Origin: Pseudomonas fluorescens
Lineage (GTDB): Bacteria; Pseudomonadota; Gammaproteobacteria; Pseudomonadales; Pseudomonadaceae
DNA length: 64,000 nt
Assembly: GCF_000968015.1 (NCBI RefSeq)
Contig: NZ_LACH01000002.1
Location: 110,055-174,054, forward strand
Reading direction: 5' to 3'
The notes beneath the pieces were generated by a model. The model saw nothing but the letters and a program-made list of their open reading frames with translations. It ran no database searches and had not been told where the DNA came from. This document shows, in pieces, positions 1 through 64,000 of the stretch. Position numbers and translations under genes: made by a program. Position 1 is the stretch's first letter; each line of letters starts with the position of its first letter.

Positions 1-29
1 TGTGGGAGCGTGGCTTGCCCGCGAAGAGG
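1..29. repeat. Partial REP element at the window edge
   Basis: The first bases (TGTGGGAGCG, then TTGCCCGCGAAG) match one arm of the Pseudomonas REP palindrome found many times in this window. The partner arm would lie outside the window to the left. Confidence 0.6.
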
Positions 30-144
30 CCGTCAGCGTCACCGCAATTGATGAATCGAAATTATTTTCAATCAGCCCTATCACTTTTGAATTCTCGTCC
101 GGCACCTAGGCAATTGAGAAATATTTCCATTCAGGAGCCGCTGT

Positions 145-2580
145 ATGTCCCGTTCGCTAGACACCTTGTTGCGCCCCAGTTTGCTGGCGATTGCCATTGC
201 CCTTTGCGCCCCTCTGGCCAGCAGTCAGCTGATCGCCGCTGAACAGGCATCCAGCGTTCGCGCCTACAACCTGCCGGCCGCGCCATTGGCCAGCACCCTG
301 AACCAGATCGCCAGCCAGGCTGGCCTGGCGCTGTCGTTGAATCCGAGCCTGGCGGCGGGCAAGACCTCGGCCCCGGTCAATGGCCAGTTCGACGCAGCCG
401 GCGCCCTGCGGGAAGCCTTGCGCGGCACCGGTCTGCAACTGGAACAAAGCAGCGCTGGCACTTATAGCCTGGTGGCGGTGCCTGAAGGTGTGATGGCTTT
501 ACCGGCGACCAGTGTGATCGGCGCAGAAGACGCCGAAAGCGCATGGGGCCCGGTGCAGGGCTACCTCGCCAAACGTACGGCAGCCGGGACTAAAACTGAT
601 ACCGCACTGGCCGAAATACCGCGTTCAATCTCTGTCGCGACCCGTGAACAGATGCAGGACCGCGCGGTACAGAATCTGGATGACGCCGTGCGCTACATGC
701 CTGGTGTTGTGGCCAGCAGCTACGGTAGTGATAGCCGCGCGGAGTGGCTGAAGGTACGCGGTTTTGAACCTACCCAGTTCCTCGATGGCTTGCCGCTGCC
801 AAAGGGCACTTACACCATGCCGAAGATGGAAACCTGGGATCTCGAACGTGTGGCATTGCTGCGTGGCCCTGCGTCCTCGGTTTACGGCCAGACGCCTCCT
901 GGTGGCTTGCTCGACATGGTCAGCCGCCGTCCTGAAGTAATCGCCAGCAATGAAGTGCAGGTACAGGTCGGCAGCTATCAGCGCAAGCAGATCAGCTTCG
1001 ATAGCACCGGCCCTGTCGATGACGAAGGTCGCTTTTTATACCGCGTCAGCGGTGTGGTGCGCGATAGCAACACCACCATCGATCACACCGAGGACAAGCG
1101 TTACAACATCGCCCCCAGCCTGACCTGGAACATCGATCCCGACACCAGGCTGACTTTCCTGAGCCAGTTCAACCGTGACGATACCGGCATCACCAGCCAA
1201 TTCCTTCCCTTGCAAGGCACCAAGCTATCAACACCTGCCGGCAAGGTGAAGTTCCACGAGAACCTCGGCGATCCGGACTGGGAGTTCTACGACAAGACTT
1301 ACTACGCTCTGGGTTATGCCTTTGAGCATCGGATGAACGACGTTTGGCAGTTCCGTCAGAACCTGCGCTACACCAAGAGCGACCTGTCCTTTCAGGGCAT
1401 CACCGCAGGCGGTTTTTTCGGTTCCGTCAGTGACGACGGCACCCTGGCCCGCGGTGCCAACATCGTCAACGAAGACATCAGCCAGTTCGCCGTGGATAAC
1501 AATTTCCAGGCCGACTTCGACACCGGTGCAATCAAGCACACGCTGTTGCTGGGCCTCGACCATCAACGCGTCAACACCAATTACAAATGGCTGTTTGGTA
1601 GCGCGCCGACCAGCAACATCATCCATCCGATTTACGGCCAGGACTTCAGTAACGTCAGCTACACGGCGTTCAATGATTACAACCAGAAGACCCACGACAC
1701 TGGCTTATACGCTCAGGACCAGATGGCCCTCGACAACTGGCGCCTGACTTTGGGCGGTCGTCAGGACTGGCTGCACACCGACACGACCTTCTTTAACATG
1801 AACGACGCCAAGGACACCCGCAACGACACTGCCTTCACCGGCAACGCCGCCCTCAGCTATGTGTTCGATTCCGGCTTCACACCTTACGTCTCCTACGCCG
1901 AGTCCTTTCAAGCCGAAGCCGGTGGAGCCAATGGCGAGGCATTTCGTCCGGGCACTGGCAAGCAATACGAAGTGGGTCTCAAGTACCAGCCTCCGGGCAG
2001 AGATATGCTGTTCACCGCAGCCGCTTATGACCTGACCCGTAAGGACATCGTGCTCAGTGACACCTTGGGCGTATCGCGCCCACTAGGTGAAGCCAAAGTG
2101 CGTGGTTTCGAGCTGGAAGCGACCGGTAACGTCAACGAGAACCTGAAACTGACGGCCGCGTACACCTACGCCAACACCAAGATGACCAAAGTCACCAGCC
2201 CCCTGGATAAAAATCGCCCACTGCCATTGACCCCGGAAAATCAGGCCTCTGCCTGGGCTGACTACACATGGCATACGGGTGCTCTGGACGGCTTCGGACT
2301 CGGCTTCGGCGTGCGCTACATCGGAGAAACCGACAACATCGCCATCGGCAGCATGGCTTTCGTACGCGATAAATCAGACGGCCATACCGACTCTTACACT
2401 GTCTATGACGCAGCCGTCCATTACGACCTCGGTCGTCTGGACAACGTGCTCAAGGGTGTCAGCGTTGCCGTCAATGCGAACAACGTTTTCGACAAGGAAT
2501 ACATATCGACTTGTGACGGTTTCTATTGCTACTACGGCGACCGTCGAAACGTGATGGCTAGCGTCAACTACAAGTGGTAA
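145..2580 (+). CDS. TonB-dependent siderophore receptor with N-terminal STN (signalling) domain
   Basis: Outer-membrane ferric-siderophore receptor of 811 aa. A signal peptide covers about residues 1-32. An STN secretin/TonB short domain follows at about 50-110, then a plug (about 140-260, with RGFEPTQFLDGLPLPKGTY and LRGPASSVYGQTPPGGLLD) and a beta-barrel ending in the aromatic C-terminus NYKW. ATG 145 follows an AGGAG Shine-Dalgarno. The STN domain implies cell-surface signalling through a FecI/FecR-type pair, which is not in the window and may lie to the left. The FoxB-like gene downstream suggests a hydroxamate substrate such as ferrioxamine, but that rests on context. No convincing Fur box was seen in the 140 bp upstream. 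Confidence 0.93.
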   Translation: MSRSLDTLLRPSLLAIAIALCAPLASSQLIAAEQASSVRAYNLPAAPLASTLNQIASQAGLALSLNPSLAAGKTSAPVNGQFDAAGALREALRGTGLQLEQSSAGTYSLVAVPEGVMALPATSVIGAEDAESAWGPVQGYLAKRTAAGTKTDTALAEIPRSISVATREQMQDRAVQNLDDAVRYMPGVVASSYGSDSRAEWLKVRGFEPTQFLDGLPLPKGTYTMPKMETWDLERVALLRGPASSVYGQTPPGGLLDMVSRRPEVIASNEVQVQVGSYQRKQISFDSTGPVDDEGRFLYRVSGVVRDSNTTIDHTEDKRYNIAPSLTWNIDPDTRLTFLSQFNRDDTGITSQFLPLQGTKLSTPAGKVKFHENLGDPDWEFYDKTYYALGYAFEHRMNDVWQFRQNLRYTKSDLSFQGITAGGFFGSVSDDGTLARGANIVNEDISQFAVDNNFQADFDTGAIKHTLLLGLDHQRVNTNYKWLFGSAPTSNIIHPIYGQDFSNVSYTAFNDYNQKTHDTGLYAQDQMALDNWRLTLGGRQDWLHTDTTFFNMNDAKDTRNDTAFTGNAALSYVFDSGFTPYVSYAESFQAEAGGANGEAFRPGTGKQYEVGLKYQPPGRDMLFTAAAYDLTRKDIVLSDTLGVSRPLGEAKVRGFELEATGNVNENLKLTAAYTYANTKMTKVTSPLDKNRPLPLTPENQASAWADYTWHTGALDGFGLGFGVRYIGETDNIAIGSMAFVRDKSDGHTDSYTVYDAAVHYDLGRLDNVLKGVSVAVNANNVFDKEYISTCDGFYCYYGDRRNVMASVNYKW

Positions 2581-2652
2581 CGGCCTGACCTGACACGCCC
2601 AAGTCCCGAGCCGTCCGACATGGACGGCTTTGGTATTTCTGAAGGCTATGAA

Positions 2653-3783
2653 ATGAAAAGCAAAACAATTCGCCGCTGGTCCTTCGTCCACACCTGGACC
2701 AGCCTGATCTGCACCGTATTCCTGCTGATGCTCGCGCTGACCGGCCTGCCGTTGATTTTTCATCACGAGATCGACCACTTGCTGGGCGATGCCGCTGAAT
2801 TGAAGACGATGCCGGCGGACACCCCGCTGCTGAATTTGCAGCAGTTGGTGCAGGCGGCTGAAAAGCATCGGCCTGGTGATGTCATGCAGTATTTCGGCTT
2901 TGACGAAGAAGAGCCCAACGCCGCGATTACGATCATGGCGGCCACCGCCGGCACTGAACCGAATTCGTCTCACACCTTCATGCTCGACGCCCGCACCGGT
3001 GAAGCGCTGGAAATGCCGTCGGCCAATGGCGGCTTCATGATGATCATGTTGCGCCTGCACGTGGACATGTTCGCCGGTCTGCCGGGCAAGTTGCTGCTGG
3101 CGTTCATGGGCATTCTGTTCGTGGTGGCGATTGTCTCCGGGACGGTGCTGTACCTGCCGTTCATGCGGCGTTTGAAATTCGCCACCGTGCGCCAGGACAA
3201 ATCCACCCGCCTGCGCTGGCTCGACCTGCATAACCTGATCGGCGTGGTAACCCTGACCTGGGCCTTGGTGGTCGGCGTCACCGGCGTCATCAGCGCCTGT
3301 GCCGACCTGCTGATCGCCGCGTGGCGCAACGACAGCCTGAGCGCGATGGTCGCGCCGTATCGTGATGCGCCGCCACTGACACAACTGGCGCCCGCGACCC
3401 GTTTGCTCGACATCGCCAAGGAAGTCGCACCGGGCATGCAGCCGGACTTCATCGCCTTCCCCGGCACACGATTTTCCAGCGAACACCATTACGCGGTGTT
3501 CATGAAAGGCAGCACCCACCTGACCTCGCACCTGCTGACACCGGTGCTGATCGACGCCAGCACCCTGCAAGTCACCGCCGTGGCCGAACGCCCGTGGTAC
3601 ATGGACGCCATGGGCATGTCTCAACCGTTGCACTTCGGTGACTACGGCGGCATGCCGATGAAGATCCTCTGGGCGACGCTGGATGGGCTGACCATCATCG
3701 TCCTCGGTAGCGGGGTTTACCTGTGGGTGGTGCGGCGCAAGGCGGCCAAACCTGTGTTCGAGAATGCGGAGAGCCCCGCATGA
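2653..3783 (+). CDS. PepSY-associated TM protein, FoxB-like siderophore reductase
   Basis: Inner-membrane protein of 376 aa with four predicted membrane segments: near the N-terminus (SLICTVFLLMLALTGLPLIF), at about 145-168, at about 195-220, and at the C-terminus (LTIIVLGSGVYLWVV). Periplasmic PepSY-like segments lie between them. Histidines sit in or beside the helices (HTWTSL, HHEIDH, DLHNLIG), as expected of the haem-binding FoxB/PiuB family, which reduces ferric siderophores. ATG 2653 is chosen because GAAGG lies 7 bp upstream; an upstream in-frame start would add 11 residues. It is 72 bp downstream of the receptor and probably co-transcribed with it. The ferrioxamine role is inferred from family and context. 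Confidence 0.85.
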   Translation: MKSKTIRRWSFVHTWTSLICTVFLLMLALTGLPLIFHHEIDHLLGDAAELKTMPADTPLLNLQQLVQAAEKHRPGDVMQYFGFDEEEPNAAITIMAATAGTEPNSSHTFMLDARTGEALEMPSANGGFMMIMLRLHVDMFAGLPGKLLLAFMGILFVVAIVSGTVLYLPFMRRLKFATVRQDKSTRLRWLDLHNLIGVVTLTWALVVGVTGVISACADLLIAAWRNDSLSAMVAPYRDAPPLTQLAPATRLLDIAKEVAPGMQPDFIAFPGTRFSSEHHYAVFMKGSTHLTSHLLTPVLIDASTLQVTAVAERPWYMDAMGMSQPLHFGDYGGMPMKILWATLDGLTIIVLGSGVYLWVVRRKAAKPVFENAESPA

Positions 3784-3959
3784 GGCCGAGGCAGTCGAAT
3801 TTCTGGAAGGTCTTTTCCACCCCCACGGTTATCGCCCTGCTCAGCGCAACGGGATTGTTTTCCGCGTTGCTGGGGGATGGTGTGTGGGACGCTCTGAGCT
3901 GGTTGGGCCTGGGCATTCCCGCAGCCCTTGCCCTGCGCGGCCTGCTGCAACGCCGCTAA
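3780..3959 (+). CDS. Small hypothetical membrane protein in the siderophore operon
   Basis: A 59-aa protein whose ATG overlaps the stop of the PepSY gene (ATGA), so the two are translationally coupled. It has a basic N-terminus (MRPRQSNFWKVF), a hydrophobic stretch with one or two possible membrane segments, and a basic end (LLQRR). It resembles small proteins that often follow PepSY reductase genes in Pseudomonas. No function is assigned. Confidence 0.7.
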   Translation: MRPRQSNFWKVFSTPTVIALLSATGLFSALLGDGVWDALSWLGLGIPAALALRGLLQRR

Positions 3960-3963
3960 AAAC

Positions 3964-3995
3964 CTGTGGGAGCGAGCAAGCTTCGCTCCTACAAG
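3964..3995. repeat. REP-like hairpin after the siderophore operon
   Basis: A single imperfect palindrome (GTGGGAGCGA and TCGCTCCTAC around GCAAGC). It belongs to the same REP family as the doublets elsewhere and lies a few bases after the 59-aa gene, where it may stabilise the 3' end of the transcript. Confidence 0.6.
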
Positions 3996-4048
3996 TTGCG
4001 TGATCCACGCGCTATGCTGCCCAGCACTGCCCACTCCGAGACGCTGCC

Positions 4049-4678
4049 ATGTCCGCCCCCAGCATGACCTTGTTCCACAACCCTTTGTCGCCCTTCGTTC
4101 GCAAAGTCATGGTGCTCCTGCACGAAACCGGTCAACAGGACCGAGTGGCGCTGCAAGACTGCGTGCTCACTCCGGTCAGCCCGGACCTGATACTCAACGA
4201 AGACAATCCGCTGGGTAAAATTCCGGCCTTGCGCCTGGCCGATGGCAACGTCATCCATGACAGCCGGGTGATCCTCGATTACCTCGACCACCAGCACGTT
4301 GGCAACCCGCTGATACCGCGCGACGGCTCAGCCCGTTGGCGGCGCCTGACCCTGGCCTCCCTGGCCGACGGGATCATGGACGCTGCCGTGCTGATTCGTT
4401 ATGAAGTCGCCCTGCGCGCCCCGGAAAAACACTGGGACGAGTGGCTCGAGGGTCAGCGCGAGAAGATTCGTCGCGGCCTGGCATTGCTGGAAGCGGACGC
4501 GATTGCCGAGCTGGCCAGTCATTTCGATGTGGCGGCGATCAGTGTGGCCTGTGCTTTGGGTTATCTGGATTTGCGCCATCCGGATCTGGAATGGCGCACG
4601 ACGAATCCGAAGCTGGCTAACTGGTATTTTGAGGTGAGTCAGCGGGCTTCGATGTTGGCGACTATGCCGAAGGTTTAG
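4049..4678 (+). CDS. Glutathione S-transferase family protein
   Basis: A 209-aa cytosolic GST-fold protein. The N-terminal thioredoxin-like domain has the family pattern FHNPLSPFVRKVMVLLHETG, the cis-proline motif GKIPAL and the glutathione-contact segment DSRVILDYLDH. An all-helical domain follows from about residue 85. Length is normal for bacterial GSTs. The ATG at 4049 sits right at the conserved N-terminus. Substrate unknown. It stands alone between a REP hairpin and a REP doublet. Confidence 0.9.
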   Translation: MSAPSMTLFHNPLSPFVRKVMVLLHETGQQDRVALQDCVLTPVSPDLILNEDNPLGKIPALRLADGNVIHDSRVILDYLDHQHVGNPLIPRDGSARWRRLTLASLADGIMDAAVLIRYEVALRAPEKHWDEWLEGQREKIRRGLALLEADAIAELASHFDVAAISVACALGYLDLRHPDLEWRTTNPKLANWYFEVSQRASMLATMPKV

Positions 4679-4701
4679 AACTTCGCTGACTGTTCCGGCC
4701 T

Positions 4702-4797
4702 CATCGCGAGCAAGCTCGCTCCCACATTGGATTCAGGGTGAATTCAGGTTTTGTGTACGACACAAATCCCCTGTGGGAGCGAGCTTGCTCGCGATGG
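4702..4797. repeat. REP doublet
   Basis: Two inverted REP arms (ATCGCGAGCAAGCTCGCTCCCAC and its complement) flank a centre that is itself a small palindrome, TTTGTGT-ACG-ACACAAA. It lies between the convergent GST and creD genes. Confidence 0.9.
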
Positions 4798-4888
4798 CAC
4801 CGCACCGGATCTAACGGAAACAACCCGAATATCAGCGTCGCCAACACCTCCCCCTCCCGCTGATCCTCACGCAACCCCAACGACCGGC

Positions 4889-6259
4889 TCATTCCACAGC
4901 CCCGATATCAAACGCCAGCGGCTTGGCCGACTTCTGCCCGATCCCATACCAGTCCAGCTTGCGGGTCAGCACCATAAACACGCCCAACAACCCGAACAAC
5001 AGCAGCGACCCCATCAACAACGCGTAATCCTCTGCACTCAGCAAGCCGTAGAGCAAGCCATACAACGCCGCCAATCCCGCCGAAAAACTCAAGCCGTGAC
5101 GCACGCTGCGCAGCACATGACAGACATAAAAACCGATCAACAACACACAGCTGCCCGCCGACAACAGGTACGCCAAGGCAAAGCCGATGTGCTCGGACAG
5201 CGACAGCAACAACAGGTAGAAAAACGCCAGGGCCACGCCCACCAGCGCGTATTGCACCGGGTGTACCGCCAGGCTTTTCAGCACTTCGAAGAGGAAGAAA
5301 CCGGCGAAGGTCAGGACGATAAACAGCAATGCATATTTGATGGCCCGATCGCTCTTCAGGTACTGATCCACCGGGTCGATGAAGCTCACCCCGAAACTGC
5401 GGCCGGTGTAGGCTTCGCAACCGCCGCCGGACACGCAGCTGCTCAAGGCTTCTTGCAAATTGGTGGAGAAAAACGAGGTCTGCCAATGGGCAGTGAAGCC
5501 CTGATCGCTGACTTCACGCTGGGCCGGCAGGTAGTTGCCGATGAAGCTCGGATGCGGCCAATTGGCGGCCAGCGATACTTTGCTGGTCTTGCCCACCGGG
5601 ACAATCTGCAACTGGCCAGTGCCTTGCAGACGCAGGTCGAAACCGAAGGCCAGTTCTGTGGCTTGCTTGGCGTCGAGCGCCGGCAACGTCACATGCACAC
5701 CCTCCCCCAACCAGCCCACCTGGCTACCGGGAACGAAGTCGATTTTCTGGCCATTGAGCTCGAGTTTCAGGGCGTTTTCGATGCCGCGAATGTCGCTGAT
5801 CCCGACCGCCAGAAACGGCTGGTCGAACTGGTAATCGGCGAAATCTTCCTTGATACCCAATTGAGCCGGGAGCGAGAAATGCCCGCTGATGCGGTTGTCC
5901 GCATGAAACAGACGCGCCTCATAAATGCCCCGGGAACGTAGTTCGGTCTGAACCTGGCCGTCGAGTTCAAAGTGCTCCGGGAGGAAATACAAACGGCCGC
6001 GTTCTTCGCCCACTTCCTGGTAACGCGCGTTGGTTTTTTCGTTGAGTTTCCAGGTGCGCACCACTTTGCGGTACGGCACCACCATCAGCGGCCCGCTCAG
6101 TTGCTGGCTGTAACTGGAACTGCGGGCGATGTCTTCAAGGACACCGTCGCGCAGTTGCTGGCGGTCCTGAATCACGCCGTTAATCATCAGGAGCGGGATC
6201 AGCAACAACAGAATCAGAAGGGCAATTGCCCCGAGTTTTATGGTCAGGCTGCGGTTCAT
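4889..6259 (-). CDS. creD: Cell envelope integrity inner membrane protein CreD
   Basis: A 456-aa inner-membrane protein: one N-terminal membrane helix, a periplasmic domain (about residues 30-300), and a C-terminal block of about five helices with the VQYALVGVALAFFYLLLLSL region typical of CreD. It lies 161 bp downstream of creC in the same direction. CreD is a known target of CreBC. In Pseudomonas CreBC responds to cell-wall stress linked to PBP4 inhibition. The leader carries a 9-bp inverted repeat that contains the Shine-Dalgarno (separate entry). Confidence 0.95.
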   Translation of the reverse strand: MNRSLTIKLGAIALLILLLLIPLLMINGVIQDRQQLRDGVLEDIARSSSYSQQLSGPLMVVPYRKVVRTWKLNEKTNARYQEVGEERGRLYFLPEHFELDGQVQTELRSRGIYEARLFHADNRISGHFSLPAQLGIKEDFADYQFDQPFLAVGISDIRGIENALKLELNGQKIDFVPGSQVGWLGEGVHVTLPALDAKQATELAFGFDLRLQGTGQLQIVPVGKTSKVSLAANWPHPSFIGNYLPAQREVSDQGFTAHWQTSFFSTNLQEALSSCVSGGGCEAYTGRSFGVSFIDPVDQYLKSDRAIKYALLFIVLTFAGFFLFEVLKSLAVHPVQYALVGVALAFFYLLLLSLSEHIGFALAYLLSAGSCVLLIGFYVCHVLRSVRHGLSFSAGLAALYGLLYGLLSAEDYALLMGSLLLFGLLGVFMVLTRKLDWYGIGQKSAKPLAFDIGAVE

Positions 6260-6261
6260 GG

Positions 6262-6289
6262 GACTCTCCCTGTTTGGATGGGGAGAGTC
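6262..6289 (-). promoter_or_regulatory. Stem-loop sequestering the creD ribosome-binding site
   Basis: The arms GACTCTCCC and GGGAGAGTC (6262-6270 and 6281-6289) pair perfectly around a 10-base loop. In the creD mRNA the arm nearest the ATG contains the GGGAGAG Shine-Dalgarno, two bases before the start codon. If it forms, translation initiation would be masked. This is a sequence observation with no demonstrated role. Confidence 0.45.
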
Positions 6290-6347
6290 TGGGAACTCTG
6301 TGTGGGAGATTTATGGGGGGAATGTGGGGTTTGTGTGGAGTTGAGAA

Positions 6348-6422
6348 AAAGATCGCAGCCTTCGGCAGCTCCTACAGAATTTACGCGTTCCCCTGTAGGA
6401 GCTGCCGAAGGCTGCGATCTTT
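6348..6422. repeat. Long inverted repeat between creC and creD
   Basis: Near-perfect arms of about 30 bp (AAAGATCGCAGCCTTCGGCA ... and complement) surround a short spacer. A second copy of the same family is at 13028-13101. It overlaps the last bases of creC, and may act as a processing or termination hairpin in the cre operon. Confidence 0.85.
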
Positions 6423-7848
6423 AACGGTCTGAAGGCAAACGCAAACTCACTTGAACGCCACCGTCGACGTTACCGATGCTTACCGATCCACCATGCAACT
6501 TCACCACCTCTTCAACAAAATTCAACCCTAACCCTGTGCTCTTGCGCCCGCTGTCCGGTCGCGGCAGTGAATAAAACCGTTCACTCAACCTAAGCAACGC
6601 ATAGTCGGGAATCGCCTCGGCCTGGTTGAACAACCTGAACTCGATCTGCTCCCCAATGCGTTCGGCACTGAATCGCAGCAAGCCCTGAGTCGGGGTGAAA
6701 TCCAAAGCGTTCTCCAGCAGATTGCCCAGCGCCTGACGCAACAGGAACGGTTCACCGGTCAGCAGCAGATCCGCTGCAATGGTTTGTTCCACGCGCAACT
6801 GTTTGCCTTCGATGCGCGCTGCCTGAGCGCTCAGCAATTCATCTACCAATTTAGCCAGCGGCACCGCCACCCGCTCTTCCAGCCCTTGGCGTTGCTCGAC
6901 CAGGGCCAGATTCAACAGGCGCTCGATCAACTGCTGCATCCGCGCGCTTTCGCTGTCGATGTTGCTGACAAAACGCTGCTGCTGGGCCAGCGGCATCTCA
7001 CCTTGCAGCAACTCCGCCGCGCCGCGAATCGCCGCCAGCGGGCTTTTCAGTTCGTGGGTCAATGTGTGCACGTAACGCTCGACGTAGGCTTTGCCTTCGA
7101 GCTGCGTGCGCATCTGCTCCACCGCTGTCGCCAGTTGCTCCAGTTCGCCGCCACGGTAGTGCGGAACCTCGACCCGCCGGCCTTCACTCACGGCCTGTGC
7201 ATAAGCCGTCAAACGCCGTAGCGCCGCGCTCAGCCACCAGGACAACAACGCGCCGAACAGCAGACCGAGGCCGATCAACCCGGCCCCCCAGGCAAGCAAT
7301 CGCCGCTCAGTGCGATCAACGTATGGCTGCAACGAGCTGTTGGGTTTGGCCACGGTCACCACACCAATAATCTGGCCGTTGTCGCGAATCGGGGCGCCGA
7401 CGTGCATCACTGAGGAGTTCGGATCGTCTGGATCGCTGCGGCTGGAACGAGCGCCGTATTCGCCTCGCAAGGTCAGCAAAACGTCATTCCAGCGCGAGTA
7501 ATCCTGCCCCACTGCCACACCGCTGGAGTCCAGCACCACAACGCCCTTGGCATCGGTGACGTAGATCCGGTGGTTGACCTGGTTCTTCGGCAATCCCCAG
7601 ATACTCGCCTTCGGTTGCCGTTCGCCATAAGCCTTGAGCAGCTCGGGCCAGCGATTCTGATTCAGGGTGCCGGCCTTGAAATCGTCGCGCAGGATTTCGG
7701 CCATGAGATTGGCGGTGTCGACCAGCGTTTCTTCGGTGGACTGGCGCACGCCGGGACGGATTTCTTCCATCACGGTGTTCAGCACGAAGTAACCGGTCAG
7801 GCCGATAAACAGCACATAGACCAGAAAAATCCGGATCCCCAGAGGCAT
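6421..7848 (-). CDS. creC: Two-component sensor histidine kinase CreC
   Basis: A 475-aa membrane kinase. TM1 is at about 5-25, a periplasmic sensor at about 28-180, TM2 at about 185-208, HAMP at about 208-255. The phospho-acceptor His265 lies in HTLTHELKSPLAAIRG, the N-box is in NLLENALDFTP and the G-box is STGLGLNF. The start overlaps the creB stop by one base (TGATG), indicating translational coupling. It partners CreB and drives creD. Confidence 0.95.
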   Translation of the reverse strand: MPLGIRIFLVYVLFIGLTGYFVLNTVMEEIRPGVRQSTEETLVDTANLMAEILRDDFKAGTLNQNRWPELLKAYGERQPKASIWGLPKNQVNHRIYVTDAKGVVVLDSSGVAVGQDYSRWNDVLLTLRGEYGARSSRSDPDDPNSSVMHVGAPIRDNGQIIGVVTVAKPNSSLQPYVDRTERRLLAWGAGLIGLGLLFGALLSWWLSAALRRLTAYAQAVSEGRRVEVPHYRGGELEQLATAVEQMRTQLEGKAYVERYVHTLTHELKSPLAAIRGAAELLQGEMPLAQQQRFVSNIDSESARMQQLIERLLNLALVEQRQGLEERVAVPLAKLVDELLSAQAARIEGKQLRVEQTIAADLLLTGEPFLLRQALGNLLENALDFTPTQGLLRFSAERIGEQIEFRLFNQAEAIPDYALLRLSERFYSLPRPDSGRKSTGLGLNFVEEVVKLHGGSVSIGNVDGGVQVSLRLPSDR

Positions 7849-8528
7849 CAGCTACGCCCCGGACTGTAGCTGTAACCGAGGCCGCGATGGGTCTGGATCG
7901 GTTCCGCGTCGGCGTTCACCTGGCGTAATTTGGCGCGCACGCTTTTGATGTGGCTGTCGATGCTGCGCTCGTAACCGGCATCGGCGGCGACGCCCAGCGC
8001 ATCGAGCAACTGCTCGCGGCTGAAGACGCGTTCGGGTTGGTCCAGCAGGCATTGCAGCAGACGGAATTCATGGCGGGTCAGGGTTAGCAGCTGACCGCGG
8101 TAGCTGATCTGCACCCGTTCGCTGTCAATGCGAAACAGCGCCGATGACACCTCGGCGGTCGCTCGCGGCGCCATGCGTTTGAGAATCGCCCGGACCCGCG
8201 CCGCCACCTCCCTTGGGCTGAACGGCTTGACCACGTAATCGTCGGCACCGATTTCCAGGCCCACGACGCGATCGATTTCAGCATCCCGGGCGCTGAGGAA
8301 GATCACCGGCACTTCGCTGAAACGGCGCAATTGCTTGCAGGTCTCGAAGCCGCTGATGTCCGGCAGACCAATGTCGAGAATGATCAAGTCGGCCGGAATC
8401 TGGCGCTGATGCTCAAGCGCAGCGGCGCCAAGGCTCAGCCAGGTGGTGGTGAAGCCCTCGCCCTGCAAGGCGAAAATCAGGGTATCGGCAATCGCCGCTT
8501 CGTCTTCGACAATCAGGATATGAGGCAT
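7848..8528 (-). CDS. creB: Two-component response regulator CreB
   Basis: A 226-aa OmpR-family regulator. The receiver domain (1-120) has acidic residues in IVEDE, phospho-acceptor Asp52 in LIILDIGLPD and the switch lysine in DYVVKPFSPRE. The C-terminal winged helix ends in IDSHIKSVRAKLR and THRGLGYSY. It is the first gene of the creBCD set, 74 bp after the upstream retropepsin-like gene, which may share its transcript. Confidence 0.95.
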   Translation of the reverse strand: MPHILIVEDEAAIADTLIFALQGEGFTTTWLSLGAAALEHQRQIPADLIILDIGLPDISGFETCKQLRRFSEVPVIFLSARDAEIDRVVGLEIGADDYVVKPFSPREVAARVRAILKRMAPRATAEVSSALFRIDSERVQISYRGQLLTLTRHEFRLLQCLLDQPERVFSREQLLDALGVAADAGYERSIDSHIKSVRAKLRQVNADAEPIQTHRGLGYSYSPGRS

Positions 8529-8602
8529 GGCGTCCGAGCCCGGGAGTTAAGTGGGCGAACGGTGCCCCAAGGCTCACGTCACGTCAATGAGACCACTTGA
8601 AA

Positions 8603-9109
8603 TCAGCAGTCGGGTTTGTCCGCCGTAAAGCGCCGTGCCGGGTTCACCGCCGCGCCGAACTCACGCAAGGCTTTGGCACCGATCAACAAAGGGTAGTTGA
8701 AGCTGCTGCGGTCAGTGAGATTGACCTCAACGGTGCGTTTGACGTTGCCCAGGCACAGTTCCAGATCGACCACCGGACGCTTGGTGGGTGCGACCGCTTC
8801 GCTGTCGTCCGCGTCTTCTTCGGAGCGGGTCTTGATCTTGCTGATCCGCGAGACCTTGTGTTCGTAGACCTTGTTGCTCGCGCCTTTGGTGGCGAGGCGG
8901 AAGCGCACCCACTCGTCGCCATCGCGGGTGAACGTTTCGATGTCTTTGGCCGACAGCGACGCGGTCAGGGCGCCGGTGTCCATCTTGGCCTTGAGCACTT
9001 CGCCACCGATTTCCGGCAGCGCGATGTATTCGTAGCGCCCGTACAGGGTCGGCTCAGCAGCCAGGACCGGCAGGGCCACGAGGGAAAGCAGTGCAAGGAG
9101 GGACTTCAC
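8603..9109 (-). CDS. Periplasmic retropepsin-like protein (ATP-dependent zinc protease / RimK-associated family)
   Basis: A 168-aa secreted protein: signal peptide ending about LPVLAAEP, then the family motif AKMDTGALTASLSA with the aspartyl-protease-like Asp44. The C-terminal part (FNYPLLIGAKALREFG) is diagnostic of the COG4067 family, often called 'ATP-dependent zinc protease' although the fold is retropepsin-like. One DTG motif implies it would act as a homodimer. It lies directly upstream of creB on the same strand. The substrate is unknown. Confidence 0.85.
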   Translation of the reverse strand: MKSLLALLSLVALPVLAAEPTLYGRYEYIALPEIGGEVLKAKMDTGALTASLSAKDIETFTRDGDEWVRFRLATKGASNKVYEHKVSRISKIKTRSEEDADDSEAVAPTKRPVVDLELCLGNVKRTVEVNLTDRSSFNYPLLIGAKALREFGAAVNPARRFTADKPDC

Positions 9110-9193
9110 GTAATGGGATTCCTTGAGGAAATTGGGGCGTCGAACACGGAATTTTAGACCGCCAGTAGGGAATTCGTTCGTTCTTTAGATCTT

Positions 9194-9283
9194 TCGCGAG
9201 CAGGCTCGCTCCCACAGGGATCTCTATTGTTCACAGTCATGTGTTCCACACACAAATCCTGTGGGAGCGAGCCTGCTCGCGAT
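9194..9283. repeat. REP doublet
   Basis: Inverted REP arms (TCGCGAGCAGGCTCGCTCCCAC and complement) around a central segment with TTCACA/TGTG-type symmetry. It lies in the gap between two divergent genes, upstream of the acyltransferase. Confidence 0.88.
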
Positions 9284-9408
9284 GGGGCCGGAATGATCAC
9301 GACAGGACCAGCATAACCACGTAAAGGTGAAACATTCGTCGTCACCGATTTGGCCTGCCGTCCGAAGCTGCTTATCATTGCGCGCCCAAATGCTTTCAAG
9401 AGTTATTT

Positions 9409-10296
9409 ATGCGCCGCCTGCTCACCGGCTGTTTCGTTACCCTGCTGCTGTTGCTCAACACCCTGGTCCTGTTCGGGCCGCTGATGGTGTTCGCCTTGCT
9501 CAAACTGGTCCTGCCCGGGCGCTTGCGTGATTACGCCTCATGGACGGTGATGGGGATCGCCGAGACCTGGGCCGAAATCGACAAGCTGATTTTCCGCCTG
9601 TGCATCCCCACGCAATGGGACATCCGTGGCGGCGACGACCTGCGGGTCGACACGTCGTATCTGGTGATCAGCAACCATCAATCCTGGGTCGATATCCCGG
9701 CGCTGATTCAAACGCTGAATCGGCGCACACCGTTCTTCAAGTTCTTCCTCAAGAAAGAGCTGATCTGGGTGCCGTTCCTGGGGTTGGCGTGGTGGGCGCT
9801 GGATTACCCGTTCATGAAACGCTACACCAAGGCATTCCTGGCGAAGCACCCTGAGTTGGCCGGTAAGGATCTGGAGATCACCCAAGCGGCGTGCGAGTTG
9901 TACAAGCGTCAACCGGTGACGGTGGTCAATTACCTGGAAGGCACACGCTTTACCGCTGCGAAAAGTGCCCAGCAACAATTACCCTTCACCCATCTGCTCA
10001 GGCCCAAGGCTGGCGGCGTGGCGTTTGTACTGGCGGCAATGGGTGAACAGCTGGACGCCGTCCTGGATGTGACGGTGGTGTATCCGCAGCAGGCGATTCC
10101 GGGGTTCTGGGATTTGCTCAGCGGTAACGTGCCGAGGGTCATCATCGACATCAAGACCCGCGAACTCGCCCCCGCGCTGTGGCAGGGCGATTACGAAAAC
10201 GATCCGCAGTTTCGCGAGACCATCCAGAACTGGGTCAACCAGCTCTGGATCGAGAAGGACCAGCGCATCGACGCGTTGCGCGCCGAGCGCCGCTGA
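9409..10296 (+). CDS. 1-acyl-sn-glycerol-3-phosphate acyltransferase-like protein (YihG-type)
   Basis: A 295-aa inner-membrane acyltransferase of the PlsC superfamily. It has an N-terminal membrane anchor (about 5-35), the catalytic HX4D motif in NHQSWVDIP (His90, Asp95), the substrate-binding block YLEGTRFT, and the PKAGGVAFVL block. The length and the C-terminal region match YihG-type proteins, which acylate lysophosphatidic acid or related lipids. ATG 9409 follows a purine-rich stretch and starts the hydrophobic anchor. It is convergent with the DUF2780 gene, one base apart. Confidence 0.9.
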   Translation: MRRLLTGCFVTLLLLLNTLVLFGPLMVFALLKLVLPGRLRDYASWTVMGIAETWAEIDKLIFRLCIPTQWDIRGGDDLRVDTSYLVISNHQSWVDIPALIQTLNRRTPFFKFFLKKELIWVPFLGLAWWALDYPFMKRYTKAFLAKHPELAGKDLEITQAACELYKRQPVTVVNYLEGTRFTAAKSAQQQLPFTHLLRPKAGGVAFVLAAMGEQLDAVLDVTVVYPQQAIPGFWDLLSGNVPRVIIDIKTRELAPALWQGDYENDPQFRETIQNWVNQLWIEKDQRIDALRAERR

Positions 10297-10297
10297 A

Positions 10298-10849
10298 TCA
10301 GGTACCGGTGCCTGCGCCCCAGATCCCGCCCAGGTTTGTCAGCAGCGAACTGCCAACGCCCTGCTGACCGAAAAATTGCAGAAGCACGGGGGCAAACAGG
10401 CCGACCATACTCGTGTCCATGCCCAATGCGCTGAAGGCACTGTTCAGGTCGTTGGCGTTCTTCACGTTGCCCAAGACGTTGTTCAGACCTGCCGCTGTAC
10501 CGGACGAGCCAAGCAAGCCGCTGAGGACGCCCAGTCCACCGCCACCGGACAGCAAGTCGATTCCGGGCACGCTTTTGGCCAACTCCGAGTAGTCGGTCGA
10601 ACTCAATTGATTCTTCGCCAGACCGAGCATCGCCCCGGCACCGCCAATGGCTTGTTGTGACGTCACGTTCAATTGGCTGAGCGCACTCAGCAGATCGGCC
10701 GTCTGCGCGGTCGGCGCGGCCACGGCGGCGTCATCGTCCTGCGTGCCGGAGATGGCATTGGCCGCATCGAACAGGTTGAACTGAGCAAAGACCGGACTGG
10801 CCGCCAGACACATCAGCGAAGCCAGTGCAAAACCGCGTGAAATCTTCAT
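10298..10849 (-). CDS. DUF2780 domain-containing secreted protein
   Basis: A 183-aa protein with a cleavable signal peptide (ASLMCLAASPVFAQ, to about residue 22). A Gly/Leu/Ser-rich region follows, with the family features LLSALSQLNVTSQQAIGGAG and a C-terminal FGQQGVGSSLL block. Members are small exported proteins of unknown role. It ends one base from the acyltransferase stop. Confidence 0.85.
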   Translation of the reverse strand: MKISRGFALASLMCLAASPVFAQFNLFDAANAISGTQDDDAAVAAPTAQTADLLSALSQLNVTSQQAIGGAGAMLGLAKNQLSSTDYSELAKSVPGIDLLSGGGGLGVLSGLLGSSGTAAGLNNVLGNVKNANDLNSAFSALGMDTSMVGLFAPVLLQFFGQQGVGSSLLTNLGGIWGAGTGT

Positions 10850-11064
10850 TCAGACATCCTCATGTGCCATGAAAACCGCCCGGCAATGGGCGGCGGAAAA
10901 TCGTGTGTTGGACTGGCATCCCGGGGGATTGTTCCGAGTCCTGGCGAGCCCCCGACGAACAGCAGAAAAAGAATTGTCCGGCGCTGCATCCAGTCTGGTC
11001 CCGCCCGCGTATATCAAGCACGGACAGACATTCCTGGCCGATTCCCATCACGAGGATCATCACC

Positions 11065-11655
11065 ATGAAACGCACTTCGATCAAAACGCCGTTGATTGCC
11101 AGCCTGCTGACCCTGGCCCTTGGTGGCGGATTCGCCCTGAACACCGTGCAAGCGGCAGACACGAGCCACTCGGTCATCGTCGGCGGCCAAAGCATGATGC
11201 CGAGCAAAGACATCATCGATAACGCGGTGAACTCCGCCGACCACACCACCCTGGTCGCCGCCGTGAAAGCCGCAGGCCTGGTGGACACCCTCAAGGGCAA
11301 AGGCCCGTTCACCGTGTTCGCCCCGGTCAACTCGGCCTTCGACGCCCTGCCGGCCGGCACTGTCGATACCCTGCTCAAACCTGCCAACAAGGCGACCCTG
11401 ACTCACGTCCTCACCTACCACGTGGTCGCCGGAAAACTCGACATGATGACCCTGGCCGAGAAGATCAAGGCCGGTGGAGGCACAGCCGAACTGACCACCG
11501 TCGCAGGCGGCAAGCTGTGGGCGATGATGAACGGCCCGCACAACATCACCATCAAGGATGAAAAAGGTGACGTCGCCGACATCACCACCTATGACGTGTA
11601 CCAGTCCAACGGCGTGATTCAGGTCATCGACAAAGTACTGATGCCGAAAAGCTGA
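11065..11655 (+). CDS. Fasciclin (FAS1) domain-containing secreted protein
   Basis: A 196-aa exported protein: signal peptide to about residue 31 (ALNTVQAAD), then one FAS1 domain at about 50-195. The H1 box (KGPFTVFAPVNSAFDALPAG) and the H2-region (VYQSNGVIQVIDKVLMP) are both clear. FAS1 domains mediate adhesion or ligand binding. ATG 11065 is preferred over longer in-frame starts because it begins the signal peptide, with GAGGATCATC just upstream. A strong terminator follows, then the ECF sigma and anti-sigma genes, an arrangement seen with SigK/RskA in mycobacteria. Confidence 0.93.
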   Translation: MKRTSIKTPLIASLLTLALGGGFALNTVQAADTSHSVIVGGQSMMPSKDIIDNAVNSADHTTLVAAVKAAGLVDTLKGKGPFTVFAPVNSAFDALPAGTVDTLLKPANKATLTHVLTYHVVAGKLDMMTLAEKIKAGGGTAELTTVAGGKLWAMMNGPHNITIKDEKGDVADITTYDVYQSNGVIQVIDKVLMPKS

Positions 11656-11661
11656 GGGGGG

Positions 11662-11694
11662 CCGCCGACCCTGCGCATCAGGGTCGGCGGTTTT
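11662..11694 (+). terminator. Rho-independent terminator of the fasciclin gene
   Basis: A perfect 12-bp stem (CCGCCGACCCTG / CAGGGTCGGCGG) with a five-base loop and a TTTT tail, seven bases after the fasciclin stop codon. It implies that the downstream sigma factor has its own promoter or depends on read-through. Confidence 0.9.
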
Positions 11695-11707
11695 CGAGGT
11701 GGCAGCC

Positions 11708-12343
11708 ATGAATGGAACAACCGCGCACCGTGAACTAACCTCTGCCTGCAACCGGCACCTCACGCAGCCCACCTTGATTGCTTGGAGAACTTCCATTCCC
11801 ATCGCCGACGCCGATCAGCTCAGGCAGCTTCTGGCCCAGTGTTCACTGGGCGACCGCCGCGCTTTCGAGACGCTTTACCGCAGCGTCGGCCCACGGCTGC
11901 ACGGTGTAGCGCTGCGTTTCATGGGACGGCCGGATCTGGCTGAAGAAGTGCTGCAGGAAAGCTTCGTGCGCATCTGGAACAACGCCTCTCGCTATGAGGC
12001 GCATCTGTCGGCACCGCTGACCTGGATGATCAATATCACCCGTCATCAGGCCATCGATCAGTTGCGCAAACACCGCGACCGGCCGTTGAGCGACCTTGAA
12101 GAACAGGCGCTGGTGGATGAAAGCCCATCGGCCCACGAACAACTCAGCAGTGCCCGTGAGGCCAACGCCTTGAACCGCTGCCTGGAAAGCCTCGAGGGCA
12201 TGCAGCGTCAATCGATCACCGTGGCTTACTTTCAGGGGTTGTCCTGCTCTGAGCTCGCCGAACACCTGGCCGCGCCGCTGGGCTCGGTGAAATCCTGGAT
12301 CCGCCGCGGAATGGAGCGACTGCGCAGGTGCCTTGAATCATGA
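11708..12343 (+). CDS. ECF-type RNA polymerase sigma factor (SigK/RpoE-like)
   Basis: Sigma-70 family protein of up to 211 aa. Region 2 contains DLAEEVLQESFVRIWNNA and the melting segment APLTWMINITRHQAIDQLR. Region 4 contains the helix-turn-helix GLSCSELAEHLAAPLGSVKS. The start is uncertain. ATG 11708 is the nearest ATG, but the best Shine-Dalgarno (TTGGAGAAC) lies just before an in-frame ATT at 11795 that would begin IPIADADQLRQLL, where the conserved part starts. The stop overlaps the anti-sigma ATG (ATGA). It probably directs transcription of itself and the fasciclin gene; that is inferred from the gene arrangement. Confidence 0.9.
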   Translation: MNGTTAHRELTSACNRHLTQPTLIAWRTSIPIADADQLRQLLAQCSLGDRRAFETLYRSVGPRLHGVALRFMGRPDLAEEVLQESFVRIWNNASRYEAHLSAPLTWMINITRHQAIDQLRKHRDRPLSDLEEQALVDESPSAHEQLSSAREANALNRCLESLEGMQRQSITVAYFQGLSCSELAEHLAAPLGSVKSWIRRGMERLRRCLES

Positions 12344-13014
12344 ACTATCAAACCCCGACCCTGCGCCGCGCCCTCGCCGCCGATTACGCCATCGGTTTGA
12401 TGCCTTCTGCTGCCCGTCGGCGTTTCGAACAGTTGTTGCTGGAGGACGCAGCACTGCGCGCGGAACTGGCGCAGTGGCAGGAAAACCTGACCAGTTTGAC
12501 CGACGCACTGCCCGAGCAGCCGGTGCCGGAACGGGTGTGGCAGGGCATTACGGCGCGGATTGAGCCGCAAGTGCTGCATATGCCGGAAAAACGTCGGTTC
12601 TGGAACTGGTTGCGCGTGACGGCGGCGGTTTGCTCGCTGGTGATCGCCGTGACGTTGGGTGTGATTTATAACCGCGACAGTGCGCGTTACAGCGCCACGC
12701 TGCTGACCGCCGACGCGCAGCCTGCGCTGAAGGTTGAAGCGCATCAGGAGTATTTGAACGTTGAGCCGCTGACGCTGGCCGCGGTTGATCCGGGGCGCAG
12801 TCTGGAGTTGTGGGCGATTCCGGCGGATGGCAAGCCGATTTCGCTTGGGGTGATTCCTGTGGGCGGCAAGGGGCGCGTAGAGCTCAGCGATGCGCAGAAG
12901 ACGTTGATCGGCAAGCCGATTGCGTTGGCGGTCAGTCTTGAACCGAAGGGCGGTTCGCCGACGGGGCAACCGACGGGGCCCGTTCTATATCAAGGAGCGT
13001 TGGCGGCACTCTGA
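12340..13014 (+). CDS. Anti-sigma factor, RskA-like
   Basis: A 224-aa single-pass membrane protein. The cytoplasmic N-terminal domain (ADYAIGLMPSAARRRFEQLL) is the sigma-binding part, one membrane helix lies at about 88-107 (AVCSLVIAVTLGVIYN), and the periplasmic RskA domain follows (LELWAIPADGKPISLGVIPV). It overlaps the sigma factor by four bases, typical of cognate sigma/anti-sigma pairs. No zinc HxxxCxxC motif is seen, so regulated proteolysis or conformational release rather than redox is likelier. Confidence 0.92.
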   Translation: MNYQTPTLRRALAADYAIGLMPSAARRRFEQLLLEDAALRAELAQWQENLTSLTDALPEQPVPERVWQGITARIEPQVLHMPEKRRFWNWLRVTAAVCSLVIAVTLGVIYNRDSARYSATLLTADAQPALKVEAHQEYLNVEPLTLAAVDPGRSLELWAIPADGKPISLGVIPVGGKGRVELSDAQKTLIGKPIALAVSLEPKGGSPTGQPTGPVLYQGALAAL

Positions 13015-13027
13015 AAGCATAAGTTCA

Positions 13028-13101
13028 AAAGATCGCAGCCTTCGGCAGCTCCTACGCCGACCGCGCAACCCTGTAGGAGCTGCCGAAGGCTGCGATCTTT
13101 T
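13028..13101. repeat. Long inverted repeat, same family as 6348-6422
   Basis: Arms AAAAGATCGCAGCCTTCGGC... and complement surround a short spacer. It lies between the convergent anti-sigma and fdhA genes. Confidence 0.88.
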
Positions 13102-13108
13102 GATCCAA

Positions 13109-13136
13109 AAAACGGCGACCCTGGGGTCGCCGTTTT
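13109..13136 (-). terminator. Terminator of fdhA (possibly bidirectional)
   Basis: Stem ACGGCGACC / GGTCGCCGT with a four-base centre. On the minus strand it is followed by a run of six T, ending fdhA transcripts 16 bp after the stop. The plus-strand side has TTTT and could also serve the anti-sigma gene. Confidence 0.88.
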
Positions 13137-13151
13137 GTGTTGCGTGAAGCC

Positions 13152-14351
13152 TTACGCTGCGCTGAACAGTTTGTGCGGATCGATCACAAACTTCTTCGGC
13201 ACGCCCGCATCGAACTCGCCATAACCACGCGGCGCGTCATCCAGGCTGATGACCTCCACGCCAACGATGTCGGCAATGTGGATACGGTCCCACATGATCG
13301 CCTGCATCAGCTGGCGGTTGTACTTCATGACTGGCGTCTGGCCGGTGTGGAAGCTGTGGGATTTAGCCCAGCCCAGACCGAAGCGGATGCTCAGGCTGCC
13401 CATCTTCGCGGCGGCGTCGACGGCACCTGGATCTTCAGTTACGTACAGGCCAGGGATACCGATTTTGCCGGCAACCCGAACCACGCCCATCAGCGAGTTG
13501 AGCACGGTGGCCGGAGCCTCGTGTTTGACGCCGTCATGGCCGTGACCGCGCGCTTCGAAGCCCACGGCGTCGACGGCGCAATCCACTTCTGGCTCGCCCA
13601 GCAGTGCCGCGATTTGTTCGTGCAGCGGGGTGTCCAGGGACAGGTCGGCGATTTCAAAACCCTGAGCCTTGGCGTGCGCCAGGCGGACGGTGTTGACGTC
13701 ACCGATGATCACCACGGCCGCGCCCAACAGGCGAGCGGAAGCGGCGGCGGCCAGACCGACCGGGCCGGCACCTGCGATGTACACGGTGCTGCCAGGGCCA
13801 ACGCCAGCCGTCACTGCGCCGTGGTAACCGGTCGGCAGGATGTCGGAGAGGCAGGTCAGGTCGCGGATTTTTTCCATCGCGCGATCGCGATCCGGGAGTT
13901 TCAGCAGGTTGAAGTCGGCATACGGCACCATCGCGTATTCAGCCTGACCGCCGGTCCAGTCGCCCATGTCGACATAACCGTAAGCACCGCCCGGACGTGC
14001 CGGGTTAACGCTCAGGCAGACACCGGTATGCATCTCTTTGCAGGAACGGCAGCGCCCGCAAGCGACGTTGAACGGTACGGAAACCAGGTCGCCGATCTGC
14101 AGGTTCTCGACGTCGCTGCCCTTCTCGATCACTTCGCCGGTGATTTCGTGGCCCAGCACCAGGCCGGTTTGAGCGGTGGTACGACCGCGCACCATGTGCT
14201 GGTCGGAACCACAGATGTTGGTGGAAACCACGCGCAGGATGACAGCATGGTTAATCTTCCTGCCGCGCGGGTCCTGCATTTTCGGATAGTCGATTTTCTG
14301 TATTTCGACTTTGCCATCGCCGAGATATACCACACCACGATTGCCAGACAT
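13152..14351 (-). CDS. fdhA: Glutathione-independent formaldehyde dehydrogenase
   Basis: A 399-aa zinc-dependent medium-chain dehydrogenase that oxidises formaldehyde to formate with NAD+. The catalytic-zinc site is in STNICGSDQHMVRG and LGHEITGEV; the structural-zinc cysteines are in CGRCRSCKEMHTGVC; the nucleotide-binding motif is YIAGAGPVGLAAA. Length and sequence match the P. putida enzyme. In this cluster it detoxifies the formaldehyde released by demethylation of betaine, dimethylglycine and sarcosine. It has its own terminator and lies downstream of purU and the sox operon. Confidence 0.96.
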   Translation of the reverse strand: MSGNRGVVYLGDGKVEIQKIDYPKMQDPRGRKINHAVILRVVSTNICGSDQHMVRGRTTAQTGLVLGHEITGEVIEKGSDVENLQIGDLVSVPFNVACGRCRSCKEMHTGVCLSVNPARPGGAYGYVDMGDWTGGQAEYAMVPYADFNLLKLPDRDRAMEKIRDLTCLSDILPTGYHGAVTAGVGPGSTVYIAGAGPVGLAAAASARLLGAAVVIIGDVNTVRLAHAKAQGFEIADLSLDTPLHEQIAALLGEPEVDCAVDAVGFEARGHGHDGVKHEAPATVLNSLMGVVRVAGKIGIPGLYVTEDPGAVDAAAKMGSLSIRFGLGWAKSHSFHTGQTPVMKYNRQLMQAIMWDRIHIADIVGVEVISLDDAPRGYGEFDAGVPKKFVIDPHKLFSAA

Positions 14352-14459
14352 GCTTTCACCTCGCTGTTGTTTTTATGTAGCGGTCGCGTCGCCATGAAGC
14401 GGCGGCGCGTTGATTGCTCGGGTTGTTGCCTGTGTGTCTTGTGTTGTTTGTAAGGGCCT

Positions 14460-14526
14460 CATCGCGAGCAGGCTCGCTCCTACAGGGGGTACGTATTCCA
14501 ATGTAGGAGTGAGCCTGCTCGCGATA
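14460..14526. repeat. REP doublet
   Basis: Inverted arms (ATCGCGAGCAGGCTCGCTCCTAC and complement) with a short centre, between fdhA and purU. It divides the co-directional genes and could stabilise or separate the mRNA segments. Confidence 0.88.
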
Positions 14527-14531
14527 GCGAT

Positions 14532-15389
14532 CTAGAGAACGACCGTGCGATTGGCGTTCAAAAACACGCGTCTTTCAATGTGATAACCCACGGCCCGGGC
14601 CAGGGTCAGCCCTTCGATATCCCGCCCCTTGGCGATCAAATCTTCCGGGTAATGACTGTGGTCCACGGCCTCTACGCCCTGGGCGATGATCGGGCCTTCG
14701 TCCAGGTCGTTGTTGATGTAGTGCGCCGTGGCGCCGACCAGTTTCACGCCCTTGTTGTAAGCCTGGTGATAAGGCTTGGCGCCTTTGAAACCGGGCAGCA
14801 AGGAGTGATGGATATTGATCGCCTTGCCGTCGAGTTTGCGGCACAGCTCGGGCGACAGGACTTGCATGTAGCGAGCAAGAATCACCAGTTCGGCGCCGGA
14901 CTCTTCGATCACCTGCCAGACCTGACGCTCCTGGGACGGCTTGTCGTTCGGGTCCAGCGGGAAGTGGTAGTACGGAATCTGGTGCCAGTCCGCCAACGGC
15001 TTGAGGTCCGGGTGGTTGGAGACCACGGCGGCTACGTCCATCGACAATTGGCCGATGCGCTGGCGGTAGAGCAAATCGTTAAGGCAGTGATCGGCCTTGG
15101 AGACCATGATCACCACTTTCGGGCGGTAGTTCGGCGCGGTCAGTTCGAAGATCATGCCAAAGGCTTGGCCGCGTTCTTCGAGCCCTGCGCGGAAGGCTTG
15201 TTCGTCAAAGCCGTCGGGCTGACGGAATTCCACACGAATGAAGAAACGGCCCGAGAGCCGATCATCGAAGGAGTGGTGTTCGGTGACGTAGCAGCCCTGC
15301 TCGAACAGAAAGCGGGTCACCGCGTCCACGGTGCCGAGAACGCTTGGGCAGTCGGCGGTCAGAATCCATGTGTCTGGGGCGCGGCTCAT
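14532..15389 (-). CDS. purU: Formyltetrahydrofolate deformylase
   Basis: A 285-aa enzyme that hydrolyses 10-formyl-THF to formate and THF. An N-terminal ACT domain (1-80) precedes a formyltransferase-fold catalytic domain (about 88-285) with INIHHSLLPGFKGAKPYHQA and the conserved GPIIAQGVE segment. Next to soxBDAG it recycles the one-carbon units loaded onto folate by sarcosine oxidase. The ATG is close to the conserved TWILTADCP start. Confidence 0.96.
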   Translation of the reverse strand: MSRAPDTWILTADCPSVLGTVDAVTRFLFEQGCYVTEHHSFDDRLSGRFFIRVEFRQPDGFDEQAFRAGLEERGQAFGMIFELTAPNYRPKVVIMVSKADHCLNDLLYRQRIGQLSMDVAAVVSNHPDLKPLADWHQIPYYHFPLDPNDKPSQERQVWQVIEESGAELVILARYMQVLSPELCRKLDGKAINIHHSLLPGFKGAKPYHQAYNKGVKLVGATAHYINNDLDEGPIIAQGVEAVDHSHYPEDLIAKGRDIEGLTLARAVGYHIERRVFLNANRTVVL

Positions 15390-15431
15390 AGTGCGGTGAC
15401 TCCTGTTCGTTGTGCTGGGTGTCAGGGAATT

Positions 15432-15598
15432 CCACCCCTCACCCTAACCCTCTCCCCAAAGGGGCGAGGGGACTGACCGAGTTGTCCTTGGAGCGACATC
15501 GACCTGAAATATCGTGTTGAACTCAGATTTAAAACCCCATAGAGATCTGCTCCCTTTCCCCCTCTCCCCCATGGGGAGAGGGCTGGGGTGAGGGGTGG
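15432..15598. repeat. Large inverted repeat of the CACCCCTCACCC family
   Basis: CACCCCTCACCCTAACCCTC on the left pairs with GGGCTGGGGTGAGGGGTGG on the right, each with an internal CCCC...GGGG hairpin. This dispersed-palindrome family differs from the REP doublets. It lies between soxG and purU. Confidence 0.8.
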
Positions 15599-15601
15599 TT
15601 C

Positions 15602-16234
15602 TTAAGCTTGAACACTCAACCCATACTCAGCAGCCGCATCCTGCAACCACAACCACCAGTAATCCGAGAAGCTGCGACGAATCAGCAGTTCCCAGGTGTC
15701 TTCGGCGGTGTGGCGGATCACCAGTTGCGATTTGGCAAACACGGTGCCCACAGCCTTGCCCACCGGGAAGCTGTTGGGGTGCACGTCATAGCTGGTGGAC
15801 TTCATCAGCACCTGGCGCACGTTCGGGCCGCTCAGTTCGAGCAGCTGCTGGCCGCCGCTGACGTTGGTGATCGCGATGTGCAGGTCGCCCAGCGCTTCAC
15901 GCAGTTTCTTCTCGGCGGCGAATTCTTCACCGGTCGGCACGATCAGCAGCCATTCATCCGGCCCCATCCATTGCAGGCTGGTTTCGCCTTTGACGACGAC
16001 GGTCAGCGCGCCCGGCAATTCGATACCGAGGGCTTTGTGCACACCGGCAGCGAACGCAGCATCATGACCATCGCCACGAATGGTCAGGTGGCCGAGGAGT
16101 TTTTTCTCACGCACGATCACGCCGGCGCTTTTGCGACCCTTGCCCACCAGGCTGGCGAGGTCGGCGTGATGCAGCGACGACTCGGCCTTGGCCCCAGTGG
16201 TTGGGCGTTGTTGGTAAACATTGGCTGCGGTCAT
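15602..16234 (-). CDS. soxG: Sarcosine oxidase gamma subunit
   Basis: A 210-aa subunit of heterotetrameric sarcosine oxidase. The domain resembles the GcvT/aminomethyltransferase fold (WMGPDEWLLIVPTGEE, ISGGQQLLELSGPNVRQVL-type region). ATG 16234 is chosen because AGGAAAGGTG lies just upstream; earlier in-frame codons lack a ribosome site. It is the last sox gene, separated from soxA by about 160 bp holding a REP doublet. Confidence 0.94.
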   Translation of the reverse strand: MTAANVYQQRPTTGAKAESSLHHADLASLVGKGRKSAGVIVREKKLLGHLTIRGDGHDAAFAAGVHKALGIELPGALTVVVKGETSLQWMGPDEWLLIVPTGEEFAAEKKLREALGDLHIAITNVSGGQQLLELSGPNVRQVLMKSTSYDVHPNSFPVGKAVGTVFAKSQLVIRHTAEDTWELLIRRSFSDYWWLWLQDAAAEYGLSVQA

Positions 16235-16287
16235 AAAGCACCTTTCCTGAATTCTGACTTGAGCCCTGTGCAAGCAGATCTACCGCT

Positions 16288-16342
16288 ATCGCGAGCAGGC
16301 TCACTCCTACAAGGGGTACGCGATTACCTGTAGGAGTGAGCC
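16288..16342. repeat. REP doublet inside the sox operon
   Basis: Inverted REP arms (ATCGCGAGCAGGCTCACTCCTAC and complement) lie in the soxA-soxG gap. They interrupt an otherwise tightly packed operon and may lower soxG expression relative to soxA. Confidence 0.88.
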
Positions 16343-16394
16343 TGCTCGCGATGAAGTCACCACGGTGCAACTGCACTCCACAGGATCCGAACCA

Positions 16395-19300
16395 TCAAAT
16401 GTTCTGGCGATCACCCTTAGGATCGAAGAACACCGAAGAAACGATTTCCGCTTCGATCACGCTGCCATCGGCCAGCGGTGCGAACACCCGCTCACCCATG
16501 CGCTTCAAGCCGCCCTTGACCACGCCCATGGCAAACGAATAGCCCAGGGAGTTGTGCAGGTAACTGGAAGTCACGTGACCGACCATGGTCATCGGGATGG
16601 TTTGCTTGGTGTTGAACACCAGTTGCGCCCCTTCCGGCAGCCATTTGGTCGGATCGATCGGCTTCAGGCCAACCAGCTGTTTACGCTGATCACGCACGCA
16701 GTCTTCACGGTTCATGCCACGCCAGCCGATCCACGAGAACGGTTTGGTGCGACCGACACACCAGCCCATGTTCAGGTCGTCCGGGGTCATTGAGCTGTCA
16801 GTGTCCTGACCGACGATGATGAAGCCCTTCTCGGCCCGCAGTACGTGCATGGTTTCCGTGCCGTACGGGGTCAGGTTGTACTTCTTGCCGGCCTCGACGA
16901 TTTTCTCGAGCACGCCCATGGCGTAGTCGGCTTGCACGTTGACTTCGTACGACAGTTCACCGGTAAACGAAATCCGGAACACCCGCGCCGGCACACCGCC
17001 GACCAGGCCTTCTTTCCAGGTCATGAACGGGAACGCTTCGTTGCTCAGGTCGATGTCGGTGACTTCGCTGAGCAGCTTGCGGCTGTTCGGCCCGGACAGG
17101 GTCATGGTTGCCCAGTGATCCGTCACGGACGTGAAGTACACCTTCAGCTCTGGCCATTCGGTCTGGGAGTAGATTTCCAGCCATTGCAGCACGCGTGCAG
17201 CGCCGCCGGTGGTGGTGGTCATCACGAAGTGGTTGTCGGCGAGGCAAGCGGTTACGCCGTCGTCGAAGACCATGCCGTCTTCTTTGCACATCAGGCCATA
17301 ACGCGCCTTGCCCACGTCGAGCTTGGTCCAGGCGTTGGTGTAGATGCGGTTGAGGAACTCACGCGCATCCGGGCCCTGGATGTCGATTTTGCCCAGGGTC
17401 GAAGCGTCCAGCAGGCCAACGCTGTCGCGCACGGCTTTGCATTCGCGCTTCACGGCGGTATGCAGGTCTTCACCGTTTTTCGGGAAGTACCACGGACGTT
17501 TCCACTGACCGACGTCCTCGAACTCGGCGCCGTTCTTCACGTGCCAGTGATGCAGCGCGGTGAAGCGCACAGGCTCGAAGATGTGCCCACAGTGACGGCC
17601 GGCCACGGCGCCGAAGGTGACCGGCGTGTAGTTCGGGCGGAACATGGTGGTGCCCATCTGCGGGATGGTCACGTTCAGCGAACGGGCGGCGATGGCCAGG
17701 CCGTTGACGTTGCCGAGCTTGCCCTGGTCAGTACCGAAGCCCAGTGCGGTGTAGCGTTTGACGTGCTCGACCGACTCGAAGCCTTCGCGGGTCGCCAGTT
17801 CGATGGCGGCGGCGGTGACATCGTTTTGCAGGTCGACGAATTGCTTCGGCGCACGTGCGGTGTTCTTTTCGTGTGGCACCTGGAACAGCGCCAGAGTGGA
17901 TTCTTCCAGACGGCTCAGGGCTTTCGGCAAGGTGCCTTCGACCACGCTGAAACCGGCTTCGCTGGCTGCGCGAGCGCCGCCTTCAAAACCATCGGCCAGG
18001 GAATCGCCGAGGCCATAGACGCCGTTGATGCCACCAACGCACACGCGTTTCTGCGGTGCTTCGCCCGGTACGAAACCGAGGATGTCTTCACGCCAGATCG
18101 GCTTGCCACCCAAGTGCGACGCCAGGTGAACCACCGGGCTGTAGCCGCCGGAGCTGGCAACCAGGTCGCATTCAAGCCACTCACCCGGGCTGGTCACGGT
18201 GTGCGCTTTGACATCGATCGCGGCAACGCGAGCGGCAGTCACGTGCTTGCTGCCACGTGCCTCGATCACGGCGCTGCCGGTCAGGATGCGGATGCCTTTG
18301 GCGCGCGCTTCTTCAACCAGCGCACCGCGCGGATTGCTGCGGGCATCGGCGATGGCGACGACCTGCAGGCTGGCGTCGAGCCAGTCCAGGGCAACGCGGT
18401 AGGCGTGATCGTTGTTGGTCGACAGCACCAGTTTTTTGCCCGGTGCCACGCCGTAACGACGCACGTAAGTCGACACAGCGCCGGCGAGCATGTTGCCCGG
18501 CACGTCGTTGTTGCCGTAAACCAGCGGACGCTCGTGAGCGCCGGTCGCCAGCACTACACGCTTGGCGCGAACGCGGTGGATGCGCTGACGGACCTGGCCA
18601 ATCGGGGCGCGGTCGCCGAGGTGATCGGTCAGGCGCTCATGAATGGTCAGGAAGTTATGGTCGTGGTAGCCGTTGACCGTGGCGCGCGGCAACAGCAGCA
18701 CGTCCGGGGTGTCCTTGAGTTCGGCGATGACGCTGGCGACCCATTCAGCGGCCGGTTTGCCGTCGAGGCTTTCGCGGGAATCGAGCAGGCTGCCGCCGAA
18801 TTCTTCCTGTTCATCGGCGAGAATCACACGCGCACCGCTGCGGGCAGCCGCCAGTGCAGCGGCCAGGCCAGCAGGGCCACCGCCGACGATCAGCACGTCG
18901 CAGTGCTGGTTCATGTAGTCGTAGGTGTCCGGATCGTTCTCGGTCGGCGAGCGGCCAAGACCGGCAGCCTTACGAATGTATTTCTCGTAAGTCATCCAGA
19001 ACGATTGCGGGTACATGAAGGTTTTGTAGTAGAAGCCCGGTGGCATCAGCTTGCCGCCGACCTTGCCGAGAATCCCCATCATGTCGTTGTTCACGCTCGG
19101 CCAGCCGTTGGTGCTGGTGGCGACCAGACCTTGATACAGCGCTTGTTGCGTGGCGCGTACGTTCGGGATCTGCGTGGCTTCGGTCGCGCCGATTTGCAGC
19201 ACGGCGTTTGGCTCTTCGGCACCGGCGGCAAAGATGCCGCGCGGACGGGAATACTTGAAGCTGCGACCGATGATGTCGACACCGTTGGCCAGCAAGGCCG

Positions 19301-19412
19301 CGGCCAGCGAATCGCCCTCAAAGCCTTTGTAGGTCTGGCCGTTGAAGGTGAAGCTCAGCACTTTGTTGCGGTCGATGCGTCCGCCGTTGGACAGGCGATT
19401 GATCTGGCTCAT
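16395..19412 (-). CDS. soxA: Sarcosine oxidase alpha subunit
   Basis: A 1005-aa subunit. The N-terminal [2Fe-2S]-ferredoxin-like fold (FTFNGQTYKGFEGDSLAAAL) lacks the cluster cysteines. The NAD-binding motif DVLIVGGGPAGLAAALAAA is at about 173-191. The C-terminal aminomethyltransferase-like half (about 615-1005) binds tetrahydrofolate. With SoxB it oxidises sarcosine to glycine, passing the methyl carbon to THF as 5,10-methylene-THF and producing hydrogen peroxide. The start overlaps the soxD stop (ATGA). Length is normal for the family. Confidence 0.97.
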   Translation of the reverse strand: MSQINRLSNGGRIDRNKVLSFTFNGQTYKGFEGDSLAAALLANGVDIIGRSFKYSRPRGIFAAGAEEPNAVLQIGATEATQIPNVRATQQALYQGLVATSTNGWPSVNNDMMGILGKVGGKLMPPGFYYKTFMYPQSFWMTYEKYIRKAAGLGRSPTENDPDTYDYMNQHCDVLIVGGGPAGLAAALAAARSGARVILADEQEEFGGSLLDSRESLDGKPAAEWVASVIAELKDTPDVLLLPRATVNGYHDHNFLTIHERLTDHLGDRAPIGQVRQRIHRVRAKRVVLATGAHERPLVYGNNDVPGNMLAGAVSTYVRRYGVAPGKKLVLSTNNDHAYRVALDWLDASLQVVAIADARSNPRGALVEEARAKGIRILTGSAVIEARGSKHVTAARVAAIDVKAHTVTSPGEWLECDLVASSGGYSPVVHLASHLGGKPIWREDILGFVPGEAPQKRVCVGGINGVYGLGDSLADGFEGGARAASEAGFSVVEGTLPKALSRLEESTLALFQVPHEKNTARAPKQFVDLQNDVTAAAIELATREGFESVEHVKRYTALGFGTDQGKLGNVNGLAIAARSLNVTIPQMGTTMFRPNYTPVTFGAVAGRHCGHIFEPVRFTALHHWHVKNGAEFEDVGQWKRPWYFPKNGEDLHTAVKRECKAVRDSVGLLDASTLGKIDIQGPDAREFLNRIYTNAWTKLDVGKARYGLMCKEDGMVFDDGVTACLADNHFVMTTTTGGAARVLQWLEIYSQTEWPELKVYFTSVTDHWATMTLSGPNSRKLLSEVTDIDLSNEAFPFMTWKEGLVGGVPARVFRISFTGELSYEVNVQADYAMGVLEKIVEAGKKYNLTPYGTETMHVLRAEKGFIIVGQDTDSSMTPDDLNMGWCVGRTKPFSWIGWRGMNREDCVRDQRKQLVGLKPIDPTKWLPEGAQLVFNTKQTIPMTMVGHVTSSYLHNSLGYSFAMGVVKGGLKRMGERVFAPLADGSVIEAEIVSSVFFDPKGDRQNI

Positions 19413-19738
19413 ACCTTCTCTCCCAGAGCCGTGGCGGCCGCTTTCGGGCTATCGGTCTTGTCGGTGAATTGTGGCTTGGCGCCGATCTTGTAGGTTTCGA
19501 GAATCTCGTAGGTCACGGTGTCACGGGTGGCGTTGAAATACTGACGGCAACCGGCGACGTGATCCCACAACTCGTGGTGCAGACCGCGAGGGTTATCGCG
19601 GAAGAACATGTAGTCGCCCCACTCCTCGTCGGTGCAGCTGTTCGGATCCAGTGGACGCGGGATGTGCGCCTGGCCGGATGCGTGGAATTCCTCTTCGGAG
19701 CGCAGTTCGCCGCAGTGAGGACAGAAGATATGCAACAT
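19409..19738 (-). CDS. soxD: Sarcosine oxidase delta subunit
   Basis: A 109-aa zinc-binding subunit. The N-terminal HIFCPHCGELRSEEEF supplies Cys6, His8 and Cys9 as likely metal ligands, followed by WGDYMFFRDNPRG and HVAGCRQYFNATRDT, all typical of SoxD. The ATG follows CAGGAG. It overlaps soxA by four bases and lies 14 bp after soxB. Confidence 0.96.
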   Translation of the reverse strand: MLHIFCPHCGELRSEEEFHASGQAHIPRPLDPNSCTDEEWGDYMFFRDNPRGLHHELWDHVAGCRQYFNATRDTVTYEILETYKIGAKPQFTDKTDSPKAAATALGEKV

Positions 19739-19752
19739 GGGGATTTCTCCTG

Positions 19753-21003
19753 TTAGTGGGCAACCGCAGCAGCGCCGTGTTCGTCGATCAACGCACCGTT
19801 GTGGAAACGGTCGATGGAGAAAGGTGCAGCCAATGGGTGCATTTCACCCTTGGCCAGACTCGCGGCAAACACGTTGCCCGAGCCAGGTGTTGCCTTGAAG
19901 CCACCGGTGCCCCAACCGCAGTTGAAGAACATGTTCGGGACCGGGGTTTTCGAAATGATCGGGCACGCATCCGGCGTGGTGTCGACGATGCCGCCCCACT
20001 GACGGTTCATGCGTACGCGGGACAACACCGGGAACATCTCGACGATGGCCTGAATGGTGTGCTCGATCACCGGGTACGAACCACGCTGGCCGTAGCCGTT
20101 GTAGCCGTCGATACCGGCGCCGATTACCAGGTCGCCCTTGTCGGACTGGCTGATGTAACCGTGTACGGCGTTGGACATGATCACGCTGTCGATAATCGGC
20201 TTGATCGGCTCGGACACCAGCGCTTGCAGCGGGTGGGATTCGATCGGCAGACGGAAACCGGCGAGTTTGGCCATGTGCCCCGAGTTACCGGCGGTCACTA
20301 CACCGACGCGTTTGGCGCCGATGAAGCCCTTGTTGGTTTCAACACCGATGCACACACCGTTTTCCTTGCGGAAACCGATCACTTCGGTCTGTTGAATCAG
20401 GTCCACACCCAGTGCGTCGGCAGCACGGGCAAAGCCCCACGCCACGGCATCGTGACGGGCCACGCCGCCGCGACGCTGGACGGTTGCGCCCATCACCGGG
20501 TAGCGAGTGTTCTTGGAGCAGTCGAGGTACGGAATCTCGTCAGCCACTTGTTTGGCATCGAGCAGTTCACCGTCGACGCCGTTGAGGCGGTTGGCGCTGA
20601 CCCGACGCTCGGAATCACGGATGTCCTGCAGGGTGTGGCACAGGTTGTAGACGCCACGCTGGGAGAACATCACGTTGTAGTTCAGGTCCTGAGACAGGCC
20701 TTCCCACAATTTCATCGCGTGTTCGTACAGGTGCGCCGACTCGTCCCACAGATAGTTGGAGCGAACGATGGTGGTGTTGCGCGCGGTGTTACCGCCGCCC
20801 AGCCAGCCTTTCTCGACCACGGCCACGTTGGTGATGCCGTGCTCTTTGGCCAGGTAGTAGGCGGTCGCCAGACCATGCCCGCCACCGCCGACGATGACCA
20901 CGTCATAGACCTTTTTAGGGGTCGGCGTGCGCCACATTTTCTGCCAGTTTTCGTGATGGCTGAGGGAGTGTTTGAAGAGGCCGAAGCCCGAGTACCGTTG
21001 CAT
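19753..21003 (-). CDS. soxB: Sarcosine oxidase beta subunit
   Basis: A 416-aa FAD/FMN-binding catalytic subunit with the N-terminal dinucleotide motif [19 protein letters not shown]. The central [17 protein letters not shown] and C-terminal [15 protein letters not shown] motifs are conserved in the family. The second of two nearby ATGs is chosen because GGAG lies 9 bp upstream; the alternative adds two residues. First sox gene, 23 bp downstream of glyA. Confidence 0.97.
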
Positions 21004-21026
21004 AGTCATTTACTCCAAAACCGCGC

Positions 21027-22280
<1,254 letters not shown>

Positions 22281-22323
22281 CGCGTCTCTCCCAGCGGCAT
22301 CTATGCGCCATTCGTCTCGGTAA

Positions 22324-22346
22324 GGCACTGGTGTTTCGACAGTGCC
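22324..22346. promoter_or_regulatory. Dyad upstream of glyA
   Basis: A perfect 7-bp inverted repeat, GGCACTG-N9-CAGTGCC, 44-66 bp before the glyA start. It could be an operator or a leader hairpin. GbdR and another AraC-type regulator control this operon in P. aeruginosa, but AraC sites are usually direct repeats, so the owner is unknown. Confidence 0.4.
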
Positions 22347-22468
22347 CTTTGATAGCGATGGTATGACCGGCGCAGACAGGCCAAATGCCTACGGACGCCA
22401 CGCAAAGGTGCGTTTACGACATGGCGGGGAATGGCATGCCGAACACGATCTCCAAACCAGCAGGGATC

Positions 22469-22564
22469 CCCTGTGGGAGCGAGCTTGCTCGCGATAGCGG
22501 TGGGTCAGGCAACATCAATGCTGACGGTGACGGCCTCATCGCGAGCAAGCTCGCTCCCACAGGG
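22469..22564. repeat. REP doublet
   Basis: Inverted arms (CTGTGGGAGCGAGCTTGCTC and complement) around an ACATCAATGCTGACG centre, between glyA and the TraX-like gene. Confidence 0.9.
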
Positions 22565-22565
22565 G

Positions 22566-23285
22566 TTAGGCGATTGCCTGTCGTACTGCGAGTAACAGCA
22601 GAAAATGCAACGGATAGAGCGCGTACGCCCAGCGACGCATCGGCGGTGGAGGTTCGAGCCGGCCGGCATGGCGCAGCAAAAGCAGGCCGGCCAGTGGCGC
22701 GATCAGACAAGCGGCGATGCCGAGGATGGCTTCACTGTTGTGAAACCGCGCGGAGGAATACAGGACTTGCCACTGATTGGCTGCCAGACAGACCAATCCC
22801 GGCAACAGGCTGAAATACCAGGGCCGCCCGAGCACCAGCAACATCGCCAGCGGCAACAGCACGCCGAAGAAGCCGAACATCAATCGCTCCGGGAACAGCG
22901 CCGCCATCAGCAAGGCGCCTGCCGCCAACAGTCGCGTTTGCAGAGTTCGATCCCGCCAGCCACGGGCCACCAGCAATCCCAACGCCAACGTGGGCAGCAC
23001 GTTCAAGGTGTCGGGATCTGGAATGTACATCCGGTAGGGAATTTCGCTGATGGCGCTAAACAGCAGCAACCAGCCCAGATAACGCCACTGGCCGTCCGTC
23101 GTCACCGTGCGGGCCCGTGCCAGGTTTGCGGCCATCGCCAGACAGAACCACGGGAACGCCAACCGCCCCGGCACATACAGCAGATCGACGGAGTAACCAA
23201 CATATCGCAGGTGATCGAGCACCATGCTCAACAGCGCCAGCCACTTGAGCAGATCCAGTGCCCCATCCCTTTGCGTCATGTGCAT
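22566..23285 (-). CDS. TraX family protein
   Basis: A 239-aa multi-pass membrane protein beginning MHMTQRDGALDLLKWLALLS. It shows the TraX pattern LLSMVLDHLRYV followed by about eight hydrophobic segments and a C-terminal YALYPLHFLLLL. TraX acetylates F-pilin in plasmids; chromosomal relatives are probably membrane acyltransferases of unknown target. The start is chosen at the conserved N-terminus; the longer upstream reading is arginine-rich and unlike the family. It is flanked by glyA and ltaE. Confidence 0.85.
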   Translation of the reverse strand: MHMTQRDGALDLLKWLALLSMVLDHLRYVGYSVDLLYVPGRLAFPWFCLAMAANLARARTVTTDGQWRYLGWLLLFSAISEIPYRMYIPDPDTLNVLPTLALGLLVARGWRDRTLQTRLLAAGALLMAALFPERLMFGFFGVLLPLAMLLVLGRPWYFSLLPGLVCLAANQWQVLYSSARFHNSEAILGIAACLIAPLAGLLLLRHAGRLEPPPPMRRWAYALYPLHFLLLLAVRQAIA

Positions 23286-23416
23286 AATTGCCCGGCGTCT
23301 TTGTATTTTTCTGACAGCATCATCGCGTGTGCTCCCCGGACGATCTTCGGTAAAGTGCGCACCATCATTGACCACGAGGCTCTTCACCATAAGAGCCTCG
23401 ACCACGGAAGCCGGCC

Positions 23417-24457
23417 ATGACCGATAAGAGCCAACAATTCGCCAGCGACAACTATTCCGGTATCTGCCCTGAAGCCTGGGCTGCCATGGAACAGGCCAAC
23501 CACGGCCACCAACGCGCCTATGGCGACGACGAATGGACCGCACGCGCGTCCGACGATTTCCGCAAACTGTTCGAAACCGACTGCGAAGTGTTCTTCGCCT
23601 TCAACGGCACCGCGGCCAACTCCCTGGCCCTGTCGTCGCTGTGCCAGAGTTACCACAGCGTGATCTGCTCGGAAACCGCCCACGTCGAAACCGACGAGTG
23701 CGGTGCACCGGAATTCTTTTCCAACGGTTCCAAGCTGCTCATCGCCCGCACTGAAAACGGCAAGCTGACCCCGGAATCGATCCGCGAAATCGCGCTCAAG
23801 CGCCAGGACATCCACTACCCGAAACCGCGCGTAGTCACCCTGACCCAGGCCACCGAAGTCGGCAGCGTCTACACCCCGGAAGAAATCCGCGCCATCAGCG
23901 CCACCTGCAAAGAGCTGGGCCTGAACCTGCACATGGACGGCGCGCGCTTCTCCAATGCTTGCGCATTTCTTGGCTGCTCGCCAGCGGACCTGACCTGGAA
24001 GGCTGGGGTCGATGTCTTGTGCTTCGGCGGCACGAAAAACGGCATGGCGGTGGGGGAAGCGATTCTGTTCTTCAACCACAAACTGGCCGAAGACTTCGAC
24101 TACCGCTGCAAACAGGCCGGGCAACTGGCCTCGAAAATGCGTTTCCTGTCGGCGCCGTGGGTCGGGATTCTGGAAAACGATGCCTGGCTCAAATACGCCC
24201 GCCACGCCAACCACTGCGCGCAGCTGTTGGCTGAACTGGTCAGCGACATTCCAGGCGTGGAATTGATGTTCCCGGTGCAGGCCAACGGCGTGTTCCTGCA
24301 ACTGTCGGAACCGGCGATCGCAGCACTGACGGCCAAGGGCTGGCGCTTCTACACCTTCATCGGTAACGGCGGCGCACGCTTCATGTGCTCGTGGGACACC
24401 GAAGAAGAACGCGTGCGGGAGCTGGCGGCGGATATTCGCGAGGTCATGTCCCGCTAA
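23417..24457 (+). CDS. ltaE: Low-specificity L-threonine aldolase
   Basis: A 346-aa PLP enzyme cleaving L-threonine or L-allo-threonine to glycine and acetaldehyde. The PLP lysine is Lys207 in LCFGGTKNGMAVGEA; other family motifs are FFAFNGTAANSLAL, AHVETDECGAPEFF and LHMDGARFSNACA. It lies next to glyA-sox, as in P. aeruginosa, linking it to the glycine pool. It is divergent from the TraX-like gene. Confidence 0.93.
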   Translation: MTDKSQQFASDNYSGICPEAWAAMEQANHGHQRAYGDDEWTARASDDFRKLFETDCEVFFAFNGTAANSLALSSLCQSYHSVICSETAHVETDECGAPEFFSNGSKLLIARTENGKLTPESIREIALKRQDIHYPKPRVVTLTQATEVGSVYTPEEIRAISATCKELGLNLHMDGARFSNACAFLGCSPADLTWKAGVDVLCFGGTKNGMAVGEAILFFNHKLAEDFDYRCKQAGQLASKMRFLSAPWVGILENDAWLKYARHANHCAQLLAELVSDIPGVELMFPVQANGVFLQLSEPAIAALTAKGWRFYTFIGNGGARFMCSWDTEEERVRELAADIREVMSR

Positions 24458-24473
24458 GCAGCAACCCGATCCC

Positions 24474-24597
24474 CTGTGGTGAGGGGATTTATCCCCGTTG
24501 GGCCGCGAAGCGGCCCTAGCGCCCTTTCAGACAGACTAAGTTGTCTGGATTTACGACTGCTTCGCAGCCGAACGGGGATGAATCCCCTCGCCACAAG
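24474..24597. repeat. Inverted repeat of the GTGGTGAGGGGATTTATCCCC family
   Basis: The left arm (CCTGTGGTGAGGGGATTTAT) pairs with the right arm (ATGAATCCCCTCGCCACAAGG), with internal CCGCGAAGCGG hairpins. Related copies are at 47571-47666 and 54223-54389. This is a dispersed palindrome family distinct from the main REP. Confidence 0.85.
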
Positions 24598-24688
24598 GTT
24601 CACATCCGCCCCACCCTCCTGCGTTTGCTCCATCGTCTACATTGTTTGTCGAGCCTCCGCTCAGACAACAATTATCAGGAGCGCACGC

Positions 24689-25513
24689 ATGTCCTTACAA
24701 GGCAAAACCCTGTTCATTACCGGCGCGAGTCGCGGGATTGGTCGTGAGATCGCGCTGCGCGCCGCGCGGGATGGGGCCAATATTGTGATTGCCGCTAAAA
24801 GCGCCGAGCCGCACCCCAAGTTGCCGGGCACGATTTTCAGTGTGGCCAAGGAAGTCGAAGCCGCGGGCGGCAAGGCGTTGGCCTTACAGGTGGATGTGCG
24901 TGATGAAGTCGCGGTGCGTGAGGCATTGGCCCAGGCCAACGAGCATTTCGGCGGCATTGATGCGCTGATCAACAATGCCGGCGCGATCAAGCTGACCGGG
25001 GTTCAACACATCGAACTGAAGCGCTTCGACCTGATGCACCAGATCAACACCCGCGCCGTACTCCTGTGCAGCCAGGCCGCCCTGCCCTATCTGAAGAAAA
25101 GCGCCGGGCATATCCTCAACCTGTCGCCGCCGCTGAATCTGGCGAGTAAATGGTTTGCCCAGTACAGCCCCTACACGGTGACCAAATACGGCATGAGCAT
25201 GCTGACCTTGGGCATGAGCGAGGAGTTCAAGAACTACGGTATCAGCGTCAACTCCCTGTGGCCGCAGACGATGATCGCCACCGCCGCCATCGAGTTTCAG
25301 CTGGGGTCACGCGAGTCGTTCAAGCATGCGCGCACGCCCGCGATCATGGCCGATGCCGCCCATGTGATTCTGAGCAGCAGCGGTCGCAGCACTACCGGGC
25401 GATTGCTGATTGATGAGGAGATTCTGGGGGAGCACGGCGTAACCGAATTCGATCATTACCGCTTCGAACCCGGCACCGATGACAAGCTGATGCCAGATTT
25501 GTTTGTCGATTGA
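24689..25513 (+). CDS. SDR family NAD(P)-dependent oxidoreductase
   Basis: A 274-aa short-chain dehydrogenase. The cofactor motif TGASRGIG is at 12-19, NNAG occurs in ALINNAGAIKLT, and the catalytic YxxxK is in SPYTVTKYGM. The catalytic serine position is occupied in LNLSPPLNLA. The AAKSAEPHPKLPGTI segment and a long C-terminus resemble HSDL2-like SDRs. ATG 24689 follows CAGGAGCGC. Substrate unknown. Confidence 0.9.
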   Translation: MSLQGKTLFITGASRGIGREIALRAARDGANIVIAAKSAEPHPKLPGTIFSVAKEVEAAGGKALALQVDVRDEVAVREALAQANEHFGGIDALINNAGAIKLTGVQHIELKRFDLMHQINTRAVLLCSQAALPYLKKSAGHILNLSPPLNLASKWFAQYSPYTVTKYGMSMLTLGMSEEFKNYGISVNSLWPQTMIATAAIEFQLGSRESFKHARTPAIMADAAHVILSSSGRSTTGRLLIDEEILGEHGVTEFDHYRFEPGTDDKLMPDLFVD

Positions 25514-25525
25514 AATATCCACAAC

Positions 25526-25632
25526 CCTTGTAGGAGCTGTCGAGTGGAACGAGGCTGCGATCTTTTGATTTTGCTTGTTTAAAACAAGATCAAAAGATCG
25601 CAGCCTCGTTCCACTCGACAGCTCCTACAGGG
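25526..25632. repeat. Long inverted repeat between the SDR gene and gbcB
   Basis: Arms of about 45 bp (TTGTAGGAGCTGTCGAGTGG ... and complement) surround a TTTAAAAC-type centre. It may serve as a terminator-like barrier between the two convergent genes. Confidence 0.88.
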
Positions 25633-25653
25633 TTACGGGTTATTGCGAAATCA

Positions 25654-26754
25654 TCAGAACTCGATGCGCACATCACCCTTCGGCACGCTGCAGCACGAAA
25701 GAATGAACCCTTCCGCTTCATCTTCCTCGGTGATCCCGCCGTTGTGGTCCATTTCGACCTCGCCACCCAGCTTCATCACCTTGCACGTCCCGCAGATCCC
25801 CATCCCGCAGGCTTTCGGAATCAGCAGGCCAAGCTTGGCCGCCGCCGCATGTACGGTTTCACCCGGTGCAACACGAATGCTCTTGCCGGACGCAGTGAAT
25901 TCCACCTGGTGCAGATCCGCCGCGTCGACTTCCGGTGCATCCGCCGCTTGTTCGGCTTGTTCCACCGCATCGGCACGGGCTTCCGGTGGTGTAGCACCGA
26001 ACGATTCCTCGTGATAACGCGACATGTCGAAGCCGACCGCTTCCAGCATGCGCTTGACCGCGTTCATGTACGGCGTCGGGCCGCAGCAGAACACTTCGCG
26101 CTCCATGAAGTCCGGCGCCATCAGTTCGAGCATCTTGTGGTTCAGGTAACCGCGATAACCGGCCCACGGCTCGCCCAGACCATGCTTCTCGCAGATCAGG
26201 TGCAGGCTGAAGTTATCGATCCGCGACGCCATGTGCTCCAGCTCGCGGTGATAAATGATGTCTTTGGGCGAACGGGCGCTATGGATAAACACCATGTCGA
26301 CGTTGCCGTTGGTGTCGTAGAACCAGCGAGCCATCGACATGACCGGCGTGATACCGACACCGCCGCTGAGGTACAGCACCTTCGGCGCGGTGAAGTCCAT
26401 GGCGTTGAACAGCCCGACCGGGCCGTGCACCGCCAGCTCCTGGCCTTCGTGCAGGGTGTCGTGCAGCCAGTTGGAGACTTTGCCGCCCGGCACGCGCTTG
26501 ATGGTCACCGAAAAGCTGTACGGCACCGATGGCGAGCTGGAAATGGTGTAGGAGCGCATGATCGGCACGCCTTCGATTTCCAGCTCCAGGGTGACAAACT
26601 GCCCGGGTTTAAAGAAGAACAGGATTGGCTGGTCAGCCATAAAGCAGAAGGTGCGCACATCCCAGGTTTCCTGGATGACTTTGACGCAACGGACGATGTG
26701 TCGACCATTGGCCCAGGTCTGGGTGGTTACCGGATTCAGGAAGCTGTTGGACAT
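25654..26754 (-). CDS. gbcB: Glycine betaine demethylase reductase subunit GbcB
   Basis: A 366-aa ferredoxin-reductase. A FAD-binding domain (about 15-115, MRSYTISSSP) and a NAD domain (about 120-250, YLSGGVGITPVMSM, FCCGPTPYMNAV) precede a C-terminal plant-type [2Fe-2S] domain (CGMGICGTCKVM plus a distal Cys in LSCCSVP). It feeds electrons from NAD(P)H to GbcA. The start at MSNSFLNP is preferred because GGAGAACAGC precedes it. It is divergent from gbcA across a 280-bp shared promoter region. Confidence 0.95.
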   Translation of the reverse strand: MSNSFLNPVTTQTWANGRHIVRCVKVIQETWDVRTFCFMADQPILFFFKPGQFVTLELEIEGVPIMRSYTISSSPSVPYSFSVTIKRVPGGKVSNWLHDTLHEGQELAVHGPVGLFNAMDFTAPKVLYLSGGVGITPVMSMARWFYDTNGNVDMVFIHSARSPKDIIYHRELEHMASRIDNFSLHLICEKHGLGEPWAGYRGYLNHKMLELMAPDFMEREVFCCGPTPYMNAVKRMLEAVGFDMSRYHEESFGATPPEARADAVEQAEQAADAPEVDAADLHQVEFTASGKSIRVAPGETVHAAAAKLGLLIPKACGMGICGTCKVMKLGGEVEMDHNGGITEEDEAEGFILSCCSVPKGDVRIEF

Positions 26755-26828
26755 GCTGTTCTCCACCGCCGATGGTCGGCCTTATGTTGACGATTCTGCG
26801 TAACGTGCGAACCACCCATTTACCTATC

Positions 26829-26854
26829 TGCGACATTCACATACTTATCGCGAC
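26829..26854. promoter_or_regulatory. Candidate GbdR operator in the gbcB-gbcA intergenic region
   Basis: Two GCGAC cores (26830-26834 and 26850-26854) lie 20 bp apart in the same orientation. Read on the minus strand the core is GTCGC, which also occurs in the cdhR-caiX and cbcX promoter repeats. GbdR is known to activate gbcA and gbcB in P. aeruginosa. The match is short and the call tentative. Confidence 0.3.
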
Positions 26855-27034
26855 CAGCCTGCATCTACCGGGGGTTGCGCGTCGGGAACAGATTGGGCCA
26901 TGTCGCCCATGGATAAGGTTCTGCCCAGCGCCGGCCCCACACTCGCCCCATACCAAGACACAACCTATACACCCTTGCGTAGCAAACCTGATTAGCCACT
27001 TTCGCCGGCCACACAGAATGGCCTTGAGGATTAA

Positions 27035-28333
27035 ATGATGGACGTCACCACTACCCTGAGCCTGGGCGATCCACTGGAACCCGCACGCAAGGCCACCGCG
27101 CAGATGCTGCAAGAGCGCGAGCGTACTTTCTCGCTGCCGCAGCCGTTTTACTCTGACGAGCGGCTGTTTGATATCGACATGCAGGAAATCTTCCAGAAAG
27201 AGTGGTTGATCGCCGGCATGGCCTGCGAAATCCCGACCAAGGGCAACTACCTGACCCTGCAAGTCGGCAAGAACCCGATCATCGTGATTCGCGGCGCCGA
27301 AGGCGTGATCCATGCGTTCCACAACGTCTGCCGTCACCGTGGTTCGCGCCTGTGCACCAGTGAAAAAGGCAAAGTCGCCAAACTGGTCTGCCACTACCAC
27401 CAGTGGACGTACGAACTGGACGGTCGCCTGCTGTTTGCCGGTACCGAGATGGGCGCCGACTTCGACATGAAGGAGTACGGCCTCAAACCGGTAAACGTGA
27501 AGACCGCTGGCGGTTACATCTTCATCAGCCTGTCGGAGAACCCACCGGCCATTGATGACTTCCTGTCGACGCTGAACCATTACATGGAACCGTACGACAT
27601 GGAGAACACCAAGGTGGCGATTACCACCACCTTGATGGAAAAGGCCAACTGGAAACTGGTGCTGGAAAACAACCGCGAGTGCTACCACTGCAACGCATCG
27701 CACCCGGAACTGCTGAAAACCCTGCTGGAATGGGACGACGTCACCGACCCGCGTGCCGACCAGGCTTTCAAGGACCACGTCGCCGCCTCCGCCGCTGCCT
27801 GGGAAGCCGAGAAGATCCCTTACGCCCACGCCAGCTTCGGCCTGCGTAACCGCATCGTGCGCATGCCGCTGCTCAAGGGCACCGTGTCGATGACCCTGGA
27901 CGGCAAACAAGGCTGCGCCAAACTCATGGGCCGGATCAAAAACCCGGACCTGGGCTCGATGCGCATCCTGCACCTGCCGCACTCCTGGAACCACTGCATG
28001 GGCGACCACATCATCGTCTTCACGGTGTGGCCGATCAGCGCGCAGGAAACCATGGTCACCACCAAGTGGATCGTCCACAAGGACGCCGTCGAAGGCGTGG
28101 ACTACGACGTGGAGCGCATGCGCCAGGTCTGGGATGCGACCAACGACCAGGACCGTCGCCTGGCCGAAGAGAACCAGCGCGGCATCAACTCCACGGCTTA
28201 CCAGCCAGGCCCTTACTCCAAGACCTATGAGTTTGGCGTGGTGAACTTCGTGGACTGGTACAGCGAGCGTTTGCTGAGCAACCTGGGCGCGGAACCTGCG
28301 CCTTACCTCAAAGGCGTTCCGGTTCAAGGCTAA
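27035..28333 (+). CDS. gbcA: Glycine betaine demethylase, Rieske oxygenase subunit GbcA
   Basis: A 432-aa ring-hydroxylating-type oxygenase alpha subunit. The Rieske motif is CRHRGSRLC ... CHYHQW (CxH then CxxH) and the mononuclear-iron site is around NNRECYHCNASHPE. It removes one methyl from glycine betaine to give dimethylglycine and formaldehyde. Two ATGs lie in tandem (27035, 27038); GAGGA at 27026 suits the second slightly better. Divergent from its reductase gbcB and expected to be GbdR-activated. The stop codon merges into an AAAAGC repeat. Confidence 0.96.
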   Translation: MMDVTTTLSLGDPLEPARKATAQMLQERERTFSLPQPFYSDERLFDIDMQEIFQKEWLIAGMACEIPTKGNYLTLQVGKNPIIVIRGAEGVIHAFHNVCRHRGSRLCTSEKGKVAKLVCHYHQWTYELDGRLLFAGTEMGADFDMKEYGLKPVNVKTAGGYIFISLSENPPAIDDFLSTLNHYMEPYDMENTKVAITTTLMEKANWKLVLENNRECYHCNASHPELLKTLLEWDDVTDPRADQAFKDHVAASAAAWEAEKIPYAHASFGLRNRIVRMPLLKGTVSMTLDGKQGCAKLMGRIKNPDLGSMRILHLPHSWNHCMGDHIIVFTVWPISAQETMVTTKWIVHKDAVEGVDYDVERMRQVWDATNDQDRRLAEENQRGINSTAYQPGPYSKTYEFGVVNFVDWYSERLLSNLGAEPAPYLKGVPVQG

Positions 28334-28367
28334 AAGCAAAAGCAAAAGCAAAAGCAAAAGCAAAAGC
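28332..28367. repeat. Hexanucleotide tandem repeat (AAAAGC)6
   Basis: Six perfect copies of AAAAGC begin inside the gbcA stop codon (TAA at 28331-28333) and run directly into a REP doublet. Such tracts can vary in copy number by slippage; here that would change only the 3' untranslated region. Confidence 0.95.
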
Positions 28368-28445
28368 ATCGCGAGCAAGCTCGCTCCCACAGGGGATTTG
28401 TGAACAACACAGATCAAATTTGGCAACGAGCTTGCTCGCGATGGC
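28366..28445. repeat. REP doublet with one degenerate arm
   Basis: The left arm is canonical (ATCGCGAGCAAGCTCGCTCCCAC). The right arm is altered at its outer end (TTTGGCAACGAGCTTGCTCGCGAT), with a TTGTGAACAACACAGATCAA centre. Confidence 0.85.
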
Positions 28446-28487
28446 GGTCTACCTTTTATCCTCTCCCTCGCCTACACCCCCTCCTTA

Positions 28488-29117
28488 GATCTGTACGAAA
28501 TATGACCTATTGCGTTCAGGCCTATACGCAACGTGGCTCCCAGCCTTCCGCAAACAACTTATCCACACCTCCACCCACAGCTATTGGGGACAAGTGTGAA
28601 TTTACAGAAAATTTTCTCCACAGAAACCGAAGAAAATCCGTGACTTATCCAGAAGCAGGGTTTTGAACAGCGATTGGTTGTTTTTTGATCGAAAGCTTGA
28701 AAGTCACGTTATACGTGGCTTGCAGAGGATGGCGAACACCTTATCCACAGAAGCGCCAACAGACTTTGGGGGCAACTTGGGCTGATCTGTGGAAAACCGT
28801 TGGAAGCCGCGATAAATCGGGGTTTGCGCGAAGTTTCCCGGTCTAAAACGACGATTTGATCGTTTTTTGATCACAAGCCTGACAGGCCCGGTTTATATGG
28901 CCTGTAGAGGACAGCGAACATCTTATCCACAGATGCGCTAACAGAGATTGGGGGCAAGTATTGGCTCGCGCACAAAGTTATCCTCTGGGAAAAGCCTGAA
29001 AAAACCGCAAGTTAGGCTGGTTGTTTTTTGTACGAAGGGTTGCAGGGCTTGATTTGTATGGGGTGTAGCGATGGGCGAACATGTTATCCACAGAAGCGCT
29101 AACAGGGATTGTGGGTA
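28488..29117. repeat. Non-coding tandem array of four units, each with a perfect DnaA box
   Basis: No convincing gene lies between gbcA and the next stop at 29125. The sequence is four diverged direct repeats. Perfect DnaA boxes (TTATCCACA) lie at 28558-28566, 28740-28748, 28922-28930 and 29083-29091, all on the plus strand, 182, 182 and 161 bp apart. Copies 2-4 share the block GCGAACA-N3-TATCCACAGA, GCGC, AACAG, TTG-GGG and a T-rich GTTTTTTG about 60 bp upstream (28679, 28861, 29022). Single-mismatch boxes lie at 28613, 28644, 28787 (minus) and 29109 (minus). A DnaA-titrating (datA-like) or DARS-like locus is one possibility; a passive repeat is another. Confidence 0.85.
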
Positions 29118-29124
29118 ACCACGC

Positions 29125-30324
29125 TCAGGTCCTGTTGAAACACGACCAGCCCGAGTCGATGTCCAGATTCAACTCATAGTCATTGAATGCCCCCCACCCA
29201 AGCAAAAGCGAAGGCACGTACTGCCCCAGCAACAACGACGGAGGAATCGTAAAGTCCGGGTAGTAGTTGTAGGTGATCCGTTGGATATGTCCCGCCAGGC
29301 TCAATTCCCCCTTGAAGGTTTGGGAGCGCGGTTTATCGGTGACATGAATGGGTGAGTTGCCCGGCGAGGACGACGTCAGGTAATCAACATTGCCGGTGTC
29401 AATAATCGCTGGCGTGGCCCGACGATCCAGGCGTGCGGCAATGGTCAGTCTTTGATTGATGTCGATGCGCGCATAGGTGATTCGCGAATCGCATCGCGCA
29501 GGAGGTTCAGCGTTAACCTCCAGAGTCTTTTTGGTGACCTTCAAGCGCCCCAACTTACCGAGTAAATCGAGCCCCAGTAAGTTTTCCCGGTCGCTGACAA
29601 ACACCAGGACATTTCTGAACTCGCTTGAGCCTATCGTTAAAGACTCAAAGATCCCGAGTTTGGCAGACAGGTCACGTTCACCATAAAACGTGCTGTAGCC
29701 ATAGTGAGAGTCGGTTAAGAAACTGATTCCCATCAGCTTCGCGGTGTCGTGGTTGACCCGGGTTTGCGGTGCGCCGGTGTCCAGAATGAAGCGCGACGAG
29801 ACCCCATTGGCCGCTTTGACATCGAGGTAGGGCAGCACCTCGTCAGTCACGTAACCGTCACTGGCATAGGGGTGAATTGCGAGCACTTCGTGCCGCGTCG
29901 TTCTTTTCACCGAGAAATCGGCGAGCGATCTGAGGGTCGCGAGGGATTCGCTGCCGAACATGGAAAACATTGCGTTGAGCTCAGGGTCATTCGCGATTGC
30001 CTGAGCGTGACGTCGCTTGATCGCCAGATAGTATTCGGGGATCTGGTTTGCGGTTTTGGCCTCGAACATTCGGGCGAGAACAGACACTGAACAATTCAGG
30101 TTTTTTTCAGCATCCAACACGTTGGCGCATTGCTGTTTCAGCTGCGCCAAGGACGCTTTTTGTCCCTGTTCGGACTCTAACCATGTGTAAAAATCCGGAG
30201 CTGCCGGCCGGGTATCAGCTATCGCACTGGTTGCTGCACAGATAAAAAATGCAAGCAGCACCAGAGACGACTTTGAACTCACGCCGCCGATCAGACATGT
30301 CTCACGCCGACTGACCGCTTTCAT
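29125..30324 (-). CDS. Exported retropepsin-like aspartic protease with two DTG motifs
   Basis: A 399-aa protein. An N-terminal hydrophobic signal (SSLVLLAFFICAATSAIA, about 20-37) is followed by a helical region (40-145) and then two aspartyl-protease-type segments: FILDTGAPQTRVN (Asp182) and AIIDTGNVDYLT (Asp309). Hydrophobic-glycine blocks LLGLDLLGKLG and LLLGWGAFNDYELNLD resemble the second conserved motif of retropepsins. Two DTG sites in one chain suggest a self-sufficient bilobal enzyme. ATG 30324 is preferred to an in-frame TTG two codons earlier. The 3' end abuts the DnaA-box array. Confidence 0.75.
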   Translation of the reverse strand: MKAVSRRETCLIGGVSSKSSLVLLAFFICAATSAIADTRPAAPDFYTWLESEQGQKASLAQLKQQCANVLDAEKNLNCSVSVLARMFEAKTANQIPEYYLAIKRRHAQAIANDPELNAMFSMFGSESLATLRSLADFSVKRTTRHEVLAIHPYASDGYVTDEVLPYLDVKAANGVSSRFILDTGAPQTRVNHDTAKLMGISFLTDSHYGYSTFYGERDLSAKLGIFESLTIGSSEFRNVLVFVSDRENLLGLDLLGKLGRLKVTKKTLEVNAEPPARCDSRITYARIDINQRLTIAARLDRRATPAIIDTGNVDYLTSSSPGNSPIHVTDKPRSQTFKGELSLAGHIQRITYNYYPDFTIPPSLLLGQYVPSLLLGWGAFNDYELNLDIDSGWSCFNRT

Positions 30325-30402
30325 GTTCAACCCATTCTGAAAACGAGTTTTATGAACTAGCGCTGCGGCAACCCTGAGCAGCTCATAGAGAAATGTAGCG
30401 CA

Positions 30403-30969
30403 CTAGGGCCGATACATCAGATAGGCCTCACCCGTGACCCGAATCATCGGATGGGGAGTGATCTGGCAGGTATCGACGATACGAAAGCCATGTCGTTCGT
30501 AAAACCGACGAGCGCCGGTGTTCACGGCGTAGTCGATCAGACTCAAGCCATTGAGCCCCAGCTGGTTGGCACGGTCGTAAGCGTAGGCAAGGAATTGCTT
30601 GCCCAGGCCCTGGTTTCGCCAGCCTTCATGGAGTGCCAGGCTGGAAATGTAGAGGGTATCGGGGATTTCCATCTTGGCGTACGGCGCCAGGACTGGATCG
30701 GTCACTGGAGGCGCCAGCGGATCGTGACGCATCACGTAGCTGTGCATCATGCCAATGACGTTTCCATCAACCTCGGCGATGAGGCAGTTCTGATAAGAAA
30801 AATCGACGTCGTCACGGGCGTAACGACTGGCGCCCACGTCCAGTAAATCCTGACCGGGTTGCGCCAGTTGGCTCCAGATGTAATCCGCAGCACCTTCTGA
30901 CGAAATCTGGAACAAGCGAGCAATTTCCCGCGCATCCGCGCGCAGGGCCGAACGAAATTCAACGGTCAT
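30403..30969 (-). CDS. GNAT family N-acetyltransferase
   Basis: A 188-aa cytosolic protein with the acetyl-CoA-binding motif A region (ISSLALHEGWRNQGLGKQFL), including the R/Q-x-x-G-x-G/A pattern, followed by motif B (NTGARRFYERHGFRIVDT). The start follows AGGAAAAATA. Substrate unknown. It stands alone between the aspartic-protease-like gene and a REP doublet upstream of etfB. Confidence 0.9.
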   Translation of the reverse strand: MTVEFRSALRADAREIARLFQISSEGAADYIWSQLAQPGQDLLDVGASRYARDDVDFSYQNCLIAEVDGNVIGMMHSYVMRHDPLAPPVTDPVLAPYAKMEIPDTLYISSLALHEGWRNQGLGKQFLAYAYDRANQLGLNGLSLIDYAVNTGARRFYERHGFRIVDTCQITPHPMIRVTGEAYLMYRP

Positions 30970-30978
30970 TATTTTTCC

Positions 30979-31083
30979 TTGTGGGAGCGAGCTTGCTCCG
31001 GGCGGCGATCCGACGAAGGCGGACTCACATTCAACATTGATGTCGACTGAACCACCGCTTTCGCGAGCAAGCTCGCTCCCACA
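30979..31083. repeat. REP doublet
   Basis: Inverted arms TTGTGGGAGCGAGCTTGCTC and complement. The left side carries the variant CCGGGCGGCGATCCGACGA tail shared with the copies at 44016 and 45134. Confidence 0.88.
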
Positions 31084-31108
31084 TTTTTAGATCTGCACTA
31101 GTGATCCG

Positions 31109-31879
31109 CTAGCGGACCACGCCTTCTTCGATCAGTAACTTGAGAATCGCCTCGGCCCCCGCCTCGGCACTCAACCCTTTAAGCACTTGCCCGCCGCCAC
31201 CGCTGGCCTTGGCCGTCGCGGCTTTCATCCGGTCTGCGCCGCTCTTGGCCTTGATCACCTTCAAGCGTTTAGGCCGTGGCTTGGCCGGTTGCAGGGTGGC
31301 GACCGCCAGCAGTTCATCATCGATCACTTCGACTTCATCCGCCTGCAGCACACCGCGTCGGGCTGGGCCGTAGGCACTCTGCCGAGGCTTCGGCGCGGCG
31401 TTATCCACAGTCGCGAGAAACGGCAGTCGCACTTTCAGGCGACGGCGCTGACCGCGCGGCAAGGCTTGCAGCACCAGCGCTGAATTACCGTCGATGGATT
31501 CAACTTGAGCCAGCCCTACCACCAGTGGCCAGCCCAGATTTTCCGCCAGCAGGAACGGCAACATGCCCGAACCTTCACCGGTTTCCGCCTGGCTGCCGGT
31601 CAGCACGACCTGAGCCCCGGCGTCACGCAAATACGCGGTCAATGCCGGCAGTGCATCGGCGCCTTCCGGCTGCTCAAGCACATGCAGCTGTTCCAGGCCC
31701 ATCCCCAGATAGGCGCGTAGTGCAGGTTCTGCGACGTCGCCGGCATGCAGCACTTGCAGGTTATCCCCAGCCAGTTGCAGGCCCAGCTCCACCGCCCGCG
31801 CATCCTGCTCCGCACGACGTGGCCGGCCGGAGGTCGGGTGGGCGCCGATGGACACCAGGCTGATGATTTTCGTGCTCAT
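31109..31879 (-). CDS. etfB: Electron transfer flavoprotein beta subunit, dimethylglycine-cluster type
   Basis: A 256-aa ETF beta-like protein with LVSIGAHPTSGRPRRAEQDA, GMGLEQLHVLEQ, VVLTGSQAETGEGSGMLPF and a C-terminal anchor region. It is divergent from housekeeping EtfB but keeps the AMP/adenosine-binding layout. ATG follows AAAGGATAGGG. It is last in the run dgcA-dgcB-etfA-etfB, so the likely role is accepting electrons from DgcAB; that is inferred from position. Confidence 0.9.
   Translation of the reverse strand: MSTKIISLVSIGAHPTSGRPRRAEQDARAVELGLQLAGDNLQVLHAGDVAEPALRAYLGMGLEQLHVLEQPEGADALPALTAYLRDAGAQVVLTGSQAETGEGSGMLPFLLAENLGWPLVVGLAQVESIDGNSALVLQALPRGQRRRLKVRLPFLATVDNAAPKPRQSAYGPARRGVLQADEVEVIDDELLAVATLQPAKPRPKRLKVIKAKSGADRMKAATAKASGGGGQVLKGLSAEAGAEAILKLLIEEGVVR
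31402..31410 (+). promoter_or_regulatory. DnaA-box sequence inside etfB
   Basis: A perfect TTATCCACA. Other perfect copies outside the array are at 32351-32359 (minus), 32610-32618, 35222-35230 and 41457-41465 (minus). Inside genes the match partly follows Val-Asp-Asn codons, so binding is not implied. Confidence 0.4.
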
Positions 31880-31894
31880 AACCCTATCCTTTCC

Positions 31895-33115
31895 TTAAGC
31901 CGCATCGCGCTTGGCTTCGTTGCGGTAAGCCTCTACCGCATCGATCAAGGCTTGAAGAATCTCTGCACTCTCGCCGATCACCGACAGGTCGGCCCGTTTG
32001 ATCATGTCGCAGCCAGGATCGAGGTTGATCGCCACCACCTTGTCGCAGGCACCGATGCCTTGCAGGTGCTGGATCGCCCCGGAAATCCCCACCGCCACGT
32101 AAACCCGCGCGGTGACCCAGGTGCCGGACGCACCGACCTGACGGTCGCGCGCCATGAAGCCATCGTCCACCGCCACACGGGACGCGCCTTCGGTAGCGCC
32201 CAGCGCTTCGGCGGTCCTGTGGAAAAGTCCCCAGTCCTTGACCCCGTTGCCGCCGGAGAAGATGAACTCGGCTTCGGCCATCGGAATCGCCGCCGGGTCC
32301 ACTGCCACGGCGCCCAAATCCTCGATGCGCGACAAACTGCGCGCCACGGCTGTGGATAACTCCACCGGCAAGGCTTCGTGACGGGTTTCGCTGACCGGTT
32401 CGGCGCATTCGACGGCAGCCAGAATCAAGCGTGCCACCGGGCGCGCAAGGTCCTGCAAACCGGCACCGGCGCGACCGATGCATTCCTGATCCTTGACCTG
32501 CCAGACCCTTGTAGCCGGGCGTTCGCCCAGTGCGGCGGCAAAGCGTCGACCCAATTCACCACCGCCGCTGCGACTGTCCGGCAGCAGCCAGTGACGCGGG
32601 CTGAACTGGTTATCCACAGCCCGCAGGCCCTGGACCCGTTGTTCCGGTGCATAACCGCTGAATTCGTCGCCATCCAGCACCAGCAAGCGATCGACGCCAG
32701 CGGTGGCGAAGGCGTTTTCTTTATGTTCACCGAAGACCACGGCCAATACAGCGCCGTCCTTGCCAGCCAACTGGTGAGCCAGGCCGAGCAAGTCGCGGTC
32801 GTGGCTGCTCAAGCGGCCGCCGACCATGTCCGGCACCACACTGATGTAAAACGCAGGTGCAGGCACTTGATGCAGTGGCAACTGGACTTCAACCGCGGCC
32901 GAGCGTTTAGTCGCCCCGCCCTGTTGAGCGCCGCTGCGGTCGATCCGTTTGATCCCGTTGGGACCAATAAAACCGATGCCGTGAGGATTTTTGCGGATGA
33001 CGCCGTTAGGCCCCATCCAGCTGTGTTGCGCCGGTTGCATGGCCGCGTGCAGCGGGTGCAGACGGTTGCGGGCGATCCATTCGGCGCGTGGGTCGCGGCG
33101 GATAATGTCGCTCAT
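31895..33115 (-). CDS. etfA: Electron transfer flavoprotein alpha subunit, dimethylglycine-cluster type
   Basis: A 406-aa FAD-binding ETF alpha. A long N-terminal extension (about 1-75, MGPNGVIRKNPHGIGFIGPN) precedes the alpha/beta domain. The C-terminal FAD site includes SGGNGVKDWGLFHRTAEALG, QVGASGTWVTARVYVAVGISGAIQHLQGI and AINLDPGCDMIKRAD. The start overlaps the dgcB stop (TGATG). It should shuttle electrons from dimethylglycine oxidation to the quinone pool. Confidence 0.93.
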   Translation of the reverse strand: MSDIIRRDPRAEWIARNRLHPLHAAMQPAQHSWMGPNGVIRKNPHGIGFIGPNGIKRIDRSGAQQGGATKRSAAVEVQLPLHQVPAPAFYISVVPDMVGGRLSSHDRDLLGLAHQLAGKDGAVLAVVFGEHKENAFATAGVDRLLVLDGDEFSGYAPEQRVQGLRAVDNQFSPRHWLLPDSRSGGGELGRRFAAALGERPATRVWQVKDQECIGRAGAGLQDLARPVARLILAAVECAEPVSETRHEALPVELSTAVARSLSRIEDLGAVAVDPAAIPMAEAEFIFSGGNGVKDWGLFHRTAEALGATEGASRVAVDDGFMARDRQVGASGTWVTARVYVAVGISGAIQHLQGIGACDKVVAINLDPGCDMIKRADLSVIGESAEILQALIDAVEAYRNEAKRDAA

Positions 33116-35064
33116 CAGTGGGCCTCCGCAGGTTCACGTTGGGCCGGTTTGGTCGGCTTGCTCGGGGCAGCGTCTTCGAGCAACGCGTCCGCCACCAGTT
33201 CGGCAATGTCCTTGATCAGCGGCCGTGGTTCGACCACGCCCTCAAGCATCGCGGTGCACTGTGGACAACCCACGGCCACCAGTTCGGCGCCAGTTTCGCG
33301 GATGTCTTCCATGCGCATGTCGGGGATCCGTTGCTTGCCCGGGATGTCGGTGATCGGCGCACCGCCGCCGCCGCCGCAGCAGCGCGAGCGGAAACCGGAG
33401 CGTTGCATTTCCTTGATCTCGATACCCAGGGCGCGCAGCACTTCACGCGGTGCCTCGTATTCGCCGTTGTAGCGGCCGAGGTAGCACGGATCGTGATAAG
33501 TCACGCTGCTGCCTTTGTGCTGGCCGAGGTTCAGGGCGCCAGCGCCGATGATTTCCGCCATGTAAGTGCTGTGGTGCTGCACAACGTAGTTGCCGTCGAA
33601 GGCGCCGTACTCGTTTTTCAGCACGTGGAAGCTGTGCGGGTCGCAGGTGACGATGCGGTTGAAGCTGTACTTGGCCAGGGTCTGGATGTTGCGTTTGGCC
33701 AACAACTGGAAGGTGGCTTCGTCGCCCAGACGTCGGGCCACGTCACCGCTGTCGCGTTCTTCAAGCCCCAGCACGGCGAAGTCGACCTTGGCCGCTTTCA
33801 GCACTTTGACGAAGGCGCGCAAGGTACGCTGGTTGCGCATGTCGAAGGCACCGTCGCCGACCCAGAACAGCACGTCGACCGACTTCTTCTCGCTCATCAG
33901 ATTGAGGTTCAAATCCGCCGCCCAGTTCATCCGTCCGCCCGGGGCGAAACCGCCAGGGTTGTCGGTGGCGATCAGGTTTTCCAGGACTTCGGCGCCCTTG
34001 TTCGGGGTCGCGCCTTTTTCCAGGGTCAGGTGGCGGCGCATGTCGACGATGGCGTCGACGTGCTCGATCATCATCGGGCACTCCTCGACGCAGGCACGGC
34101 AAGTGGTGCAGGACCACAAGGTTTCAGCGTCCACCAGACCGTTGACGATCGGTTGATGCGGATTACCGGCGTGCTCGCCGATCGCCTTGCCCGGATACGG
34201 GCTGCCGGCGAATTTGGCGTCGGTGCCACCGGCCAGGCCAACGACCATGTCTTGAATCAGTTTTTTCGGGTTCAGCGGCTGACCGGCAGCGAACGCCGGG
34301 CACGCGGCTTCGCACTTACCGCACTGCACGCAAGCGTCGAAGCCGAGCAGTTGGTTCCAGGTGAAATCCTTGGGTTTTTCCACGCCCAGTGGCGCGGTCG
34401 GATCGTTCAGGTCCAGCGGTTTCAAACCGGTGGAACGGCCACCACCAAAGCGTTCGGCGCGACGATGCCAGGCCAAGTGCAAAGCACCGGCGAAGGCGTG
34501 CTTCATCGGCCCGCCCCAGGTCATGCCGAAGAACAGTTCGCTAACGCCCCACAGCACACCAACGCCGAGGATCGCAGCCACCACCCAACCGCCGAAGTTT
34601 TCCGGAAGGATGCCGGCGACCGGCAGGGTCAACAGGAAAAAACTTACCGAGAACGCCAACAGGCTTTTCGGCAGGCGCATCCACGGGCCTTTGGACAAAC
34701 GGGCCGGCGGGTTGCGACGACGCAGGTACACAAAGATCGCACCGACGAACATCACCGCCGTCATCAACAGCAGTGCATAGCCGAGGATGCGGTTATGCAG
34801 GCCAAAACCGTGCACCAGAATCGCCAGCACGATAGACGCCACCGCACCACCGGCCGTGGCAACGTGAGTGTTGGCGATGTATTTGTCCCGCGCCACCACA
34901 TGGTGCAAATCGACCATGTAACGCTTGGGCATGGCGAACAGGCCGCCGATCAGGTCGACTTTCGAAGCCCGGCCTCGGCGCCACATAGCCACCCGCCGCA
35001 ACGCGCCGAGGACAGCGAGGCCCAAGGCGGCGAACAACAGGATTGGAAGAAGGGTGTTCAACAT
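33115..35064 (-). CDS. dgcB: Dimethylglycine demethylation protein DgcB (membrane Fe-S oxidoreductase)
   Basis: A 649-aa protein. The N-terminal half has about five membrane helices (residues 5-200). Two ferredoxin-type clusters follow (CVQCGKCEAACP and CTTCRACVEECP), then paired CCG-type domains (CCGGGGGAPITD and GCPQCTAMLEG), as in heterodisulfide-reductase-like proteins. It works with DgcA to oxidise dimethylglycine to sarcosine and probably links to the ETF or quinones. ATG follows GGAGCTCCACC. A 171-bp gap with a REP doublet separates it from dgcA. Confidence 0.95.
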   Translation of the reverse strand: MLNTLLPILLFAALGLAVLGALRRVAMWRRGRASKVDLIGGLFAMPKRYMVDLHHVVARDKYIANTHVATAGGAVASIVLAILVHGFGLHNRILGYALLLMTAVMFVGAIFVYLRRRNPPARLSKGPWMRLPKSLLAFSVSFFLLTLPVAGILPENFGGWVVAAILGVGVLWGVSELFFGMTWGGPMKHAFAGALHLAWHRRAERFGGGRSTGLKPLDLNDPTAPLGVEKPKDFTWNQLLGFDACVQCGKCEAACPAFAAGQPLNPKKLIQDMVVGLAGGTDAKFAGSPYPGKAIGEHAGNPHQPIVNGLVDAETLWSCTTCRACVEECPMMIEHVDAIVDMRRHLTLEKGATPNKGAEVLENLIATDNPGGFAPGGRMNWAADLNLNLMSEKKSVDVLFWVGDGAFDMRNQRTLRAFVKVLKAAKVDFAVLGLEERDSGDVARRLGDEATFQLLAKRNIQTLAKYSFNRIVTCDPHSFHVLKNEYGAFDGNYVVQHHSTYMAEIIGAGALNLGQHKGSSVTYHDPCYLGRYNGEYEAPREVLRALGIEIKEMQRSGFRSRCCGGGGGAPITDIPGKQRIPDMRMEDIRETGAELVAVGCPQCTAMLEGVVEPRPLIKDIAELVADALLEDAAPSKPTKPAQREPAEAH

Positions 35065-35127
35065 GGTGGAGCTCCCAAAGACCTCGGGGTCTTGCAGGCC
35101 AAACTACCTGGATGCCTTGCTCGATTC

Positions 35128-35220
35128 CTGTGGGAGCGAGCTTGCTCGCGAAGACGGACTGACATTCAACATCGATGTCGACTGATCCACCGCTTTCGCG
35201 AGCAGGCTCACTCCTACAGG
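35128..35220. repeat. REP doublet between dgcA and dgcB
   Basis: Inverted arms TGTGGGAGCGAGCTTGCTCG and GAGCAGGCTCACTCCTACAG around an ACATTCAACATCGATGTCG centre. Immediately beside it (35222-35230) is a perfect DnaA-box sequence TTATCCACA. Confidence 0.9.
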
Positions 35221-35235
35221 GTTATCCACAAGCTC

Positions 35236-37296
35236 TTAGAAATCCTTGCACAACCGCAGCGCGTCGTAGATCGCCGCGTGGGTGTTGCGCTGCGCCACGC
35301 AGTCGCCGATGCGGAACAGCAAGTAGCCGTCCCCCGCCTGGCTCAGCGAAGGTTGCGGCTTGATCGCGAACAAGGCTTCGATGTCCATCTGGCCTTTGTT
35401 GCGCGAGCCTTCCTTCAGGGCGTAGTAGATTTCTTCGTCCGGACGCACGCCGTTTTCGACGACGACCTGGTCCACCACCCGCTCCTCTTTGGCGCCGGTG
35501 TATTCGTTTTCCAGCACCGCCACCAGCTTGTCGCCTTCGCGGTAGACCTTCTCCAGCATCATGTCCCCGGTCATGATCACTTCTTTCGGGTACATGCTGC
35601 GGTAGTACGTCGGGAACGAGGTGCCGCCAATCGCCACGCCCGGCTTGATGTCGTCAGTGACGATCTCGACCTGGCTGCCCTTGTCGGCGAGGAAGTCGGC
35701 GGTGGACATCCCGGTGAACTCGCAAATGGTGTCGTAGACCAGCACGTTCTTGCCCGGTGCAACCTTGCCGTCGAGGATGTCCCAGCTGCTGACGACCAGG
35801 CCTTCAGCCGCGCCCCAATGTTCGTTCTGCTCCAGGAATGGATGGCCACCGACGGCGAGCACCACCACGTCCGGACGCAGATCGAGAATGGTTGCCGCAT
35901 CGGCCGCCACGCCCAGGCGCAGGTCGACTTTCAAACGCGCCAATTCCAGTTGGAACCAGCGAGTGATACCGGCGATCTGATCCCGTTGCGGGGCTTTCGA
36001 GGCGGTCGTGATCTGGCCACCGATGAATTCTTTCTTCTCGAACAGGGTCACGTCGTGGCCACGTTCGGCCGACACACGCGCCGCTTCCATCCCGGCAGGG
36101 CCGGCACCAACCACCACAACTTTGCGCTTCACACCGGTCGACTTCTCGATGATATGCGGCACGCCCATGTATTCACGGGAGGTTGCGGCGTTCTGGATGC
36201 ACAACACGTCCAGACCCTGATATTGACGGTCGATGCAGTAGTTGGCGCCGACGCATTGTTTGATCTGGTCGACCTGACCCATTTTGATCTTGGCAATCAG
36301 GTGCGGGTCGGCGATGTGGGCGCGGGTCATGCCGACCATGTCGACGTAGCCGCCTTCCAGAATACGGGTCGCCTGGTTCGGGTCCTTGATGTTCTGCGCG
36401 TGCAGTACCGGGGCCTTCACCACTTCCTTGATACCGGCGGCCAAATGCAGGAATGGCTCCGGTGGATAACTCATGTTCGGAATAACGTTGGCCAGGGTGT
36501 TGTGGGTGTCGCAACCCGAACCGACCACGCCGATGAAGTCGATCATTCCGGTGTCGTCGTAGTACTTGGCGATCTGCTTCATGTCCTCGTGGGACAAGCC
36601 ATCCGGGTGGAATTCATCACCGCACAGACGGATGCCGACGCAGAAATCCGGGCCGACTTCAGCTCGCACAGCCTTGATTACTTCCAGGCCGAAACGCATG
36701 CGGTTCTCGAAGCTGCCGCCCCATTCGTCGGTACGTTTGTTGACGCGCGGGCTCCAGAACTGGTCGATCATGTGCTGGTGCACGGCGGACAGCTCGACGC
36801 CGTCCAGGCCACCGGCCTTGGCCCGCGCGGCGGCGCTGGCGTAGTTGCCGATCACCCGCCAGATTTCTTCCGGCTCGATGGTTTTGCAGGTCGCGCGGTG
36901 CACCGGCTCACGGATACCCGATGGCGACAGCAGGGTTGGCCAATGCTCGCCGTCCCAACGGGAACGACGACCCATGTGAGTAATCTGGATCATGATCTTG
37001 GCGCCATGCTTGTGCATGGCATCGGCCAGATTCTGGAAGTGCGGAATGATCCGGTCGTCGGCCAGGTTGACCGACTTCCACCAGCCTTGCGGGCTGTCGA
37101 TGGCCACACTGGAGGAACCGCCGCAAATCGCCAGGCCGATCCCGCCCTTGGCTTTCTCTTCGTAATATTTGACGTACCGGTCGGTGGTCATGCCGCCGTC
37201 GGTGGCATAGACCTCAGCGTGCGCGGTGCTGAGCACGCGGTTACGGATGGTCAGTTTGCCGATCTGGATCGGCTGGAACATTGCTTCGAAAGCCAT
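35236..37296 (-). CDS. dgcA: Dimethylglycine demethylation protein DgcA (Old-yellow-enzyme/trimethylamine-dehydrogenase family)
   Basis: A 686-aa flavoenzyme. An N-terminal TIM-barrel OYE domain (1-370, with LLSPSGIREP, GLDGVELSAVHQHMIDQF and NRMRFGLEVI) is followed by a dinucleotide-binding half (GAGPAGMEAARVSAERGHDV). The [4Fe-4S] motif of trimethylamine dehydrogenase appears as CVGANYC ... C (Cys348, Cys354, Cys366); the fourth cysteine is Ala351. The reaction is dimethylglycine to sarcosine plus formaldehyde. It is 16 bp downstream of the DUF5943 gene, in one operon. Confidence 0.95.
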   Translation of the reverse strand: MAFEAMFQPIQIGKLTIRNRVLSTAHAEVYATDGGMTTDRYVKYYEEKAKGGIGLAICGGSSSVAIDSPQGWWKSVNLADDRIIPHFQNLADAMHKHGAKIMIQITHMGRRSRWDGEHWPTLLSPSGIREPVHRATCKTIEPEEIWRVIGNYASAAARAKAGGLDGVELSAVHQHMIDQFWSPRVNKRTDEWGGSFENRMRFGLEVIKAVRAEVGPDFCVGIRLCGDEFHPDGLSHEDMKQIAKYYDDTGMIDFIGVVGSGCDTHNTLANVIPNMSYPPEPFLHLAAGIKEVVKAPVLHAQNIKDPNQATRILEGGYVDMVGMTRAHIADPHLIAKIKMGQVDQIKQCVGANYCIDRQYQGLDVLCIQNAATSREYMGVPHIIEKSTGVKRKVVVVGAGPAGMEAARVSAERGHDVTLFEKKEFIGGQITTASKAPQRDQIAGITRWFQLELARLKVDLRLGVAADAATILDLRPDVVVLAVGGHPFLEQNEHWGAAEGLVVSSWDILDGKVAPGKNVLVYDTICEFTGMSTADFLADKGSQVEIVTDDIKPGVAIGGTSFPTYYRSMYPKEVIMTGDMMLEKVYREGDKLVAVLENEYTGAKEERVVDQVVVENGVRPDEEIYYALKEGSRNKGQMDIEALFAIKPQPSLSQAGDGYLLFRIGDCVAQRNTHAAIYDALRLCKDF

Positions 37297-37311
37297 GGCG
37301 GGTTCCTCGAC

Positions 37312-37842
37312 TTACAACGGCTTGACGGTGAACAAACCGTCGTCGTGGCCTTCTTCGGAGCCACCGTAGACTTGTTCGGCAACCGTACGGATCTTGCTGC
37401 CGCGGGCTTGCAGAATCTGATCCATCGCGCCGGCAAACCAGCCCGTGAACATGTAGTCGACTTTGCGGCCGACCTTGCCGTACACATAAACGAACGCAGA
37501 GTGTTCGAGCTTGACGCTGGCAGTGCCTTTGTCGAGGTCGATGTCCTGGATCTTGAACAGGCCCCAGCCGCGCTGCGACAGGCGCTTCATGTAGTGTTCG
37601 AACACCGCAACGCCTTCCAGGCCGTGGCACTCAGCTTCTTTTTCACACCAGTGCCAGGCCGATTTGTAGCCGGCCTTGTAGAGGATCTCGGCGTAGGCGT
37701 CGGCGCCCAGCACTTCCTCGATGCCCATGTGGTTGTTGACGAAGAAGTGACGCGGTACATACAGCATTGGCAGGGCGTCGGAGGTCCAGACACCGGTTTC
37801 GCTGTCGACTTCGATTGGCAATTGCGGGGCGATCTTGGCCAT
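37312..37842 (-). CDS. DUF5943 domain-containing protein (4-vinyl-reductase-like fold)
   Basis: A 176-aa cytosolic protein with no signal or membrane segment. It has VPRHFFVNNHMGIEEVLG, a cysteine/histidine-rich stretch (WHWCEKEAECHGLEG) and YMFTGWFAGAMDQIL, as in DUF5943 and V4R-like small-molecule-binding domains. It is always near dgcA in related pseudomonads as far as I recall, suggesting an accessory role in dimethylglycine use, but its activity is unknown. Confidence 0.88.
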   Translation of the reverse strand: MAKIAPQLPIEVDSETGVWTSDALPMLYVPRHFFVNNHMGIEEVLGADAYAEILYKAGYKSAWHWCEKEAECHGLEGVAVFEHYMKRLSQRGWGLFKIQDIDLDKGTASVKLEHSAFVYVYGKVGRKVDYMFTGWFAGAMDQILQARGSKIRTVAEQVYGGSEEGHDDGLFTVKPL

Positions 37843-37920
37843 GGAAACTTAACTCCAGAAAAATTTTGGTGTTGCCCCCGGCACGGATGGCCGGGGGAAA
37901 GGATTCAGAGGTGCTGTGGC

Positions 37921-38898
<978 letters not shown>

Positions 38899-39146
38899 CA
38901 GGCTGTCCCCTATTAGCGATTCATGCGCCGAATCGTGTGCCGGCGCTTTGGGGCCAGCATATGCCTGAGGGAGGGGGCAGCCGGGTGCAAAAACGACAGG
39001 GGGTTTGCCGAAAGCGTCAATCCGCGACAAAGGGTCGTCGTCGGACGTCATGAGCCACCTGTTCAAGGGCCTGCGCATGGGCCAGAATTCGCGCCACTAC
39101 TGGATGTTTCACTGGATGCTTTACTGGAATAAGGGGCGACGGCGCA

Positions 39147-39548
39147 ATGAAATCGATCTTCCTGGCATTGGCACTGATAGCGACCGGCGTACACGCGGCT
39201 GAAGAATCCGACGATAACCCCTGCGACAAAGTCGAAAACGAAGTCCAGACTCTTGAATGCTCGACCTACAGCAGAACCACCGCCGAAGACCTGCTGAGCG
39301 AAAACCTCAAAAGCCTGACCGAGCGCATGCAAACGCTCTACGGCAAGAACCCGGCGCAACTGACCGACATCACCGCCAAGATCAAGGCCGCACAACAGCA
39401 GTGGCTGAAGACCCGGGATGCAGACTGCGCGGTTGAAGCGTTTCCGGCGACGAGCGGTAGCAAGGCATTCACGATTGCGCAGAATGATTGCGTGGCGCGG
39501 ATGAGTGATGAGCGGTCGGAGTTCTTGGAGTCGATTGGGCAGCAGTAA
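39147..39548 (+). CDS. LprI-like/DUF1311 secreted protein
   Basis: A 133-aa protein with an 18-residue signal peptide (FLALALIATGVHA). Four cysteines (CDK, LECS, DADC, NDCV) likely form two disulfides, a pattern of the lysozyme-inhibitor LprI N-terminal family, with TRDADCAVEA and ARMSDERSEFLE. A lysozyme-inhibitory role is possible from family membership. It is on the plus strand, opposite the dgc genes. Confidence 0.85.
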   Translation: MKSIFLALALIATGVHAAEESDDNPCDKVENEVQTLECSTYSRTTAEDLLSENLKSLTERMQTLYGKNPAQLTDITAKIKAAQQQWLKTRDADCAVEAFPATSGSKAFTIAQNDCVARMSDERSEFLESIGQQ

Positions 39549-39716
39549 ACATTATCGTCCGTCGGAAGCTGGTGCTGTCGCCAGCTTTCTAACCGCAAGA
39601 AATGACCTGTCCCACAAGCAGTTTTCATCACGCCTACAACCGCCCTTTAGCTCAATAAACGACCGTTTCAGCCGGGCAACACGCCGACACGGTTCGTTTG
39701 TTTGCGACCTGGAAAA

Positions 39717-39754
39717 TATAAGTAAAGATTCGCAAATCTTATAAAAGACTTATA
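39717..39754. promoter_or_regulatory. Nested dyads upstream of the toxin-antitoxin pair
   Basis: An outer TATAAGT / ACTTATA pair (39717-39723, 39748-39754) encloses an inner AAGAT / ATCTT pair (39725-39729, 39736-39740). It lies just before the toxin start, where antitoxin autorepression operators usually sit. A TATAAA hexamer overlaps it. The role is inferred. Confidence 0.5.
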
Positions 39755-39761
39755 TCCCCCT

Positions 39762-40015
39762 ATGAACAGCATCCACTGGACTCGAAAGGCCGTTAAGCAG
39801 CTGCTGAAATTGCATTCCGCTCATCAGATCCAGGTGCGTGATGCATCACGGTGCTGGCTGACATGCCTGATGTGGGCAACGTCAAAGCACCGGTTGGTCA
39901 TGATTACGCCTACCGTCCGCGAGTCGGCAATTATCGGATCATGTTCGACTGGGATGGCGCAATTAAAGTGATCAGTATCCAAGAGGTCAAAAAACGCGAT
40001 GAGCGCACCTACTGA
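39762..40015 (+). pseudogene. RelE/HigB-type toxin gene interrupted by a one-base frameshift
   Basis: The first frame gives MNSIHWTRKAVKQLLKLHSA then diverges after QVRDA. From about 39848 the next frame gives TVLADMPDVGNVKA, YAYRPRVGNYRIMFDWDG and VISIQEVKKRDERTY up to a TGA at 40013-40015. Together the two frames make a normal-length RelE/ParE-superfamily toxin. One missing base near GATGCATCACG (39838-39850) would restore the frame. Without correction the first frame reads 69 aa to a nonsense end. The antitoxin start overlaps the 3' end by 17 bp. Confidence 0.8.
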
Positions 40016-40322
40016 CGTTCAAATTATTAATGACGCTGACGGAAACCCCGCCTTCGTGGTTATTCCATACGCGCAATACGTGGCGCAAAAAATCGAATCC
40101 GATCTGACCCCTCATGAGGTGGTCAGCCGTATCGTCGACGGCGCAACGCCAATTCGCGCCTGGCGCGAACATCTGAACCTTACTCAGGATGAAGTGGCCA
40201 AACGCATGGGTATCTCCCAACCGGCCTTTGCCCAGCAGGAGACCGTCGCCAAGCCTCGCAAGGCGACCCGTGAGAAAATTGCCGCGGCTTTTGGCATCAA
40301 CGCCGATCAGCTTGAGCTGTAA
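39999..40322 (+). CDS. XRE-family antitoxin
   Basis: A 107-aa protein whose C-terminal helix-turn-helix (HLNLTQDEVAKRMGISQPAF, then REKIAAAFGINADQLEL) binds DNA. The N-terminal part (VVIPYAQYVA) is of the type that precedes HTH in HigA-like antitoxins partnered with RelE-like toxins. It overlaps the broken toxin gene by 17 bp. It probably represses its own operon at the dyads upstream. The intact antitoxin beside a broken toxin would still allow neutralisation of related toxins. Confidence 0.88.
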   Translation: MSAPTDVQIINDADGNPAFVVIPYAQYVAQKIESDLTPHEVVSRIVDGATPIRAWREHLNLTQDEVAKRMGISQPAFAQQETVAKPRKATREKIAAAFGINADQLEL

Positions 40323-40354
40323 GCTGCACGCCACCAGCCAGTTAAGGAATTCAA

Positions 40355-40771
40355 ATGAAAATCTGCGGCATCGAAATCAAAGGCAGCGAAGCTATCATCG
40401 CTGTGGCCTCTCTCGACGGTCAGGCGCTGAGCCACGTCGCCCTGGCCACCAAGAAAATCGCCCTCGACGATGACGACGAAGCCGCCAACGTCAAAGTCTT
40501 CGCCGCTCAAGTCGCCTCGTTCGTGCGCGAGAACTCCATCGACCGGATCGCGATCAAGAAGCGCAGCAAGAAAGGCGAATTCGCCGGTGGGCCGACCACG
40601 TTCAAGATCGAAGGCGTTTTTCAGTTACTGGAGAATTGCGAGGTCACGCTGCTGTCGCCGCAGACCATCAATGCGCAGAACAAGAAATTTGATTTCGAAT
40701 TGCCGGCCACGCTGAACAAGTATCAGCATGAAGCTTACAAGGCGGCGTGTTCCGGCCTGATGAAAAAGTAA
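40355..40771 (+). CDS. DUF3010 family protein
   Basis: A 138-aa cytosolic protein, beginning MKICGIEIKGSEAIIAVASL and ending near YQHEAYKAACSGLMKK, matching DUF3010. The first part looks like an RNase H-like strand-turn arrangement (GIEIKGSEAI), but no function is known. The start follows AAGGAATTCAA. It lies 32 bp after the antitoxin gene. Confidence 0.88.
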   Translation: MKICGIEIKGSEAIIAVASLDGQALSHVALATKKIALDDDDEAANVKVFAAQVASFVRENSIDRIAIKKRSKKGEFAGGPTTFKIEGVFQLLENCEVTLLSPQTINAQNKKFDFELPATLNKYQHEAYKAACSGLMKK

Positions 40772-40789
40772 GACTGCAGCAAATCAAAA

Positions 40790-40881
40790 CTGTGGGAGCG
40801 AGCTTGCTCGCGATGAGGCCAGTACATTCAACATTGATGTCGGCTGATCCACCGCTATCGCGAGCAAGCTCGCTCCCACAG
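40790..40881. repeat. REP doublet
   Basis: Inverted arms CTGTGGGAGCGAGCTTGCTC and complement with an ACATTCAACATTGATGTCGG centre, between the convergent DUF3010 and cdhR genes. Confidence 0.9.
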
Positions 40882-40909
40882 GGTTTTCTGTTGCTGTCGA
40901 AATTTGTGT

Positions 40910-41869
40910 TCAGACCAGTTCCCGGCCATCTCCCAAACGCCGCCGGTCTTCCCGCGGACACCGCTCAAACCGCGCCCGATAGCTGCGGGTGAAATACGAC
41001 GGCGACTCAAACCCGCACGCAATACTCACTTCCAACACACTCATATCCGTCTGCCGCAACAACTGCCGCGCTTTCTCCAGCCGCAGGCGCAGGTAGAAAT
41101 TGCTCGGCGTGTCGTGCAAATGCAGCCGAAACAATCGCTCGAGCTGCCGTCGCGTGACTTTGATCGATTCGGCCAATTCCAGCGTGCTCAGCGGCGGTTC
41201 GCTGTGCTGCTCCATCTCGCCAATCACATGCACCAGTTTCTTGTTGCTGATGCCATAACGCGTGGCGACTTCCATGCGTTGGTGGTCTTTGCGCGGGCGG
41301 ATGCGACCGAGCACGAATTGTTCGCTGACCTGGATCGCCAGTTCCGGGCCGTGGGCCTGGCTGATGAGGTCGAGCATCAGGTCGATGGAAGCGGTGCCGC
41401 CGGCGGAGGTAATGCGTCGACGGTCGATCTCGAACAGCTCCTGGGTAACGCTGAGCTGTGGATAAGACTCCTTGAACGCGTCGATGGCTTCCCAGTGCAG
41501 GGTCAAGCGGTGGCCGTCGAGCAGGCCGGCCTCGGCGAGGATGAAGCTGCCGGTGTCGATGGCGCCGAGGGTCACGCATTCGTTGTCCAGCCGGCGCAAC
41601 CAGTGCTCCAGCGCGGGGGTAGCGAATTTCAAGGGTTCGAAGCCGGCGACCACTAACAAGGTTGCACCTTTCTTCAGCGGTTCGAGCGCGGCATCGGCGT
41701 TGACCGACATGCCGTTGCTGGCCAACACCGCCCCGCCGTCCGCGCTGAGCACATGCCAGCGATACAGCTCGCCACGAAAGCGATTGGCGACCCGCAGCGG
41801 CTCGATGGCCGAGATAAATCCAATCGCCGAGAAACCCGGCATCAACAAGAAGTAGAAATCCTGGGACAT
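40910..41869 (-). CDS. cdhR: Carnitine-responsive transcriptional activator CdhR (GATase1-like/AraC)
   Basis: A 319-aa regulator: N-terminal DJ-1/GATase-like ligand domain (about 5-190, GAIDTGSFILAEAGLLDGH) and C-terminal AraC helix-turn-helix pair (IKVTRRQLERLFRLH, VLEVSIACGFESPSYFTRSY). It is divergent from caiX, the arrangement of CdhR in P. aeruginosa, where it activates carnitine genes. The start is set at MSQDFYFLLMPGF; upstream in-frame codons extend by 26 unconserved residues. Confidence 0.93.
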   Translation of the reverse strand: MSQDFYFLLMPGFSAIGFISAIEPLRVANRFRGELYRWHVLSADGGAVLASNGMSVNADAALEPLKKGATLLVVAGFEPLKFATPALEHWLRRLDNECVTLGAIDTGSFILAEAGLLDGHRLTLHWEAIDAFKESYPQLSVTQELFEIDRRRITSAGGTASIDLMLDLISQAHGPELAIQVSEQFVLGRIRPRKDHQRMEVATRYGISNKKLVHVIGEMEQHSEPPLSTLELAESIKVTRRQLERLFRLHLHDTPSNFYLRLRLEKARQLLRQTDMSVLEVSIACGFESPSYFTRSYRARFERCPREDRRRLGDGRELV

Positions 41870-41954
41870 GGAGCGCACTCGATTGGCAGGTAACGAGAGG
41901 GCGGGGAGCGTGTGGTCGTTGATACGCCACTTGCGACAGGCAATCAAGAGCGCA

Positions 41955-41989
41955 GGTCGCTGCAGTGCAAGAGCTGGTCGCCGCAGTGC
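41955..41989 (+). promoter_or_regulatory. Direct repeat between cdhR and caiX, probable CdhR binding site
   Basis: GGTCGCTGCAGTGC (41955-41968) and GGTCGCCGCAGTGC (41976-41989) match at 13 of 14 positions and start 21 bp apart, two helical turns. Direct half-sites in this phase are typical of AraC-family activators. The site lies about 90-125 bp upstream of caiX and about 85-120 bp upstream of cdhR. Confidence 0.65.
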
Positions 41990-42079
41990 GCTTTAGCGGG
42001 CCTTAAGCTGCGTAACTTGGCATCACCGGCGCACGAAGATGACCGGACCCACAATAACGAACTGCCGAGGAAACCTGAG

Positions 42080-43024
42080 ATGAAACGACTGATCAGCAGC
42101 TGTGTTCTTGCACTCAGCGGTACCGCTTTCCTGAGCGCCAGCGTCATGGCGGCCGAACCTGCTTCATGCCAGAACGTACGCATGGGCGTCGTGAACTGGA
42201 CCGATGTGATCGCCACCAGTGCCATGACCCAAGTCCTGCTCGATGGCCTCGGCTACAACACCAAACAAACCAGCGCATCCCAGCAAATCATCTTCGCCGG
42301 GATCCGCGACCAGCGCCTGGATCTGTTCCTGGGCTACTGGAACCCGCTGATGACCCAGACCATCACGCCGTTCGTCGATGGCAAGCAGGTCAAAGTACTT
42401 GAAGCGCCAAGCCTGAAAGACGCCCGCGCCACCCTCGCCGTACCGACGTATCTCGCCGAAAAGGGCCTGAAAACCTTCGCCGACATCGCCAAGTTCGAGA
42501 AAGAACTGGGCGGCAAGATCTACGGCATCGAGCCTGGTTCGGGGGCCAACACCCAGATCAAGGCGATGATCGCCAAGAACCAGTTTGGCCTCGGCAAGTT
42601 CCAGTTGGTCGAGTCCAGTGAGGCCGGCATGCTCGCGGCGGTGGATCGCGCCGTGCGACGCAAGGAAGCCGTGGTGTTCTTCGGCTGGGCGCCGCACCCA
42701 ATGAACGTCAACGTGCAGATGACCTATCTCACTGGCAGTGAAGACGCTCTGGGCCCGGACGAAGGCATGGCCACGGTCTGGACCGTCACCGCGCCGAAAT
42801 ACGCCGAGCAATGCCCGAACGTCGGTCGCTTGCTGAGCAACCTGACCTACTCCGCCGAAGACGAGAGCCGGATGATGCAGCCGCTGCTGGATCACAAGGA
42901 CGCTTTCGAATCGGCCAAGCAATGGCTGAAAGATCACCCGCAAGACAAGCAACGCTGGCTCGAAGGCGTGACCACCTTCGATGGCAAACCCGCCGCTGAA
43001 AACCTGCAGCTGACCACCAAATAA
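42080..43024 (+). CDS. caiX: Carnitine-binding periplasmic protein CaiX (ABC transporter)
   Basis: A 314-aa substrate-binding protein: signal peptide to about residue 25 (SASVMAAEP), then the quaternary-amine-binding OpuAC-like fold with NWTDVIATSAMT, FLGYWNPLMTQ and FFGWAPHPMNV, whose tryptophans form the cation-pi pocket. It supplies carnitine to the shared CbcWV core transporter. ATG follows GAGGA. First gene of the carnitine operon; a hairpin lies between it and cdhC. Confidence 0.94.
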   Translation: MKRLISSCVLALSGTAFLSASVMAAEPASCQNVRMGVVNWTDVIATSAMTQVLLDGLGYNTKQTSASQQIIFAGIRDQRLDLFLGYWNPLMTQTITPFVDGKQVKVLEAPSLKDARATLAVPTYLAEKGLKTFADIAKFEKELGGKIYGIEPGSGANTQIKAMIAKNQFGLGKFQLVESSEAGMLAAVDRAVRRKEAVVFFGWAPHPMNVNVQMTYLTGSEDALGPDEGMATVWTVTAPKYAEQCPNVGRLLSNLTYSAEDESRMMQPLLDHKDAFESAKQWLKDHPQDKQRWLEGVTTFDGKPAAENLQLTTK

Positions 43025-43039
43025 ACCCGATTGAACCAC

Positions 43040-43069
43040 CGATTCGCAGCCCGACAGGGCTGCGAATCG
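43040..43069 (+). promoter_or_regulatory. Intercistronic hairpin after caiX
   Basis: A 13-bp stem with arms CGATTCGCAGCCC and GGGCTGCGAATCG around a GACA loop and no T-tract. It sits between the binding-protein gene and cdhC, as does a similar hairpin after cbcX. It is likely an mRNA-protecting or attenuating element that raises binding-protein over enzyme expression. Confidence 0.6.
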
Positions 43070-43112
43070 ACTAATCACGCACGCCATTCCCATAAAGAAC
43101 AGGAACCGCCTC

Positions 43113-44000
43113 ATGAACCACGACGTCATCATCACCTGCGCACTCACCGGTGCTGGCGACACGACCAGCAAGAGCCCACACGTGCCGGTCACTCCGAAAC
43201 AAATCGCCGCGGCCGCCGTGGAAGCTGCCAAGGCCGGCGCCACCGTGGTCCACTGCCACGTGCGTAACCCCGAAACCGGCAAATTCAGCCGTGATGTAGC
43301 GCTGTATCGCGAAGTGATGGAGCGCATCCGCGAGGCGGACGTCGACATCATCGTCAACCTCACCGCCGGCATGGGCGGCGACCTGGAAATCGGCGCTGGC
43401 GAGAACCCGATGGAATTCGGCCCGAACACCGACCTGGTCGGTCCGCTGACCCGTCTGGCCCACGTTGAAGAGCTGCTGCCGGAAATCTGCACCCTCGATT
43501 GCGGCACCCTGAACTTCGGCGACGGCGACACCATCTATGTGTCCACCCCGGCCCAGCTGCGCGCTGGCGCCAAACGCATTCAAGAGCTGGGCGTGAAGGC
43601 CGAGCTGGAAATTTTCGACACCGGTCACCTGTGGTTCGCCAAGCAGATGATCAAGGAAGGCCTGCTCGACGACCCGCTGTTCCAACTCTGCCTGGGCATC
43701 CCGTGGGGCGCGCCGGCCGACACCACCACCATGAAAGCCATGGTCGACAACCTGCCTGCCAATGCAGTCTGGGCCGGTTTCGGCATCGGTCGCATGCAAA
43801 TGCCGATGGCGGCGCAAGCGGTGCTGCTCGGTGGCAACGTGCGGGTCGGTCTGGAAGACAACATCTGGCTGGACAAGGGCGTACTGGCGACCAACGGCCA
43901 ACTGGTTGAACGCGCTTCGGAAATTCTCAGCCGCCTCGGCGCCCGTGTCCTGACCCCGGCGGAAGGCCGGGTAAAAATGGGCCTGACCAAGCGCGGCTAA
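43113..44000 (+). CDS. cdhC: Dehydrocarnitine cleavage enzyme CdhC (BKACE/DUF849)
   Basis: A 295-aa beta-keto acid cleavage enzyme. It converts 3-dehydrocarnitine and acetyl-CoA to glycine-betainyl-CoA and acetoacetate. Zinc ligands are in [12 protein letters not shown] (His46, His48), with [13 protein letters not shown] and [16 protein letters not shown] typical of the family. It is 88 bp downstream of caiX and 152 bp before cdhA. Confidence 0.94.
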
Positions 44001-44015
44001 CCCCACCCTTTCCCC

Positions 44016-44123
44016 CTGTGGGAGCGAGCCTGCTCCGGGCGGCGTTCCGACGATGACGTCGGTACATCCGACGCATTATCTGCGGCAGTAATACCGCCAT
44101 CGCGAGCAAGCTCGCTCCCACAG
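44016..44123. repeat. REP doublet
   Basis: Inverted arms CTGTGGGAGCGAGCCTGCTC and complement. It carries the CCGGGCGGCGTTCCGACGAT extension of the 45134 copy. It lies between cdhC and cdhA. Confidence 0.88.
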
Positions 44124-44152
44124 TTTTTTTGAGCCAAATTCAGGAAGTCGCC

Positions 44153-45118
44153 ATGAGCTTTATCACCGAAATTAAAACCTTCGCAGCCTTGGGCAGCGGT
44201 GTCATCGGCAGCGGTTGGGTGTCCCGCGCCCTCGCCCACGGCCTCGACGTGGTGGCCTGGGACCCGGCGCCCGGTGCCGAAGCCGCGCTGCGCAAACGCG
44301 TCGCCAATGCCTGGGGTGCGTTGGAGAAACAGGGCCTGGCGCCAGGCGCATCGCAGGATCGGCTGCGCTTTGTCGCAACCATTGAAGAATGCGTTCGCGA
44401 CGCGGATTTCATTCAGGAAAGCGCCCCTGAGCGTCTGGACCTGAAACTGGAACTGCACAGCAAAATCAGCGCGGCGGCCAAGCCCAATGCCTTGATCGGC
44501 TCCAGTACTTCCGGCCTGTTGCCGAGCGAGTTCTACGAGAGTTCGACGCACCCGGAACGCTGCGTCGTCGGGCACCCGTTCAACCCGGTTTACCTGCTGC
44601 CGCTGGTGGAAGTGGTTGGCGGCAAAAACACCGCTCCGGAAGCCGTTCAAGCGGCAATGAAAGTCTATGAATCCTTGGGCATGCGTCCGCTTCATGTGCG
44701 CAAGGAAGTACCCGGTTTTATCGCCGACCGCTTGCTCGAAGCGTTGTGGCGTGAAGCGCTGCACCTGGTCAACGACGGTGTGGCGACCACCGGTGAAATC
44801 GACGATGCGATTCGCTTTGGCGCGGGCCTGCGCTGGTCGTTCATGGGCACATTCTTGACCTACACCCTGGCGGGTGGCGATGCAGGCATGCGGCACTTCA
44901 TGGCGCAATTCGGGCCGGCGCTGCAGTTGCCGTGGACGTATCTGCCGGCGCCGGAACTGACCGACAAGTTGATTGATGATGTGGTGGATGGCACCAGTGA
45001 TCAGTTGGGCACGCACAGCATTTCGGCGCTGGAGCGCTATCGTGATGATTGCCTGCTGGCGGTGCTGGAGGCGGTGAAGACCACCAAAGAGAAGCATGGG
45101 ATGGCCTTCAGCGAATAA
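44153..45118 (+). CDS. cdhA: L-carnitine dehydrogenase CdhA
   Basis: A 321-aa 3-hydroxyacyl-CoA-dehydrogenase-like enzyme oxidising L-carnitine to 3-dehydrocarnitine with NAD+. The N-terminal dinucleotide motif is [15 protein letters not shown], followed by [26 protein letters not shown] and [23 protein letters not shown] 44153 is chosen because AGGAAG lies just upstream. It sits in the carnitine operon after cdhC. Confidence 0.95.
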
Positions 45119-45133
45119 TGAACCAACAGGACC

Positions 45134-45250
45134 GGCCCCATCGTCGGAACGCCGCCCGGAGCAAGCTCGCTCCCACAGTTGATCTGCGTCGTTCACAGAA
45201 CCAATGTGGGAGCGAGCTTGCTCCGGGCGGCGTTCCGACGATGGGGGCCA
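45134..45250. repeat. Near-perfect REP doublet with long arms
   Basis: Arms of about 45 bp (GGCCCCATCGTCGGAACGCC ... and complement) include both the REP core and the CGTTCCGACGATGGGG extension, with a GATCTGCGTCGTTCACAGAA centre. The longest and best-matched doublet in the window, in the cdhA-cdhB gap. Confidence 0.92.
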
Positions 45251-45281
45251 TCCAGTCACCACACCATTTGGATCCCTCATC

Positions 45282-45758
45282 ATGCCCACCCTGACCACCT
45301 ACCAAACCAAAATCATCCCCGACTGGGTCGACTACAACGGCCACCTGCGCGACGCCTTCTACCTGCTGATTTTCAGCTACGCCACCGATGCGCTGATGGA
45401 TCGTCTGGGCATGGACAGCAACAACCGCGAAGCCAGCGGCAACTCGCTGTTCACCCTCGAACTGCACCTCAATTACCTGCATGAAGTGAAGCTCGACGCC
45501 GACGTCGAAGTGCATACCCAAATCATTGGCCACGACAGCAAACGCCTGCATCTCTATCACAGTCTGCATCTGCTCGGAGGTGACAAGGAGCTGGCGGGCA
45601 ACGAACAAATGCTGCTGCACGTTGACCTCGCCGGGCCGCGCTCCGCACCGTTCAGCGAAGACACCTTGAGCAAGCTGCAAGCCATCGTCGCCGAGCAAAC
45701 CGACCTTCCCGCCCCTGCCTATATTGGCCGAGTGATCGCGTTACCCCCTAAAAAATAA
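45282..45758 (+). CDS. cdhB: Betainyl-CoA thioesterase CdhB
   Basis: A 158-aa hotdog-fold thioesterase with PDWVDYNGHLRDAFYLLIFS (active-site Asp/Asn region) and a four-stranded sheet block LHLYHSLHLLGGDKELAGNEQ. In the carnitine pathway it releases glycine betaine from betainyl-CoA made by CdhC. ATG 45282 follows the long REP doublet. It is 14 bp before the gamma-butyrobetaine hydroxylase gene. Confidence 0.92.
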   Translation: MPTLTTYQTKIIPDWVDYNGHLRDAFYLLIFSYATDALMDRLGMDSNNREASGNSLFTLELHLNYLHEVKLDADVEVHTQIIGHDSKRLHLYHSLHLLGGDKELAGNEQMLLHVDLAGPRSAPFSEDTLSKLQAIVAEQTDLPAPAYIGRVIALPPKK

Positions 45759-45772
45759 CAAGGAGATCGCCA

Positions 45773-46936
45773 TTGAACACCGCCGCCGCTTTTGCCGACT
45801 TCCGTACCTACCCGTTGATCAGCGCGTTGACCGCCGTGCAAACCCTGGCGGACCGAATTCAAGTGACATGGGCCGACAACAGGGTCAGCCCTTTTCATCA
45901 TCAGTGGTTGCGCGACAACTGTCCGTGCCCGCTGTGCGTCTACACCGTGACCCGCGAGCAAGTGCTGGAAATCGTCGACGTCGCCGAAAACCTGAAGCCC
46001 TCGGACGTCAGCATTGATGCCGAAGGCTGCCTGCGTGTCGACTGGCAGGACGGCCATCTCAGCCGCTTCGATCCCGGCTGGTTACGGGCCCACGCCTATG
46101 ATGACGAGTCCCGCGCCGAACGCCGGGCTGCCAAGCCAAAAAGCCAGCTCTGGAACAGCGACCTGAAGCTGCCGGTATTCGAATACCAGGCTTTGATGAA
46201 CGACAACCATGCCCTGCTGCAATGGCTGCTGGCCGTACGCGATACCGGCCTGACTCAGGTCCGCGGTGTGCCCACCGAGCCGGGTTCGCTGAAACTGATC
46301 GCCCAGCGGGTTTCCTTCATCCGCGAGAGCAACTTTGGCGTGCTGTTCAACGTGCAATCCAAGGCCGATGCCGACAGCAATGCCTACACCGCTTTCAACC
46401 TGCCGCTGCACAGCGATTTGCCGACTCGGGAGTTGCAACCGGGGCTGCAATTCCTGCATTGCCTGGTGAATGACGCCGAGGGTGGCGAGAGTATTTTCGT
46501 CGACGGTTTTGCCATTGCCGACGCCTTGCGCCATGAAGATCCCGAGGCGTTTAAAAGCCTCTGTGAAATCCCTGTGGAGTTCCGCAACAAAGACCGCCAC
46601 AGCGACTACCGTCGTCTCGCGCCGATTATCGCGCTGGATGCCTTTGGGCAGGTTTCGGAAATCCGCATGGCGAATTTTCTGCGTGGGCCGTTCGATGCGT
46701 CGGTCGAGCAGATGCCCGCGCTCTATCACGCCTACCGCCGCTTTATTGCAATGACCAGGGAAACGCGATTTCGGGTGATGACGCGGTTAAACCCCGGCGA
46801 AATGTGGTGTTTCGACAACCGCCGCACCCTCCACGCCCGCAACGCCTTCGACCCCGCCACCGGCGCCCGGCATTTTCAGGGTTGCTATGTCGACCGTGAT
46901 GAACTGTTGTCGCGGATCCTGGTATTGCAACGCTAG
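45773..46936 (+). CDS. Gamma-butyrobetaine dioxygenase
   Basis: A 387-aa 2-oxoglutarate/Fe(II) oxygenase hydroxylating gamma-butyrobetaine to L-carnitine. The N-terminal DUF971 domain has zinc ligands in NCPCPLCVY (Cys50, 52, 55). The catalytic TauD domain carries the iron triad His213, Asp215 (LPLHSDLP) and His354 (RTLHARNAF). The start is a TTG (45773) with AAGGAG 8 bp upstream; no ATG is near. It joins upstream substrate use to the carnitine operon. Confidence 0.92.
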   Translation: MNTAAAFADFRTYPLISALTAVQTLADRIQVTWADNRVSPFHHQWLRDNCPCPLCVYTVTREQVLEIVDVAENLKPSDVSIDAEGCLRVDWQDGHLSRFDPGWLRAHAYDDESRAERRAAKPKSQLWNSDLKLPVFEYQALMNDNHALLQWLLAVRDTGLTQVRGVPTEPGSLKLIAQRVSFIRESNFGVLFNVQSKADADSNAYTAFNLPLHSDLPTRELQPGLQFLHCLVNDAEGGESIFVDGFAIADALRHEDPEAFKSLCEIPVEFRNKDRHSDYRRLAPIIALDAFGQVSEIRMANFLRGPFDASVEQMPALYHAYRRFIAMTRETRFRVMTRLNPGEMWCFDNRRTLHARNAFDPATGARHFQGCYVDRDELLSRILVLQR

Positions 46937-46950
46937 ACCGCGTCATCGTT

Positions 46951-47016
46951 CATCGCGAGCAGGCTCACTCCTACAGAGGTATGCGATCACTGTGGGAGCG
47001 AGCTTGCTCGCGATGG
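46951..47016. repeat. REP doublet
   Basis: Inverted arms ATCGCGAGCAGGCTCACTCC and GTGGGAGCGAGCTTGCTCGC after the carnitine operon. Confidence 0.9.
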
Positions 47017-47055
47017 CGTCAGTCCAGTCACCATCTCCCTTCCTGTTTCACAGGC

Positions 47056-47091
47056 AAAAAAAACCCCGATCAAGCCGTGACAGGATCGGGG
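47056..47091 (-). terminator. Strong minus-strand terminator with no annotated gene upstream
   Basis: An 8-bp stem (CCCCGATC / GATCGGGG; 47064-47071 and 47084-47091) is followed on the minus strand by eight T (47056-47063). The plus-strand side has no T-run, so it is not the end of the carnitine operon. It would end the candidate small RNA below. Confidence 0.85.
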
Positions 47092-47198
47092 CAGAGGTGG
47101 GTACTGTTGAGGAGCCGTTGCGCGAGGGTGACCAAACCTTCGTGAAGCCAGCTGACCCCAGTGTGCCCACTCTCATACGTAGCAAGTTAGTCGAAAAC
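47056..47198 (-). ncRNA. Candidate small RNA
   Basis: On the minus strand a sigma-70-like promoter (TTGTCG at 47227-47232, TATGAA at 47205-47210, 16-bp spacer) precedes about 140 nt without a convincing ORF, ending at the strong terminator at 47056-47091. The predicted start is near 47198. I do not recognise the family. It lies in the gap between the carnitine operon and the gbdR side, so a link to these pathways is conceivable but unsupported. Confidence 0.35.
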
Positions 47199-47305
47199 GA
47201 CCTGTTCATAGGTATTGCGGCCATTGCGACAAATCGTCCTTGCCGCCACCCCGCACCCCTACGAGAATCGAGCCACGACACCGTTCCCTGAAGAAGGATT
47301 GCGTC

Positions 47306-47569
47306 ATGATGTACGCCGATTTGATAGACCAGGAAGACCTGTTGAGCCAGCTGAAGGCGTTGGGATTTTCAGTGCCCCCTGGCGCAACCGCCGAGCAGGC
47401 CTGCGAATGCGCAGTACGGGGCTTGAACAACGACCGGGCAATGGAACTGCGCACCATGGTCAAGCAGATGTACACCAGCAGCGCGTCCATCCAGCCGGCC
47501 GTGCGTCAGGCCATCGACAAGCAACTGCTGCCAGCGTTGGCGGAGTATCAACAAAGCCGTAGCGCCTGA
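47306..47569 (+). CDS. Small hypothetical protein upstream of gbdR
   Basis: An 87-aa helical protein starting at tandem ATGs, with AGAAGGA upstream: YADLIDQEDLLSQLKALGF and a C-terminal LLPALAEYQQSRSA. No signal peptide or membrane segment. I do not recognise a domain. It is convergent with gbdR, separated from it by a palindromic repeat. Confidence 0.6.
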   Translation: MMYADLIDQEDLLSQLKALGFSVPPGATAEQACECAVRGLNNDRAMELRTMVKQMYTSSASIQPAVRQAIDKQLLPALAEYQQSRSA

Positions 47570-47570
47570 C

Positions 47571-47666
47571 CTGTGGCGAGGGGGCTTGCCCCCGTTGGGT
47601 CGCGAAGCGGCCCTAAAAGCTTTACGACTGCTGCGCAGTCGAACGGGGGCAAGCCCCCTCGCCACA
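47571..47666. repeat. Inverted repeat of the GTGGCGAGGGGGCTTGCCCCC family
   Basis: The left arm GTGGCGAGGGGGCTTGCCCC pairs with GGGGCAAGCCCCCTCGCCAC around a GTTGGGTCGCGAAGC / ACTGCTGCGCAGT centre. It resembles the 24474 and 54223 copies. It lies between the small hypothetical gene and the gbdR stop. Confidence 0.88.
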
Positions 47667-47671
47667 ACGGT

Positions 47672-48775
47672 TTAAAGCCTTACGCTGGCGAAAGTCGACT
47701 CATTGCGCGCCTGACTCAACGCCGACAACGGCCCGGACAACGGCGACAGCACCAGTGCTTGCGGCAGCGGCATCATCGCCACTTGTTGCGTGGTGTTGGA
47801 ACCTACGCGCTCGTCACGCGGCGGAATGCCGAAGTATTCGCGGTAGCACTTGGAGAAGTGCGGCGTGGACACGAAACCACACACCGACGCCACTTCGATA
47901 ATCGACATCGGCGTTTGCTTGAGCAACTGCCGGGCGCGGATCAAGCGCAGTTTCAGGTAGTAACGCGACGGCGAGCAGTGCAGGTATTTCTGGAACAGCC
48001 GCTCCAGCTGACGACGCGACACGGCGACGTACACCGCCAGCTCGTCGAGGTCGATCGGCTCTTCGAGGTTGGCCTCCATCAGCGCGACGATTTCCTGCAA
48101 CTTCGGCTGGTTGGTGCCAAGCATGTGCTTGAGCGGCACACGCTGGTGATCCTGCTCGTTGCGGATGCGCTCGTAGACAAACATCTCCGAAATCGCGGCC
48201 GACAGTTCACGGCCGTGATCGCGGCTGATCAGGTGCAGCATCATGTCCAGCGGCGCGGTGCCACCGGAGCTGGTGAAACGGTTACGGTCGAGGGTGAACA
48301 GACGGGTACTCATGGCCACACGCGGGAAAGCTTCCTGCATCGAGGCCAGACATTCCCAGTGCACGCTGCAATCGAAACCATCCAGCAGGCCGGCGCACGC
48401 CAGGGCCCAGCTGCCGGTGCAGACCGCACCGAGACGGCGGGACTGACGCGCCTGGCTTTGCAGCCACGAAACGTGTTCCCGGGTAACAGTGCGCTGGATG
48501 CCGATACCGCCACAGACAATCACGGTGTCCAGGGGTGGCGCTTTGTGCATGGAGCAATCGGGGGTGATCTGCAGACCGTCACTGGCCCAGACCTGACCGC
48601 CGTCGACGGTAAGCGTGCTCCAGCGATACAGCTCGCGACCGGACAACTGGTTGGCCATACGCAGGGGTTCTACTGCGGAGGCCAAAGAAATAAGCGTGAA
48701 ATTGTCCAGCAGCAGAAAGCCGATGGATTGAGGCGCACGGTTCTGGGGTTGGGCCCCGGAGTTGAACGTCGTCAT
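47672..48775 (-). CDS. gbdR: Choline metabolism transcriptional regulator GbdR
   Basis: A 367-aa GATase1-like/AraC regulator. The N-terminal ligand domain (about 20-200, IGFLLLDNFTLISLASAVEP) and C-terminal HTH pair (VAVSRRQLERLFQKYL, IIEVASVCGFVSTPHFSKCY) match GbdR. It binds glycine betaine and dimethylglycine and activates gbc, dgc, sox, sdaB and cbc genes in P. aeruginosa. Position next to sdaB and cbcXWV distinguishes it from the paralogue cdhR. A dyad lies upstream at 48891-48908. Confidence 0.95.
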   Translation of the reverse strand: MTTFNSGAQPQNRAPQSIGFLLLDNFTLISLASAVEPLRMANQLSGRELYRWSTLTVDGGQVWASDGLQITPDCSMHKAPPLDTVIVCGGIGIQRTVTREHVSWLQSQARQSRRLGAVCTGSWALACAGLLDGFDCSVHWECLASMQEAFPRVAMSTRLFTLDRNRFTSSGGTAPLDMMLHLISRDHGRELSAAISEMFVYERIRNEQDHQRVPLKHMLGTNQPKLQEIVALMEANLEEPIDLDELAVYVAVSRRQLERLFQKYLHCSPSRYYLKLRLIRARQLLKQTPMSIIEVASVCGFVSTPHFSKCYREYFGIPPRDERVGSNTTQQVAMMPLPQALVLSPLSGPLSALSQARNESTFASVRL

Positions 48776-48890
48776 CGCGGTATCTCCTCACACAAAGCGG
48801 GTGATGGCCTCAGGCGGAGGCTCTTGTTATTGCCATCGTTCTCGCGCGGGAGACGGGCTTTGTAATGACAGAGCAAATGCCATGCCTAAA

Positions 48891-48908
48891 ATTGAATGGC
48901 CGTTCAAT
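48891..48908. promoter_or_regulatory. TetR-type dyad upstream of gbdR
   Basis: ATTGAATGGCCGTTCAAT is palindromic at 16 of 18 positions, with ATTGAA / TTCAAT half-sites. The same half-sites form the BetI operator at 56685-56704, but spaced by 2 rather than 6 bp. It may be a TetR-family site governing gbdR. The rest of 48776-49299 holds a REP doublet and nothing coding. Confidence 0.4.
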
Positions 48909-49209
48909 AACTCCTGAAAACGACGTCGCGCCGCGTCTATATAAGCCGCGCCGCGAGTGGGGGTTATAAGTGCCATTATCGGCGGGAGGCGCTCAGCCCC
49001 GTTGGGCGTGAGCAAATCGGTAGCACTTGTGGGAACAGGGCTACAGCGACCTGAGGGAGAGTGTCACCGCAGGCACAGGTGACAGGCGGTAATGGCCAAA
49101 CTGGATCCCGGATCTCGAGCAAGTCGCTTATCTGTAAGCGACGCTCCAAAACGTGGCGCGTTCTGAATCGGGTGTTCACTTTGCGCGCAGTTTTGACTGG
49201 TCTGGCGCT

Positions 49210-49285
49210 ATCGCGAGCAAGCTCGCTCCCACATTTGATCTGCGTCGTTCACAAATCCAGTGTGGGAGCGAGCTTGCTCGCGATG
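49210..49285. repeat. REP doublet
   Basis: Inverted arms ATCGCGAGCAAGCTCGCTCC and complement around a TTTGATCTGCGTCGTTCACA centre, just after the sdaB stop codon. Confidence 0.9.
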
Positions 49286-49299
49286 GGACCAACTCGGTC

Positions 49300-50676
49300 T
49301 CAGCACTCCACCGCGCTAACCGCCAACCCACCCCGCGATGTCTCTTTATATTTGTCATGCATATCGGCACCGGTATCACGCATCGTGCGGATCACCCGAT
49401 CCAGCGAGATAAAGTGCTGACCGTCGCCACGCAGCGCCATCTGCGCTGCGTTGATGGCTTTCACCGCGGCAATCGCATTGCGCTCGATACACGGCACTTG
49501 CACCAACCCGCCCACCGGGTCGCAGGTCAGGCCGAGGTTGTGTTCCAGACCGATTTCCGCCGCGTTACACAGCTGCTCCGGCGTCGCCCCCAGAATCTCC
49601 GCCAGCCCGGCCGCCGCCATGGCGCAGGCCGAACCGACTTCGCCCTGGCAACCGACTTCGGCACCGGAAATCGAAGCGTTCTTCTTGCACAGAATCCCTA
49701 CCGCCGCCGCACTGAGGAAATAGTCGACCACGTTGGCGTCGGTCACCACCTCACTGAACTTCATAAAGTAGTGCAACACCGCCGGAATGATCCCCGCCGC
49801 GCCATTGGTCGGCGCCGTCACCATGCGCCCGCCAGCGGCGTTTTCTTCGTTGACCGCCAGGGCGAACAGGTTGACCCACTCCATGGCGCTCAAGGTCGAG
49901 CCGATCACGTTGGGCTTGTTCAGTTCTTGCAGGCTGCGGTGCAACTTGGCCGCGCGACGGCGCACATTCAGGCCGCCGGGCAAGATGCCTTCGTGCTTGA
50001 GGCCTTGTTCGACGCAATCCTGCATGGCGCGCCAGAGTGTCATCAGGCCAGCGCGGATTTCCTCTTCGCTGCGCCAGACTTTCTCGTTGGCCATCATCAA
50101 CTCTGCAACGCGCAAGTTGTGCTGCTTGCAGAGGCTGAGCAGCTCGGCAGCGCTAGAGAAATCGTACGGCAGCACGGTGCGGTCCAGATCGACCACGCCG
50201 CTTGAAGCCTGTGCTTCATCAACGACAAAACCGCCGCCGATGGAATAGTAGGTGTCGCGATGCAGCTCACCGTCATCGCCTTCGACGATCAGCGTCATGG
50301 CGTTGGGGTGGAATGGCAGGTTCTCGTCGATCAGGCGCATGTCCCGGGCCCAGATGAACGGGACCGACAAACGACCGTCGAGCAGCAACGTGTGGGTCTC
50401 GCGCAGGGTTTCGATGCGGATGCCGATTTGCGACGGATCGATCGCGTCCGGCCATTCGCCCATCAGGCCCATGATCACCGCGTTGTCGCTGCCGTGACCG
50501 ATGCCGGTGGCCGACAACGACCCATAAAGCTGAACTTCGACGCGACGTACTTGTTCCAAAAGACCCCGCTCACGCAAACCTTGCACGAACAACGCCGCGG
50601 CGCGCATAGGCCCCACAGTGTGCGAACTGGAGGGGCCGATGCCGATTTTGAACAGGTCGAAAACACTGATAGCCAT
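49300..50676 (-). CDS. sdaB: L-serine ammonia-lyase
   Basis: A 458-aa single-chain iron-sulfur serine dehydratase converting L-serine to pyruvate and ammonia. It starts at MAISVFDLFKIGIGPSSSHT, the hallmark SSSHT motif, and the C-terminal domain has GCQGEVGSACAMAAAGLAE and GLTCDPVGGLVQVPC with cluster cysteines. An upstream reading adds 23 unconserved residues. It drains serine made by GlyA from betaine-derived glycine. Confidence 0.96.
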   Translation of the reverse strand: MAISVFDLFKIGIGPSSSHTVGPMRAAALFVQGLRERGLLEQVRRVEVQLYGSLSATGIGHGSDNAVIMGLMGEWPDAIDPSQIGIRIETLRETHTLLLDGRLSVPFIWARDMRLIDENLPFHPNAMTLIVEGDDGELHRDTYYSIGGGFVVDEAQASSGVVDLDRTVLPYDFSSAAELLSLCKQHNLRVAELMMANEKVWRSEEEIRAGLMTLWRAMQDCVEQGLKHEGILPGGLNVRRRAAKLHRSLQELNKPNVIGSTLSAMEWVNLFALAVNEENAAGGRMVTAPTNGAAGIIPAVLHYFMKFSEVVTDANVVDYFLSAAAVGILCKKNASISGAEVGCQGEVGSACAMAAAGLAEILGATPEQLCNAAEIGLEHNLGLTCDPVGGLVQVPCIERNAIAAVKAINAAQMALRGDGQHFISLDRVIRTMRDTGADMHDKYKETSRGGLAVSAVEC

Positions 50677-50926
50677 TACTGCCGAACTCCTGGATGTGCC
50701 AACTCCAGACGCAAAAGCGCCCAGTGACGGAGCTGCTACGCTCAAGCTGCAATCCGCCGAGATGGCCGCATCATCAGGCTTTTGTCATGTCGTTCGACGT
50801 CTCACACCGACGCACTCATGCCCACCAACGCCGCGAGGCTTTGACGCTACGTTTTCGCCGTTTTTTTGCGGATCAGAGGGGCAAAGGGGGCTGAAAAAAG
50901 CTGTAAACGACGTCACCGACACTGGA

Positions 50927-50962
50927 TGCGACCATCCCTGTACTGGTTACGACGCACCCTGT
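50927..50962. promoter_or_regulatory. Candidate GbdR site between sdaB and cbcX
   Basis: Two CGAC cores (50929 and 50950) lie 21 bp apart in a direct repeat matching at 10 of 15 positions. The minus-strand core GGTCGC is shared with the cdhR-caiX repeat. It is in the 435-bp divergent gap, which holds no gene. The rest of the gap shows nothing further I can support. Confidence 0.4.
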
Positions 50963-51111
50963 AGGCGTCAGATTTTCACTGGTACATGATCGTATCGACT
51001 CGATTGCAAGGCGCCGTGGTAGAGATGTCTCCAAAACGCCATCCAACCGCAACCTATAAGTGCGGTGGTCCAGTCGGAACACTGCCAAAAAAAACACCAA
51101 GGAGTCCATCC

Positions 51112-52059
51112 ATGAAAGGTTCCCCGTCGTTGTTGTTGGCCGCCATGCTGAGTCTGCCGTTACTGGCTCAAGCCGCCGAACCGGCTCAATGCAGCACCGT
51201 AAACTTCTCCGATGTCGGCTGGACTGACATTACTGTCACCACCGCCACCACCAGCGTCGTCCTCGATGCCCTCGGCTACAAGACCAAAACCACGATGATT
51301 TCCGTACCGGTGACCTACAAGTCCCTGGCCGACGGCAAGAACATGGACGTATTCCTGGGTAACTGGATGCCGACCATGGAAAACGACATCAAGGCCTACC
51401 GCGATGCCGGCACCGTGGACACCCTGCGCGCCAACCTGGAAAACGCAAAATACACACTCGCCGTCCCCGAAGAGTTGTATAACAAAGGTCTGAAAGATTT
51501 CGCCGACATCGCCAAGTTCAAGAAAGAACTCGACGGCAAGATCTACGGTATTGAACCAGGCAACGACGGCAACCGCCTGATCCAGAGCATGATCGACAAG
51601 AACGCCTTCGGCTTGAAAGACGCCGGCTTCAAGGTGGTCGAGTCCAGCGAGGCAGGCATGCTCTCGCAAGTCGATCGCGCCCAGCGCCGCAACACCGCCG
51701 TGGTGTTCCTGGGCTGGGAACCACACCCGATGAACACGCGTTTCAAGATGAAGTACCTGACCGGCGGCGACGACTATTTCGGTCCGAACTTCGGCCAGGC
51801 AACCATCTACACCAACACCCGCAAGGGCTATGCGCAGGAATGCAGCAACGTCGGTCAGTTGCTGAAAAACCTGCAGTTCACGCTGAACATGGAAAGCACC
51901 CTGATGGGCAACGTCCTGGACGACAAAATGAAGCCTGACGCGGCCGCCAAGGCCTGGCTGAAAAAGAATCCACAGGTCCTCGATACCTGGCTCGCTGGCG
52001 TGACCACCATTGACGGTAAACCAGGCCTGGAGGCCGTGAAAGCCAAGCTCGCGCAGTAA
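51112..52059 (+). CDS. cbcX: Choline-binding periplasmic protein CbcX (ABC transporter)
   Basis: A 315-aa substrate-binding protein: signal peptide to about residue 21 (LLAQAAEP), then NFSDVGWTDITVTTATTS, FLGNWMPTMEN and FLGWEPHPMNT, the aromatic box of ChoX-type proteins. It binds choline for the CbcWV core. The start follows AAGGAG. First gene of cbcXWV; a stable hairpin follows. Sister to CaiX in this window (similar length and layout). Confidence 0.95.
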   Translation: MKGSPSLLLAAMLSLPLLAQAAEPAQCSTVNFSDVGWTDITVTTATTSVVLDALGYKTKTTMISVPVTYKSLADGKNMDVFLGNWMPTMENDIKAYRDAGTVDTLRANLENAKYTLAVPEELYNKGLKDFADIAKFKKELDGKIYGIEPGNDGNRLIQSMIDKNAFGLKDAGFKVVESSEAGMLSQVDRAQRRNTAVVFLGWEPHPMNTRFKMKYLTGGDDYFGPNFGQATIYTNTRKGYAQECSNVGQLLKNLQFTLNMESTLMGNVLDDKMKPDAAAKAWLKKNPQVLDTWLAGVTTIDGKPGLEAVKAKLAQ

Positions 52060-52068
52060 TCGCTTACG

Positions 52069-52090
52069 CCGGGCGAGTTCGCTCGCCCGG
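52069..52090 (+). promoter_or_regulatory. Intercistronic hairpin between cbcX and cbcW
   Basis: A 9-bp stem, CCGGGCGAG / CTCGCCCGG, closed by a TTCG tetraloop. No long T-run follows, so read-through is expected. Such hairpins protect the binding-protein mRNA and lower expression of the permease. Confidence 0.7.
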
Positions 52091-52125
52091 GCTGTTTATT
52101 TCCTTGCATGCGGACGTTCACTACC

Positions 52126-52971
52126 ATGCTGATTGATCAGAAAATACCTCTAGGCCAGTACATCGCGGGCTTCGTTGAATGGTTGACGCAACACGGCGCC
52201 AGCACCTTCGACGCAATCGCCGTGTCACTGGAAACGATGATCCACGGCGTGACTTTTGCGCTGACCTGGTTCAACCCGCTGGCATTGATCGGCCTCATCG
52301 CGCTACTGGCTCACTTCATTCAACGAAAGTGGGGGCTGACCGTTTTCGTCATCGCCTCCTTCTTGCTGATCCTCAACCTGGGGTACTGGCAGGAAACCAT
52401 GGAAACCCTTGCCCAGGTGTTGTTCGCCACCCTGGTCTGCGTGGTCATCGGCGTGCCGTTGGGTATCGTCGCCGCGCATAAACCGATGTTCTACACACTG
52501 ATGCGTCCGGTGCTCGATCTGATGCAGACCGTACCGACCTTCGTGTACCTCATTCCTACCCTGACCCTCTTCGGTCTGGGTGTGGTCCCGGGCCTGATCT
52601 CGACGGTGGTGTTCGCGATTGCCGCGCCTATCCGCCTGACCTACCTGGGTATTCGCGATGTCCCGGAAGAGTTGATGGACGCAGGCAAGGCCTTTGGCTG
52701 CTCGCGACGTCAGCTGCTCTCGCGAATCGAACTGCCCCACGCCATGCCAAGCATCGCGGCCGGTATCACCCAGTGCATCATGCTGTCGTTGTCGATGGTG
52801 GTGATCGCGGCACTGGTGGGCGCCGATGGCCTGGGCAAACCCGTGGTCAACGCACTGAACACTGCTGATATCGCCCTGGGCTTCGAAGCAGGCCTGGCGA
52901 TCGTACTGCTGGCGATCATGCTCGACCGTATCTGCAAACAACCCGAAGCTAAAGTAGGGGGTGACGCATGA
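52126..52971 (+). CDS. cbcW: Choline ABC transporter permease CbcW
   Basis: A 281-aa inner-membrane permease of the OpuAB/ProW type, with about six helices and the cytoplasmic EAA loop region (DAGKAFGCSRRQLLSRIELP). Another in-frame ATG at 52108 would add six residues; both have weak ribosome sites, so 52126 is chosen because the family begins MLIDQKIPLG. The stop overlaps cbcV (ATGA). Confidence 0.93.
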   Translation: MLIDQKIPLGQYIAGFVEWLTQHGASTFDAIAVSLETMIHGVTFALTWFNPLALIGLIALLAHFIQRKWGLTVFVIASFLLILNLGYWQETMETLAQVLFATLVCVVIGVPLGIVAAHKPMFYTLMRPVLDLMQTVPTFVYLIPTLTLFGLGVVPGLISTVVFAIAAPIRLTYLGIRDVPEELMDAGKAFGCSRRQLLSRIELPHAMPSIAAGITQCIMLSLSMVVIAALVGADGLGKPVVNALNTADIALGFEAGLAIVLLAIMLDRICKQPEAKVGGDA

Positions 52972-54146
52972 GCATTATTCGCTTCGATAACGTCGACGTA
53001 ATCTTCTCCAAGGATCCACGCGAGGCACTCAAGCTGCTGGATCAAGGCATGACCCGTAACGAGATCCTGAAAAAGACCGGGCAGATTGTTGGCGTTGAAA
53101 AGGCCAGCCTGGACGTCGAAAAAGGTGAAATCTGTGTACTGATGGGCCTGTCCGGCTCCGGCAAGTCCAGCTTGCTGCGCTGCATCAACGGCCTCAACAC
53201 CGTCAGCCGCGGCAAGCTGTTCGTCGAGCACGAAGGCAAGCAGATCGACATTGCTTCCTGCACCCCTGCGGAACTGAAAATGATGCGCACCAAGCGCATT
53301 GCGATGGTGTTCCAGAAGTTCGCCCTGATGCCTTGGTTGACGGTGCGCGAAAACATCAGTTTCGGCCTGGAAATGCAGGGTCGCCCTGAGAAAGAACGCC
53401 GCAAACTGGTGGATGAAAAGCTTGAGCTGGTGGGCCTGACCCAATGGCGCAACAAGAAACCCAACGAGCTGTCCGGTGGTATGCAACAACGCGTGGGCCT
53501 GGCCCGTGCCCTGGCGATGGACGCCGACATCCTGCTGATGGACGAACCGTTCTCGGCACTCGACCCGCTGATCCGCCAAGGCCTGCAAGACGAACTGCTG
53601 GAACTGCAACGCAAGCTGAGCAAGACCATCGTTTTCGTGAGCCACGACCTCGATGAAGCCCTGAAGCTCGGCAGCCGTATTGCGATCATGAAAGACGGTC
53701 GGATCATTCAGTACAGCAAACCTGAAGAGATCGTGTTGAACCCGGCGGACGACTATGTACGGACCTTCGTGGCCCACACCAACCCGCTGAACGTTCTCTG
53801 CGGTCGCAGCCTGATGCGCACCCTGGACAACTGCAAACGCATCAATGGCTCTGTCTGCCTCGATCCGGGCGGCGATTCGTGGCTGGACCTGGCCGAAGGC
53901 AACACCATCAAAGGCGCCCGCCAGAACGGCGCGATCCTGGACCTGCAGAACTGGATTCCAGGGCAAGCGGTTGAAGGGCTGGGTCGTCGTCCAACGCTGG
54001 TGGATTCGAACATCGGCATGCGCGACGCGCTGCAGATTCGCTATCAGACGGGTAATAAGCTGGTGCTGCACGACAACAACAAAGTGGTCGGGATCCTCGG
54101 TGACAGCGAGCTGTATCACGCACTGCTCGGCAAGAACCTGGGGTAA
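52968..54146 (+). CDS. cbcV: Choline ABC transporter ATP-binding protein CbcV
   Basis: A 392-aa ATPase: Walker A GLSGSGKSS, signature LSGGMQQRVGLARA, Walker B ILLMDEPFSALD and an H-loop in VFVSHDLDEA. A C-terminal CBS-like regulatory part (about 280-392) follows. It powers uptake of choline, and of betaine and carnitine brought by CaiX/CbcX-type binding proteins. It is translationally coupled to cbcW. Confidence 0.96.
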   Translation: MSIIRFDNVDVIFSKDPREALKLLDQGMTRNEILKKTGQIVGVEKASLDVEKGEICVLMGLSGSGKSSLLRCINGLNTVSRGKLFVEHEGKQIDIASCTPAELKMMRTKRIAMVFQKFALMPWLTVRENISFGLEMQGRPEKERRKLVDEKLELVGLTQWRNKKPNELSGGMQQRVGLARALAMDADILLMDEPFSALDPLIRQGLQDELLELQRKLSKTIVFVSHDLDEALKLGSRIAIMKDGRIIQYSKPEEIVLNPADDYVRTFVAHTNPLNVLCGRSLMRTLDNCKRINGSVCLDPGGDSWLDLAEGNTIKGARQNGAILDLQNWIPGQAVEGLGRRPTLVDSNIGMRDALQIRYQTGNKLVLHDNNKVVGILGDSELYHALLGKNLG

Positions 54147-54157
54147 GGCAACACACA

Positions 54158-54189
54158 CAAAAACGCCGCGAGAGGATCGCGGCGTTTTT
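54158..54189 (+). terminator. Terminator of the cbcXWV operon
   Basis: Stem AACGCCGCG / CGCGGCGTT with an AGAGGAT loop and a T-run on the plus strand, 12 bp after the cbcV stop. Confidence 0.92.
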
Positions 54190-54222
54190 GTTTGTGCAGA
54201 TATTCGGCTTGGAATGCTGACA

Positions 54223-54389
54223 ACTGTGGTGAGGGGATTTTTGTGGTGAGGGGATTTAGCGAAACGTCGCACCGCCCCGTTCGGCTGCGCAGCAGTCGTA
54301 AAACCGGCCAGCGCGATTTATCTGATGTACCGCGGTGTCTGGTTTGGGGCCGCTTCGCTGCCCAACGGGGATAAATCCCCTCGCCACAG
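54223..54389. repeat. Inverted repeat of the GTGGTGAGGGGATTT family, with a duplicated left arm
   Basis: The segment GTGGTGAGGGGATTT occurs twice in tandem, then a GTTCGGCTGCGCAGCAGTCG segment and the complementary AACGGGGATAAATCCCCTCGCC arm. It resembles the 24474 and 47571 copies but has an extra left arm. It lies between the convergent cbcV and betT genes. Confidence 0.82.
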
Positions 54390-54445
54390 AAATCCCTCTC
54401 CACAAAAGAGCTGCGGTGCATTCACTGCACCGCAGACCTCAAGTT

Positions 54446-56452
54446 TTAGCTATAGACCCGGCCAAGGAGCTGCCGATGGCTTTCAAACTGATCGAGCACA
54501 TCACGGGTGATCTGATCCTGGGTGAAGCCCATCAAGTCGTAGTCCTGGCTGCCGTTGTGCAGGTACACCTCGGCGCGGTAGTAACGTGCACGCGGTTCAT
54601 CAGCACTTTCAGCCGAAACCATGTCGCTCGCCGCTGCCAGATAGCCGTCCAGGCTCACTTCGTAGACAAAAGGATTGCCCTCTTCCATCTCGATCCGCAG
54701 GCCCATGCAGCGTTTCGACTTGCCCAGCAACGTCTGTACATCCAGACCCTGACCACGCAATTGCACCGCCGCATCTTCCAGCGCCGGGCTGACTTGCTTG
54801 TCCATGAAACGCTGAACAATCGACTGATTCGGCTGCAAGTCCAGCTGCGTCAAACGCTCGCTGAAACCACGACGACCACGCGCTGCGAGTTCCGCTTGTT
54901 CCTGTTCGATCTGCACGTCCTGGCGCATCGCCTTGTGCAGGCCAAACATGAAGAACACCAGCACCACCGAGAACGGCAGACCGGCCAGCACCACCATGGT
55001 TTGCATGGCTTCGAAGTTACCGGCGAACAGCAGGCCGATGGTCACCAGCGTGATCACCGCCGACCAGAAGATCCGCAGCCAATGCGGGGCGTCTTCGTCG
55101 ACGTTGCCGCCCTTGCACGAAAGGTTCGCCATCATCACCGCGCCGGAATCCGCCGGGGTCAGGAACAGCACGAAACCGACAAAGATCGACACGCCGATCA
55201 CGATTTTCGACGCCGGGTAGTGCTCAAGCAGTTGGTAGATTGCCATCGACGGCTGTTCCAGCGCCGTCTTCCCGAGCTCCACCGCCCCATGGTTCATCAC
55301 CAGGTCCAGGGCCGAGTTACCGAAGATCGACAGCCACGCCAGGGTGAAACCCAGTGGAATCAGCAGCACGCCGGCCACCAGTTCACGCACCGTGCGACCA
55401 CGGGAAATACGCGCGATGAACATACCCACGAATGGGGCCCAGGAAATCCACCAGGCCCAATAGAACAGGGTCCACAGGCCCAACCAGCGGTCGGACTTCT
55501 CAGTGTCGCCTTCGTACACATAGAGGTCGAAGGTCTTCAGCACCACGCCGTTCAGGTAGTCGCCGATGTTCTGCACAAAGCCGTTGAGCAGGTGCAGGGT
55601 CGGGCCGAACAACAGCACGAAAATCAGCAGGCCGCTGAACAGCACGATGTTCAGGTTGGACAGACGGCGAATGCCGTTTTCCACGCCGGACACGGCAGCG
55701 ATGGTCGCCACGGTGCTCATCACGATGATCACGATCAGCAGGTTGGTGTTGCTGTGTTCCATGCCGAACAGGTTTTCAAGGCCCGACGACACTTGCAGCG
55801 AACCAATCCCCAGGTTCGTCACCAGACCCAGCAGGGTCACGAACATGCCGAAGCCGTCCACCGCATGACCGGCCGCGCCTTTGACCCAACGTTCGCCGAC
55901 CAGCGGATACAGCGCCGAACGCAACGCCAGCGGCTGGTTATGACGGTAAGCAAAATATGCAACGGCCAGGCCGACCAATGCGTAGATCGCCCAGCCATGC
56001 AGGCCCCAATGCAGGAATGTCAGCTGAACCGCCTGACGTGCCGCCATGTTGCTGGCAGCAACGCCTTCCGGCGGATTGAAGTAGTGGTCCAGCGGCTCGG
56101 ATGCACCGAAGTACAGCAGCGAGATGCCGATACCCGACGAGAACAGCATCCCTGCCCAGGCGCCGTAGCTGAAGTCCGGGGTGTCGTCCTTGCTGCCCAG
56201 CTTGAGCTTGCCGTAGGACGAAAACGCCAGACCGACCACGAAGACCAGGTAAGCGGCGATCACCACCATGTAGTACCAGCCGAAGCTGCGGGACAACCAG
56301 GCCTGGGCAATACCGAGCAATCTGCCGGCCTCTTGCGGGGCGATGATCAGAATGGCGGTCAACAACAGGATCAACGCGGTAGAGGTGTAGAACACCCAAC
56401 CGTTGACCGTCACCTTCTCGGGTGGGGTCTTTATAAGAGAGGCAGAACTCAT
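54446..56452 (-). CDS. betT: Choline transporter BetT (BCCT family)
   Basis: A 668-aa BCCT-family symporter with 12 helices (about 25-510) including the tryptophan-rich TM8-like block (GLWTLFYWAWWISWAPFVGMF) and GIGISLLYFGASEP. A long cytoplasmic C-terminal tail (about 515-668) is typical of osmoregulated BetT. It imports choline. ATG 56452 is chosen since the N-terminus MSSASLIKTPPEKV fits; a GTG 36 bases further upstream would add 12 residues. It is divergent from betI. Confidence 0.95.
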   Translation of the reverse strand: MSSASLIKTPPEKVTVNGWVFYTSTALILLLTAILIIAPQEAGRLLGIAQAWLSRSFGWYYMVVIAAYLVFVVGLAFSSYGKLKLGSKDDTPDFSYGAWAGMLFSSGIGISLLYFGASEPLDHYFNPPEGVAASNMAARQAVQLTFLHWGLHGWAIYALVGLAVAYFAYRHNQPLALRSALYPLVGERWVKGAAGHAVDGFGMFVTLLGLVTNLGIGSLQVSSGLENLFGMEHSNTNLLIVIIVMSTVATIAAVSGVENGIRRLSNLNIVLFSGLLIFVLLFGPTLHLLNGFVQNIGDYLNGVVLKTFDLYVYEGDTEKSDRWLGLWTLFYWAWWISWAPFVGMFIARISRGRTVRELVAGVLLIPLGFTLAWLSIFGNSALDLVMNHGAVELGKTALEQPSMAIYQLLEHYPASKIVIGVSIFVGFVLFLTPADSGAVMMANLSCKGGNVDEDAPHWLRIFWSAVITLVTIGLLFAGNFEAMQTMVVLAGLPFSVVLVFFMFGLHKAMRQDVQIEQEQAELAARGRRGFSERLTQLDLQPNQSIVQRFMDKQVSPALEDAAVQLRGQGLDVQTLLGKSKRCMGLRIEMEEGNPFVYEVSLDGYLAAASDMVSAESADEPRARYYRAEVYLHNGSQDYDLMGFTQDQITRDVLDQFESHRQLLGRVYS

Positions 56453-56684
56453 GGCACAGATGCTCCAGGCAGTGCGAGAGAAAAACACAAGGCAACGCGT
56501 TACCCGACCAATCGCTTAGTTGGCAGCCGACCAGCGGGTGATATAAAGACACCCCGAAAAAAGCCCGAAACCCGGGAGCGCCAGTGCGCGTGGGTTTCGA
56601 GCGTTTTGGGATGTCGTTTTTCCGCCAACTACATGTAGGAAAAACCTGTAGGCAGCGACGAATTGTCGCAGATCTTATTCTTTG

Positions 56685-56704
56685 TTGATTGAACGTTCAA
56701 TCAA
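56685..56704. promoter_or_regulatory. BetI operator between betT and betI
   Basis: A perfect 20-bp palindrome, TTGATTGAAC-GTTCAATCAA, centrally placed in the 322-bp divergent betT-betI gap. BetI is a TetR-family repressor relieved by choline, known to control betT and betIBA. Location and symmetry make this the likely operator for both directions. The rest of the gap holds a TTTTCC-type AT-rich promoter zone only. Confidence 0.88.
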
Positions 56705-56774
56705 AACAAAATAGACTGGCCTTCAATCCGATAGACGTTTCACGTCCACCGGTAGGCCTAAGGAGATGTGCAAG

Positions 56775-57368
56775 ATGCCCAAGGTCGGTATGCAACCCAT
56801 CCGCCGCCAGCAATTGATCGAAGCCACGCTACTGGCCGTCGATCAGGTCGGCATGGGGGACGCCAGCATTGCGCTGATCGCCCGTTTGGCCGGTGTCTCG
56901 AATGGCATCATCAGTCACTATTTTCAGGACAAGAACGGCCTGATCGCGGCCACCGCGCAGTATCTGATGAGTGTCCTCAGCGAGAACGTCACCGCGCGCC
57001 GTCAGGCGCTGGAGGACAGCAGCCCGCGGGCGCACCTCCAGGTGATTATCGAAGGCAACTTCGACGCCAGCCAGGTCAATGGCCCGGCAATGAAAACCTG
57101 GCTGGCCTTCTGGGCCACCAGCATGCACCACCCGTCTTTGCACAGGTTGCAGCGGATCAACGATCACCGTCTGTATTCCAACCTGTGCTGCCAGTTCCGC
57201 CGTGTATTGCCGCTCGATGACGCGCGCAGTGCAGCCCGCGGCCTGGCAGCCCTCATTGACGGTTTGTGGTTGCGCGGCGCGCTGTCGGGAGATGCTTTCG
57301 ACACCGGGCAAGCGCACCAGATCGCTTATGAATACATGGATTTCCAACTGGCCAAGCAGGTGAGTTAG
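56775..57368 (+). CDS. betI: Transcriptional repressor BetI
   Basis: A 197-aa TetR-family repressor: N-terminal HTH (about 25-45, [20 protein letters not shown]) and a choline-sensing C-terminal domain. ATG 56775 follows AAGGAGATGTGCAAG; an earlier ATG is too close to the ribosome site. It represses betIBA and betT. First gene of betIBA. Confidence 0.96.
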
Positions 57369-57476
57369 AGCACACAGAACCGCTCAGCACCTGAACCGCC
57401 ACTGACCAGCGTTGCCCAAGCTATACGGCACGCCCAGTGGTTACCGCCAACCCACTTATGCTCTTGCGAGGACTAT

Positions 57477-58949
57477 ATGGCCCGTTTCGAACTGCAAAAA
57501 CTCTACATCGATGGCGGCTACTCCGACGCCAGCAGCGACGCCACCTTCGAAGCCATCAACCCGGCTAACGGTGAAGTCCTCGCAACCGTACAACGTGCGA
57601 CCAAAGAAGACGTTGAGCGCGCTGTAGTCAGCGCCGAAAAGGGCCAGAAAATCTGGGCTGCAATGACCGCCATGGAGCGTTCGCGCATCCTGCGTCGTGC
57701 CGTCGACATCCTGCGCGAGCGCAACGATGAACTGGCTGCCCTGGAAACCCTGGACACCGGCAAGTCGTTCTCCGAAACCAAGTACGTCGACATCGTCACC
57801 GGCGCTGACGTGCTGGAGTACTACGCAGGTCTGGTTCCGGCCATCGAAGGCGAGCAGATCCCGCTGCGCACCACTTCGTTCGTCTACACCCGTCGCGAGC
57901 CGCTGGGCGTCGTGGCCGGTATCGGCGCGTGGAACTACCCGATCCAGATCGCCCTGTGGAAATCTGCACCTGCCCTGGCGGCCGGTAACGCGATGATCTT
58001 CAAGCCAAGCGAAGTCACTTCCCTGACCACGCTGAAACTGGCCGAGATCTACACCGAAGCAGGCCTGCCAGCAGGCGTGTTCAACGTGCTGACCGGCAGC
58101 GGCCGTGAAGTCGGCACCTGGCTGACCGAGCACCCACGCATCGAAAAAATCTCCTTCACCGGCGGCACCGACACCGGCAAGAAGGTCATGGCCAGCGCCT
58201 CTGCTTCGTCGCTGAAAGACGTGACCATGGAATTGGGCGGCAAATCCCCGCTGATCATTTTCGACGACGCCGACCTCGATCGCGCTGCCGACACCGCGAT
58301 GATGGCCAACTTCTACAGCTCCGGCCAGGTCTGCACCAACGGCACTCGCGTGTTCGTGCCGAGCCACCTGAAAGCCGCTTTCGAAGCCAAGATCGTTGAG
58401 CGCGTTGCGCGCATACGTGTCGGCAACCCGGAAGACGAGAACACCAATTTCGGCCCTCTGGTCAGCTTCGCCCACATGGAAAGCGTGCTGGGTTACATCG
58501 CCAAAGGTAAGGAAGAAGGCGCTCGCGTTCTGTGCGGCGGCAGCCGTCTGACCGAAGGCGACTTCGCCAAAGGCGCGTTCGTGGCACCGACCGTGTTCAC
58601 CGACTGCACCGACGAGATGACCATCGTTCGCGAAGAAATCTTCGGCCCGGTGATGAGCATCCTGACTTACGAAACCGAAGAAGAAGTGATCCGTCGCGCC
58701 AACGACACCGAGTTCGGCCTGGCCGCCGGTGTCGTCACCAAGGACCTGAACCGCGCCCACCGCGTGATTCACCAACTGGAAGCCGGTATCTGCTGGATCA
58801 ACGCCTGGGGCGAATCCGACGCGAAGATGCCGGTCGGCGGCTACAAGCAGTCGGGCGTGGGCCGTGAAAACGGCATCAGCTCGCTGAACAACTTCACACG
58901 CATCAAATCGGTACAGGTCGAACTGGGCGATTACGCCTCGGTGTTCTAA
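57477..58949 (+). CDS. betB: Betaine aldehyde dehydrogenase
   Basis: A 490-aa NAD(P)-dependent aldehyde dehydrogenase converting betaine aldehyde to glycine betaine. The catalytic cysteine is in [14 protein letters not shown], the general base glutamate in [20 protein letters not shown], and the cofactor segment is [22 protein letters not shown]. Length is normal. It is 108 bp after betI and 156 bp before betA, where a long inverted repeat lies. Confidence 0.97.
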
Positions 58950-58963
58950 GCCCCGGCTGAAAA

Positions 58964-59072
58964 CCCTGTAGCAGCTGCCGAGGCACGAGGCTGCGTTGCG
59001 CGTCCGCAGGACCGCCCTCAGAGGGCCGCTGCGCGAGCCAACGCAGCCTCGTACCTCGGCAGCTGCTACAGG
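58964..59072. repeat. Long inverted repeat between betB and betA
   Basis: Arms CCTGTAGCAGCTGCCGAGGC and complement (about 35 bp) enclose a GAGGCTGCGTTGCGC-type centre. A third variant of the CTGTAGGAGCTGCCGA repeat family seen at 6348 and 13028, with changed arms. It could separate betB and betA expression. Confidence 0.85.
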
Positions 59073-59105
59073 CGACCTGAACCAACTTCAAAGAGGGTGC
59101 ATTCA

Positions 59106-60809
59106 ATGTCCCAAGAATTCGATTACATCATCATCGGTGCCGGCTCTGCCGGTAACACCCTGGCGACCCGTCTGACTGAAGACGAAGGCGTCACCGTCCT
59201 GCTGCTCGAAGCAGGCGGCCCGGACTACCGGATGGATTTCCGCACGCAAATGCCGGCCGCCCTGGCGTTCCCACTGCAAGGTCGTCGCTACAACTGGGCC
59301 TACGAAACCGATCCAGAGCCACACATGGACGGTCGCCGGATGGAATGCGGTCGCGGCAAGGGCCTGGGTGGTTCTTCGCTGATCAACGGCATGTGCTACA
59401 TCCGTGGCAACGCGATGGACTACGACAACTGGGCCAAACTGCCAGGTCTGGAAGACTGGGACTACCTGAACTGCCTGCCGTATTTCCGCAAGGCTGAAAC
59501 CCGTGACATCGGCCCGAACGACTACCACGGTGGCGACGGTCCGGTCAGCGTGACCACGCCGAAAGCCGGTAATAACCCGCTGTTCAACGCGATGGTTGAA
59601 GCCGGCGTGCAAGCCGGTTACCCGCGTACCGAAGACCTGAACGGTTACCAGCAAGAAGGCTTCGGTCCGATGGACCGCACCGTGACGCCGAACGGCCGTC
59701 GCGCCAGCACCGCTCGCGGTTACCTGGACATCGCCAAGAAGCGCTCGACCCTGACCATCGTCACCCACGCCCTGACCGACAAGATCCTGTTCGAAGGCAA
59801 GCGTGCGGTCGGCGTGCGTTACCTGATCGGCGCCGCTGAAGAGCGCGTTGAAGTCCGCGCCCGCAAAGAAGTGCTGCTGTGCTCCGGCGCCATCGCTTCG
59901 CCGCAGATTCTGCAGCGCTCCGGCGTCGGCCCGGCCGAACTGCTGAAAAAACTCGACATCCCGGTGGTCCACGACCTGCCGGGCGTGGGTGAAAACCTGC
60001 AGGATCACCTTGAGTTGTACCTGCAATACGCGTGCACCCAACCGGTTTCGCTGTACCCATCGCTGCTCTGGTACAACCAGCCGGCCATCGGTGCCGAGTG
60101 GCTGTTCAACGGCACCGGTATCGGCGCCAGCAACCAGTTCGAAGCCGGCGGTTTCATCCGTACCCGTCCGGAATTCGATTGGCCGAACATCCAGTACCAC
60201 TTCCTGCCGGTCGCGATTAACTACAACGGCAGCAACGGTGTGAAAGAGCACGGTTTCCAGGCGCACATGGGTTCCATGCGTTCGCCTAGCCGTGGTCGCG
60301 TCCAGGCCAAATCCAAGGATCCGCGCGAGTACCCGAGCATCCTGTTCAACTACATGGCCACCGAGCAGGACTGGCAGGAATTCCGTGACGGCATCCGCCT
60401 GACCCGTGAAATCATGCAACAGCCTGCACTGGACGCTTTCCGTGGCCGCGAAATCAGCCCGGGCATCGACGTGCAAACCGATGAACAGCTCGACAAGTTC
60501 ATCCGTGAACACGCCGAAACCGCGTTCCACCCGTCCTGCTCGTGCAAGATGGGCACCGACGAAATGGCGGTGGTTGACGCTGAAGGCCGTGTGCACGGCA
60601 TGCAGAGTCTGCGTGTGGTCGATGCCTCGATCATGCCGATCATCACCACCGGTAACCTGAACGCGCCAACGATCATGATCGCCGAGAAAATCGCCGACAA
60701 GATCCGTGGTCGCAAGCCATTGCCGCGTAGCAAGGCCGCCTACTTCGTGGCCGGCGATGCGCCGGTGCGTGGCAAACCGTTGCGGGAAGTGAGCCTGACT
60801 GCTCAATAA
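59106..60809 (+). CDS. betA: Choline dehydrogenase
   Basis: A 567-aa GMC-family FAD oxidoreductase oxidising choline to betaine aldehyde at the membrane. The FAD motif is [21 protein letters not shown] signature 1 covers [20 protein letters not shown], and the active-site HPSCSCKMG and [15 protein letters not shown] motifs are near the C-terminus. Start at MSQEFDYI fits the family; an upstream ATG adds three residues. Last gene of betIBA. Confidence 0.97.
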
Positions 60810-60831
60810 ACCGCAATACCGCGTCACGGCC

Positions 60832-60924
60832 AATCGCGAGCAAGCTCGCTCCCACAGGTTTCGGGTTGGATTGCAGATTTGCGATCAACCCCGGCCCCCT
60901 GTGGGAGCGAGCTCGCTCGCGATG
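60832..60924. repeat. REP doublet
   Basis: Inverted arms ATCGCGAGCAAGCTCGCTCC and GTGGGAGCGAGCTCGCTCGC after betA. Confidence 0.9.
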
Positions 60925-61092
60925 AGGCCCGACCAAACCACACATCTCCCCCTGACCCACCTCGGGTAAACTTTTCCTACACCGATCCAAGCTTGATCCT
61001 ACCCCCCGCGCAGGCCTAATCTAGCGCCACGCAAACGTTTCACCCCCTCGCAACATCGATACACCGCCACTCCATACCAAGGAGGTTCCCGA

Positions 61093-62535
61093 ATGTTCGA
61101 TTTCCACCCCCAGCTCAAGCAGCGCTTCGCTGCCTTGCGCACGGGCGCTGAATTCTTTTCGCTGCGTTATGTGCGCGAATCCGGCCAGTACCTGTCGGTG
61201 CGCAAAAACGTCGCTGAACCTCCCAGCCTGAACCGTGACGAAGGCGCGATGCTGACCGTTCGGGTCAACGGCGTCGAAGCCTACGCCGCGACCAACGACC
61301 TGTCGCAATCCGGCCTGCAAGCCGCGCTGGAGCGAGCCGAGCAGCAAGCCCGCCGACTCAAGCCCCACGCCCTGCTCGACCTGCGCGAGCAAGCCGTCTC
61401 CAGCGACCGCGCCGACTACTTTTCGCCGAACCTGGACCAGCCCTTCCCGTCCCTGAGCGATTGCTACCAACTGCTCGGTGCCGAATCCGCGTCCGTGCCC
61501 AAGGACGAGCGACTGGTGAACTGGCAGGTGAGCATCGGCATCACTAACGTCGAGCAGATCTACCTCAACAGCGCCGGTGCCGAACTGCGCCAGGCCCAGC
61601 GTTTCGTCTACCCGAGCGTGGACGTCACCGCCTACGACGGCAATGACAGCCAGACCCGCACCCTGGGCCGCGAAAATTTCGGCCAACAAGGCGGCTTTGA
61701 TGTAATCAGCCGCTGCGGCCTGGTCGGTGCCGGCCCGAAAGTCGCCGATCAGGCGCTGCAATTGCTGCTGGCGCCGAACACCCCGCAAGGTCCGCGCGAC
61801 CTGCTGTTGATGCCGGACCAAATGATGCTGCAGATCCACGAATCCATCGGTCACCCGTTGGAGCTGGATCGCATCCTCGGTGACGAGCGCAATTACGCCG
61901 GCACCAGTTTCGTCAAGGCAGAAGACTTCGGCAGCCTGCAATACGGCTCCAAACTGCTGAACGTGACCTTCGACCCGGACATTCCCGAACAACTCGCCAG
62001 CTACGGGCATGACGACGACGGCACCGCCGCGAGCAAACAGTTTCTGATCAAAGAAGGTTTGCTGCTGCGTCCACTGGGCGGCGCGCTGTCGCAATTCCGT
62101 GCCGGCATGGAAGGCGTCGCTAACAGCCGCGCCTGTGGCTGGAACCGTCCGCCTATCGATCGCATGGCCAACCTGAACATCGAGCCCGGCGATCAACCGC
62201 TGGAGCAACTGATTGGCAACATCGAACACGGCATCATGATGTCGACCAATCGCTCGTGGTCCATCGACGATGCGCGCAATAAATTCCAGTTCGGTTGCGA
62301 ATGGGCTCAGTTGATCGAAAACGGCGAACTCAAAGGCGTGGTGAAGAACCCCAACTACCGGGCGATTTCCGCGCAGTTCTGGAAAAGCCTCAGCGCCGTC
62401 GGCGATGCCAGCACCGTCAAGGTCCTGGGCACGCCGAACTGCGGCAAGGGCGAACCGAACCAGGTGATCCGTGTCGGCCATGCCTCGCCGGCCTGCGTGT
62501 TCAGCAACGTTGATGTGTTTGGGGGGGATGCCTGA
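61093..62535 (+). CDS. TldD-like metallopeptidase
   Basis: A 480-aa TldD/PmbA-family protein with the catalytic HESIGHPLELDRI motif (HExxxH) in the TldD-like half and the DGTAASKQFLIKEGLLLR block. TldD/TldE pairs are broad proteases that process peptide antitoxins such as CcdA and modified peptides. ATG follows AAGGAGGTTCCCG. The pair lies after betIBA and has no evident link to choline metabolism. Other genomes carry tldD and tldE apart; here a tight bicistron exists. Confidence 0.9.
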   Translation: MFDFHPQLKQRFAALRTGAEFFSLRYVRESGQYLSVRKNVAEPPSLNRDEGAMLTVRVNGVEAYAATNDLSQSGLQAALERAEQQARRLKPHALLDLREQAVSSDRADYFSPNLDQPFPSLSDCYQLLGAESASVPKDERLVNWQVSIGITNVEQIYLNSAGAELRQAQRFVYPSVDVTAYDGNDSQTRTLGRENFGQQGGFDVISRCGLVGAGPKVADQALQLLLAPNTPQGPRDLLLMPDQMMLQIHESIGHPLELDRILGDERNYAGTSFVKAEDFGSLQYGSKLLNVTFDPDIPEQLASYGHDDDGTAASKQFLIKEGLLLRPLGGALSQFRAGMEGVANSRACGWNRPPIDRMANLNIEPGDQPLEQLIGNIEHGIMMSTNRSWSIDDARNKFQFGCEWAQLIENGELKGVVKNPNYRAISAQFWKSLSAVGDASTVKVLGTPNCGKGEPNQVIRVGHASPACVFSNVDVFGGDA

Positions 62536-63872
62536 TGAGTACTTCAAAAAGTCAGGTCGATGCGTTCAAGGCCTTGGTCAATTGGCTGCGCGACGCGATT
62601 CGAGAGCCGGAACAGTTCACCCTCAGTTACGCCGCGGAGTCGTCGGCCTTCGTGCGTTTCAACCACGCCAAGGTTCGTCAGGCCGGTCAGGTGCAGCAGG
62701 CGAGCGTCGGTTTCAAACTGATCAACGACGGCCGGCATGCCGACCTGAACATTACCCTTTCCGGTGATGCGGAAGTCGACGTTCAGCGTCTGGCCGAAGG
62801 TCTGCAACAGTTGCGCGAAACCTTGCCGCTGCTGCCGCAGGATCCATACCTGCTGCTCAACCACAACGGCTGGCAGAGCAAGAACGTTCAGGCGCATCCG
62901 CTACCGGACACCGAGCAGGTGGTCGCTGAAATCACCCTGGCGGCCGAAGGGCTGGATCTGGTCGGCTTCTACGCCGCCGGCCCGATCAGTCGAGGCTTCG
63001 CCAGTTCTTCGGGCGCGTTCGGCTGGCATCAGGCCAACAGCTTCAACTTCGATTTCAGCCTGTTCCATGACAACGGCCAGGCGGTGAAAGCCAGTTACGC
63101 CGGGCACGACTGGAACAGCGAAGGGTTTGCCAAGCGCTTTGCGCAGGCACGCGAGCAGTTGGCGTTTCTCGGCAGACCGCAACACACCCTCGCGCCGGGT
63201 CAGTACCGCGCCTATCTGGCGCCGGCAGCCCTGGGGGAAATCATGGACATGCTGGGCTGGGGCGGTTTCTCGGCGCAGTCGATTGCCAGCAAAAACAGTC
63301 CGCTGCAGAAGCTTTACGCGGGGGACAGTGCGTTCAGCCCGTTGGTGTCGGTCGATGAAAAGGTCAGCGGTTCGTTGAGCCCGGCATTCTCCGGCGAAGG
63401 TTATCCGCGCAGCGATCTTGGGTTGATCGTCGACGGTAAGGCCGGCGCTCAGATGGTCAGTTCGCGCAGTGCGGCCGAGTACGGCCTGACCGCCAACGGC
63501 GCCAGCGGCGGTGAAATGCCAAGCGCAGTGAACATGGCCGCCGGCACGTTGCCTGACGCAGAGATTCTCAAGCAACTGGGCACTGGCTTGTACATCAGCA
63601 ACCTCTGGTACCTGAACTACTCGGATCAGCCGGCGGCACGCCTGACCGGCATGACGCGGTTTGCGACCTTCTGGGTCGAGAACGGCGAGATTCAGGCGCC
63701 GGTGAGCACCATGCGGTTTGATGACAGTGCCTACAGTTTGCTGGGATCGCAGCTGGAGGCGTTGACCGAGGAGCGCGAATTGTTGCTGTCAGCCAGCACC
63801 TACAGCCAACGGGCCACGGCGTCGGCGCTGTTGCCCGGGGCGCTCGTGAGCCGATTGACCCTGACCTTGTAA
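62535..63872 (+). CDS. TldE/PmbA-like metallopeptidase partner
   Basis: A 445-aa protein homologous to TldE/PmbA: N-terminal sheet domain (QFTLSYAAESSAFVRFNHAK), then LVSVDEKVSGSLSPAF, GASGGEMPSAVNMAAGTLP and ISNLWYLNYSD. It lacks the TldD HExxxH motif, as expected of the non-catalytic partner. It overlaps the TldD-like stop by one base (TGATG), so expression is coupled. TldD and TldE form a heterodimer, which this layout favours. Confidence 0.9.
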   Translation: MSTSKSQVDAFKALVNWLRDAIREPEQFTLSYAAESSAFVRFNHAKVRQAGQVQQASVGFKLINDGRHADLNITLSGDAEVDVQRLAEGLQQLRETLPLLPQDPYLLLNHNGWQSKNVQAHPLPDTEQVVAEITLAAEGLDLVGFYAAGPISRGFASSSGAFGWHQANSFNFDFSLFHDNGQAVKASYAGHDWNSEGFAKRFAQAREQLAFLGRPQHTLAPGQYRAYLAPAALGEIMDMLGWGGFSAQSIASKNSPLQKLYAGDSAFSPLVSVDEKVSGSLSPAFSGEGYPRSDLGLIVDGKAGAQMVSSRSAAEYGLTANGASGGEMPSAVNMAAGTLPDAEILKQLGTGLYISNLWYLNYSDQPAARLTGMTRFATFWVENGEIQAPVSTMRFDDSAYSLLGSQLEALTEERELLLSASTYSQRATASALLPGALVSRLTLTL

Positions 63873-63898
63873 ACACAATCCCACGGTACACAGAAGGC

Positions 63899-63990
63899 CC
63901 TGTGAGAGCGGGCTTGCTCGCGAAAGCGATGGCTCCGTCAACATTGATGTTGGATGTGATGACCTCTTCGCGAGCAAGCCCGCTCCCACA
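63899..63990. repeat. REP doublet
   Basis: Inverted arms CTGTGAGAGCGGGCTTGCTC and GAGCAAGCCCGCTCCCACAT, with an ACATTGATGTTGGATGTGAT centre, at the right window edge. Confidence 0.88.
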
Positions 63991-64000
63991 TGGACCGTGA

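Follow-up and report, generated by a model that had tools for sequence, protein, structure and literature searches.

Why does the Pseudomonas fluorescens chromosome carry a tandem array of DnaA boxes in the gap beside gbcA, and could the array act on DnaA itself? The window analysed here is a stretch of 64,000 nucleotides (NZ_LACH01000002.1, positions 110,055 to 174,054). A preliminary description of this DNA had reported four exact TTATCCACA boxes in one orientation, spaced by 182, 182 and 161 bp, with four one-mismatch boxes between them. We found all four exact boxes on the + strand at these spacings (Table 1). The one-mismatch boxes were also present (28614 +, 28645 +, 28788 − and 29110 −), the entire window holding 15 such sites. 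In dinucleotide shuffles of the window, TTATCCACA is expected 0.08 times (s.d. 0.27), in agreement with the earlier estimate of less than one. The actual count is nine, which was reached in none of 100 shuffles; the five further copies lie at 35222 (+), at 41457 (−) and within etfA and etfB (Table 1). In the genome as a whole, TTATCCACA occurs 152 times and the reversed pattern 25 times. The gap is indeed non-coding, with only mechanical ORFs between the end of gbcA (28333) and the aspartyl-protease-like gene. The blocks said to be shared by the boxes correspond to two repeat families, one of 102 nt (28674, 28856 and 29017; copies 71–79% identical to the first) and one of 46 nt (four copies, 63–76% identity). 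Directly 3′ of gbcA are tandem AAAAGC hexamers (28332–28368), followed by a 36-bp imperfect palindrome (CGCGAGCAAGCTCGC..., 28367–28443) that is presumably a Pseudomonas REP-like element.

The repeats are part of a larger order. Each of the four boxes is part of a composite unit of ≈ 110 bp, in which a 15-bp Fis-like dyad (offset −65 or −66), a GC-rich conserved site, the DnaA box and an inverted weak box (offset +26) follow one another at fixed offsets. The coordinates are listed in Table 1. The Fis consensus GNNYANNNNNTRNNC, as quoted in the available text of PMC4585315, is strictly matched in 0 of the 4 window units. A T-rich GTTTTTTG block had been placed about 60 bp upstream of each box; it is present at boxes 2–4 but not at box 1, where the version has diverged, and it turned out to be one half of the Fis-like dyad. 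The GC-rich site has the consensus CTGNAGGCC-N11-GGCCTGCAG and is imperfect as a dyad, 3–6 of 9 arm positions pairing in the window.

Table 1. Positions of genes, DnaA boxes and composite-unit sites in the window.
Feature	Position	Strand	Comment
gbcA, Rieske oxygenase	27035–28333	+	
Aspartyl-protease-like gene	29125–30330	−	
Composite unit 1	28490–28597	+	R1 63.3 bits; most diverged
Composite unit 2	28673–28779	+	R1 76.6 bits
Composite unit 3	28855–28960	+	R1 71.8 bits
Composite unit 4	29016–29120	+	R1 65.2 bits
Fis-like dyad, unit 1 (−66)	28493–28507		one letter off GNNYANNNNNTRNNC
Fis-like dyad, unit 2 (−65)	28676–28690		one letter off GNNYANNNNNTRNNC
Fis-like dyad, unit 3 (−65)	28858–28872		one letter off GNNYANNNNNTRNNC
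Fis-like dyad, unit 4 (−65)	29019–29033		one letter off GNNYANNNNNTRNNC
GC-rich conserved site, unit 2	28697–28725		6/9 arm positions pair
GC-rich conserved site, unit 3	28879–28907		4/9 arm positions pair in this register
GC-rich conserved site, unit 4	29040–29068		4/9 arm positions pair
DnaA box 1, TTATCCACA	28559–28567	+	
DnaA box 2, TTATCCACA	28741–28749	+	
DnaA box 3, TTATCCACA	28923–28931	+	
DnaA box 4, TTATCCACA	29084–29092	+	
Inverted weak DnaA box, unit 1 (+26)	28585–28593	−	2 mismatches
Inverted weak DnaA box, unit 2 (+26)	28767–28775	−	3 mismatches
Inverted weak DnaA box, unit 3 (+26)	28949–28957	−	3 mismatches
Inverted DnaA box, unit 4 (+26)	29110–29118	−	1 mismatch
One-mismatch DnaA box TTTTCCACA, between units 2 and 3	28788–28796	−	kept in genus alignment
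DnaA box in etfB, antisense	31401–31409	+	possible outlying member
DnaA box in etfA CDS, codons TTA TCC ACA	32351–32359	−	identical in 19/21 loci; possible outlying member
DnaA box in etfA, antisense	32610–32618	+	possible outlying member

To describe the unit beyond the window, we started from 336 perfect boxes; 218 were selected, and these gave 108 non-redundant units. Of the 108, 61 come from array loci of the genus, and 66 were used in A1 and in the sequence-only profile R1. At −65/−66, the strict GNNYANNNNNTRNNC pattern was found in 37 of the 108 and a relaxed pattern of our own in 86. The inverted box lay exactly at +26 with no more than two mismatches in 57, the next-best offset averaging 5.5 mismatches. 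Box and inverted box together are the most conserved part of the unit in the genus. A check for a three-box DARS core gave a best direct third box, at +12, that averaged 4.1 mismatches. The IHF consensus WATCAANNNNTTR, searched as a consensus only, was found in none of the 108 units, and in the array not even at one mismatch. Because the 108 units had been selected partly by their flanks, we retested the flanking sites on 30 boxes from other genera chosen by spacing alone (15 of the 17 loci L071–L087; L076 and L078 were dropped by a position filter). The relaxed Fis-like motif occurred at −65 in seven of these and twice in sum over 178 other offsets, and the inverted box (up to three mismatches) at +26 in 14, any other offset having at most two. 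The Fis-like motif was thus absent from 23 of the 30 boxes and the inverted box from 16; ten boxes of loci L080–L084 had neither.

The GC-rich site showed no covariation, its pairing staying within 0.08 of the expectation from base composition at the 16 position pairs tested; the site therefore fits a protein-binding site and not a hairpin. Rfam returned no match at E values up to 1 for 28000–29600. The absent covariation and the lack of an Rfam match led us to rule out a hairpin or RNA reading.

The array is conserved among relatives; a lack of conservation would, according to the preliminary description, have refuted its reading. A BLASTN search with 28488–29130 gave matches in 47 of the 59 genomes sampled from the genus, of which the weaker cover only parts of the query. 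Among the 12 genomes without a match, four (G003, G012, G014 and G041) have units that the profile detects. All 30 loci taken from the best matches (30 of the 47 matching genomes supplied loci) retain four or more exact boxes in the same orientation, and the alignment consists of conserved blocks rather than of uniform similarity. In L013, L014, L017–L019, L024, L030 and others, an extra exact box lies on the opposite strand, 145–146 bp upstream of box 1; these loci, from several species, had no gbcA detected next to the array.

The neighbours are less constant: each of gbcA, the protease-like gene, a GNAT gene and etfB is adjacent at some loci only while the array stays, and units at other loci flank unrelated genes. 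This bears on the idea that the array is a DnaA-regulated promoter or terminator of neighbouring genes. DnaA can act as a transcription factor, according to the available text of PMC8203912. However, gbcA and the protease-like gene are convergent, so that neither promoter lies in the array gap. A search of 28300–29200 detected no sigma-70-like promoter, a weak test since shuffles average only 0.6. On these two grounds we rejected the promoter reading, and regulation of neighbouring genes in general appears improbable.

The sense DnaA box inside the etfA coding sequence is conserved at synonymous sites. The window's etfA has 33 leucine codons, of which the one in this box is the sole TTA. Related though the loci are, the retention of so rare a codon suggests that the DnaA box itself is under selection. 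If so, the DnaA-binding region would extend to about 4 kb.

How widespread is the unit? Two boxes in the same orientation 164–194 bp apart occur in 73 of 148 genomes of the family, compared with 0 of 148 for the reversed control. Using R1 at E ≤ 1e-6, we detected units in 142 of the 148 genomes and in 18 of 19 genera, with 1 to 25 units per genome. The sole sampled genus without a unit at this threshold is g13 (G070, G086, G098 and G110), possibly a natural loss useful for comparison. The small-genome relatives of g18 (L076, L077 and L079) have dense unit arrays, many at a spacing of 112 bp. In the genome of the window itself there are 14 matches at E ≤ 0.01, of which 11 score at least 45 bits and the other three 19–25 bits. 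Hence the array, first described as a lone cluster, represents four of 11 strong copies; another two are 37 kb distant, and three other contigs hold the remaining five. No plasmid relative of the array was matched. One contig scan gave seven matching records, P. aeruginosa not among them; P. nitroreducens (two records), P. nicosulfuronedens, P. pseudonitroreducens and three further Pseudomonas records have two or three units each. At E ≤ 0.001, R1 matched 118 of the 145 genomes sampled from the order and also 81 of the 200 sampled from the phylum, 62 of them outside the order (where there are at most 178 such genomes) and many only partially. Since the phylum sample matches so widely, weak matches beyond the family are noisy and we limit our claim to the family. 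Stronger matches beyond it (G340, G241 and G234, > 45 bits; three on the same strand of G220 contig 61, 38.6–39.4 bits within 1.5 kb) hint at older roots of the unit.

The array had been supposed to lie close to oriC. It is not next to it: among the 18 genomes for which both positions were available, the distance from dnaA is 0.33–0.65 Mb in 17 and 1.1 Mb in G029, so that "origin-proximal" for the array means about 0.5 Mb. We mapped all units of at least 35 bits, a cutoff applied to every map, in ten closed genomes of the genus; they were taken from the single-contig assemblies among the 22 genomes in which dnaA had been located. The strong units lay at 0.36–0.99 Mb from dnaA, on both replichores, in 105 of 108 cases; the three exceptions scored 35.6–37.9 bits. 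Most of these units (83 of 108) are oriented towards the origin. The map omitted seven other single-contig genomes, including G029, whose array was known beforehand to lie 1.1 Mb from dnaA. Among the 63 units listed from 13 other genomes (two of them of g15; best matches listed only, G012 and G014 being without a listed row), there were four exceptions, three in G029 (−0.69 to −0.73) and one in G023 (0.86). In five genomes of two other genera, all 79 units were within half a replichore; left-hand distances in G085 are 19 kb shorter with the true chromosome size than as mapped. Conserved intergenic DNA may, however, be biased towards the origin anyway.

The dnaA loci themselves lack the unit. 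None of full length was found at 17 of them in the genus (flanks of up to 1.5 kb) or at L001, the best partial match scoring 14.8 bits. In P. aeruginosa, a second autonomously replicating fragment, "oriC2", has reportedly been described (Yee and Smith in 1990, Jiang et al. in 2006), and the array might be a related alternative origin: it combines DnaA boxes with T-rich blocks and has a GC content of 0.48 compared with 0.60 for the window. Yet GC skew, computed within the window in 4-kb steps, does not switch across the array. Together with the repetition of units at several loci on both replichores and their absence from the dnaA-linked regions, this makes an alternative origin very improbable.

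In the ten closed genomes, strong units occupy five recurring loci, not each in every genome. Three genomes of a P. nitroreducens-type genus share seven positions (≈ −0.4, −0.25, −0.17, −0.05, +0.05, +0.17 and +0.27 of the replichore), and each of the five loci has one to three neighbour genes in common with one of the seven in G081. The locus of the window array (about −0.17; +0.12 and +0.18 in two genomes) pairs with the one at about −0.05, which has gbcB or threonine aldolase alongside. A pair of units at about −0.18 corresponds to +0.17, and the locus at about −0.27, with histone-deacetylase-like and HI0933-like neighbours, to +0.27. On the other replichore, a pair of units about 370 bp apart (about +0.20) corresponds to −0.25 and the locus at about +0.25 to +0.05. 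Some of these pairings rest on one common neighbour gene. The replichore has been switched at three of the five paired loci and the distance changed at two. A kept distance with a switched side is on its own no proof of selection for distance, since inversions around oriC have the same effect and two loci moved. Exact DnaA boxes are missing from the units at the gbc locus of G081, G133 and G178 and at +0.17 in G081. In the gbc-locus units (L170, L186 and L187) the Fis-like and GC-rich sites are kept, and near-boxes such as TTTTCCACA or TTGTCCACA replace TTATCCACA.

These comparisons also bear on whether the unit is simply a dispersed repeat of the REP or MITE kind that contains a DnaA box by chance. 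Such a repeat would explain multiple copies per genome, located mostly between long ORFs at the loci examined. It is hard to reconcile with copies that diverge outside the sites, with loci that share neighbours between genera and with a map in which nearly all copies fall in the origin half. We regard this explanation as scarcely credible.

The spacing of the units may reflect a structural constraint. In the genus, distances between units fall mainly at 150, 159–161, 171–172, 181–183 and 193 bp, about one helical turn apart; spacings of 167 bp (L065) and 169 bp (L064) at other loci are off phase. On 12 distinct spacings of 140–200 bp (128, 333 and 365 bp being outside this range), helical phasing gave p ≈ 0.002; the spacings are not independent by descent and the statistics are weak because the lineages are related. 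In three genomes of the P. nitroreducens-type genus, seven of the eight unit alignments shown for the gbc locus have 11 extra nucleotides, again about one turn, between box and inverted box. The spacing steps and the insertion suggest that the bound proteins must share one face of the DNA.

We think it rather likely, judging from the sequence comparisons, that the array belongs to a set of composite-unit clusters which flank the origin and act on the availability of DnaA. Fis would bind and bend the DNA at the upstream dyad, a protein X would bind the GC-rich site, and DnaA would occupy the strong box and, through cooperative binding, its weaker inverted partner at +26. A DnaA complex could then form across several units that share a helical face. 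Most copies in the genus lie ≈ 0.15–0.28 of the way to the terminus, so that passage of the two forks would double them shortly after initiation. More DnaA could then be titrated or inactivated, and early re-initiation would be prevented. To our knowledge, pseudomonads have no SeqA/Dam sequestration. Because the sites would be doubled soon after initiation, a titrating or inactivating role is favoured; we give a datA-like negative role a little less than an even chance, and a DARS-like reactivating role seems doubtful. Either way, the units probably help to time chromosome replication. Units also occur much closer to the origin elsewhere: two mapped genomes of g12 have seven or eight closely packed units ≈ 41–50 kb from dnaA (including L188, G172:C1:6004500-6011500), and G099 has one at 22 kb. 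A single fixed delay therefore does not fit all of them.

The units could instead be sites of chromosome organisation or segregation that mark or tether the origin region, Fis and a binder of the GC-rich site being the actors and DnaA a recruited partner. In the mapped genomes of the genus they lie to either side of the origin, units without an exact box occur at some loci of the second genus, and the third conserved site is absent from the parts of datA and DARS described in the available texts. P. aeruginosa moreover has a 1.4-Mb "Ori region", the positioning mechanism of which is unknown according to the available text of PMC3642087. Against this, the box and its inverted partner are the most conserved part of the unit in the genus, and the etfA box at rare codons points to DnaA. 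We know of no organiser site, parS and matS included, that resembles the GC-rich site. On balance, a role in organisation is unlikely.

Taking the action on DnaA availability further, the units may belong to a family-wide system of replication control, in which DnaA–Fis–X units, set at recurring loci to either side of oriC, would report fork progress and reset DnaA activity, and may also delimit the Ori region. We put this forward tentatively, as a proposal that is less likely than not. In the titles and abstracts covered (subscription papers were outside the scope), the unit was not described. The units are defined, deletable and conserved sites with a position rule and a candidate protein-binding site. 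DnaA control outside Escherichia coli and Bacillus subtilis thereby becomes directly testable. The units bear on once-per-cycle initiation in pseudomonads and may bear on the Ori region of P. aeruginosa.

Finally, we compared the array with known systems. P. aeruginosa oriC2, judged by citations only, resembles the array in being an additional DnaA-related region on the chromosome of a Pseudomonas; it differs in that origin activity of the array is not indicated by the window skew. For the DnaA-box clusters of B. subtilis and Streptomyces, we know of no report of a composite unit in which a Fis-like dyad and a further site sit at fixed offsets. These clusters are, like the array, intergenic and outside oriC (PMC4451416 and PMC10950094, available text). 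The preliminary description had proposed a role like that of E. coli datA or DARS. Of the readings considered, a conserved array of DnaA boxes acting in this way has the best support; the IHF feature is lacking, and for this reason we do not class the array as a plain datA or DARS2. The datA locus, which acts in DDAH, is a non-coding cluster of DnaA boxes ≈ 0.5 Mb from oriC in which the spacing of sites matters (PMC4585315, PMC10950094 and PMC4451416, the last giving > 450 kb; available text), and relocation of datA- or DARS-type regions perturbs initiation (PMC5010248, in the part available). However, datA, which promotes hydrolysis of DnaA-ATP, is a single locus that needs an IHF site between essential DnaA boxes, whereas the array has no IHF consensus, carries a Fis-like dyad and a GC-rich site in every unit, and has counterparts in several clusters on both replichores. 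DARS1 and DARS2 convert ADP-DnaA to ATP-DnaA by nucleotide exchange. Like the array, DARS2 is non-coding; it joins DnaA boxes to Fis sites, keeps its relative position on the chromosome and depends on Fis and IHF (PMC4585315, available text); for the array, Fis binding is a prediction. DARS2 has further boxes beside the three-box core that it shares with DARS1, and needs IHF, whereas the unit described here has one strong and one inverted weak box and is repeated in tandem and at several loci.
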